Below, one piece after another: positions 1 through 38,753 of a DNA stretch of 38,753 bases. The stretch is from the NCBI GenBank assembly GCA_016795105.1, contig JAEUIH010000070.1:1-38753 (forward strand), given 5' to 3'. A model generated the notes under the pieces. The model saw only the letters and a program-made list of their open reading frames with translations, ran no database searches and was not told where the DNA came from. The position numbers and the translations under genes are program-made. Each line of letters starts with the position of its first letter. Position 1 is the first letter of the stretch. Source of the DNA: Planctomyces sp. Lineage in GTDB: Bacteria; Planctomycetota; Planctomycetia; Planctomycetales; Planctomycetaceae.

Positions 1-1
1 T

Positions 2-3000
2 GCCAGCGGAATTACCAATATTGTGATTCAGGGCAGCGATGACAACGATGTCTTTGCCAACGATGGCGACGATGTCAGCGGCATTGTGTTCTATGCCCTG
101 AACGGGAGCAACACTCTGATCAACACCGGTTCGAATGTCAGTGGTGTTGAATACTATGGCGGCGATGCCGACGATCGATTCATCAACAGCGGATATGCCC
201 TGAGCAGTTCGACGTTCTATGCCGAAGCGGGTGACGATCGACTCATCAACTCTGGGACAAAGACCCAGGTCGTTCGGATGGTGGGTGGTGCAGGATCCGA
301 CTGGTGGATCAATCAGGCGTCCGCCACGGACGGTATTCAACTGACCCTGGAAGCCGGTTCGTTTGATGACGGAGCGGACGCGTTTATTAACTGGGCTGCG
401 AATGTCCGTTCGGTCTTTGTCGAAGGCGGTGATGGCGATGATCTGCTTCAGAATGGCGGGATGAATGCCGCGGAGTTTGAGTTCTTCGGGGGTGCGGGAA
501 ACGATCTGCTCCTCAATCTGGGATATGGGATCGATCAGTTTGTATTTGATGCCGGGGACGGTAATGACGTCTTCGAGAACCGAGGTCGCAGCGGAGGCAC
601 ACTGCGAATGCGGGGTGGTTCCGGCGACGACGCGTTCTATCAGAATGCGGGCTCTGCGTTCGATGTGGAACTGGATGGCGGTGATGGCAACGACACCGTG
701 CTGAACTTTAGCAGCAATATGACGCGTGTGGCGCTCATCGGCGGACAAGGGACCGACATTCTGCAGAACAGCGGCAATGACGTTGGTTCACTGGAGCTCT
801 TCGGAGGTGACGGTAAAAACACTCTGCAGAACTTCGGACATCGGTTGGATGTGATCCGCATGTTTGGAACGAACTTGCTTTCGAGCGCCTTTGACACGCT
901 GCTGAACAGTGGTAGTACAGTTGGGCTGATCGATGTTAACAGCAAGGCCTTGTCGACTGTCATCAGCTCCGGCGACAACATCGGCAGCATCTCTGTGATT
1001 GGCAGCCCGTTCAACGATGTTGTGCGAGTCACCGGACGCAACATTCAATCGACCGCGATGTATGGCAACGACGGCGACGACAGCCTCCTGATTGACACGC
1101 TGTCCCATGTGGGATCTGCTGTCGACTTCTTTGGCGGTTCGGGGGAAGACCTGCTGATCCTTCGAGGCACGACCGACCATGTGCTGTTCCAGGGCGACGA
1201 GGACGACGATCAGGCCGTATTCTCCGGAACAGTGAATTCTGCCATTTTGCGAGGCGGTGATGGAGATGATCTGTATCGATTTGTAGGAACGCCCACGGGC
1301 AACATCACCATCGATGAAGCGTTCATTGGCACTCCATCTGTGATGGATCTCAGCCGCGACACACTGGATTTCTCGTCCTATCTCGCAGGGCCGGTGATAC
1401 TGGACCTGGCGATCACCACACCGCAGTCCCAGGCCGGTGAACAGACTGTGCTCGTGCTTCAGCTGACCAACGGCATGGGCGTGGAAAATGTGATCGGGAC
1501 CTCCGGAGCGGATACGATCTTCGGAAACGCCCGCAGTAATGTGCTGAGTGGAGCTCGGTTCCTCTCCAGCGGATCGTTCACATCCGGAACACCGGTCGCT
1601 CAGACAAAGACGCAGTGGGTGTACCTGGATTTCCACAGCAACAACGATGCGGGCGAATATGTGTATTCCACAATGGATACACTGGACGTCAAGGGGCGGA
1701 TCGAGCAGGCCTATGTGGGGTTTGATGTGCGATTCGTCCTGGATCGGGACGGCATGCCGCTCGAAATTCGCAATGACGAATCGCAGTACGTCACGATCTA
1801 CTTCAACCGTACTCCATCGTCCGGTCGACCGGGCGGTGAAGCGTCGGAGATCGATTTCGGGAACATCAATCCGGGCGGTACCGGCACAGTTCAGATCAAC
1901 GGGATGCTGGGTGGTCGAGAAGTTCTGGAAGCCGGCCTGAAAGCGGTGGCGGCCCCATCTGAGGTTGCTGACGGAGACCAGATTCAGGCGCCCGATCTGC
2001 CGAAGCCAGCGTCCACGGTGGAGAACTTCATCGCCCTGTCGGCGAAGCTTGGAGCTCATGAGCTGGCGCATCTGCTGGGGTTGCGACACTATGACGCGTT
2101 CGGGCCCGTGGGATTTGGAGTCCATTCGCCTCCGGGTCTGGATCGCTTCAAGCCTACGTACTCCGGAATCGCGGCCGCGTTTGAAACCATGGATCATATC
2201 ATTGGATCACCGGCGTCGATTGGTTCAACGCGTTTCAACGATCTGCGGCAACTGTACTTTGGGGAACGTGAAGCCATCAAACTGGCACTGGCGTTCAGCG
2301 ATCAGAGTCTGGTCCGCACAGACGAACCCGCTACACCGCACAACACACTGTTGACGGCACAGCCATTGACTCTGGTGACGCTGGATGTGCCCAATCTGGC
2401 GACGGGGGGAGTGAGCAAAGATCAGTTCTTCCATGTTCAGGCCGCCAGCGTAGTTGGGACCATTGGACTTGAAGGGGCGACCAGTGAGAGTGACTGGTAC
2501 TCGTTCGACGGTAATGCTGGTGACATCGTGACGATCGAAGTCATGTCCCGAGCCCTGAAACGATACTACACCAGCAATGCTACCAGCATCGACTCGGTAC
2601 TGCGACTATACAACGCGGCCGGAGAACTGGTGCAGACCTTTGGTACAGATGCCGTCAACGACGATGAATTTGAAAGCAGCGATTCGCTGCTGATGGATGT
2701 CATTCTGCCGGAGGACGGTCAGTACTTCATCGAGGTCGATACCTTTCGCCGACTGCCGGGAGAGATCAGTACCGAGGACGCAGCCGCTCTTCGAGCGGAG
2801 CTCGAGGCTCGGCATACAGATACCGATCCGGACAACAACCTGTCTGCCGACGAACTGCTGCTGCTGGGGCGACTGGCGGATTCTCTGGACGACACCGATA
2901 CCGGCAACTATGAGCTGCTGATGTATCGCTCAACCAGCGTCAGTGCGACGGATGGAATTGATAACCTCAAAGGTCGTGAAGGCATTGATGAGATCTACGG

Positions 3001-4144
3001 TGGTCCGGGGGATGACTACGGGCTGCATCTGCAGGTGTCCGGAGATTCGTCAGCGCTCGAAGCCAGTCCATGGTCCGGCAGTTATCAGATTGTGGACCGC
3101 GGAGGAGATTCGTGGACTGCAGTTATTGACTTCGGTGACGGAACCGCACCGATCACGACGTCGCCGGGATCTGCAACGATCGGTTCAGCGATCCCGCTGT
3201 CTCACGTTTATGCAGACAATGGCAACTATGTTGTGACGATCACGGTCACGAATGATGATGGCCATACGGAGACTCAAACTCGTGCGGTGACGATCACGAA
3301 TGTCGATCCCACAGCCTCGCTGACCGGACCGGCAACGGGCATTACCGGAACACCGGCGCTGTTCAACGTCGCTGCATCCGATGTGGCCGGAGCGGCCGAT
3401 CCACTGTCGTACTCCTGGACGATCACTCGGGACGGAGCCGCGTATGCGATTCAGACGGGAGGCACATCGCACTCTCTGAATGCCACCTTGCCGGGAAGCT
3501 ATCTGGTGACGGTCGAAGTGAGTGACGGCGACGGTGGTGTCGTGGTTCGTAGCAGGACCATCACGATTTCTTCGGCCGTCACCGCCGCGAAGGTCGCGTC
3601 GATCGTGATCGATGACGGTTCTGCCCAGCGATCGATGCTCCGCAGTCTGACCATCACGTTTGATCAAGCGGTTTCCATCCAGCCGGGAGCGTTTACGGTG
3701 CAAAAGCGAGGGCCGGGCGGAGAGACCGTTTCCCTGAATACTCCCGCAATCACCACAGATGCATCCGGTCGAACGGTCGTGCGACTGACGTTTGCTTCAC
3801 TGGTCGGGAATTCTCTGAGGGATGGCAACTATCAGTTGCGGATTGATTCCTCCAAAGTGTCCAGCAGCGGACTGGCACTGGATGGCGATGGCAACGGATC
3901 GGCGGGCGGAGATCGGATCTTCGGAAATGATCCTGGTCACAAATTCTTCCGACTGTTTGGCGATGGTAACGGTGACCGGGTCGTCAATGTGACCGACACC
4001 ACCATGTTCGGCACCACGTATCAAAAACGGGTGGGTCAACCGCTGTTCAATTCGATCTTCGATTCGGACAGCGATGGAGATGTAGACGCAACGGACTATG
4101 CATTTATGCGCAATCAAATTAACAAAACGATGAGTTTTCTATGA
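2..4144 (+). CDS. Giant secreted metzincin-like protease with RTX-like repeats, PPC, PKD and dockerin domains (5' end cut off)
   Basis: The reading frame is open to the left edge (the codons before the GTG at 23 are sense), so the true start lies outside. Counting the GTG at 23 as residue 1, residues 1 to about 515 are Gly/Asp/Asn-rich repeats of the GGxGxDxxxN type, related to hemolysin-type calcium-binding beta-helix repeats. A zinc-protease motif HELAHLLGLRH follows at 679-689 (H679, E680, H683, H689), with a possible Met-turn in the following ETMDHII. About 815-975 resembles a pre-peptidase C-terminal (PPC) domain, about 1000-1190 two PKD domains (DFGDG, YADNGNYVVT), about 1195-1300 an Ig-like segment, and 1315-1368 a dockerin-like pair of calcium loops (GDGNGDRVVN, DSDSDGDVDATDY). 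Inference: a cell-surface or exported protease. It overlaps the next gene by 4 bases, which suggests translational coupling. The substrate is unknown. Confidence 0.9.
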   Translation, partial: ASGITNIVIQGSDDNDVFANDGDDVSGIVFYALNGSNTLINTGSNVSGVEYYGGDADDRFINSGYALSSSTFYAEAGDDRLINSGTKTQVVRMVGGAGSDWWINQASATDGIQLTLEAGSFDDGADAFINWAANVRSVFVEGGDGDDLLQNGGMNAAEFEFFGGAGNDLLLNLGYGIDQFVFDAGDGNDVFENRGRSGGTLRMRGGSGDDAFYQNAGSAFDVELDGGDGNDTVLNFSSNMTRVALIGGQGTDILQNSGNDVGSLELFGGDGKNTLQNFGHRLDVIRMFGTNLLSSAFDTLLNSGSTVGLIDVNSKALSTVISSGDNIGSISVIGSPFNDVVRVTGRNIQSTAMYGNDGDDSLLIDTLSHVGSAVDFFGGSGEDLLILRGTTDHVLFQGDEDDDQAVFSGTVNSAILRGGDGDDLYRFVGTPTGNITIDEAFIGTPSVMDLSRDTLDFSSYLAGPVILDLAITTPQSQAGEQTVLVLQLTNGMGVENVIGTSGADTIFGNARSNVLSGARFLSSGSFTSGTPVAQTKTQWVYLDFHSNNDAGEYVYSTMDTLDVKGRIEQAYVGFDVRFVLDRDGMPLEIRNDESQYVTIYFNRTPSSGRPGGEASEIDFGNINPGGTGTVQINGMLGGREVLEAGLKAVAAPSEVADGDQIQAPDLPKPASTVENFIALSAKLGAHELAHLLGLRHYDAFGPVGFGVHSPPGLDRFKPTYSGIAAAFETMDHIIGSPASIGSTRFNDLRQLYFGEREAIKLALAFSDQSLVRTDEPATPHNTLLTAQPLTLVTLDVPNLATGGVSKDQFFHVQAASVVGTIGLEGATSESDWYSFDGNAGDIVTIEVMSRALKRYYTSNATSIDSVLRLYNAAGELVQTFGTDAVNDDEFESSDSLLMDVILPEDGQYFIEVDTFRRLPGEISTEDAAALRAELEARHTDTDPDNNLSADELLLLGRLADSLDDTDTGNYELLMYRSTSVSATDGIDNLKGREGIDEIYGGPGDDYGLHLQVSGDSSALEASPWSGSYQIVDRGGDSWTAVIDFGDGTAPITTSPGSATIGSAIPLSHVYADNGNYVVTITVTNDDGHTETQTRAVTITNVDPTASLTGPATGITGTPALFNVAASDVAGAADPLSYSWTITRDGAAYAIQTGGTSHSLNATLPGSYLVTVEVSDGDGGVVVRSRTITISSAVTAAKVASIVIDDGSAQRSMLRSLTITFDQAVSIQPGAFTVQKRGPGGETVSLNTPAITTDASGRTVVRLTFASLVGNSLRDGNYQLRIDSSKVSSSGLALDGDGNGSAGGDRIFGNDPGHKFFRLFGDGNGDRVVNVTDTTMFGTTYQKRVGQPLFNSIFDSDSDGDVDATDYAFMRNQINKTMSFL

Positions 4145-4833
4145 GAATCCCTTTCTTGAATCGTCTGAATATGAACAACCTGAGAACTATCCTCTGCGCT
4201 TTGCTGGTCGTGATGAGCGACACGTGCCATGGCGGATTCGTGGCCTCTTTTACAGCGGATGGCAACGCGCCTGTGCCGTCGGTGATCAGTGTCGGAGACA
4301 CGATCGATGTGTCGCTGTATCTGAGATATGACGGCAACGGAGACAACCTGTTGAATGCTCCGGGTCTGCTGACGGGAGGTCTCGGGATCACGATGTCTCA
4401 AACAGGAATTGCAGACGCATCCTTACTCAGCCTTGGAGCAGGCTGGGATCCGTTATTCTCCTTTGCGACGATCGACAATGGCAACGGAGTGGCCATTCTT
4501 CAGACCGCCGCCGACTTCTTCAGTCCGGCAGTCACCGACGGCGGAACGAACTCCATTCTGCTCGGCACATTTCGCTTTACGGGCACGTCTGCAGGGTCTG
4601 TTCAGCTGACACTGGGAGATGCTTTCGCTGGAATCGGTAATGATGATACGGTGCTGGATGATGGTCTCGGCACGGTACTGGATGGCGACATTCTGTTCGG
4701 TGACACGTTCGGATTTACCGTGCATGGCGGAGCAGTCGCTGTGCCGGAGCCTTCTTCCGGGCTGCTGCTGTTCCTCGGTTCTGCGGTGATGGTGTGGAGA
4801 GCACGACGTCGCAAACTGAGCTCGGCTGAGTGA
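4141..4833 (+). CDS. PEP-CTERM sorting-domain protein
   Basis: A 230-residue exported protein. Its N-terminus carries a hydrophobic stretch (ILCALLVVM) ending near a Cys/Gly, consistent with a signal peptide; an internal ATG at 4171 would give a cleaner signal. The C-terminus is diagnostic: VPEPSS, a hydrophobic segment (GLLLFLGSAVMVW) and a basic tail (RARRRK), which is the PEP-CTERM signal processed by exosortase. The middle has a Ca-binding-looking, Asp/Gly-rich beta composition (DGNGDN, GIGNDDTVLDDG), similar to cohesin-like or XDD-type domains, but no family is certain. The start overlaps the stop of the upstream protease (ATGA), so the two are probably made together; the partner has a dockerin, which makes a cohesin role for this protein possible but unproven. 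Confidence 0.85.
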   Translation: MRIPFLNRLNMNNLRTILCALLVVMSDTCHGGFVASFTADGNAPVPSVISVGDTIDVSLYLRYDGNGDNLLNAPGLLTGGLGITMSQTGIADASLLSLGAGWDPLFSFATIDNGNGVAILQTAADFFSPAVTDGGTNSILLGTFRFTGTSAGSVQLTLGDAFAGIGNDDTVLDDGLGTVLDGDILFGDTFGFTVHGGAVAVPEPSSGLLLFLGSAVMVWRARRRKLSSAE

Positions 4834-4894
4834 CCGGCGGCCGAATGACCGTAACCGGATCGTTGCAGTATCTGAAGTCGAGGGATTGATCAAT

Positions 4895-7537
4895 ATGTCG
4901 AAATCACCAGGCAGCGATTCGTCGGGCTTAAACAGGTCCCCTGATCAACCAACCGTGATCCCGTCGCAGAGAGATTCTTCGATCAATGAATCCATCAAAG
5001 ACACACTGATTGGGGGACCGGTGGTGTCCAGTCCCGATGGAGCCACTCAGCTTGGTGTTTCCACAGACTCGGATTCGTTTGAAGACTACGAAGTTTCGGT
5101 TCCGGTGTCAGCCGCCCTGCGACTGGAGCAGCTGGGCGACTACAAGATCACGGGAGTTCTCGGCAAGGGTGGTATGGGAATCGTCTATCGAGCCCACCAT
5201 CTGACTTTGAAGCGTGACGTTGCCATCAAGATGATGCTGTCCGGGGCGAACGCGACTGCAGAGCAGGCTCAGCGGTTCCTGACCGAAGCCCGCGCGGTGG
5301 CTCACCTGCAGCATCCGAATATTGTTCAGATCTTTGAAGTGGGCCAGCATCAGGGGATGCCCTATTTCACGCTGGAGCTGGTCAATGGCCAGTCACTCAG
5401 TCATCAACTGAACAACAGGACTCTGTCGGAACGCGAAGCAGCAACCCTGATGCACACGTTGTGCACAACGCTCCGGTATGCTCACGATCAGGGGATCCTG
5501 CACCGCGACCTCAAGCCGGCCAATGTCTTGATGACCGCCGACGGTCAGCCCAAGGTGACAGACTTTGGGCTTGCACGACGAGTGGAAGACGACGGCGAGG
5601 AATCATCAAAGACTCAGGTCGGCACCATCATGGGCACGCCGAGTTACATGTCGCCCGAACAGGCGCGAGGCGATGTGCATCTTCTGACACCCGCGACGGA
5701 TCAGTATTCGCTCGGTGCGATGCTTTATGAAATGCTGACGGGCCGTCCACCGTTTATTGGGGCCCGACCGGTGGACACCGTGCTGCAGGTGATCCATCAG
5801 GAACCGACAGCTCCCCGGGAACTGCAGCCAAAGCTGTCGGTGGATCTTGAGACGATCTGCATGAAAGCTCTGCAGAAGGACGTTGCAAAGCGGTATGCGT
5901 CCTGTGAGGCAATGGCCGACGATCTGGGCCGCTTTCTTCGAGGTGAACCGATTCTGGCTCGGCCGGTCAGTCGGCTCGAACGCCTTCGTCGCTGGTGTCG
6001 ACGGAATCCCGTGGTCGCATCGTTGTCGGCGCTGGCAGTCACTGCACTGGTCGCCGTTGCCGTGATTTCGACCTGGTCAGCGATGAGTCTGAGTTCGAAG
6101 AATGCGGAACTGACTCAGCGAACCGAACGGCTGCAGGACTTTGTTCAGACAATGTATGGGGAGTTGCGGGAATTCAACGTCGATGAAGCTCCACGCGTGA
6201 AGCCGGCACGTGACCGGATGCTGAACAGTTTCAATGACATCATGCTTCAGGTGGTGGACGAACTTCCCAGAGAAGGCCAGGCAGAGGCTGTCTACGCGGC
6301 CGTCAAGATGGGCCTTGTCGATTCGCTGATCGATCAGCAAAAGACGGAAGAAGCCGAGGCGATTCTTTCGGAACTGCAGACCATCTATGAGCGACGGCTG
6401 ATCCTGAAGCAGGGCAGTGATGCGGCTCGCAACAATCTGGTGCTGCTGTTTGGAAAGATCGGAAACCTCAAACGGGATCTCCGTCGTGACCTGCCCGCCA
6501 GTCTCAAGGCTCATCAGCGGGCCTTCGAAATTGCCAACGACATCCTGCAGTATCCCAAAGCTGCAGATGATGGCAAAGGGAGGTTACGCAGGTACGAAGC
6601 GAGTGTTCTGGCGGCTGATGCCCATACAAACCTCGGAGCCACCTGGTATCGACTGGGTGATCCGCACAAGGCACTGTCTCATCTGGAAAAATCACTAACA
6701 CTGCGAGAGGACGCCATACGGGAGTTTGATGAGGATTCTGATGTCGCGGAATGGCCGCCGGAAGAGAAGGCGATGGAACGTGGTTATCTGGAAGAAGATC
6801 TGCACTTCAAGCGATTGGCGACCGCGGCCGCTCTGTTTCGTTCCGGGCGAACTGAGGACGCGGAACCGCTGCTGAAGCAGACACTTGAGGCGTCACGGGC
6901 AGCGATGGAAGCCGATCCAGGCAACCCTCGACTGCGCCACGACGTTCTGGGACAGGCGGGGCTGCTCGCCGAATTTCTTGGCTTCACCGGGCGCGGGGCC
7001 GAGGCATTGACGGTTCTTGAAGACACCACCCAATATGTGGAGCCACTCCTTTCCGATGATCCGGCGGGAGTAGCCTTCAGACGCACGGTTTCTGTCTCGC
7101 TGTATCGTTTGTCTCAGTGGCGAGCCGAGATGAAACAGGGGGACGCAGCAGTTCCGCTCGAGCAATGTCTGACGCTTCGCAGAAAACTGGCCGAGGCGGA
7201 ACCCAGCAACGACCGCCGCCAGCTCGACCTGATGCTGGTCCTTGCCCGCAGTGGATTGGCCTCAGAGGCACAACCGCTGATCGACAAGTACCGTACGTTT
7301 TCCAATCCCGACACGGAACTGCTGGTTGAAATCGCCCGAGCACTCTCGCAATTGTCCATCTATGCCACGACCGACAGCGAACGAGATCGGTTGATCACAG
7401 AAGCCACCACCACGCTGGACCAGGCGAAGACCCTCGGCTTTCAGGACACCGTCTATCTCAGCGGTGAACCCGACTTTGCACCGCTCCGAAGTCAGACTGG
7501 GTTTCAGACGCTGTTGAAACAACATCCGCCGTTGTAA
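4895..7537 (+). CDS. Membrane Ser/Thr protein kinase (Hanks type) with TPR-like C-terminal region
   Basis: The ATG at 4895 is chosen because an AGGGA lies 9 bases upstream; a TTG at 4886 would leave no spacing. Residues 1 to about 80 are Ser/Pro-rich and probably disordered. The kinase domain holds the glycine loop GKGGMG (90-95), catalytic Lys in VAIK (K112), HRDLKPANVL (D205), DFGLA (D223) and SPEQ. A basic juxtamembrane stretch (RLERLRRWCRR) precedes one membrane segment at about 373-395. The rest, about 480 residues, is helical with TPR-like patterns and the ending seen in many planctomycete kinases (EPDFAPLRSQTGFQTLL). All residues for activity are present. Role: phosphorylation signalling, probably with sensing by the extracytoplasmic TPR part. 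A PP2C phosphatase is encoded further along at 20.5 kb, but no link is shown. Confidence 0.95.
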   Translation: MSKSPGSDSSGLNRSPDQPTVIPSQRDSSINESIKDTLIGGPVVSSPDGATQLGVSTDSDSFEDYEVSVPVSAALRLEQLGDYKITGVLGKGGMGIVYRAHHLTLKRDVAIKMMLSGANATAEQAQRFLTEARAVAHLQHPNIVQIFEVGQHQGMPYFTLELVNGQSLSHQLNNRTLSEREAATLMHTLCTTLRYAHDQGILHRDLKPANVLMTADGQPKVTDFGLARRVEDDGEESSKTQVGTIMGTPSYMSPEQARGDVHLLTPATDQYSLGAMLYEMLTGRPPFIGARPVDTVLQVIHQEPTAPRELQPKLSVDLETICMKALQKDVAKRYASCEAMADDLGRFLRGEPILARPVSRLERLRRWCRRNPVVASLSALAVTALVAVAVISTWSAMSLSSKNAELTQRTERLQDFVQTMYGELREFNVDEAPRVKPARDRMLNSFNDIMLQVVDELPREGQAEAVYAAVKMGLVDSLIDQQKTEEAEAILSELQTIYERRLILKQGSDAARNNLVLLFGKIGNLKRDLRRDLPASLKAHQRAFEIANDILQYPKAADDGKGRLRRYEASVLAADAHTNLGATWYRLGDPHKALSHLEKSLTLREDAIREFDEDSDVAEWPPEEKAMERGYLEEDLHFKRLATAAALFRSGRTEDAEPLLKQTLEASRAAMEADPGNPRLRHDVLGQAGLLAEFLGFTGRGAEALTVLEDTTQYVEPLLSDDPAGVAFRRTVSVSLYRLSQWRAEMKQGDAAVPLEQCLTLRRKLAEAEPSNDRRQLDLMLVLARSGLASEAQPLIDKYRTFSNPDTELLVEIARALSQLSIYATTDSERDRLITEATTTLDQAKTLGFQDTVYLSGEPDFAPLRSQTGFQTLLKQHPPL

Positions 7538-7550
7538 GAAGCCCATACCG

Positions 7551-7670
7551 GTGGTAGATCACTAATGATCTGACACACGTATTGAAGATGTATTGAATCT
7601 CGAAGAATCCACAGTCTATGACAAGGCAGTTCGACAGTGTTTCGAGGATTCTTCCCCAAATCCCTACCAC
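7551..7670. repeat. Nested inverted repeat between kinase and PARG genes
   Basis: In the 228-base gap, GTGGTAG (7551-7557) pairs with CTACCAC (7664-7670), and inside it GAAGAATCC (7602-7610) pairs with GGATTCTTC (7646-7654). A weakly protein-like frame (7593-7808, TTG start) also crosses it but has no good ribosome-binding site and overlaps the PARG gene, so I do not call it. The element could be a structured RNA, a leader, or the scar of a small mobile repeat. Confidence 0.3.
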
Positions 7671-7765
7671 ACGTTAAAAAAGGATGCGGGACGTAGTATG
7701 AGGAACGTCTGGTCGAATAGTTTGATTTTTGATTCAGACGATGACGAATTCAGAAGAGATTCAGA

Positions 7766-8659
7766 ATGCCTTCACAGTCTCGACGACTCACTTTTCTGCC
7801 CTGTTTAGATTCGCCCGAGTTGTCGCGGAGGAGGAGGCAGGAACTGGATATTCCGTGGCAAAACGCTGCTGCACTTGGAAGGTCAGCGGTCGAAGCTGCA
7901 GACAAGGGCTACTACTTAGACCGCTCTGGAAAGCGAGTGAACTGGGGTGACTCCATAGCAGAAGCGTGCTCTGCGAAGAGGAGTATTCGCCCTGAAGACA
8001 GTCTATTCGTAAGCGACTGTGAGAGGTTCAATGAAACACGCATTCAGGTGACAAATGAAACAACACTTTTCGCAGGCCAGAGATTGACGGAAGCCGGACT
8101 TCGGCCAATTGCGTTGAATTTTGCAAACGGAATTAGTGCCGGAGGAGGCTTTCTTGCTGGTGCCCGGGCACAGGAAGAGGCCATTTGTCGATCCAGCGCA
8201 TTGTTTCACACGTTGGCTGGAGATCCGATGTACGATGAGCATCGAGCGCGAAATCAAGCCGACTCCACGGACTGGATCATTTATTCTCCCAATGTGCCGG
8301 TATTCCGCAGCGACGATGGCTGCGAACTTGACCGTCCGTGGCGACTGAGCTTTCTGACCTGCGCTGCACCCTATGCACCCGACGTTGGCCAGCCAGAAGC
8401 GGGCAACCTCCTGAAGAAACGGATCTACCGAGTCCTGAACGTTGCTCGGGCCTATAAATATTCTGCCCTTGTGCTTGGTGCGTGGGGCTGCGGTGCGTTT
8501 GGGAACGACCCTCACCGAACAGCTATCGACTTTCGCGACGCGATTGAGAGCCAGGTTGGGGAAGCATTCTCCGATATTGTGTTTGCTATAGCTGACTGGT
8601 CCCCGGAACGGAGATATTTTGGTCCATTTCGCGATGTGTTCGCTGCTGGGAACAACTGA
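7766..8659 (+). CDS. Microbial-type poly(ADP-ribose) glycohydrolase (TIGR02452 family macrodomain protein)
   Basis: A 297-residue soluble protein. The N-terminal part (RRRRQELDIPWQNAA to GYYLDRSGKRVNW) fits the conserved N-terminal helix region of the TIGR02452/DUF2263 family. The macrodomain core carries the PARG signature: GGGFLAGARAQEE, with G126-G127-G128 and Q136-E137-E138, the two glutamates being the catalytic pair of bacterial PARGs. Further family blocks are IYSPNVPVFR, LSFLTCAAPYAP and VLGAWGCGAFGNDP. Expected reaction: hydrolysis of poly(ADP-ribose) or related ADP-ribose adducts to free ADP-ribose. An AGAAGAG lies upstream of the ATG. There is no obvious PARP or ADP-ribosyl-transferase next to it; the kinase upstream is separated by a 228-base gap, so it is probably its own transcription unit. 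Confidence 0.88.
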   Translation: MPSQSRRLTFLPCLDSPELSRRRRQELDIPWQNAAALGRSAVEAADKGYYLDRSGKRVNWGDSIAEACSAKRSIRPEDSLFVSDCERFNETRIQVTNETTLFAGQRLTEAGLRPIALNFANGISAGGGFLAGARAQEEAICRSSALFHTLAGDPMYDEHRARNQADSTDWIIYSPNVPVFRSDDGCELDRPWRLSFLTCAAPYAPDVGQPEAGNLLKKRIYRVLNVARAYKYSALVLGAWGCGAFGNDPHRTAIDFRDAIESQVGEAFSDIVFAIADWSPERRYFGPFRDVFAAGNN

Positions 8660-9204
8660 CAGGGTTGGTCCAAATGTGTGCTGACCAAGTTAACTCAACG
8701 TACGATTCTTTCTGAAGGAGCGGTTCCCGCCATAAGTCTGGAATGACGAAACGCGGCAGTTCCACAGTGTCAATTTGTTCCAGCAGATTCAGGGAGGCCA
8801 GCAGATTGGATCGCGCCAGCAGTGTCCGCAGAATGCAGCGCACTCGCAGTGTGTCAGCCCTCCGGACTTTGGATGCGATTCTATTTCGAAACTTGTGTCT
8901 CACGCCATGGACTGACAATGTATCCGCACGCAGTGTCTGAATCGCTGTTCCTTCAGCCATTCCTGAGGAGTTGCGATGACGGAGAAAGACTCGCTGGCAG
9001 TTCGGCGCCGTTCAGTTGCAGTGGATGGCCGAAACTCATTCCCGAGACGGGCAGCCAGGAAATTCTCCGGAAGAATCCGAAATCTTTTGTCACAGAGTCG
9101 ACGCGTGTTTGTACGGGGGGCACTGGACGACTGAATCGGGCCGTCAGGAGTATCCGAAGTCAGTTCGGTGACGCCACAAACACCGCTTTTGAAGGAGATC
9201 GACG
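8660..9204. other. Mostly unassigned stretch between PARG and a Gln/Asn-rich protein
   Basis: No recognisable gene fills this 545-base stretch. A minus-strand open frame at 8586-8960 looks mildly protein-like (SLNLLEQIDTVELPRFVIPDLW) but overlaps the PARG 3' end by 74 bases and has no convincing start; it may be a decayed gene. The only plus-strand candidate with a good ribosome-binding site is the 52-codon frame at 8976, listed separately. Confidence 0.4.
8976..9134 (+). CDS. Possible small Arg-rich protein (52 aa)
   Basis: ATG at 8976 is preceded by TGAGGAG (8964-8970) with a 5-base spacer, an excellent ribosome-binding site. The product begins MTEKDSLAVRRRSVAVDG, includes FPRRAARKFSGRIRNLL and ends VFVRGALDD; 14 of 52 residues are Arg or Lys. 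No family is recognised. It sits 70 bases before the Gln/Asn-rich gene on the same strand, so they could be cotranscribed. It could also be a chance open frame: the length is short and only composition and the ribosome-binding site support it. Confidence 0.35.
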   Translation: MTEKDSLAVRRRSVAVDGRNSFPRRAARKFSGRIRNLLSQSRRVFVRGALDD

Positions 9205-9816
9205 ATGTTTCAGGAATTTTTTCCGGCACTTTCGGCTGTTGTTCAGTCCCTGAGCTCGGGGTCATTCTGCGGCATGGATCTGAACGCAATGAACTCGGCA
9301 TTCAACACTGGACTCAATGCACAGATGCAGAACCAGTACAACAATATCATCCAGACCAACATGAACAACCCTGAGATTCAGCGGCAGTATCAGGTTTACC
9401 TTCAGCAGGGAGGCACGCTGAATTTTCGAGGTTACTGTGAGAGATACGCCGAGACCGGCGGTTTTACTCAACAAGGCTACCAGAATGCGATGGCAACCCA
9501 GGCTCACATCCATGCACAGGATTCCGCCAACATGACTGCTTACCTGCAGCACTCTCAGCAGCTCCAGCAATCGACGTGGGAACACCGAAATGCAGTTCAG
9601 GATCGATGGGCTAAGGAGCGAGGTGAGAATCTCGCCGCGCAGGCTCCGTATATCAATCCGCAGGATGGTTCAACCTGGCAGCTACCTACAAACGCAACAC
9701 CCGGACAGGTCTTTTATGACAATGCCAGTGGAAATCACTTCGTCATGGATATCCACGGACAATACTGGGTGAACAATGGCCAGGGCTGGTGGCAGTCAAT
9801 GAACTATCAGCGATAA
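9205..9816 (+). CDS. Uncharacterised Gln/Asn-rich protein
   Basis: A 203-residue protein with a strong ribosome-binding site (AAGGAG at 9192-9197, 7-base spacer). I do not recognise the family. Residues about 25-125 are rich in Gln, Asn, Ala and Met and are predicted helical (LNAQMQNQYNNII, QRQYQVYLQQGG, AYLQHSQQLQQS); the C-terminal 50 residues form a short aromatic module (GQVFYDNASGNHF, YWVNNGQGWWQ) that looks like a small beta domain. There is no classic signal peptide; the N-terminus is amphipathic (FQEFFPALSAVVQSL). It is followed at once by a strong hairpin terminator, so it ends its transcription unit. Confidence 0.75.
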   Translation: MFQEFFPALSAVVQSLSSGSFCGMDLNAMNSAFNTGLNAQMQNQYNNIIQTNMNNPEIQRQYQVYLQQGGTLNFRGYCERYAETGGFTQQGYQNAMATQAHIHAQDSANMTAYLQHSQQLQQSTWEHRNAVQDRWAKERGENLAAQAPYINPQDGSTWQLPTNATPGQVFYDNASGNHFVMDIHGQYWVNNGQGWWQSMNYQR

Positions 9817-9879
9817 ATCCGGCGATCCACATACACCGAATTGGCTATCGTGCCTATAAGACCTGAAACACAAACGAAA

Positions 9880-9914
9880 GCAGACCTGGACTTACTACCA
9901 GGTCTGCCCGTTTT
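9880..9914. terminator. Hairpin terminator between convergent genes
   Basis: GCAGACCTGG (9880-9889), an 8-base loop, then the exact complement CCAGGTCTGC (9898-9907), followed by CCGTTTT. The 10-bp perfect stem lies between a plus-strand gene ending at 9816 and a minus-strand gene ending at 9939. The T-tract on the plus side is short; on the minus side the tract is weaker (CTTTCG), so it serves mainly the plus-strand gene. Confidence 0.75.
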
Positions 9915-9938
9915 CCTCCCACAGACTTTTCGGCAGTA

Positions 9939-11285
9939 CTATTTCTTAGTCGTGTCTGAAGTATTGGAAGGAGTTCCCGGCTGGTGATGGTGATTTAACC
10001 AGTCGGCGACAGGAAGAAGTTCTTTCGGTGTCAGAAAGCCGTCCTGATCTGTGTCGAGTTTTTCGAAGTGCGGCGATACCAGGCCGACCACTTCGGACTT
10101 CTTCAGCTTGCCGTCCTTGTCTTTATCGCCCACCATGAGTTGCCGAGTGAACTCTTCGGGCTTCCAATATCCAGCGCCTTCGCCTTTCGCTCCACCGCCA
10201 TCCTGATCACGTTCAAGGTGGAGCGTGTATTCCTGTCGGACGGTGTGACAAGTCTCTTCTCCGACGCACGCGTAGTACGTCACGATCAGTTTCACACGCT
10301 CGTTTTCCGGCCACGACTCCACGTTCAACAGAAATTCACGGGGATCGGCATCACTTGCAACGCTGACCTTTTCAGCTGAGATCATCCGTTTCTCGAGCTG
10401 AACTGATTCCGCAGCTTCGATCGTAACCGTCAGCGGCTCTGTCAGATTATTCCAGTGAGCATTGTGAAATGGATCCAGATGAAATCCAAGATACAGCATC
10501 CCGGACTTGTCTCGGAGCAGCGAAGGATCGGCTTCGGCACGGAGCTTGGCGTAAAATGGTTGCCCCTGGGGATCAATTCTGGGATCAATGTGGATGGCGA
10601 ACATCTGGGGTCGCTTCACGCGGGGCACCACCCCTCGAACGGCGCCTCCCGGCAGCGGCGGCTGAATCTTCAGATTCAACTCGTCTTCCTGAGTAATCTT
10701 CTCCGTTGGACCAACCAGTTCAATTAAATCCTTTCGCACCAGCTGGGGATTACTCCACGCCCTCTTGCGAACCACGATTCCGTCAGGACCGATGAGAAAC
10801 TGCGAGTTGGGTCTGTCTCCAAGAGCATGTTTCAGGCGGTTGTCGATGTGGTCGACAATCCATGGAATCCTGGTCCCAAACTGGGACTGAGCCTGATTGG
10901 CATGCATCAGCCTCTCTTCGGTTGTAAAGGGCTGTACGTACCCTCCGGCAAGTTCGGGATGAGCCAGCGACTTGTAAATGAAAAAGAACTTCACACCCAG
11001 CGGAGCATAGTCTCGATGAACAGCCTCCAGTCCGGCAATGTTCCACATGGACGGTGGACATGTCATGCAGCCGAATGTCAGAACAGTGTAATGACCTTTC
11101 AGGTCTCCCGTCCGAAACGAACTACCATCGGAATTGAACACCGTAACCTCAGGAAGTGCATCTCCGATCAACGGCTTCTGAGAAAGAAATTCTTCTTCCC
11201 GTTCCTGCATTCTTTGCTGTGCTGACGACTGAGAACAGAAAGATACAACGATCAGTGCAATCAATGTCATTTGTTTAAGACACAT
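9939..11285 (-). CDS. Secreted deiodinase-like thioredoxin-fold protein with two C-terminal EF-hands
   Basis: The frame is open to 11357, but the ATG at 11285 has a GAGG about 8 bases upstream and opens a clean signal peptide (MTLIALIVVSFCSQSSA, cut before QQ). Residues about 40-215 are a redoxin fold with FGCMTCPP at 71-78, closely matching the FGSCTUPP active site of iodothyronine deiodinases with Cys76 (TGT codon) where those have selenocysteine; the blocks LAHPE, PWIVDHIDNRLKHALGDRPNSQFLIGPDG also fit PF00837/AhpC-TSA. The middle is a beta-rich domain like the ligand-binding part of thiol:disulfide proteins. Two EF-hand loops close the protein (DKDKDGKLKKSE, DTDQDGFLTPKE). Last gene of a minus-strand set with DUF1559. 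Function in redox or dehalogenation is inferred, not shown. Confidence 0.85.
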   Translation of the reverse strand: MCLKQMTLIALIVVSFCSQSSAQQRMQEREEEFLSQKPLIGDALPEVTVFNSDGSSFRTGDLKGHYTVLTFGCMTCPPSMWNIAGLEAVHRDYAPLGVKFFFIYKSLAHPELAGGYVQPFTTEERLMHANQAQSQFGTRIPWIVDHIDNRLKHALGDRPNSQFLIGPDGIVVRKRAWSNPQLVRKDLIELVGPTEKITQEDELNLKIQPPLPGGAVRGVVPRVKRPQMFAIHIDPRIDPQGQPFYAKLRAEADPSLLRDKSGMLYLGFHLDPFHNAHWNNLTEPLTVTIEAAESVQLEKRMISAEKVSVASDADPREFLLNVESWPENERVKLIVTYYACVGEETCHTVRQEYTLHLERDQDGGGAKGEGAGYWKPEEFTRQLMVGDKDKDGKLKKSEVVGLVSPHFEKLDTDQDGFLTPKELLPVADWLNHHHQPGTPSNTSDTTKK

Positions 11286-11385
11286 GAGTACATCCTCAAA
11301 AGTAAACGACAACCTCTCGAAGTTCCTGCGCTGACCAGTGGGGTTGCCAGCGAACATGATAGACGGATTGATCCGTCACAACTCC

Positions 11386-11814
11386 CTACAGAATCGCGCG
11401 AAATACTGTCAGGACGGGATCTGTGCCGATGACGTAGGTCATGGTCTTCTTCACGGGTTCACCACCATCTTCTGCTTCCAGTGTCAGTTCGACTTCACAG
11501 AACCAGTTTGCATCCTCCACACGTCCTTCTCCCTTAACCTCGTAGGTCAGAAGTCGTCGACCAGCGCTCCACAGTGCCTCCTGCGCGACAATTTCCGGTT
11601 CGCGTTCTCGCAAGTCCTCGATGGAGCCACCACCTTTCCAGTGCTCCATGACATCTGTGAGGGATGCTTTCGCAATCGCAACATCCACTGGAGCCGCTCG
11701 TTGTTCTCCACAGCCAGCAATTATGCTCATTGCTGACAACAAAGTCAGAGAACAAACGATGTAGTGACGACTTACGATGTGACGACAACAATTGATGTAA
11801 CAGAGAGCACGCAT
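11386..11814 (-). CDS. Small lipoprotein accompanying DUF1559
   Basis: A 142-residue protein with a hydrophobic N-terminus and a lipobox (IIAGC, then GEQ), so probably a membrane-anchored lipoprotein. The N-terminal region before it is long and Cys-rich (MRALCYINCCRH), so a later start is possible. The mature part has a helix with WKGGGSIEDL and a beta-sheet region (RRLLTYEVKGEGRVEDANWFCEV). Planctomycetes often carry a short lipoprotein of this build right behind a DUF1559 gene; that placement is repeated here (123 bases downstream of DUF1559). Molecular function unknown. Confidence 0.75.
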   Translation of the reverse strand: MRALCYINCCRHIVSRHYIVCSLTLLSAMSIIAGCGEQRAAPVDVAIAKASLTDVMEHWKGGGSIEDLREREPEIVAQEALWSAGRRLLTYEVKGEGRVEDANWFCEVELTLEAEDGGEPVKKTMTYVIGTDPVLTVFRAIL

Positions 11815-11937
11815 GAATCAGAATTTCCTTCAGATTAAGACAATCGTGGATCGTTTTTCTTTGCGGACTGCCGATTCTTCAAACAAAAAACAGCCAGTAT
11901 CAGGCAGCTCTGGAGTCCGCTCGGCAGTCTCCGACCA

Positions 11938-12864
11938 TCAGAACTCTCCGATCGTCTCACCGCCGGCTCGTGTTCCAATGGCACGCCATGTGCCAAGGTC
12001 AATGTACTCACTTGTGAACCGAACAGAACCATCGCAAAGCAAAACGTGAACACCTCCAGTGTGGCGGCTGTTGGCTGCCATCGCTGCTTTTCCAGCAGCC
12101 TGAAATCCGCAGGATCGGGAGTTTGGACCGGCGACATGCTGATAACCGTGTTTTCCATCAATCCATGGAGCCCCCATGAACTGTGGAAACTGATTGGCGA
12201 GATTGGTGACGTCAACGGCAAGGCACATTTGGACAGCGTCTGCCTGAGTGGCGGGATTCGCGGTACTAAGGAACGTATCCGACCGAGGCGTCACAATACC
12301 GTTCGATCCGTCAGACACGATCCGCTCGCTGAATGCAGCCGTGTTACTTGTTCCGTCTGTAAGATCACGGAACCTGATGCAGCTCTGGTAAAACATGACA
12401 CCGTCCGCGGCGGTGTCCTGCCATCGCAGGCTTGCACCCTTGTTCGGGAAGTAGTTGATCGCCCCCCCTGCGGCAGGCTGAGAATTTGCAAGGTCTGAAG
12501 GACAGCGAAATGCCGGCAACTCCATCAGCCTTGCATTGTTGTTGACTGCGTCAGTAATCGGCCGGTTGAAATCAATACTGGCATACACATTGCCCTGTTC
12601 AATCTGAGGAAGCATCTGGCTAATGGCGGAATACTTGTTCCCTGTACCTCCCATCCCAAACGGGAAACACAGTGCAGTGTCATGATAATTGTGTACTGCC
12701 AGCCCGATCTGCTTCAGGTTGTTTTTGCATTGTGTCCTCCGAGCAGCTTCACGAGCCTGCTGGACCGCTGGCAATAGCAGTGCAATCAAAATCGCGATGA
12801 TTGCGATGACGACGAGAAGTTCGATGAGCGTGAAGCCTCGTGATTTACATGAAATACGAAACAT
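11938..12864 (-). CDS. DUF1559 protein (type II secretion pseudopilin-like, H-X9-DG)
   Basis: 308 residues. The N-terminus is a class III signal peptide ([27 protein letters not shown]) with the GF/TLIE prepilin peptidase site, followed by the family block [28 protein letters not shown] in pieces that define DUF1559/SBP_bac_10. The C-terminus has the H-X9-DG motif ([12 protein letters not shown]). The protein is expected to be processed by a prepilin peptidase and to assemble or stay at the membrane; the family is greatly expanded in planctomycetes and its precise role is not settled. It is the first gene of a minus-strand run with the lipoprotein and the deiodinase-like protein. Confidence 0.95.
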
Positions 12865-12972
12865 GAGAAGTTCCTCAGTGCAATGATGAAATTCGAGATT
12901 GAGTTTTTCCGATCAATCTATGCGCCGCAGATCAGTGGCAGCGCAGTTGCGATCAGGAATGTGAAACAAAGA

Positions 12973-13013
12973 GTTCAGCCCGGAATAACCTGAACGGCAA
13001 AACTGCCGTTCAG
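12973..13013 (-). promoter_or_regulatory. Overlapping inverted repeats upstream of DUF1559
   Basis: CTGAACGGCA (12990-12999), loop AAAC, TGCCGTTCAG (13004-13013) is a perfect 10-bp stem. A further GTTCAG at 12973-12978 can pair with the same CTGAAC (12990-12995), so two structures compete. It lies 110-150 bases before the DUF1559 start. There is no T-tract on either side. It could be a 5' leader structure, an operator, or a terminator of the upstream gene. The rest of the 12865-13212 gap holds nothing I can identify. Confidence 0.45.
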
Positions 13014-13212
13014 CGAATGGATCGAAATCACTCGGCCTGTTTACTTCGTCGCAAAATTGAGTTCGCTCGGCACAGCGACATCACAGGATGTGAGCACATT
13101 GTTTTGGCAGAATTCATGTCTTAACGGATGAATCCCAACCACGAATCGAGCGTACAGCGCAAAACGAACCAATCGCGTCCGGCAAACAGCTACGCAAACG
13201 GGCAATTCATCT

Positions 13213-13689
13213 TCAGGACGCTGGAGGTCGAAAGATCGTCGAGGGCAAATAGCGAGCACCTCGTTCAGATTCCGGCAACTCAACACTTCGTCCTGAGTTG
13301 ATCCGCAGAGAAAGCATCTCCAGCAACAGATCCGCGTCGTTGTCTCGAAGTTGATTGGTTGGCCCCGATGGTACTGGTAGCAGTGGAAGCGGATTTCCGG
13401 AACAATTTGGACCACTGCAACGGCGCACAGGGACGTCAACTGGTGTCACGGGCGATTCCAAAAGCTCAAAGCTTCCCCAGGAATTCTTCAACCAATGTCC
13501 TTCCGACGTCGAATGACCGGCTACCGGCTTGCCATTTCGAAACAGGTAGTCCCCGCATGAAGCTGCAGCGGAACCTGAACTGACGATTGCAGGAAATAGT
13601 GCCGCGGCGACCCACATCCCAGCACGCAACCAGCACTGCACGCGTTGAAGCGGCGAATGGCTCAATTTGCTGTGGAGGACGGCCTGCAT
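13213..13689 (-). CDS. Small secreted planctomycete protein with CSGPNCS motif
   Basis: The frame runs from a TTG at 13728, but the ATG at 13689 is the better start although it lacks a clear ribosome-binding site. The 158-residue product has a long basic N-terminus, a hydrophobic core and a cleavage site (WVAAALFPAIVSSGSAAAS), then CGDYLFRNGKP, a cysteine cluster RRCSGPNCSGNPLPLLPVP and a C-terminal region ending in RYLPSTIFRPPAS. The CxGPxCS cluster with a following Pro stretch recurs in small secreted proteins of planctomycetes; no function is known to me. It is encoded alone on the minus strand. Confidence 0.65.
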   Translation of the reverse strand: MQAVLHSKLSHSPLQRVQCWLRAGMWVAAALFPAIVSSGSAAASCGDYLFRNGKPVAGHSTSEGHWLKNSWGSFELLESPVTPVDVPVRRCSGPNCSGNPLPLLPVPSGPTNQLRDNDADLLLEMLSLRINSGRSVELPESERGARYLPSTIFRPPAS

Positions 13690-13949
13690 GGAACTAACTC
13701 GCTTGTGCCCACACCGCGCGATTCTCAAAAATCAAATTCCGGAGGCTTCTGATTCCGAAATTCAGGAAGGCAGATATAGAAGTCTACGAATTTGAATCTT
13801 CAAGACGCCAGTGGAATTCGCTTGTAATTTGCAGAATGCTCATTATCTCGCAATTCAAGGGAACATTGAACATGGTGAATTCGAGCATCCTCTACGCGTC
13901 ATCTCGTCTCAGGCACTTGCTCAAACCTTCGAACTGACCAATGTTGAGA

Positions 13950-14294
13950 TCAGTTTTCGCTGAGAATCTCCAGCATGTCACCGATACTTCGATGAGACTC
14001 CAGCGGATGCCGCAGCTTACGGTCAACTAAGATCCGATACGAATTGCGGCGACCGGCCTTCGTCACTTCGAGATACGAAGCTTCCACGAGTTCAGCGACG
14101 ATTTTCTGAACCATTCGCTCTGTGATTCCCACAAGTATTGCGACTTCGCGCAGAGTAATCTGCGGGTTTCGAAACAGGCACAGCAGTACATGAGTGTGGT
14201 TTGTCAGAAACGTCCAGCCTGTCGATCTAGAGACTTCTGCGATGTTTGAGATCGGTTCCGCAATCCGGGACAAAGTCTTTTTTTGTTTTTTCAT
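13950..14294 (-). CDS. Winged-helix DNA-binding regulator, divergent from sbtA
   Basis: The ATG at 14294 is used (AAGGGG about 5 bases upstream), giving 114 residues; the open frame beyond it runs through the operator region and is not coding. The core reads as a MarR/ArsR-like winged helix: THVLLCLFRNPQITLREVAILVGITERMVQKIVAELVEASYLEVTKAGRRNSYRI, given here in parts: helix TLREVAILVG, recognition helix TERMVQKIVAEL, wing EVTKAGRRNSYRI. It is divergent to sbtA with a perfect palindrome in the shared 109-base region, so it most likely controls sbtAB and its own gene, perhaps in response to inorganic carbon. The ligand is unknown. Confidence 0.85.
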   Translation of the reverse strand: MKKQKKTLSRIAEPISNIAEVSRSTGWTFLTNHTHVLLCLFRNPQITLREVAILVGITERMVQKIVAELVEASYLEVTKAGRRNSYRILVDRKLRHPLESHRSIGDMLEILSEN

Positions 14295-14335
14295 GTCCCC
14301 TTCTCTTGTGTTTGACCATGTAAAGGCGATACTCA

Positions 14336-14359
14336 ATACACGAAATGTGTTTCGTGTAT
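14336..14359. promoter_or_regulatory. Palindromic operator candidate for the sbtAB regulator
   Basis: ATACACGAAA (14336-14345), spacer TGTG, then the exact reverse complement TTTCGTGTAT (14350-14359). It lies 42 bases before the regulator start and 45 bases before the sbtA start. A TATGAT at 14372-14377 could be the -10 box of the sbtA promoter, which would place the palindrome over the -35 region and fit repression. Confidence 0.7.
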
Positions 14360-14403
14360 GTAAACACGTGATATGATTTTCGCAAAACTTAAGGCAGATA
14401 TCA

Positions 14404-15402
14404 ATGCTGGATGTTCTCAGGATCAATCTCTGCTCGCCGCTGACACTTTCTTTTGCTCTTGGGGTGTTCGCAAGGCTGGTTCGGAGCGAGCTGTCGTTAC
14501 CGCGTGATCTGTATACGGCTCTGTCGATTTATCTTCTGTTTGCATTGGGTCTGAAGGGCGGTGTGGAGCTTTCACACAGTACATTGGCCGCGATCTCGGG
14601 ACCGGCCTTTGTGACCGTTCTACTGGGGTGTTTGACGCCGATTTCAGCGTATTGCGTTCTGCGACGAATCGGAAAATTCAGTATCGCCGACTCGGCGGGA
14701 ATCGCTGCACATTATGGTTCCGTATCGGCCGTCACTTTTATTGCTGCCCAGCAGTTTACGACTTCAGTCGGGGCACCCGCTGAAGGATTTATGCCGACTC
14801 TGTTGACCCTCCTGGAGATTCCCGGCATCCAGGTGGCTCTGGCAATCGGAGCATTTCGGATGGCCGCCGCAGCGAAGACTGGCGAGGGAATTGTTGCTAA
14901 GCAGCAAGGACGTCCCGTTAAGGAGATCATGCACGAGCTGCTGACTTCACGTTCAATGCTGCTCCTTGTCGGTGGGTTGGTGATCGGAACCGCGGTGGGT
15001 GAAACTGGATGGAAACCGGTACAACCGGTTTTCGAGGGACTGTTTAAGGGGCTGCTGACAATTTTTCTGCTGGAAATGGGACTTGCGGCCGGTTCTCGAT
15101 TAGGGGACCTCAGGCAGGCCGGTTTGTTTCTGCTGGCATTCGGTATGATCATGCCAATTGTTCATGGAACACTGGGTGCGTGGCTTGGATCACTCGCTGG
15201 ATTATCCGTCGGTGGCTGCACTGTTTTGGCCACCATGTCTGCCAGCGCGTCGTACATCGCCGCTCCGCCCGCTGTGCGAATGACTTTGCCGGAAGCGAAT
15301 CCAACGTTCTACCTGACTTCCGCCCTGGCGGTCACATTTCCATTCAATTTGCTGGTCGGTATTCCTGTCTACTACGAAATTTCGAAATGGCTGTGCAGCT
15401 AA
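14404..15402 (+). CDS. sbtA: Sodium-dependent bicarbonate transporter SbtA
   Basis: 332 residues, almost wholly membrane-spanning with two similar halves. Family marks: LFALGLKGGVELS, DSAGIAAHYGSVSAVTFIAA, the central cytoplasmic loop with VKEIMHELL, then TIFLLEMGLAAG, MSASASYIAAPPAVR, LPEANPTFYLTSALAVTFPFNL and GIPVYYEI. Known role: high-affinity Na+/HCO3- symport at the cytoplasmic membrane. It is followed 61 bases later by the PII-like sbtB and preceded by a divergent winged-helix gene. In a heterotrophic planctomycete the imported bicarbonate may feed carboxylases rather than a carbon-concentrating mechanism; that is inference. Confidence 0.95.
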   Translation: MLDVLRINLCSPLTLSFALGVFARLVRSELSLPRDLYTALSIYLLFALGLKGGVELSHSTLAAISGPAFVTVLLGCLTPISAYCVLRRIGKFSIADSAGIAAHYGSVSAVTFIAAQQFTTSVGAPAEGFMPTLLTLLEIPGIQVALAIGAFRMAAAAKTGEGIVAKQQGRPVKEIMHELLTSRSMLLLVGGLVIGTAVGETGWKPVQPVFEGLFKGLLTIFLLEMGLAAGSRLGDLRQAGLFLLAFGMIMPIVHGTLGAWLGSLAGLSVGGCTVLATMSASASYIAAPPAVRMTLPEANPTFYLTSALAVTFPFNLLVGIPVYYEISKWLCS

Positions 15403-15463
15403 CGGTTCTGATTCAGCTCACAACTTCAAATAATGAGGAATACTCAACAGGGGAATCAAATCC

Positions 15464-15766
15464 GTGAAAACCGTACCACTTTGCTTATTGACGGTCATTG
15501 CAGAATCCATTCTGAAAGAGCGTCTAATCCAGGATGTGCGCAATGCCGGCGCTCGAGGCTACACAATCACTGATGCTGAAGGTGAGGGTGTGCGACAGCG
15601 ACGAGTCGGTGAAATCCTCGGCGCAAATATTCGCCTCGAGACAATTGTGTCTCCGGAAGTCGCCGAACGTCTTTTGGGCGTGATCTCGACAGAATATTTT
15701 GATCGCTATGCGGTCGTTGCCTACCTCTCAACTGTCAGCGTGATTCGCGGAGAAAAGTATGTCTGA
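15464..15766 (+). CDS. sbtB: PII-like regulator SbtB
   Basis: 100 residues from a GTG at 15464 with AGGGGA 9 bases upstream. The PII fold is visible: beta1 with the hydrophobic start VPLCLLTVIAE, the T-loop region GYTITDAEGEGVRQRRVGEI, the strand ANIRLETIVSPEVAERLL, and the C-terminal RGEKYV. In cyanobacteria SbtB binds adenine nucleotides (cAMP, ATP, ADP, AMP) and associates with the SbtA trimer to control it; gene order here is the same. The C-terminal Cys-containing loop of cyanobacterial SbtB (CGPxGC) is absent. Confidence 0.92.
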   Translation: MKTVPLCLLTVIAESILKERLIQDVRNAGARGYTITDAEGEGVRQRRVGEILGANIRLETIVSPEVAERLLGVISTEYFDRYAVVAYLSTVSVIRGEKYV

Positions 15767-15877
15767 GGATGTGTGCCGTCCTTGCAGAAGCCCATACGAC
15801 CACGAATTGCCCAGCGCGGCTTCGCTCAGCCGCAACCAAGTTCAGTCGAGGGAATTGAGCAGTTGTTTGTATTCGAA
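15767..15877. other. Spacer after sbtB with a short hairpin
   Basis: GCGGCT (15816-15821), 6-base loop, AGCCGC (15828-15833). There is no T-tract, so it is only a weak terminator candidate for sbtAB. No gene is seen from 15767 to 16320 apart from this hairpin and the duplicated repeat listed next. Confidence 0.3.
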
Positions 15878-16144
15878 TCGCAGGCAGGGTTGGCGTATTG
15901 ACCACGGAAGACGCGGAAAAAACGGAAGACTCGCAGAAGCACCCGGTTGTGCCTTTCCGCGTCTTCCGTGTATTCCGTGGTTACCCATCACGCTGGCTAC
16001 GCGCTGGATGTAGTCGCAGACAGGGTTGGCGTATTGACCACGGAAGACGCGGAAGAAACGGAAGAATCGCAAAAGCGCCCGGTTGTGCTTTTCCGCGTCT
16101 TTCGTGTATTCCGTGGTCACCCATCACGCTGACTACGCGCTGGA
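15878..16144. repeat. Tandem duplication of a 136-bp palindromic repeat
   Basis: Two copies with an exact offset of 136 bases (15878-16013 and 16014-16144) and only scattered mismatches. Each copy holds a long imperfect inverted repeat: ACCACGGAAGACGCGGAA on the left and TTCCGCGTCTTCCGTG plus TATTCCGTGGT on the right, separated by about 40 bases, followed by CTACGCGCTGG. It is non-coding: the open frames that cross it on both strands (TEDAEKTEDSQK, FFRVFRG) are by-products of the repeat. It resembles dispersed palindromic repeats common in large environmental genomes. Confidence 0.85.
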
Positions 16145-16320
16145 GCCAGTCGGTATCAACTCACCCTATAAAATCACTGCGGATCGAAAAGAGGTCAACT
16201 GTCAGTAGTACAGAACATCTGCGATGTTTTGTGCATTCGGTGCCGCACGGGTATGATCCGACATCTCAAACAGATGTCCGTGATCCTCGTTCGACGCATT
16301 CGCAGGAGTCGACGAATCGT

Positions 16321-18072
16321 ATGCCGCAAGTACTTAAACATGGCCTGATTTTTTGGCTGCTGATCATTGCCATCCCCATCTGTCTCGCATACCAGGATCA
16401 GGATGGTCGTAGCAACAGCGACATGCCCTCCGCAGAGCTTATCGAAGCTCGGAAGGCATTTCAGTCACAGGAAATGATCACGTCACAGTCGGGCAACTGG
16501 CTGTTTCGCGTTGGTGAGACTCCTCGAATCATTTGGCGCGATGTTGATCGGCTTCGTGAACTCGGTGCGGATGTACGATTTCAGGTGCGATGGTTCGACA
16601 GCGATTTGAAAGAGAGTCCTCATCCCGACCATGGTGGTCGGTGGATTGCCTGGATTGAAGGGACGGCACCCAACGGAACCGTGTTTCGGCGAGCACTTAC
16701 GTTCTTTGCAATCCCGGAGAATCCGGAGATCGATTCTGCGCCTGATTTACGGATTGAATTCCCTGGCTATCCAGGTCCAAACAGTGCACCACGCTGGGAA
16801 GAACACAAAGCAGAATTTTTTCGGATGGGGAACGATCTGCTGGTTCGGGGTTTGCTGGAAAGTGAACGTGGTGCGATCTTTGTTTCGGGTGTCATGGAGT
16901 CGAAGACGCTTGGACGGCCAGCTCGGTTTACGGAAACGGCTGCAGTGCGGAATCATGACGCGCATCTCCGCCTGAAGCTAAGGCTGCTCAACAAAGAATC
17001 AACCTTTCAACCACTCGCTCCGCCTCGGATTCTCGATCGCCCGGTGCCCGGTGTGCGGCAGGGGACTGCCAAAGAAGCCGGTGTCCCCGCCGATGCGGCC
17101 GCGAAGATTGAAGAGTTCTGTGAAAAATGGGCGATGGAAACAGGAGAGCCATTTGTAACACTGGTGGCAAGAAATGGAGTGATCATTACTCACAAAGCCT
17201 ACGGCAATGATGCGTCCGGCAAACCGATCGATCTCAACTATCGCTGCTGGGTTGCATCCATTACCAAAACGGTGACAGCTGTGATGTTTTCTCGATTTGT
17301 TGATCAGAAAAGAGTTCATTTCGACGAACCCATCAGCAGAGTATTTCCGGATTTCCCGGCCGAACTCAATTCAAGGGTGCCCACCTTTCGGCAGTGCATG
17401 AATCATACAAGCGGGCTGTCGGGCCATGGGGATTTTGGCGGAGTCGGGAATCCTCAGCTGGAGAACATCATTTTAAACGGAGTCGACATCAATCGTCCGA
17501 ATTCAAAATATGAGTACTGCGGCCTGGGTTTTGAACTGACGGCAAAGGCAATGGAGTACATGTCCGGATTGAGTTATGCCCGGATCTATGAAAGCCATCT
17601 TTTCAAGCCGCTTGGATTCGGGGATGTTGTTCTCGGAAACGCGAGTTCCGATGGAGAATTCACGGCACTGGAACTTGGAAAGCTGGCCATGTGGTTTGCC
17701 AATGAAGGCAGTTTTGAAAACCTCGAACTGATTTCTCGCGAAACGTTTGCGGAGATGATGCCCAGACCCACAAAAGTGGCTGATGGAGGATATACAGAGG
17801 ATGAGGGGCTTGGGATCCACTGGATCCGACATCGCCGATTGACACCACCTGCCAACAACCGCGAAGGAGGTACGCCAACAGAAGCAGCAGGGCGAGAATT
17901 TCTCTTTGGCCCGCGGACGTTTGGCCACGGTTCCTTCTCGAGTTGTGTGTTTGTAATTGATCCGGATCAAAAACTTGTGATTACTCAGGTTCGCCGCCAA
18001 AGCGGCCCCAAACATGCAGAGTATTCACCGCTGTTTTTTCAGACCGTCTCAGATGCCATTGCCATACCCTGA
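16321..18072 (+). CDS. Exported beta-lactamase-family serine hydrolase with N-terminal extra domain
   Basis: The frame is open from 15898, but that part is repeat DNA; the ATG at 16321 has AGGAG (16304-16308) and starts a signal peptide (LIFWLLIIAIPICLAYQ). The 583-residue product has an N-terminal beta-rich region (residues about 40-220, e.g. FQVRWFDSDLKESPHPDHGGRW given in pieces: FQVRWFDSD, HPDHGGRWIAW) of unknown family, then a class C beta-lactamase/esterase domain from about 255: nucleophile motif S313-I-T-K316, the tyrosine motif KYEYCGLGFEL (Tyr present, the usual Asn replaced by Gly), and FGHGSFSS as the third motif. Expected role: periplasmic esterase, amidase or DD-peptidase-like enzyme rather than antibiotic resistance. 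Monocistronic. Confidence 0.88.
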   Translation: MPQVLKHGLIFWLLIIAIPICLAYQDQDGRSNSDMPSAELIEARKAFQSQEMITSQSGNWLFRVGETPRIIWRDVDRLRELGADVRFQVRWFDSDLKESPHPDHGGRWIAWIEGTAPNGTVFRRALTFFAIPENPEIDSAPDLRIEFPGYPGPNSAPRWEEHKAEFFRMGNDLLVRGLLESERGAIFVSGVMESKTLGRPARFTETAAVRNHDAHLRLKLRLLNKESTFQPLAPPRILDRPVPGVRQGTAKEAGVPADAAAKIEEFCEKWAMETGEPFVTLVARNGVIITHKAYGNDASGKPIDLNYRCWVASITKTVTAVMFSRFVDQKRVHFDEPISRVFPDFPAELNSRVPTFRQCMNHTSGLSGHGDFGGVGNPQLENIILNGVDINRPNSKYEYCGLGFELTAKAMEYMSGLSYARIYESHLFKPLGFGDVVLGNASSDGEFTALELGKLAMWFANEGSFENLELISRETFAEMMPRPTKVADGGYTEDEGLGIHWIRHRRLTPPANNREGGTPTEAAGREFLFGPRTFGHGSFSSCVFVIDPDQKLVITQVRRQSGPKHAEYSPLFFQTVSDAIAIP

Positions 18073-18147
18073 CTCGAATTTTGGCAAAAGAATGAGGCCC
18101 TGCATCGAGAGTTGATCGTCAAATCAAAGGCCGAGCGGAGCCATCGA

Positions 18148-18768
18148 CTATCGGGTACCGAATTCAGCTGCAATCTTCAGCAGCATCGGGGCAAAACGGG
18201 CAAACGCTTTTGCTCGGTGACTGATTCTGTGTTTGACGACAGAACTCAAATCACCAAACGTGCGATGATATTCCGGAATCAGGAAATAAGGGTCATAACC
18301 AAATCCGCCGCTGCCGCTGGCTTCGGTCAGGATTCGACCGCGACACGTTCCTTCGACTGCGATGCGGATCTCACCCTGAGGATTCGAAAGGGCCACACTG
18401 CAGACATACCCGGCACCCCGGCGATCCTGCGGAATCCCGGAAAGTTCTGTCTGGAGCTTCGCATTATTGGATTCATCTGTCGCATCGGGCCCGCTATATC
18501 GCGCTGAATAGATACCTGGGGCACCCTTGAGTGCATCGACCATTAGCCCGCTGTCTTCTCCGATGACCCACTGTCCCAGTTCCCTTGCAACCTGAGACGC
18601 CTTCCTGGCTGCATTTTCTGCGAAGGTCTGGCCATCTTCGTCCACTTCACTCACGTGAGGAAACTCGGTCACCGGAATGACTCGAAATCCATAAGGCTCG
18701 AGAATCTCGGAGACTTCCTGGGTTTTCTTTTTGTTGCGGCTTGCCAGCACAATCGTGTGAGTCGTCAC
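18148..18768 (-). CDS. rdgB: XTP/dITP diphosphatase (RdgB/HAM1)
   Basis: 206 residues from a GTG at 18768 with a perfect AGGAG 7 bases upstream. Family marks: substrate loop LASRNKKKTQEV, DEDGQTFAENAARKA, the metal-binding EDSGLMVDALKGAPGIYSARY (shown as EDSGLMVDAL and GAPGIYSARY), GGFGYDPYF and KHRISHRAKA. It removes non-canonical purine triphosphates (ITP, dITP, XTP) to monophosphate plus pyrophosphate, protecting DNA and RNA. Length is typical. It lies 21 bases behind the SDR gene on the same strand, so the two are probably one operon. Confidence 0.95.
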   Translation of the reverse strand: MTTHTIVLASRNKKKTQEVSEILEPYGFRVIPVTEFPHVSEVDEDGQTFAENAARKASQVARELGQWVIGEDSGLMVDALKGAPGIYSARYSGPDATDESNNAKLQTELSGIPQDRRGAGYVCSVALSNPQGEIRIAVEGTCRGRILTEASGSGGFGYDPYFLIPEYHRTFGDLSSVVKHRISHRAKAFARFAPMLLKIAAEFGTR

Positions 18769-18789
18769 CTCTGAGCTCCTGTCGGACTG

Positions 18790-19791
18790 TTACTTACCAA
18801 TTTGCTTGACAGTGGCGGTCATCGCTTCCCGGAAGTCATGCGATGGATTGTATCGCAGCTGACGTCTTGCTTTTTCAATACTGTAATCGAGGTTCAATCC
18901 GAGGAATTTGATTCTGGCACTGTTCAGCAGCGGCGCTTCTTTCTTCCCCATCAGTTTCCAGAGCTTCTCCATGGCGGAAGCGAGAAAACGGGCGACGGGG
19001 AGAGGCACGACTTTTTTGGGTTGAGGAATCCCGGCCGCGTCGCAAACGGTGTTCATAAACTCTTTCTTGGTCACGCTGCGAGGATCGTGAATATTGAATA
19101 CTTCCCCAACGACATCATCATGTTCAATGGCCAGCCATACAGCTTCGCACAGATTTCCGACATATGTGTTGTTCATCAGCTTATCGGTGCTGCCAAGATA
19201 CGCGAACTTGCCGGATTTGAGTCTTTCCAGAAGTCGTGGCAGAATGGTTCGATCCCGAGGCCCGTAAATAAATCCAGGGCGAAGGACAACGGCAGGGAGC
19301 TTTTTGTTCCGGATATAGTCACAAACCAGCAGTTCGGATTCGACCTTAGTCAGAGTGTAACCATCGATCCCGGTTGTGCTGGGCGGAGTACTTTCATCAG
19401 TCCCGAAATGGTCACGGCCTTCATAAACGCCAAGTGAACTGATCTGAATCCAGCGTTTCAGAGAACCTGTCGCCAGAGCTGCGTCCAGCAATGCTCGTGT
19501 GCCATCCACATTGACCTTGCGATATTCGTCCGTTGGCCCCCAATCACCCACTTTGGCGGCGCAGTGAATCACGAGCGTTACGCCTTCTGTGGCTTTCCTG
19601 AGACTTTCCGGCTGGTCCAGGTCTCCGGAAACAAGTTCAACACCCCAACTCTTCAGCAGGTCACTTCGAGCCCCTGCTCGGACCAGGGCTCGAACACGCA
19701 GTCCTCGTGACCGCGCTTGTTCGGCAAGGTGGCTTCCAACAAGCCCGGTGGCTCCGGTAATTAATATCAGATCTTTGTCTGTCAGCTGCAC
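18790..19791 (-). CDS. Extended SDR (NAD-dependent epimerase / 3-beta-HSD-like dehydrogenase)
   Basis: 333 residues. The N-terminus has the dinucleotide motif GATGLVGSH (13-21), then GDLDQPESL, HCAAKVGDWG, the catalytic Ser region ISSLGVYEG and the YTLTK (YxxxK) motif, followed by VLRPGFIYGP and a C-terminal substrate domain (VGEVFNIHDPRSVTKKEF, cut here: VFNIHDPRSVTKKEF). This is the extended short-chain dehydrogenase type, closest in pattern to the sterol/3-beta-hydroxysteroid dehydrogenase-like branch; the substrate cannot be named. It is cotranscribed with rdgB, but I see no pathway link. Confidence 0.9.
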   Translation of the reverse strand: MQLTDKDLILITGATGLVGSHLAEQARSRGLRVRALVRAGARSDLLKSWGVELVSGDLDQPESLRKATEGVTLVIHCAAKVGDWGPTDEYRKVNVDGTRALLDAALATGSLKRWIQISSLGVYEGRDHFGTDESTPPSTTGIDGYTLTKVESELLVCDYIRNKKLPAVVLRPGFIYGPRDRTILPRLLERLKSGKFAYLGSTDKLMNNTYVGNLCEAVWLAIEHDDVVGEVFNIHDPRSVTKKEFMNTVCDAAGIPQPKKVVPLPVARFLASAMEKLWKLMGKKEAPLLNSARIKFLGLNLDYSIEKARRQLRYNPSHDFREAMTATVKQIGK

Positions 19792-19841
19792 GTTGTTCGA
19801 CCTTCTTGAGCTCTTTGTCCAGGTTGCGGGATCGACTCTAT

Positions 19842-19853
19842 GAGGATATCCTC
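19842..19853. promoter_or_regulatory. 12-bp palindrome in divergent promoter region
   Basis: GAGGATATCCTC is a perfect palindrome 50 bases before the SDR start and 104 bases before the 2TM gene. It could be an operator for either gene. A 12-bp palindrome can occur by chance, so support is weak. Confidence 0.25.
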
Positions 19854-19956
19854 GACCTGTTGATGTTTTGTCTTCAACTCGGCAATGACCCCGGCACCGA
19901 ATTGTATCACAATCCTTTCAGTTGGTCACCATTCACCGATCACCAGAACGACTCAC

Positions 19957-20268
19957 ATGTCTGAACCCAGTCACACCAACACCACGACCGACGATTTGAT
20001 TCTGCGAGAAGCAGAACGGAGAGTGTTTGAACGATTAGAGTTCTATAAGCACCTGGCGGCTTATCTGGGGGTCAATATCGGCCTGCTGTTGATCAACCAC
20101 TTCCTGACTCCCGAGAAACTTTGGTTTTTCTGGGTGCTGGGAGGCTGGGGGTTAGGGGTGCTCCTGCATGCATTCAAAGTTTTCGGCCCTCGCCCCTCCG
20201 GCAACTGGAAGAAACGCCTCATCGAAGAAGAAGTCCACAAAATCCAAAATGAACCCCCCAAATCGTAG
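19957..20268 (+). CDS. 2TM domain membrane protein
   Basis: The ATG at 19957 gives 103 residues; an upstream ATG at 19885 would add 24 residues without support. The protein fits the 2TM domain family (PF13239): a charged amphipathic N-terminus (REAERRVFERLEFYKHLAAY), a first membrane segment (LGVNIGLLLINHF), a short loop with PEKLWFFWV, a second membrane segment (LGGWGLGVLLHAF) and a basic C-terminal tail. It sits in the cytoplasmic membrane; some family members are fused to sensor domains, but the role is unknown. Its TAG stop codon lies inside the GTAG of a hairpin repeat. Confidence 0.85.
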   Translation: MSEPSHTNTTTDDLILREAERRVFERLEFYKHLAAYLGVNIGLLLINHFLTPEKLWFFWVLGGWGLGVLLHAFKVFGPRPSGNWKKRLIEEEVHKIQNEPPKS

Positions 20269-20289
20269 CTTGGGCATTCCTGCCCGAGC
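20265..20289. repeat. 25-bp hairpin repeat (GTAGC / TTCC-loop type)
   Basis: GTAG followed by the stem CTTGGGCA, loop TTCC, stem TGCCCGAGC. It is identical to three units of the array at 32456-32560. The stop codon of the 2TM gene is the TAG inside its first four bases. It could act as a weak terminator or mRNA end. Confidence 0.8.
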
Positions 20290-20290
20290 C

Positions 20291-20360
20291 GCACTGGTTG
20301 GCACTGGTTGGCACTGGTTGGCACTGGTTGGCACTGGTTGGCACTGGTTCGCACTGGTCG
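20291..20360. repeat. 10-bp tandem repeat, 7 units
   Basis: Five exact units of GCACTGGTTG (20291-20340), then GCACTGGTTC and GCACTGGTCG. It starts directly after the hairpin repeat. A likely slippage-prone minisatellite, non-coding; minus-strand open frames (NQCQPVPTSA repeats) are by-products. Confidence 0.9.
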
Positions 20361-20410
20361 GCGTTTGATTCGAGGTGCATGGCTGGCTGGAATGTTTCCA
20401 GCGTTCGCAG

Positions 20411-20458
20411 GTGATGTCAGTGCACGACATCACGGCGTGGCGTGATGAGTACTTTTTT
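20411..20458. terminator. Competing hairpins with T-run between convergent genes
   Basis: CATCACG (20428-20434), loop GCGTGG, CGTGATG (20441-20447), then TTTTTT at 20453-20458 form a plus-strand terminator. The left arm is also used in GTGATGTC (20411-20418) / GACATCAC (20426-20433), so only one of the two can form at a time. It would end transcription of the 2TM gene before the PP2C gene on the other strand. Confidence 0.45.
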
Positions 20459-20485
20459 GGAGACGAGTACTTTTGGGAATGGTTG

Positions 20486-21343
20486 CTAGGCGTCGACGTT
20501 GACGACGATGCAACTGATGTTGTCCTTGGATCCGCCAGCTTGCGCGGTCTGGACGATTGTTTCAGCGGCGTTCTGGGGGTCTTCGACGGTCTTCAGAATT
20601 CGAATCAGGTCGTCTTCTGATGCCCCATCGGTAACGCCATCTGAGCAAAGAAGGAATCGATCTCCTTTTTGCGGAGTGATTTCGGCGGCGTTGCTGCCGG
20701 CGGAACCATCGCGAGTTCCGAGATACCGGTAAAGAACATTTTTGTACCGGTGAGTCTTGGCTTCTTCAGGGGAGATTGTTTCCGCGTCGATCAGGGCCTG
20801 CACAAGCGAATGGTCTTTGGTGATCTGACGGAGCTTTCCGTTTCGATATTCGTAAGCCCGGCTGTCACCGACACCGCCAACAAAGAACCGATCTCCCACT
20901 CGCACAAGAAACACGACCGTGGTTCCCATGTTCCGGAAGCCGGCGTTGACTTCGCTGAGAGCCATGATTTCCGTGTTGGCGTAGTCGATGGACTTGTCGA
21001 TCGCTTCAACAACAGCGGCTGGCTGCTGGCCTTCGAAGTTGACGAGTTGAGTCAGTTTGCGGGGAATTAGTTCCACGGCAAGGGCGCTGGCTTTCTCCCC
21101 GGCACTTTGTCCGCCCATTCCATCGGCAACGATCATGAAGCGATTTTGATCATCGACGATCAAAGCGTCTTCGTTGTTCTCGCGGAAGTTGCCGGTAATA
21201 CTGACCTTTCCGGTCCTGAGTTTGACCATCGTCTTTTCCACGGTGTCAACTTGTTGAGGCTGAGTGGTGGCCGGTGCCCCGGCAGAACCTGGAACCAGGA
21301 ACGACAGCATGCGATTTAAAAGTCGTTTCACGTCCCGAATCAT
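20486..21343 (-). CDS. PP2C-family Ser/Thr protein phosphatase
   Basis: 285 residues. Motifs of the PPM/PP2C fold in order: NFRENNEDALIV, MIVADGMGGQSAGEKAS, MGTTVVFLV, GGVGDSRAYEYRNGKL, ITKDHSLVQALID, LCSDGVTDGASEDD and GGSKDNISCIVV. The metal-binding Asp residues (NED, ADGMGG, SDGVTD, KDN) are all present, so it should be active. The N-terminal 40 residues are Pro/Gln-rich with a basic amphipathic helix and may tether it. It lacks the extended sensor domain of RsbU types, so it is a Stp1-like phosphatase opposing Hanks-type kinases. It is the last gene of the run OmpA lipoprotein - PIG-L - PP2C (35-base gap). Confidence 0.95.
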   Translation of the reverse strand: MIRDVKRLLNRMLSFLVPGSAGAPATTQPQQVDTVEKTMVKLRTGKVSITGNFRENNEDALIVDDQNRFMIVADGMGGQSAGEKASALAVELIPRKLTQLVNFEGQQPAAVVEAIDKSIDYANTEIMALSEVNAGFRNMGTTVVFLVRVGDRFFVGGVGDSRAYEYRNGKLRQITKDHSLVQALIDAETISPEEAKTHRYKNVLYRYLGTRDGSAGSNAAEITPQKGDRFLLCSDGVTDGASEDDLIRILKTVEDPQNAAETIVQTAQAGGSKDNISCIVVNVDA

Positions 21344-21378
21344 GTTCGCTGGCCAGACACAGTCTTAGCTGAAATTCC

Positions 21379-22152
21379 CTACAGTGGTATATTTCCACAT
21401 AGTGTGTCAAACACACTGGAAATTCCTAGTGTCGTGGCAGAAATCAACAACTCTCCGGCGTCAAAACCGGCGGAAACACCCAGCATTCGCCCCTGGTTTT
21501 CCACAATTCGGAAGACTCGCTGCTTGTCCGGGGGGAACTGCGTTGCGTAAGCCCTGATCGATGCCAACTTTTTTTCCAGTGTTGAGGAAATATCGGAAAC
21601 GAACGCTCCACCACCTTGGGGGTGACTCAAGTTCTGCAGCCCCAGAGGGTACCAGATTTGTCGATGAATCCGATGAACGGGTAGCCCATCAAATGTCTCG
21701 TCCCATTTTGAAAGTCGAGAATAGAAAATGGCTGCATCCGTGATTTGAGTCGCCTGCCAGTGGTCAGGGGAGGCCATTGGCGTCTTGTCGGCAATTCCGA
21801 GGACCAGCTGAGGTCGCCATGTGCGGAAAATTTTCGCCAGTGCGACGCGGGCTTCAAACGTGTCAAACAGACGACGATTCGGCAGCTCCATGGTGATTCG
21901 CATGTGTACGCCGAGTGCTTCAGCCGCCTTTTGGGCTTCTGCGAGTCGCACTTCAGGGCCTGGTGACAATGGGGTTGGCTCCCCGTCTGTCAGATCCACA
22001 ATGCCGACACGATACCCCTGCTCAACCATGCGTGCGAGGGTGCCGCCACATCCGATTTCGACATCATCCGGATGAGCACCGACCGCAATCACATGCAGAG
22101 GCTCAGGCAAAGTACCAGAAGTGGGCTGTTGCGAAGACACCGGTGGAGACAT
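21379..22152 (-). CDS. PIG-L family deacetylase (BshB1-like)
   Basis: The ATG at 22152 gives 257 residues and does not overlap the upstream gene; an earlier ATG at 22227 overlaps the OmpA gene by 28 bases and has no better ribosome-binding site. The PIG-L fold is shown by [14 protein letters not shown] (metal-binding H, D, D), DLTDGEP, ELPNRRL, and SPDHWQATQ (third metal ligand H). The later part with [13 protein letters not shown] and ALG-type helix resembles bacillithiol-type deacetylases (BshB1), which remove an acetyl group from GlcNAc-malate, but no other bacillithiol genes are here, so the substrate stays open. Confidence 0.9.
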
Positions 22153-22199
22153 TGATTCGACGATCTTATGATAGAATTGCCGGATCGGAACGATGGGTT

Positions 22200-23015
22200 T
22201 CAGCGAATGCTGGTCGCCGGATCCCATTGAGCCACGTTGGGCTCCTTCGGAACAACATACAGCTCGACGCGGCGATTGCGCTGTCGGGCAACGTCGTCAG
22301 ACGATGACTCCAGTGGCTGGAACTCACCGTAACCCATCGCGCACATCTGAGACTCCGGAACACCCTGGTTCTTAAGTGCCAGAATGACTGCGGCAGCTCT
22401 GTCAGTCGACAGATGCCAGTTCGTGGGATGGTGTTGAATTGTTTCGGGGCGGGCAACTCGGACATCATCCGTATGGCCGACAATCAAAACTCTCATCCCC
22501 GCTGCGCTTCCGGACTTTACGCTGTCTGCAAATTCCGCGAGGATCGGTCCTGCTTCCGGGCGAAGAATGTCGCTGCCAAGGTCGAACAGAACATCGCTGC
22601 GAAACTTGTTCAACCCCGTAGCCGCATCGTACTCAAAGTTCTCAGCATTCAGCGGAAGACCCCCGGCATTTCCGGCAACCATAGTTGGGTCGCCTGTCAG
22701 AGCCTTCGAGTATTGCTGATTCAGTGCATCTCGTTCGGCCATCAGATTGCGAACTCGCTCATTGGCTGTCGCAAGTTCTGATTCGAGCCCATTCATATGG
22801 TCCCAGAGCAGTTGCTTCTCGTTCTCCAGTCCCATCAGAGACTGTTGCTGATTCATCTGGGCCTGAAGCAGGTTCTGGTTTTCAATATACAATGAACGCG
22901 CATAGTTCTTTGAGGACGCAAGTTCGTCGTTGTTGCGATGATGAGCACATCCGCTGGAGATTATGCTGGCGATGACAAATGTTGTCGCCACACCAATAAA
23001 TCGAGATTGGACCAT
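22200..23015 (-). CDS. OmpA-family peptidoglycan-binding lipoprotein
   Basis: The ATG at 23015 (GAAGG about 4 bases upstream) opens a lipoprotein signal ([18 protein letters not shown]). The 271-residue protein has a coiled-coil segment ([21 protein letters not shown] and [20 protein letters not shown], given as [25 protein letters not shown]) and a C-terminal OmpA domain with [41 protein letters not shown] and [24 protein letters not shown]. It should anchor in the outer membrane and bind the peptidoglycan through the OmpA domain. First gene of a minus-strand run with PIG-L and PP2C. Confidence 0.93.
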
Positions 23016-23434
23016 GTGACCTTCATCCCTGGAAAAAGTGTTCCCACGGAAATGACGCACCGAACAAACGGGGCCATCTGCAGGGAACCCAACCGACGGA
23101 AGCTTAACCGGCTCGGAATCGCATCGTGAAGGTCGTTCTTTGGCATAAACCGCCACAATTGAAATGAGATCACTCCGGTGACACCTCCACAGCCCGAAAG
23201 TCTGGCAGAATCTGCCATGCAGGTGGCAAAAACCTGCGAGTTTTGCCGCTCAGGGGCACTGAACATCGGCAAAAGCTGCCGGTTGAGCATTCCTGCCAAT
23301 TCGAATGCAATTGAGATTCCGGGCTGACAAATGCCCGACAACGGTTGAAACCCTGGTTCACTTTGAACATTCTCCGTGTCCAGGCTCAATCCGCCCTGTA
23401 TTTCCATCACCCCGGATTTCGGGAGAAATCGACG
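23016..23434. other. Long intergenic region with several hairpins between divergent genes
   Basis: No convincing gene in these 419 bases. Two hairpins lie in the OmpA leader side: GGCAAAA (23225-23231) with TTTTGCC (23241-23247), and CGGCAAAAGCTGCCG (23267-23281). The second shares the CGGCAAAA(G/C) core with the hairpin before DUF1559 at 12995-13008. The frames on both strands here look non-coding. Confidence 0.4.
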
Positions 23435-24892
23435 TTGCACGCTGATCCCTCTTCATCAACGCCTGACAATACCCCAGTGGAACCCGGATATCGCTGGTAT
23501 CGGGAATTGAATCGATATCACTGGTTCGTGTTCGTCGTGGCAGCGCTCGGTTGGCTGTTCGACACAATGGACCAACAACTGTTCAATTTGGCGCGGCCAC
23601 TCGCCATGAACGACCTTGTCCAAATGGAACCCGCAGATCCTCCTGCTGCCGAACCGGGTGAATCGCCGAGCGATCATGAAAAGAGGGTTGCAGAATGGGA
23701 AAAAACGCGAGCTGAAGAGCTTGGCGCAAAACGCAAAGAGTACGGTGGCTACGCAACCTCGATATTCCTGATCGGTTGGGCAACCGGTGGCCTGATCTTC
23801 GGGGTCCTCGGAGACCGCTGGGGACGTGTGAAGACGATGTTGCTCACAATCATCGTGTATTCCATTTTTACTGGTATCAGCGCGTTTTCACGAGGATTTG
23901 CCGACTTCTGCGTCTGGAGATTTCTAACTGGACTCGGTGTGGGTGGAGAGTTTGCGGTGGGGGTGTCGCTCGTTGCCGAGATCATGCCGAATCGAGCGCG
24001 TCCACACGCGCTTGGCTTGCTGCAGGCGCTGTCCGCCGTCGGGAATATAACGGCGGCTCTGATTGGAATGGCCGGTACCAGCTGGCAAACAATGTTCCTG
24101 ATCGGAACCGCCCCCGCACTCTTGTCACTCGTGGTCCGCCGACGTTTGAAAGAGCCCGAGCGTTGGCAGTCTGCGTCGGCAGCAGACGGCGTCAAACAGC
24201 AGCTAGGTTCGTACAGCGAACTGTTCGGAAATCCGGAATTGCGATATCGGGCGCTCATTGGTCTGCTGTTGGCAAGTGCCGGGGTAATCGGTCTGTGGGG
24301 AATCGGCTTCTTTACTCCAGACCTGCAACGTGAGGTTTTTCGCCCGGTCTTCGAAGCAGAAGGTCTCGACAAACCAGCCGTCGAAGCGGCATTGAAAAAG
24401 TGGTCCGGAATCACTTCACTCGTTCTGAACCTCGGTGCCTTTTTCGGAATCTACATGTTCAGTCATCTTAGCCATCATCTGGGGCGTCGTCTGACGTTTG
24501 CCATCTGCTTTTTCGGAGCCATGTTGGCAACTGCAAATGTCTTCTGGAATCTGGGCAAATTCAACGGCGTCTACGATATTCTCTGGATGGTGCCCATCAT
24601 GGGCTTCTTTCAGCTTTCGATCTTCGGAGGATATGCGGTCTACTTCCCGGAACTGTTCCCAACTCGCCTGAGAAGTACGGGAACATCCTTCTGTTACAAT
24701 GTGGGGCGGTTTGTTGCTGCATTAGGGCCGTTTACTCTCGGTAAGTTGATCCGCTCCGTTTACACGGGGCCGGGCTATGTCGGTGCTGATTCATTTCGAT
24801 ATGCCGGTGTCACCATGTGCTGCATCTTCATGATCGGAATCATCGCCATCCCGTTCGCTCCAGAGACCAAAGGGAAACCACTGCCCGAGTAA
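23435..24892 (+). CDS. MFS transporter
   Basis: The TTG at 23435 is chosen because GGGAG lies 9 bases upstream; no ATG precedes the first membrane segment and the earlier frame has no ribosome-binding site. About 486 residues with a 12-helix MFS pattern. Helix 1 contains FVVAALGWLFDTMDQQLFNLARPLA, shown here in part: GWLFDTMDQQLFN. An unusual 50-60 residue charged loop (AAEPGESPSDHEKRV, EEKT-like) lies between helices 1 and 2. The conserved loop after helix 2 is GVLGDRWGRVK, and helices 4-5 have FLTGLGVGGEFAVG and MPNRARPHALG, the pattern of the sugar/aromatic-acid/metabolite H+ symporter branch. Substrate not predictable. The next gene follows closely. Confidence 0.93.
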   Translation: MHADPSSSTPDNTPVEPGYRWYRELNRYHWFVFVVAALGWLFDTMDQQLFNLARPLAMNDLVQMEPADPPAAEPGESPSDHEKRVAEWEKTRAEELGAKRKEYGGYATSIFLIGWATGGLIFGVLGDRWGRVKTMLLTIIVYSIFTGISAFSRGFADFCVWRFLTGLGVGGEFAVGVSLVAEIMPNRARPHALGLLQALSAVGNITAALIGMAGTSWQTMFLIGTAPALLSLVVRRRLKEPERWQSASAADGVKQQLGSYSELFGNPELRYRALIGLLLASAGVIGLWGIGFFTPDLQREVFRPVFEAEGLDKPAVEAALKKWSGITSLVLNLGAFFGIYMFSHLSHHLGRRLTFAICFFGAMLATANVFWNLGKFNGVYDILWMVPIMGFFQLSIFGGYAVYFPELFPTRLRSTGTSFCYNVGRFVAALGPFTLGKLIRSVYTGPGYVGADSFRYAGVTMCCIFMIGIIAIPFAPETKGKPLPE

Positions 24893-24923
24893 GATGGTTG
24901 GTGTCTATGGAGCAGGAGTTCGT

Positions 24924-26465
24924 GTGCACCTTAGTTCGTTGATACTGCTTCTGATCTGGTTCGCGGGATCCGCGGGTTGTTCTGATACCCCGGATTCCCG
25001 GCCAGTTTCCGTTCCGAGTTCTGTTGGCCCTGTGGCTGCCGCAGAACCAGTTGCTGCTGCAGGATCTGTTGTTGCAGCTGGATCGGGGAATACCACTCCG
25101 GCGGCTCCAGGCAATCGACCTGCCGATGCGAACTCCACCGTTGCTGAATCACAACAGGGGGCCATCCAGTTCCGGTTATCGGATGACCGGCCGCCACTCG
25201 ATGAATCGTCTCTTGCATCACACGGACTGAAAGTACTCCGATCAAAGCGACTGGTGCTGATTACTGATGCATCCGACAAAGATGTGGCGATTCTTCCGGA
25301 GCTGACTGATCAACTTTTCGATGACCTCGAAGCACGACTTGGCGTTCTGCCTCCAGCGAAGGATGGTTCAGAGTTTCAGGTGACCGGGTGTCTGATGAAC
25401 GCCAAAGAACGGTTTGACGCTGCCGGTCTGCTTCCCCCGGAAGATCTCATCATTCGGCATGGCCGGCACCTGAACTATCGGTTCTGGATGTTGAATTCTG
25501 AGTCCGACTATTACCGTCGACATCTGCTGTTTCACGAATTCGTACATTGTTATATGACATGCGTGGGAGGAATGCAGGACATTCCGCCGCTGTGGTACAC
25601 AGAAGGGATTGCCGAGTACATTGCCACTCACCGATTGCCGGAAGAAAGCGGGCAGGTCGATTTCGGTATTCTGCCGGATTCTCTTGACTCATGGCTGGGC
25701 TGGGCTCGAATCTCCGAGATCCGTCGTTCTTATAGCGAGACTCCTTCTGAAAAGGCTGCATCCTCCGGCATTACCCGACTGGATGATCTTTGGTTCCCTT
25801 CCGGCACCGCATTTACGGAGGATTCACAATACGCTCATGCGTGGGCGGTTTTGTGGATGATCAATCATCACCCGCACTGGCGCGAGTTCTCCGATCGGCT
25901 CAGACCATTACGGCGCCGCGATGAATTCAACGCGGCGGTGGCTCAGCTGACATCAAACGAACGACTAAGATTCTCCATTGACTGGCTTCTCTACATCGAT
26001 TCCCTGATCGAGGGATTTGATCCGAAGAGATGCTTTGCAGACTGGGGTGTTCTCGACGAGACACAGGAACTGTCCAGTGTCCCCCGCTTGCCCGAGCAGC
26101 TTTCTTTGACGGTTTCTGCATCAGGAGCATGGCAGGTTGTGCCGTATCAGATTGAGGCCGATTCCACGATCGAGATTACTGCCAGCGGCGAGTTTACCCT
26201 CGGGAAGGAGCCTCGACCCTGGATTTCACACCCCGAGGGAATCACGTTCGACTACTTCCGCGGTCGACCGCTGGGAGAGTTGATCGCAGTTCTGGTGACA
26301 ACAGATGGAACAGATATCACCCGCAGAATACCGATTGGCCGCAACTCAAGGATGACAATTGATGACGACTGCTGGCTGTGGCTGCAGCTGAACGAATCTT
26401 CTGCAGGTCGGTCCGATAACAGCGGCGATGCTCAGATACAGCTGCGACGAGTTCAGCCCGAGTAG
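24924..26465 (+). CDS. Gluzincin-like (DUF1570-type) lipoprotein
   Basis: The GTG at 24924 has AGGAG (24914-24918) 5 bases upstream and begins a perfect lipoprotein signal (HLSSLILLLIWFAGSAGC); an ATG at 24894 would add ten residues. Residues 19 to about 75 are Val/Ala/Pro-rich spacer. The middle holds a zinc-peptidase pattern: HEFVH (H204, E205, H208) and, 16 residues after it, WYTEGIAEY with E227 as the third ligand, as in DUF1570/peptidase MA-like families. The last about 130 residues (YQIEADSTIEITASGEFTLG) are beta-rich, perhaps a carbohydrate- or surface-binding module. It is encoded one base behind the MFS gene and may be cotranscribed. Confidence 0.85.
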   Translation: MHLSSLILLLIWFAGSAGCSDTPDSRPVSVPSSVGPVAAAEPVAAAGSVVAAGSGNTTPAAPGNRPADANSTVAESQQGAIQFRLSDDRPPLDESSLASHGLKVLRSKRLVLITDASDKDVAILPELTDQLFDDLEARLGVLPPAKDGSEFQVTGCLMNAKERFDAAGLLPPEDLIIRHGRHLNYRFWMLNSESDYYRRHLLFHEFVHCYMTCVGGMQDIPPLWYTEGIAEYIATHRLPEESGQVDFGILPDSLDSWLGWARISEIRRSYSETPSEKAASSGITRLDDLWFPSGTAFTEDSQYAHAWAVLWMINHHPHWREFSDRLRPLRRRDEFNAAVAQLTSNERLRFSIDWLLYIDSLIEGFDPKRCFADWGVLDETQELSSVPRLPEQLSLTVSASGAWQVVPYQIEADSTIEITASGEFTLGKEPRPWISHPEGITFDYFRGRPLGELIAVLVTTDGTDITRRIPIGRNSRMTIDDDCWLWLQLNESSAGRSDNSGDAQIQLRRVQPE

Positions 26466-26477
26466 CAGTTTGGGTTT

Positions 26478-27761
26478 TTACACTCCCGGAAGTTGTTCCG
26501 AGGAATTGCCGAACTCATCGAGATGAACTCCCATTCGATCCATGATCGCGAGGTACAGAGATGACATCCTGCGTTCTTTGGCGGATTCGAATTCGAGAGT
26601 TCTTCCGGTGGCAATGCTTCCCGAAAGACTGCCGGACATAATCATCGGGATTCTTGGGGAGCTATGAGCCGTCCATTGCTCATTGGCCAGCATAATGCAG
26701 GAATTGTCGAGCACAGTGCCATCACCTTCCTGCATTGAATCCAGATTCTTTACGAGATACGCATATTGTTCGACCCAGAAGCGGGTAATCGAGGCGTACT
26801 CTTTCTCCTGCCAGCTGTGGGAATAGTTGTGGTGATCGACATTGAGACCAAGGAAAGGGTAAACCTGTCCTGAGAGGTTGTTCGTTAACAACAGAGTCGC
26901 GATGCGGGTTCGATCGGTCTGAAAAGCAAGGGCAATGATATCGCACATCAGACGAGAATGTTCATCCAGCTGATTGGGGACGCCATTTGCCGGTCTTTGA
27001 AATGAAGAAGCGGTCCCCGCCGTTTCGTCCTGTTGACGCTGTTTCATTCGCGACAGACGCTGTTCTACTTCCCGGACCGAAGTTGTGTATTCATCAAGAC
27101 GTGCGCGATCGTCCTGGGAAACTTTTCGGCTGACGTCCTGAAGCTGATCAAACACATGGTCAAGTACACTCACATGAGCCTTGTTGCCACGGCTCTCAAA
27201 CAAGCTGTCGAATGCCAGTGCCGGATAGATTTCTGATGGAACCGGAGACACCGGGGAACTCCACGATACATGCGATGCATACATCATGGAGAAACTGGAC
27301 TCATGAAAACCGCTGACCGGACGTTCGCAGGCCAGTACCAGACTGGGAAGCACCGTTTCGTCGCCCACCTTTTGAGCGAGCAGCTGATCCATACTGATCG
27401 AGGCGCGAATTTCTCGGCCCCCCTGAGGACGCACGCCCGTTAAGATTCCTGCTGCGCCCTTGGCATGACCACCGACGACATCTTCCGGATGATGAAGGCC
27501 GTGAAACAGATTGACCTTACTCTTAACCGATTCCAGCGACGCAAAGGCAGGCCCAAGTTCAAAGGATGTCCCAGCGCCCTTCGACCACCATTCCGGCGGA
27601 TGGACACCGTCTCCAAAGAAGAGAAACGCGAATCGCTTCGGCGGGGAAACCGAATTCTCCTGCCCATTGACTCTGGCAGACTCCAGCCACGGAAGCGCTA
27701 CACTTGCACTCAGGGCTCGCAGAATGACTCGTCGAGATACTGCGCTGGCGGTTCGTGACAT
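26478..27761 (-). CDS. DUF1552 protein
   Basis: 427 residues. The N-terminus is Tat-like (SRRVILRALSASVALPWLES). Family marks: FLFFGDGVHPPEWW, LFHGLHHPEDVVGGHAKGAAG split as LFHGLHHP and GGHAKGAAGILTG, SMDQLLAQKVG, SEIYPALAFDSLF, RLDEYTTSVREVEQRL and ANEQWTAHSSPRIPM. DUF1552 proteins are almost always encoded next to a DUF1592 protein, as here (61 bases downstream of it), and the pair is characteristic of planctomycetes and related bacteria. Role unknown; a periplasmic or paryphoplasmic oxidoreductive or hydrolytic partner is assumed by analogy. It converges with the lipoprotein gene on the other strand 12 bases away. Confidence 0.95.
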   Translation of the reverse strand: MSRTASAVSRRVILRALSASVALPWLESARVNGQENSVSPPKRFAFLFFGDGVHPPEWWSKGAGTSFELGPAFASLESVKSKVNLFHGLHHPEDVVGGHAKGAAGILTGVRPQGGREIRASISMDQLLAQKVGDETVLPSLVLACERPVSGFHESSFSMMYASHVSWSSPVSPVPSEIYPALAFDSLFESRGNKAHVSVLDHVFDQLQDVSRKVSQDDRARLDEYTTSVREVEQRLSRMKQRQQDETAGTASSFQRPANGVPNQLDEHSRLMCDIIALAFQTDRTRIATLLLTNNLSGQVYPFLGLNVDHHNYSHSWQEKEYASITRFWVEQYAYLVKNLDSMQEGDGTVLDNSCIMLANEQWTAHSSPRIPMIMSGSLSGSIATGRTLEFESAKERRMSSLYLAIMDRMGVHLDEFGNSSEQLPGV

Positions 27762-27822
27762 CAGATACTCACTTGAAAATGCGGAATTCGAAATCGTGAT
27801 ATGTCGCTGCCAGAACTCGTCT

Positions 27823-30800
27823 TCAGTTTCCGGTCGCTGCGGTTTTCTGCCCTGTCCCTCGCTGAGTCCGGAACTGGGGGCTTAGCACAACAGTCTCAAA
27901 CAGAATCGAGAATCGGTAGTTGTTTTCTTTGAGTCGTTTCGTCATTTCATCAACAAGGGGTTCGTCTGAGAGTTGTACCGAACGTCCCAACGCGTAGCCA
28001 AGAAACTTTCGACACAATGTCTGCAGGAATTCGTCGCGTCTCTCTCGAACAAGATAAGCGGTCAGTTCAGGAATGCCAACGGTCTTCTCCCCGCCTGACA
28101 TGACCCCGGTATCGTCGATCGGGCGACCACCAAGGTCAACTGATCTTCGTCGACCAATCGCGTCAAAACCTTCCATCGCGATTCCCACACCGTCAAAATG
28201 CTTGTGGCACATGGCACACTGAGTATCTGCAACATGGGCTTCCAGCATCTGACGGATCGACTTGTCTCCGTGTTTCTCTGATTTCGGAAGTTCTTGGACA
28301 TCTGCAGGTGGCGGTGGAAAGTGCTGACCAAGCAGATGATGGACTGTCCAGAATCCACGTTTGACCGGACTGGTACGCTCACCAGCAGAGTTCTTCGTCA
28401 GGATCACTGCCATTCCTGGCCAGCCACCACGACCTGCATTTGATAAACCCGACACTGGAAACCATGTCTCTATCTTCGGCCTGGTTCTCTCATCACCACG
28501 TTCACCATTATGTTCGTCGATGTGTGAGGACCGTTGAGCCAACTTCCGGATCTCGAACTGCTTTCGATATTGATCTTCGATTGTACCCCCATAGTGCCTC
28601 GCCAGTCGCTCATTGACAAATGTCAAATCGCTGGTCAGCAGTTCGGTGACATCTCGATCTTCCTGAATCAGATATTGTGCCAGCCTCGATGGTTCTTCGA
28701 TCATCGCCTTGCGAAGTTCATCATCGTATTCGGGAAACGCATCAGGCAGGATCGGGTCTTTTTCAAGATAATCGCGGTATCTCAGCCATTGGCCGAAGAA
28801 CTCATTTGAAAACGCAGCGATTTTCGGATCCTTAAGCATACGACGAGTCTGGTTCAGGAGTTGTTCATCGGTCTGCAGCTGCCCATTGTCAACGATCCAC
28901 ATCAACTGCTCGTCAGGAAGTGATGACCACAGGAAATAGCTGAGTCGATTCGCCAGGTCGCGGCTCTTCAACGGTGATCGCTCCACAGTTTCCGGAGTCT
29001 CTCGGAGCAGAAAGCTGAATTCGGGAGACATCAGGATCGACATGAATACTGCTCGAATTGCCGATTCCGGTTCAAGCTGATCGTCTCGAAGCTGTTTGTA
29101 AAGTGCTCGCAGCGATTGTCGATCTTCGTCGTGCAACGGGCGCTTCCATGCACGCTGTGCAAGCTGTTCAAGGTCGACCAGTGCTTTGGTTTCGGCGTCG
29201 AACAGTTGAGTTCTGTAACTGGCTAGCCCCTGTCTGATCTCCTGGAAGAATCGGTGGACCATCTGGTAAGTGGTGTCCCCCGGATCCCTGGCTTCGAGAG
29301 AATCTTCAACCCGATGGACTCCGAGCTTATCAAGGTACAGCTTCTCAAAACGATTCAGCATATCATCTTCGACAAGCGCAGGATCTTCAGCTCGAAGAAA
29401 ATCAAATCGTTTGTCATGCAGAACTTCTCGTTCCGATCGTTCAAACCAGACAAACCCTCGAAGCAAAGTCTCGGAACTCTGAGTTACAAAGTGCAACTCG
29501 GTCCAGAGTTGATTGAGCTCAGCTCTCTCACTGTCAGACAGTACTTTATCCGCAAGTGGCTGATCATCTCGATAAAAGCCTTCGACCAGATGGAAGCCTG
29601 CCGATAAACCACGTCCGGGATCTGCATAATAGAATCTGTTTGGAAAGACGTCACAGAATTGTGAGGCCGATACTCGCAGCGTTTCTGCCGCCTGAGATTC
29701 GGGATTCGCAAGGAGTTCTTCAGAACCATCGAACTCCCCATCCGGCGCATCGTTTTCTGAGGCTTCAACAAACACGGCGGCTTCAGTCGGGGACTTCTGA
29801 TCAAGGTGACACTTTGCAAGCAAAAAGTACCCGTCGAGCTGACGACGCAGCTCTGCGGAAAACGAGATTTCAAGCAGATCTGGAGCATTTAGTGCGATTG
29901 CATGCGGATCGAGCGAACTGCCGTCCGGATGCCTGCCAAACGGGAGGCCTGAGACTGCCGCCGGGTTCAGCGTTTCCAAAACGGTTCGCAGACTTTGCAC
30001 ACTCTGTTTTGATTCTTCTTCTGCGTTGCGTGGAAACTCATCGGAGCGACTCACAACAATTCGGTCAAAAATCACCGTTCCACCATTCGCTCCAAATGCC
30101 GGATCAACCCGCAGAAACATCCGCTGTGGAGTTTGTTCTTCGGTTGATTCAGGAGCCTCAATTCGGCCGATGTAAACCTCTGTATCGGTTTTCAATACAG
30201 ATGGGTCGAACTGATCTCGAGCCGCTGTCGTCTTTGCTCGGAAGTCAAGATGGCTGATGGGCCAGTTGCCGGCGTTAGGCTTGATAAGTTCTCCTTCCGG
30301 CTCATTAAAGAAGTATTTGCCCTGTTCAACGATTGCGATCAGCCGTTCAAACTCAGCCGTTGATCGCAGGACCTCAGCCGTTGATCGCAAGAGAGTGCTG
30401 TCGACGACACTTGAGTGATCAGGAGGTTCGCTGGAGTCATCAGGAGACGAAGGAGGTGTCAGCAGTTGATCGGCAGCAGGGAGGGCAGTGAATGCCTCCT
30501 GAATCTCTGCAACAATGCCTGCAGGGTCAGGAGAAGTCAGAATGCGATTCCAGATCAGTCCAAGGTATTTCCGACTCAGTGACGATGCGGCGGGTGCGCT
30601 GAGTTCTTGTGCAGCCCACTGTTCAATTGGCAGATCAAGTCCATTTGTGCGATGTCTGTATCTCCATGCCGCTTCAAAGTAGTCATGAAGATCGACCGAA
30701 TGTTGTTCATAGAAATCCAGAATCGCCTGCTCGGTAAGCTTGGTGCGTTCGTTGTACGAGGTCACTGGAAACGGAGCGAATGATACACCGTTTGTTCTGA

Positions 30801-31368
30801 GTACAAGGTGGTCAGCGACAAGCTGTGCAGCTCCAAGATACTTTCGAACCAGATTTGGAGATGTCCCAAGCGCCTCTCCGGTATTATCAAATCCCTCGCC
30901 ACCTGCAGGGTCTGCCGGGAAGTCTCTGGTTGGGCAAATGTCAACTCCCGTCAAATCACGAATTGAGTAGTTGAACTCTGAGTTCGACAGGCGTCGTGGA
31001 GGGATGACCCCGGGGTCGCCTGCATTTCTGGCTGCATCCGCAATCAGGATCGAACGAATACTGTGTACAACCAGATTGCTTTCGGTGACAGACGGTCGCG
31101 GCGAGTCTTCTGGCGGCATCTGCCCACCCTGAATGAACTCAATGACGTGATTCCACCGTCGAAATGCAGCAATGACATCTGCCGATGAATTGAACTTACT
31201 AAAATCCAGATCACCCCTTGGATCACTCGAGTTGTGACACTCGAGGCAATACCGATTCATGTACGGCTGCACGTTGGTTAAATACTCATCGTCACCCATT
31301 GCCGGAATGACATCTGACAACAACACAACAGCAGCCAGTGCTTTCAAATACAATGGTCTACGTCTCAT
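27823..31368 (-). CDS. DUF1592-type protein with cytochrome-like CxxCH motifs
   Basis: The frame is open to 31716, but the ATG at 31368 begins a signal peptide (YLKALAAVVLLSDVIPAMG) and the longer version overlaps the divergent gene, so 1181 residues are given. Order of family blocks: a PSD1-like heme motif RYCLECHNSSDPRG (CLECH), DUF1587 (RRLSNSEFNYSIRDLTG), a variable middle of about 450 residues, DUF1595 (AQRAWKRPLHDEDR), DUF1592 (LANRLSYFLWSSLPDEQL), DUF1588 (VKRGFWTVHHLLGQHFPPPP), a second heme motif QCAMCHKHFDGVGIAMEGFD shown as CAMCHKHFD, and DUF1585 (LCRKFLGYALGRSVQLSD). Two CxxCH sites point to a c-type cytochrome. Inference: extracytoplasmic electron-transfer protein working with DUF1552. 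Confidence 0.95.
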   Translation of the reverse strand: MRRRPLYLKALAAVVLLSDVIPAMGDDEYLTNVQPYMNRYCLECHNSSDPRGDLDFSKFNSSADVIAAFRRWNHVIEFIQGGQMPPEDSPRPSVTESNLVVHSIRSILIADAARNAGDPGVIPPRRLSNSEFNYSIRDLTGVDICPTRDFPADPAGGEGFDNTGEALGTSPNLVRKYLGAAQLVADHLVLRTNGVSFAPFPVTSYNERTKLTEQAILDFYEQHSVDLHDYFEAAWRYRHRTNGLDLPIEQWAAQELSAPAASSLSRKYLGLIWNRILTSPDPAGIVAEIQEAFTALPAADQLLTPPSSPDDSSEPPDHSSVVDSTLLRSTAEVLRSTAEFERLIAIVEQGKYFFNEPEGELIKPNAGNWPISHLDFRAKTTAARDQFDPSVLKTDTEVYIGRIEAPESTEEQTPQRMFLRVDPAFGANGGTVIFDRIVVSRSDEFPRNAEEESKQSVQSLRTVLETLNPAAVSGLPFGRHPDGSSLDPHAIALNAPDLLEISFSAELRRQLDGYFLLAKCHLDQKSPTEAAVFVEASENDAPDGEFDGSEELLANPESQAAETLRVSASQFCDVFPNRFYYADPGRGLSAGFHLVEGFYRDDQPLADKVLSDSERAELNQLWTELHFVTQSSETLLRGFVWFERSEREVLHDKRFDFLRAEDPALVEDDMLNRFEKLYLDKLGVHRVEDSLEARDPGDTTYQMVHRFFQEIRQGLASYRTQLFDAETKALVDLEQLAQRAWKRPLHDEDRQSLRALYKQLRDDQLEPESAIRAVFMSILMSPEFSFLLRETPETVERSPLKSRDLANRLSYFLWSSLPDEQLMWIVDNGQLQTDEQLLNQTRRMLKDPKIAAFSNEFFGQWLRYRDYLEKDPILPDAFPEYDDELRKAMIEEPSRLAQYLIQEDRDVTELLTSDLTFVNERLARHYGGTIEDQYRKQFEIRKLAQRSSHIDEHNGERGDERTRPKIETWFPVSGLSNAGRGGWPGMAVILTKNSAGERTSPVKRGFWTVHHLLGQHFPPPPADVQELPKSEKHGDKSIRQMLEAHVADTQCAMCHKHFDGVGIAMEGFDAIGRRRSVDLGGRPIDDTGVMSGGEKTVGIPELTAYLVRERRDEFLQTLCRKFLGYALGRSVQLSDEPLVDEMTKRLKENNYRFSILFETVVLSPQFRTQRGTGQKTAATGN

Positions 31369-31587
31369 ATGAACGTTCTGGAGTGGGATGTGGTGGGGTG
31401 AGTGAATCGTTTCGGTGGGATGATTAGTGTCGCAGGGAGCGGCTCGCGGTTCCAGTCTGAACTGTTCGAATCGTACCTGCCTGGTCAGCTTGAATGCAGA
31501 AAAACCGAAATGCGTGCGAAACTTCGGACAAGTCGGCGGGTTTAGTCCTGCACACGCACCCGATGCTTCAAAACAGGAGAGAGTAAA

Positions 31588-32406
31588 ATGAAACGATGGA
31601 CATATTCTGTTGCACTCACGGCTCTTTTGGCGGCCACGTCTGGATTGGCAAATGGTCAGGACCGCGATCAGCGTTCGGGAGATCACGAACAACATGCAGA
31701 CAACCGCGAACAACATTCGGGCGACCGTGAACCATCTTCAGACAAAGGTGATGAAGCACATCCTTCTCGGATGCCGATGTTTCGTCCTCCAGGACCTGGG
31801 GGTTTCGGACGAGGCTCAATGGGGTCCCAGGGGATCACAGATAAACTCGATTCGAATCACGATGGCCGGATTTCTTCAGAAGAAATTGATCAGGCGATTG
31901 TTGTCTTGCGAGGAATGGACCTGAATCGTGATGGACAACTGACCGCGGACGAGTTCGGAGGCTTCACTGGCCGTGTCATCAGTCGTCGACAGTTACCAGG
32001 TATCTTTGGTGATTCCAACGGCTTCGGAAACATGCTCGGGTTTTCTTTGATGAGTGAACAGGGTCCGCAGGGGCCCGGGCCCGATCATCGCGGGCCGGAT
32101 GCGAATCGTGAAGGGCAGCGTGGGCCAGATCACTTCGGACCGGATCAGCGAGGACCAGAAGCTCGCGGGCCGCAGGGGCATCCATTTGATGTGAGACGTG
32201 ATGATCGTCATCGTTCACATGAAGTCCGACGAAATCGTCATCACAGAGAAGTCCGTTCCGGAGATCGCAGGCACGATCGGCATGATCAAGATCGCCATTT
32301 CAAAAGCGGTCGTAAGAGTGATAAACACGTTCGTGGAGCAAAACGCGGACACGGCAGGAATCGAGAACGAGTAGCTGGTCGTTCTTCAAGACATGACAGA
32401 CGATAA
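31588..32406 (+). CDS. Secreted EF-hand protein with His/Arg/Asp-rich tail
   Basis: 272 residues with AGGAG upstream of the ATG and a signal peptide (ALTALLAATSGLANG). After a short His/Asp/Glu-rich segment (DHEQHADNREQHSGDRE) come two EF-hand loops, DSNHDGRISSEE and DLNRDGQLTADE, with all calcium ligands present. Then follows a Gly/Pro-rich stretch with repeated GPDxRGP units, and a C-terminal tail (about residue 200 on) extremely rich in His, Arg and Asp (RRDDRHRSHEVRRNRHHRE). Likely an exported calcium- and perhaps metal-binding protein. It is divergent from DUF1592 and is followed 10 bases behind its stop by a hairpin repeat array. Confidence 0.85.
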   Translation: MKRWTYSVALTALLAATSGLANGQDRDQRSGDHEQHADNREQHSGDREPSSDKGDEAHPSRMPMFRPPGPGGFGRGSMGSQGITDKLDSNHDGRISSEEIDQAIVVLRGMDLNRDGQLTADEFGGFTGRVISRRQLPGIFGDSNGFGNMLGFSLMSEQGPQGPGPDHRGPDANREGQRGPDHFGPDQRGPEARGPQGHPFDVRRDDRHRSHEVRRNRHHREVRSGDRRHDRHDQDRHFKSGRKSDKHVRGAKRGHGRNRERVAGRSSRHDRR

Positions 32407-32415
32407 TCGTAAAAC

Positions 32416-32575
32416 GTAGCTCGGGGATTCCTCCCCGAGCACGCCCCTGCCAAATGTAGCTTGGGCATTCCTGCCCGAGCACGCCCCCGCCAAATGTAGC
32501 TTGGGCATTCCTGCCCGAGCACGCCCCTGCCAAAGGTAGCTTGGGCATTCCTGCCCGAGCACGCCCCTGCAGACA
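32416..32575. repeat. Array of four 40-bp units, each a 25-bp hairpin plus 15-bp linker
   Basis: Units begin at 32416, 32456, 32496 and 32536. Each is GTAGC, a GC-rich stem, loop TTCC and the returning stem ending CGAGC, then a linker ACGCCCCTGCCAAAT or a close variant. Units 2-4 have the identical hairpin also found at 20265; unit 1 has CTCGGGGA/TCCCCGAG as a compensated stem change. It begins 9 bases after the stop of the EF-hand gene. Not a CRISPR array, as the linkers are the same. Confidence 0.9.
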
Positions 32576-32599
32576 CACTGGTACTCGAGCCAGCGCGTA

Positions 32600-32631
32600 G
32601 ACGGGCAGGAACGCCCATCCTACATTTTTTT
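32600..32631. terminator. Inverted member of the hairpin family with T-run
   Basis: Read on the minus strand, 32623-32600 is GTAGGATGGGCG, TTCC, TGCCCGTC, a further member of the family of the neighbouring array. On the plus strand it is a short GGGC/GCCC hairpin followed by a T-run at 32625-32631, so it can serve as terminator of the EF-hand gene before the ABC genes. Behind it on the minus strand is CTACGCGCTGG, also found in the 136-bp repeat. Confidence 0.5.
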
Positions 32632-32705
32632 CTCGAACTGAGATCCGGAGGACCTTTCTCTGCGTTGGATGCCATCATCATTCCCTATGCGGTGGAGACA
32701 TGTCG

Positions 32706-33497
32706 ATGGCAGAATCCGTTGTTCAAGCTCAGGGACTTTATTGTGCTCATGGCTGGAGATACGTCGTCAGGGATGTCTCGTTTCAGATTGAAACCGGGGA
32801 GATTGCAGTCATCGTTGGTGTTAACGGCGTGGGGAAGACGACTCTCCTGTCGACCATTGCGGGAGCACTCTCCGCGGCAAAGGGCAGTATTTCGGTATTC
32901 GGTCATCGACGTCGCCAGTCCGCAGCGGCGGAGCGGCTGGCTCGTGATTTGACCTTGTACCTGCCGGACAGGCACTGGCTGCCACCAACGATGCTTGTCC
33001 GAGAATACCTTGGCTCTGTTGGTGAACTCTTCGGTCTCAGTCGCTGTGAAATCATTGATCAAATCAACGACTTAACAGATCTCTTTGATCTCACCTCAGT
33101 TGGGAATCACCTGCTGGGAACATTGTCGACCGGTCAAAGGAAGAAGGTCGGCCTGTGTACTGCCCTGATGGCACCACGTCGGTTGTTACTATTGGACGAA
33201 CCCTTCAGTGGAGGACTGGATCCTGGTGGAATCACAGCACTTCGGAGAACTCTGCGGCATCGTGCTCACAAGACCGGACAGACCATCGTGATGACAACGC
33301 CGGTGCCAGAGTTTGTCACAGAGCTTGCGGACAGACTGTTGGTACTTAAAGATGGCCTGTTAAGTCACAATCTGACCCGTGAAGACCTGCGAAAAGTGGC
33401 TCCTGACACAGAACACATGGTCGATACGCTCAATAGTCTGATTTTCCCTGACGTTGACAGTCGAATCGACAGATATCTGGCTGGACGTACGAAATGA
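32706..33497 (+). CDS. ABC transporter ATP-binding protein
   Basis: Of two close ATGs (32700 and 32706) the second has the better spacing (8 bases) to GGAG at 32694-32697, giving 263 residues. Walker A is GVNGVGKTT (38-46, K44), the Q-loop region PDRHWLPPTMLVREYLG, signature LSTGQ (140-144), Walker B LLLLDEP with D164-E165, then SGGLDP. At the switch position the usual His is missing: MTTPVPEF has Pro199 where MTTH is expected. The catalytic Glu is present. The permease gene overlaps its stop by 4 bases (ATGA). Likely a type-2-like exporter or drug/bacitracin-type transporter; substrate unknown. Confidence 0.93.
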   Translation: MAESVVQAQGLYCAHGWRYVVRDVSFQIETGEIAVIVGVNGVGKTTLLSTIAGALSAAKGSISVFGHRRRQSAAAERLARDLTLYLPDRHWLPPTMLVREYLGSVGELFGLSRCEIIDQINDLTDLFDLTSVGNHLLGTLSTGQRKKVGLCTALMAPRRLLLLDEPFSGGLDPGGITALRRTLRHRAHKTGQTIVMTTPVPEFVTELADRLLVLKDGLLSHNLTREDLRKVAPDTEHMVDTLNSLIFPDVDSRIDRYLAGRTK

Positions 33498-34762
33498 AGG
33501 TCACTCACCTGATTGAACGCTGGCCTGAAGCGGTTCGGACATCACTGAGGTTCGCACCGTGCTGCATCCTGGTCTTACTGGGATATGCAATGAGTCAAAC
33601 ATTTCCCGACCCAGACAGTCTGGCATTTGGTGAAGCCGGGGACACGACTGTCAAATGGCATGCAGCAACAGAGACTCTTGTCGCCGTCTCCGGTGCTCTC
33701 ACCGCCTTGCTCTTCGGATTTCTTCAGTTGTCGTCCCGAAGTCCGTTTGCAAACCGAAAGATCTATAACTGGCTGGCGATGATGGGCTGGAACGGAAAGT
33801 CGGGGACTTCTCTTTTACGCCCAGTTCTTCCTCTCAGCGAAGCCATACTTGTCCTGCTACTTACTGCATTTTGCTGGTCGGACACCACATTCGTGTGGGT
33901 TCTGGTGCCGCTGGCCTGGGTTTCTGCTCGAGTAATCGTGCTCGCGAGATTCTGTCTGAACACGACGAAACCTGAGTGGCTCATTCTGCTGTGCCTGAAT
34001 GGCCTTGCAATTCTGATGAGCAATCATTTGCTGTCCGTCCCGCTCACTGTTGCACTGATAGCATATGCGATCTGGCTCGAGATATCCGCATTGCGGGTTC
34101 TTTCCGACCAAATGCTGATGGAAGACCTCAACTTCACCAGTGAAACGGATGACCGACAAAGTTCAATTCGATTCACGAATCGATTTTCAGGGCTCCATCC
34201 GTTCTATGACCTGCGTGCGGATTTGACTGATCGCCGTCGCAGCTGGAAGGCAACGTTGGTTCTTGCGAGCATCACAGCCTGGCTGACAATCTGCGTGTTG
34301 ATTCCAATCGGACGACTTGGAGATTCAGGCATCTTTCAACTGCACGACAACCAGTCACGTCCACTGCCGAAGGACGTGCTGACGATCATTGCCATAACCA
34401 TTTTTGCGACACTGGCTGGCCTGCTGCGAACAATCCAGCATCGTCCTTTTTCAGTCTGGATGCCACGACTCGGTCCGATTTCCAGAATCCTGAGTGTACG
34501 TCCCGTCGTATGGTCTTACGATCGCGTCTTCCTTCCACTCCTGATCTGTATCATGCTCGGCGGAATTCCCTGGCTTCTTCCTCCTGGCTTTGAACTATGG
34601 AAAATCGTTGGAGCGGAGATTCTCGTGATCATCACCTGTTGTCGATGCGGCCCAGCCACCGATGAATGGCAACTGACAGCAGATGCATCGATGATCCGTT
34701 CACCTCTGACATCCGTGCAACAGAATACATCGAGCATCGTTACACAAACGCGGTCGCGGTAA
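33494..34762 (+). CDS. Putative ABC transporter membrane subunit
   Basis: 422 residues, multi-pass. Hydrophobic segments include APCCILVLLGYAM, TLVAVSGALTALLFGFLQL, LSEAILVLLLTAFCW, VWVLVPLAWVSARVIVLA, LILLCLNGLAILM, VPLTVALIAYAIWLEI, ATLVLASITAWLTICVLI, LTIIAITIFATLAGLL and FLPLLICIMLGGIPWLL. No known permease family motif is recognised. The assignment rests on the 4-base overlap with the ATPase gene and the topology. Between membrane blocks there is a soluble loop near residues 205-255 (SETDDRQSSIRF, LHPFYDLRADL). The 3' end overlaps the radical SAM gene on the other strand by 23 bases. Confidence 0.8.
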   Translation: MKVTHLIERWPEAVRTSLRFAPCCILVLLGYAMSQTFPDPDSLAFGEAGDTTVKWHAATETLVAVSGALTALLFGFLQLSSRSPFANRKIYNWLAMMGWNGKSGTSLLRPVLPLSEAILVLLLTAFCWSDTTFVWVLVPLAWVSARVIVLARFCLNTTKPEWLILLCLNGLAILMSNHLLSVPLTVALIAYAIWLEISALRVLSDQMLMEDLNFTSETDDRQSSIRFTNRFSGLHPFYDLRADLTDRRRSWKATLVLASITAWLTICVLIPIGRLGDSGIFQLHDNQSRPLPKDVLTIIAITIFATLAGLLRTIQHRPFSVWMPRLGPISRILSVRPVVWSYDRVFLPLLICIMLGGIPWLLPPGFELWKIVGAEILVIITCCRCGPATDEWQLTADASMIRSPLTSVQQNTSSIVTQTRSR

Positions 34763-35621
34763 GAGCCGTCTCCGTTTGTACAAGACTGGCGATCCTCTCA
34801 ACGGCGGATTGCTCCAGCGGAGTTACCCAGGATTCCGCTGGAGTTCTTGCGACAGTATAAATCTGAACCAGCGAGATTTTCCCTCCCCGGCTGATGATAT
34901 GGTTCAGTCGTCCGGCGAATTCCATGATCTCGTGATCCGAAGGACCTTCCCCATGGACCTTCATAAACAGGCTCTGAATCACAATTGGTCGCTGTAATGC
35001 AGCAAGCAGCAGATTGTCCAGGATCTGCTGAAAGGGAATTGATGTTCGCTCGATCAGCTTAAAGTAGTCTTCGGTGCCAGCATCAAGCTTAGCCCAGATT
35101 TCCCCATGATTCTGGTCGAGGATCACAAGACCTCGCTGAACGTGCGGACGATGAAACATCGACGCATTGGTGATCAACACCATTTTGACATCGGGGTTCG
35201 CAAATTGAGCACGCACTTCGGCACAGGCTGCGATGATCTCATCAAAGTTTCGGTACGTCGTGGGTTCGCCATCACCTGAAAACGCGATGTCATTGAAACG
35301 ACGCAGATGTGGAGGCGTTGCGGCAAATTTCGGATGTTCGAACAGCTCGCCCGACTGAGTGACTCGGCAAATCTCCCGCAGCTCGTCAAGCAAACGATCC
35401 ATCTCGACAAATGTCTGTTCAGCCGGCGTTGTTCGATTTACCTGACAATAGATGCAGTCAAAATTGCAGATCTTATCCGGGTTCAGGTTCACGCCAACTG
35501 AAACACCTCGGCTGCGACGTGATACGACCGGGTAGACGAACCGATTCTGTTCAAATCGTCGTTCGTGAAGCTGAAAAAGGAGGCGAGAGGACTCGCCGCC
35601 TTCTATTGGGCTATCCGACAA
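34740..35621 (-). CDS. Radical SAM protein (COG0731-like Fe-S oxidoreductase)
   Basis: 293 residues from a TTG at 35621; no ATG precedes the Fe-S motif. The [4Fe-4S]/SAM motif is CNFDCIYCQ with C52, C56 and C59, preceded by RGVSVGVNLNPDKI. Further family marks: DIAFSGDGEPTTY, VKMVLITNASMF, WAKLDAGTEDYF, QSLFMKVHGEGPSD and LVQIYTVARTPAES. It resembles the wyosine-type (TYW1/COG0731) branch found in bacteria without tRNA-Phe wybutosine, so the substrate is unclear. It starts 11 bases after the cyclophilin stop and so is the last gene of the DUF1501 - cyclophilin - radical SAM run. Confidence 0.92.
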   Translation of the reverse strand: MSDSPIEGGESSRLLFQLHERRFEQNRFVYPVVSRRSRGVSVGVNLNPDKICNFDCIYCQVNRTTPAEQTFVEMDRLLDELREICRVTQSGELFEHPKFAATPPHLRRFNDIAFSGDGEPTTYRNFDEIIAACAEVRAQFANPDVKMVLITNASMFHRPHVQRGLVILDQNHGEIWAKLDAGTEDYFKLIERTSIPFQQILDNLLLAALQRPIVIQSLFMKVHGEGPSDHEIMEFAGRLNHIISRGGKISLVQIYTVARTPAESWVTPLEQSAVERIASLVQTETALTATAFV

Positions 35622-35632
35622 AATGTGACTGC

Positions 35633-36352
35633 CTATTCCTGGACGATTGTCGCTGACTTGATTGAGTCGAGATTTGGAAACGAAGACTCAAGATAAGCGT
35701 TACCCTGACTTCGAATTCGTCCCTGGTTTGGGGCCTCTCCGTATCCCTTGAACACGTTGTCGACATTCTCCATTCCTTCGATGACTTCGCCAAACGCCGC
35801 GAAACCCTGAGGATCAAGGGATGCGGTGTTGTCTTCAAAGTTGATAAACACCTGTGTCGTTCGGGAGTTTGCGCCAGATGTTGCAAACGTGATTCGACCG
35901 CGTTTGTTGCCCTGAACAACAGGGTCATCGGGAATTGTTCGGTCCCAGCGATCATTGAGTGCGGGATCGGCAGCGAGACCGAACTGAACCATAAAGCCTT
36001 CAATCGCTCGAAACATCTTCGCATCGTTATAGAACCCGGATGTGACCAGCTGATGAAATCGCTCGGCACCCTTTGGAGCCCAATCACGATGAACAAGTAC
36101 GGTAAACGGCCCGACGGATGTATCAAACTTGACTTTGTAAGTGCCAGTGGTCGGTACAGATTCCGACTGGCCCTCAGCAGGCGGAAGTCCTGACGCAAAT
36201 GGGTCCTGTTCGGAACGCTGAGCTGCCTCCATAGACTCCAACGCTGTCATTACTGGAGGAGAGTCGTTTTTATAGGCGTTATTGCAGCCGGAAAAAGCAA
36301 GGCACGCAATCAGGGCAAGGGTCAGTTGAGCTGTTCCAACGCGGATCCGCAT
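35633..36352 (-). CDS. Cyclophilin-type peptidyl-prolyl isomerase lipoprotein
   Basis: The ATG at 36352 gives a 239-residue protein with a lipoprotein signal (TLALIACLAFSGC); ATGs at 36370 and further up are alternatives. After a Ser/Pro/Glu linker the cyclophilin domain runs from YKVKFDTSVGPFTVLVHRDWAP (in parts FDTSVGPFTVLVHRDW) through GAERFHQLVTSGFYND, MFRAIEGFMVQFG, FATSGANSRTTQVFIN, LDPQGFAAFGEVIEGM, to the end. The active-site Arg (FRAIEGFMVQ), Gln and Phe positions are present. It acts outside the cytoplasm on proline peptide bonds in folding proteins. It is cotranscribed with the radical SAM gene. Confidence 0.93.
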   Translation of the reverse strand: MRIRVGTAQLTLALIACLAFSGCNNAYKNDSPPVMTALESMEAAQRSEQDPFASGLPPAEGQSESVPTTGTYKVKFDTSVGPFTVLVHRDWAPKGAERFHQLVTSGFYNDAKMFRAIEGFMVQFGLAADPALNDRWDRTIPDDPVVQGNKRGRITFATSGANSRTTQVFINFEDNTASLDPQGFAAFGEVIEGMENVDNVFKGYGEAPNQGRIRSQGNAYLESSFPNLDSIKSATIVQE

Positions 36353-36450
36353 GATTTCTGAGTGCTCCATGTTTGATTCAATGATTCCCGATTCACCCAC
36401 ATATTGTAGGCTGGAATCAAATTCTCACAAGCAGACGGAGCATTCTGATT

Positions 36451-37827
36451 TCACACGAGTTCCGGCAACACCTTTCCGCCGTCTTCGACAAGATATTGCG
36501 GACGGCCGTTGTTGTCGGCAATCGTGGTGGTGTCCGTCCGAATGCCAAGATGGTGAAACAGGGTCGAATAGACTTCGCCCCATGTGACAGGCCGTGCAAC
36601 TGCTTCTCCGGCAATTCGGTCTGTCGCGCCAATCACCTGGCCATGTTTCATGCGGCCTCCGGCGAGAAACGCAAAGTTCACCTGCGGCCAGTGATCCCGA
36701 CCCACCTGACTACTAATGATCGGGGTTCGACCGAATTCACCCCAGACCACAACAGCACAGTCATCAGAGAGCCCACGTTCGTGAAGATCTTCAATCAGCG
36801 CACTAAGGCACTTGTCGAAGATCGGGAAGTCTTCCTTTTCCCGATTGAAGATTGTGTTGTACGAACCACCATGCCAGTCCCATTTGCTGTAGTTCAATGT
36901 GACGACACGAACACCAGCCTCAATCAGCCGTCTCGCCACCAGCATGCTTTGAGGAACTCTGGGCGCACCATTTTCGTCAATAAACACTTTGGGATCGCCT
37001 GTTCCGTAGCGTTCAATCGTTCGAGGATCTTCTTTGGAAATGTCGAGCGCCTCAGCAAGTCTCGAGGATGTCAGGAGCCCCATCGCCTGTTCTGTAAATG
37101 CATCCATCCCGGTCATCGTCATCGTGGCATCGACATCACGTCGCAACTGGTCCACACTCTTCAGAAGTGCACGTCGATCCTGAAGCCGTTCGAGAGAGAC
37201 CCCGTTTAGAACCATGTCATCCCGCGTTGGCCCCATCGGCCGAAAAGGCGCGTGAGTTGTACCGAGAAATCCTGGACCTGGTTCGTTGTATGGTCCATGC
37301 GAGCATTGATAACAAAGACTGACGAATGGCGGGGCGAGCGGAGTTGCGGCGCCCTGGACTCGTGACACCATGGACCCAAATTGAGGCCAGCCGCCCGATG
37401 GTTTGATTTTCTTGGGGTCTCGGCCATTGAATACCTGAATGGCATCATGATCCGCCTGGTTGCCAACCAGTGATCGAATGATGGTGTACTTGTCGGCCAT
37501 TCTGGCGAGATTCGGAAGCGCTTCGCAGATTTCAATCCCCGGCACGTTTGTTGAAATCGGACGCCACGGGCCGGCAATTTCCTTTGGTGCGTGCGGCTTC
37601 AGGTCAAACATGTCCTGGTGCGGTGGTCCGCCGACCAGGTAGATCATAATCACCGACTTCGGCGATCTGAGGCTGCCCGAGGATTCTGAGGCTTTGAGGA
37701 TTGAGGGCAGAGACCAGCCACCGGCTGTGCCCAGTGCTGCGAGTGTCCCGATATTCAAAACGTTACGACGAGTCATCCCATCGCAGAAGCGTTCACGTCG
37801 ATCGTATGAACCGGTCACCTTCAGCAT
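36451..37827 (-). CDS. DUF1501 (sulfatase-like) protein
   Basis: 458 residues; ATG at 37827 with GAGG 6 bases upstream. The N-terminus has a Tat motif (MTRRNVLNIGTLAALG). Family marks: VIMIYLVGGPPHQDMFDLKP split as YLVGGPPHQDMF, LARMADKYTIIRSLVG, HDAIQVFNGRDPK, QFGSMVSRVQG, RFDEN-like region DENGAPRVPQSM, VRVVTLNYSKWDWHGG, VVWGEFGRTP, GRDHWPQVNFAFLAGG and YSTLFHHLGI. DUF1501 belongs to the alkaline phosphatase/sulfatase-like fold and is greatly expanded in planctomycetes; exported by Tat is likely. First gene of its run. Confidence 0.95.
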   Translation of the reverse strand: MLKVTGSYDRRERFCDGMTRRNVLNIGTLAALGTAGGWSLPSILKASESSGSLRSPKSVIMIYLVGGPPHQDMFDLKPHAPKEIAGPWRPISTNVPGIEICEALPNLARMADKYTIIRSLVGNQADHDAIQVFNGRDPKKIKPSGGWPQFGSMVSRVQGAATPLAPPFVSLCYQCSHGPYNEPGPGFLGTTHAPFRPMGPTRDDMVLNGVSLERLQDRRALLKSVDQLRRDVDATMTMTGMDAFTEQAMGLLTSSRLAEALDISKEDPRTIERYGTGDPKVFIDENGAPRVPQSMLVARRLIEAGVRVVTLNYSKWDWHGGSYNTIFNREKEDFPIFDKCLSALIEDLHERGLSDDCAVVVWGEFGRTPIISSQVGRDHWPQVNFAFLAGGRMKHGQVIGATDRIAGEAVARPVTWGEVYSTLFHHLGIRTDTTTIADNNGRPQYLVEDGGKVLPELV

Positions 37828-38002
37828 CAGAAACCTCGGCTACATCTGGTGAGTGATTGTGCGAGCTTTGCTGCAACGAGACGCTCGCGGGGGGATTTTT
37901 GGAAGTGCTAACATGATTTTCATGGAAATTCAATCCCTGATTCGCGATCCGCCGAGAGTTGCATAATTTTTGTACAGCGGAAATTCACATTGCGGATGGC
38001 AG
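37828..38002. other. Upstream region of DUF1501 without a gene
   Basis: No gene or clear motif is seen here; together with the repeat block that follows, the gene-free stretch before the truncated hydrolase is about 320 bases. A T-rich stretch (ATTTTTGGAAG) lies at about 37895-37905. Confidence 0.3.
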
Positions 38003-38155
38003 AACGCAGCAGGGCACTTGCGGACGGCACATGGAATGTGCCTGCTACCGTAGCAGGCATTCTCCGAATGCCGTCCGCCACCGCGCAGCTGACCTCTCGC
38101 AAACGACACAACGCAGCAGGGCACTTGCGGACGGCACATGGAATGTGCCTGCTAC
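38003..38155. repeat. Two identical 46-bp repeats flanking an inverted hairpin unit
   Basis: The 46-bp unit from AACGCAGCAGGGCACTTGCG to CCTGCTAC occurs exactly at 38003-38048 and 38110-38155. Each holds the hairpin GGCACAT, GGA, ATGTGCC. Between them, 38050-38078 is an opposed unit GTAGCAGGCATTC, TCC, GAATGCCGTCCGC. The junction GCCTGCTAC C GTAGCAGGC (38040-38058) is itself palindromic. Reading outward each unit starts GTAG and has a TCC loop, the same build as the hairpin family at 20265 and 32416. Confidence 0.85.
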
Positions 38156-38694
38156 TTTTGAAGAGTCCGGCCTAGTCGCTGGAGTTCCGTGCGAAGTTCT
38201 GAGGCGTCGCCGTTTCCAAAGTTCTGTCGACAAATCAGAAGGATGTAGAAAGATTGCTGTTGAGGATCTATCCATCCCTGTGTTCCAAATGCGCCCCCAT
38301 GACCGAATGAACCCGGGCTGAGAGAAATTGTCGGGCCATTGGGTTCGCGAACCACACAGAATCCGAGTCCCCAGCCGTTTCCTTCGGTGAATCCGGTTTT
38401 TAATTCTCTCGTTTGAACGGTCGTCATTTGCTCCACGGCGTCCTTCGACAAAATTCTTTTGCCGTTCATTTCACCTTCATTTAGGAACATCTGATACAGG
38501 ATCGCGAGATCACCAGCAGTGCTGTAGAGTCCTCCCGAAGGATTTGGCGTGGTGTCTTTATTCACGTCCAGCAGCCAGTGATGGCCCGGTTGAAGGCCGT
38601 TTCCGCTCTTTGATGGCTCATAGAGCTTCGCAATCCTGGAGACCTGCTCAGGACCGGGACGAAATGAGGTTTGACTCAATAGTGTTCGGCACTA
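38152..38694 (-). pseudogene. N-terminally truncated class C beta-lactamase-like hydrolase
   Basis: The frame encodes only the C-terminal part of a beta-lactamase/esterase-family protein: TSFRPGPEQVSRIAKLY, GGLYSTAGDLAILYQMFLN, NGWGLGFCVV and GSFGHGGAFGTQGWID with the third motif (HGG). The SxxK and YxN motifs that must come before are missing, because an in-frame TAG stands at 38692-38694, just upstream of the homology start. A TTG at 38679 is the only start, with no good ribosome-binding site. Only 59 bases remain to the window edge, so a frameshift or an insertion cannot be told apart from a deletion. A full-length gene of the same family is at 16321. Confidence 0.6.
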
Positions 38695-38753
38695 CATTTG
38701 CATTGTGCTTCCAGTCATTCTCGGGTACGAAAACGATATCGCTTCGGCACGCA

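Follow-up and report, generated by a model that had tools for sequence, protein, structure and literature searches.

A cysteine-form planctomycete relative of predicted exported deiodinase-like selenoproteins

The gene at 9939..11285 of the window, the whole 38,753-nucleotide stretch of Planctomyces sp. DNA that was analysed, encodes a 448-residue protein with deiodinase-like, DsbD_N-like and EF-hand portions. It belongs to a family of exported bacterial selenoproteins, in whose relatives selenocysteine (Sec) is predicted at the position of Cys76. The Cys form almost certainly arose through a single Sec-to-Cys replacement, read from the sequences, in a small clade that spans three genera and whose SECIS hairpin has decayed. 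The product is best read as a selenol/thiol reductase that is exported, acts perhaps on peroxides and is regenerated by a DsbD-like domain of its own. An earlier note, made from the letters of the window, had overlooked both the Sec orthologues and this second redox domain at residues ~228-360.

The gene product and its catalytic domain

The ORF runs from an ATG at 11285 to a TAG stop at 9941-9939 on the minus strand, to which all features below belong. By eye, the N-terminus (residues 1-22, 11220..11285) resembles a signal peptide, so that the export proposed in the earlier note stands as a prediction; a crude count using script-chosen starts finds a hydrophobic N-terminal stretch in 78 of 80 relatives. 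A deiodinase/peroxiredoxin-fold domain follows (residues 36-193, 10707..11180). It holds the active-site block FGCMTCPP at residues 71-78 (11052..11075), and the window protein also contains PWIVDHIDNRLKHALGDRPN. Both patterns had been singled out in the earlier note and are real, as is the TGT codon (11058..11060) of the key residue Cys76, the Sec-equivalent position. A chance origin of the active-site motif is excluded because motif-bearing homologues occur in 80/80 kept loci. Cys73 and Cys/Sec76 are invariant in 54/54 aligned members (the alignment writes Sec as C).

The resemblance to iodothyronine deiodinases (DIO) claimed for this domain holds for the fold and the T-[U/C]-PP motif, but not for the PF00837 cut-off or the full DIO proton relay. 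In a fold comparison DIO2 and DIO3 are the top matches by 2.3 to 3.1 Z units, and the predicted catalytic domain has the core fold of PF00837. T75-C76-P77-P78 is invariant (54/54), giving the Thr-Sec/Cys-Pro signature. Against PF00837 the window protein scores 16 bits (E 0.0075), short of the curated cut-off of 27 bits, and AhpC-TSA does pass its Pfam cut-off; among the 54 members, 51 match PF00837 at E <= 0.01 (best 1.4e-9). The proton relay proposed for DIO consists of Tyr157, Glu160, His162 and His182 in DIO2 numbering (PMC11592359). As read from the alignment, T-[U/C]-PP falls at Thr129 and Sec130, and Tyr104 and His109 fall at Tyr157 and His162; Leu107 occupies the place of Glu160, and His182 lies in an insertion with no counterpart here. 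The family shares with DIO1-3, its best structural match, the Trx/Prx fold, a G-x-x-T-[U/C]-P-P motif, the relay Tyr and one relay His. In contrast to DIO1-3, it has a partner Cys at -3, an added second redox domain and EF-hands, and lacks Glu160 and His182. In addition, DIO1-3 are anchored by an N-terminal transmembrane segment (PMC11592359), whereas the family looks exported and has no anchor.

Bacterial deiodinase-like selenoproteins are already known (PMC1088965, PMC2398784, PMC9312934, PMC13188914). The earlier suggestion of a redox enzyme or dehalogenase of an undescribed kind is borne out in part. The proteins from marine bacteria likewise comprise PF00837-related Sec and Cys forms with bacterial SECIS elements (PMC1088965, PMC2398784). 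They are tabulated as UxxC (PMC9312934, PMC13188914), whereas the motif here is CxxU, and the available portions of these accounts do not mention the second redox domain found in the present family.

The 2-Cys peroxiredoxin motif is PxxxTxxC, and Trx, ResA and TlpA carry a CxxC whose second Cys lies at +3 of the nucleophile. Here position -1 is occupied by Thr and position -3 by Cys; at +3 the four Cys forms have Ser, and the 78 Sec forms have Phe (77) or Tyr (1). A selenoprotein version of the peroxiredoxin motif, PxxxTxxU, has been reported (PMC13188914). On this spacing, membership of a plain Prx or Trx/ResA family was rejected, though AhpC-TSA passes for the window. Membership of NF038285 (deiodinase_rel, "deiodinase family protein") was also rejected, as the window protein scores 51.7 bits, far below the curated cut-off of 250; the model matches all 11 members of set A1 at E <= 0.1 (best 6.3e-23). 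No family-specific model of NCBIfam 20.0 was seen among 11 members scanned. NF038285 proteins are similarly exported-looking, deiodinase-like and equipped with EF-hands, and in several loci one adjoins the family gene, in Sec or Cys form. Unlike in the present family, however, their EF-hands precede the redox domain and their motif is FG[NS]FT[C/U]GP. Six such paralogues reach 326-535 bits against their own model and 76-114 bits against PF00837, and have no DsbD_N match.

The two C-terminal EF-hands described in the earlier note are real. Their loops, at residues 387-398 (10092..10127; DKDKDGKLKKSE) and 411-422 (10020..10055; DTDQDGFLTPKE), are both canonical, and EF-hand_1 exceeds its Pfam cut-off (25.9 vs 25.4 bits). 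By a simple motif count such loops are missing from 24/80 relatives, on which ground they were rejected as the core of the protein; they are accessory. Two Bryobacterales members (L073 and L083) end in a long run of EF-hand-like repeats, and other members have different tails. Lanmodulin-type lanthanide binding was considered and rejected, since the matches sit at the EF-hand end and reach 24.7 bits against a cut-off of 135.

Selenocysteine relatives and the SECIS hairpin

A scan covering a single genome for each species found 135 relatives, of which 80 were kept; one of the two scan patterns reads Cys codons alone and so favours detection of Cys forms. The kept relatives, mostly from metagenome bins, are labelled as Planctomycetota, Acidobacteriota, Verrucomicrobiota, Kiritimatiellota and Poribacteria. 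All 80 contain GC[LM]T[U/C]PP. The codon equivalent to Cys76 is TGA in 78/80, which are 35-60% identical to the window protein over the whole length, and TGT in 2/80, and the frames stay open beyond the TGA. Among 40 related genomes, the eight matches that rank directly behind the four Cys rows each have exactly one in-frame TGA, which lies at the Cys76 codon in all seven of these that were read. TGA is also the terminal stop codon in 29/80 kept relatives; therefore, the genetic code is unchanged, and TGA as a generally recoded codon was rejected. Judged by sequence, the relatives thus display an in-frame TGA at one redox position together with Cys homologues, as expected of a selenoprotein family.

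Directly 3' of the TGA, the Sec rows can form a hairpin, GUCYCC-RGUY-UGGAGAC. Over 75 distinct rows 90.2% of the cells are paired, and three of the eight pairs have changed on both sides, all three linking third codon positions; 0/500 shuffles reach the observed pairing, the observed number of pairs changed on both sides or the covariation score. In bacterial SECIS elements the small apical loop contains a G (PMC1088965), and the loop here starts with G in 78/78 Sec rows, so that the relatives have the hairpin just after the TGA and the loop G typical of a SECIS. Some comparisons are less telling. The energy test is weak on its own, with 12.8% of synonymous shuffles folding equally well and just 12/78 rows having <= 1% of shuffles that do. 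One pair, columns 25-35, is not formed in 43/75 rows, and the count of further pair types is not beyond that of shuffles (71/500). Sliding the register by -1 gives more cells changed on both sides (34 vs 21 in register), yet only 50.5% are paired; sliding by +1 gives four rather than three pairs with both-sided change and 10 rather than nine pair types, yet 40.8% pairing.

On sequence evidence, there is hardly any chance that the TGA codons are instead genuine stops, sequencing errors or signs of an altered code, given their recurrence at one codon in 78/80 loci so diverged from the window, the use of TGA as a stop elsewhere in 29/80 of these genes, the covarying hairpin, and SelA in 7/7 Sec-form genomes tested.

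Replacement of selenocysteine by cysteine

Four Cys rows were found: that of the window, L026 (Fuerstiella sp., = G001), L004 (G004) and L032 (= G008), the latter three being 77, 63 and 58% identical to the first. In a midpoint-rooted tree of 84 rows they form a single clade (SH-aLRT 98). A 31-row tree, built without row L102 and likewise midpoint-rooted, supports the Cys clade at 100/97, places one Sec row as its sister (99/94), and puts two further Sec rows next (97/97). The direction from Sec to Cys is supported independently of the midpoint rooting by the decayed hairpin. A covariance model gives 71.0 and 65.0 bits to the held-out Sec rows L106 and L107, and 32.5 (window), 27.1, 24.5 and 18.0 bits to the four Cys rows, which keep 5, 5, 4 and 3 of the 8 stem pairs; each of the 78 Sec rows keeps six to eight. 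In the window, the remnant spans 11007..11060, with 3/8 stem pairs lost and the loop reading GAC; its fold beats most of its own shuffles (58/500 are as low), but does so through another pairing.

At least four of the 392 genomes in the phylum sample, the window's own included, have the gene at E <= 1e-40. Among genomes labelled as the same genus it is present in G001, and in G002 (66% complete) and G003 (94%) just a shorter, weaker match is seen at E <= 1e-5.

Residue 79 is Phe in 77/78 Sec forms (Tyr in one) and Ser in all four Cys rows. This change near the catalytic residue is possibly a compensating one, represented by one event only. It is also the point in favour of the proposal that the Cys form has lost catalysis and serves structure, calcium or metal binding alone, which is highly improbable: the four Cys rows retain Cys73, Cys76, Cys340, Cys346 and the remaining invariant residues, and the identities of the other three to the window protein are 77, 63 and 58%.

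The window genome encodes SelA (508 bits), SelB (255.7 bits; cut-off 242.25) and a tRNA-SeC with anticodon tca. G008 also retains SelA, SelB and tRNA-Sec, its SelA being cut by a contig edge and below cut-off; thus, Sec machinery is found in 2/4 Cys-form genomes. G001 and G004 show no SelA at E <= 1e-10, and SelB and tRNA-Sec only below cut-offs. In the seven Sec-form genomes tested, matches over the cut-off were found for SelA in 7/7, SelB in 6/7 (in the exception, G017, SelB is in fragments) and tRNA-Sec in 6/7 (the exception, G013, is 79% complete). Only over-cut-off matches were counted for SelB and tRNA-Sec, as at a loose E-value these profiles match all 40 genomes and 14 controls; the tRNA matches include several, at 47-53 bits, that probably represent other tRNAs.

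Among surveyed bacteria, Sec-to-Cys replacement was rarer than the reverse (15 events in four families vs 33 Cys-to-Sec events in 17); 11 of the resulting Cys homologues come from organisms with Sec decoding retained, and some carry remnants of a SECIS (PMC1794560). The present replacement fits this class, as a Cys homologue with a SECIS remnant and Sec decoding kept.

The second domain, the gene cluster and possible functions

Residues ~228-360 (10206..10604) form an Ig-like β-sandwich in the AF2 model (pLDDT 90.8). Its Cys pair, C340-x5-C346 (10248..10268), is invariant in 54/54 members and placed on a hairpin, with C340 in the model strand 330-341 and C346 in 345-359; C103-C109 of nDsbD has likewise been described on a hairpin (PMC11838788). 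PF11412 weakly matches 13/54 members at E <= 0.01, and of ten excised domains picked from the 54, eight match it (E <= 0.017), seven near the full model and one over the cut-off. The window's own domain has no PF11412 match, hhalign to DsbD N-regions is not significant, and a sequence search of the PDB with the middle-domain profile found nothing. A fold search returns nDsbD among tied matches and does not single it out. The segment is probably a DsbD N-terminal-like domain, and would resemble nDsbD (PF11412) and ScsB in its predicted Ig-like sandwich and hairpin Cys pair. Whereas nDsbD and ScsB are fused to a membrane domain, the domain here is fused to its presumed client. DsbD_TM is present in 11/11 genomes examined.

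Ocean samples yielded new selenoprotein fusions in 2021, a deiodinase-like protein with an EF-hand and a Prx-like protein with a "DsbC" domain, Pfam11412 (PMC9402790). The latter may be the present family, although it was assigned a U/CxxC motif and the motif here is CxxU/C; the EF-hand fusion fits NF038285 better. The available text of that paper has nothing on the decay of the SECIS, on the Cys clade or on the gene cluster, and the open-access papers searched yielded no account of the clade or the cluster. Putative selenoproteins have been reported for two planctomycetes (PMC4807772).

As the earlier note had it, the gene lies behind a DUF1559 gene and a lipoprotein-like ORF on the same strand. 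The small lipoprotein-like protein (142 aa, 11386..11814) matches nothing in Pfam at E <= 1; the 308-aa DUF1559 product (11938..12864) is pilin-like (PF07596, E 2.3e-55). This synteny is kept: by tblastn, DUF1559 is upstream on the same strand in 11/11 other loci of the 12-member subfamily (a contig-end fragment in L032), with another deiodinase-type gene intervening in L028, L029 and L034. The lipoprotein is matched in 9/11, and ORF clustering adds the remaining two, L029 and L034. Beyond the subfamily, ORF clustering of flanks of <= 5 kb finds the DUF1559 neighbour in L038 alone. Further upstream in the window, 13213-13728 (minus strand) encodes a small secreted-looking protein with SCGDYLFRNGKP, which has homologues upstream in L026 and L027; by eye, a similar ORF (L115:9597-10226) adjoins the second redox cluster of the same genome. 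An additional family copy lies directly 5' of the Sec gene at L029:3939-4952, and its listed ORF starts past the active-site region.

Several of these loci contain deiodinase_rel genes: L026, L027 (two), L028 and G004 by NF038285 score (326-527 bits), and L033 and L034 by motif alone. Two NF038285-type paralogues, L027:8003-8077 (the second of L027) and L034:4470-4544, have TGA at the active site (FGSFT*GP[YF]), followed by a hairpin that shares the apical CCAGUYUGG; therefore, NF038285 also has Sec forms. In G004 (L108:1-11297) the DUF1559-lipoprotein pair occurs three times, and the gene behind each copy is redox-like: one is AhpD-type and peroxidase-related, one encodes the Cys protein, and one encodes a deiodinase_rel protein of 841 aa with an AhpD/CMD-like extension. 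The first of these genes (L108:1356-2726), upstream in the cluster, matches TIGR01926 "peroxidase-related enzyme" at 87.7 vs 81.8 bits; the extension stays below cut-off with TIGR01926 (36.4 bits) and PF02627 (21.5 bits). Of four AhpD-looking proteins scanned, one is over the cut-off, two are below it and one (L115:5374-6633) has no match. In the window genome, the deiodinase_rel gene (535 bits) sits on a separate contig; of the two ORFs beside it, one matches TIGR01926 weakly and the other shows no match. Read from sequence, the neighbours suggest an exported thiol-redox cluster tied to peroxides.

These observations can be assembled into an intramolecular relay built on C73, C/U76, C340 and C346, all invariant in 54/54. 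The protein would act beyond the cytoplasm, where Cys76 (in relatives, Sec76) would attack an oxidised substrate, with a peroxide or some other small oxidant as the likeliest. Cys73, three residues upstream, would then form a disulfide or selenosulfide with the oxidised residue and so resolve it. The C340-C346 pair in the attached domain would reduce this bond between Cys73 and residue 76, and would itself be re-reduced by the membrane DsbD encoded in the genome. We infer the steps of this relay, and its two folded domains are predicted; as a whole, it stands evenly balanced between acceptance and doubt. That the substrate is a peroxide is a tentative assignment, supported by the AhpD-type "peroxidase-related" gene in the same G004 cluster.

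A ResA/TlpA-type protein-disulfide reductase or folding factor, working not on a small molecule but on exported proteins like those encoded by the DUF1559 and lipoprotein genes of its own cluster, is an unlikely alternative, since +3 is Ser, Phe or Tyr and the partner Cys is at -3, the neighbours vary outside the window's subfamily and, in our opinion, Sec would be costly for mere disulfide reduction. Reductive dehalogenation of natural iodinated or brominated aromatics, in the manner of animal deiodinases, would accord with DIO2 and DIO3 as nearest folds, with Sec retained in 78/80 loci, and with T-[U/C]-PP, Tyr104 and His109 at DIO positions whose roles are described in PMC11592359. It is nevertheless distinctly unlikely: Leu107 replaces Glu160, His182 has no counterpart, a casual look at the neighbouring genes showed none related to halogens, and the NF038285 paralogues next door keep EAHPTDGW or similar. 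Because they do so and are true PF00837 members, those paralogues are the better dehalogenase candidates.

The preferred reading thus remains the self-recycling exported reductase. What reduces animal deiodinases in nature is still debated; should the relay prove real, this family would offer a deiodinase-fold selenoenzyme carrying a built-in reductant. Tentatively, it may be a widespread self-reducing extracytoplasmic selenoenzyme family of five phyla, acting on peroxides or natural organohalogens, with a Cys descendant that arose despite kept Sec decoding. The window protein is a rare Cys descendant of a little-studied bacterial selenoprotein family, and so a natural selenium-to-sulphur swap open to study. 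As the replacement is fixed in a small clade, the hairpin is still recognisable and two of the four genomes keep the Sec machinery, the family provides natural pairs of Sec and Cys enzymes for direct comparison.
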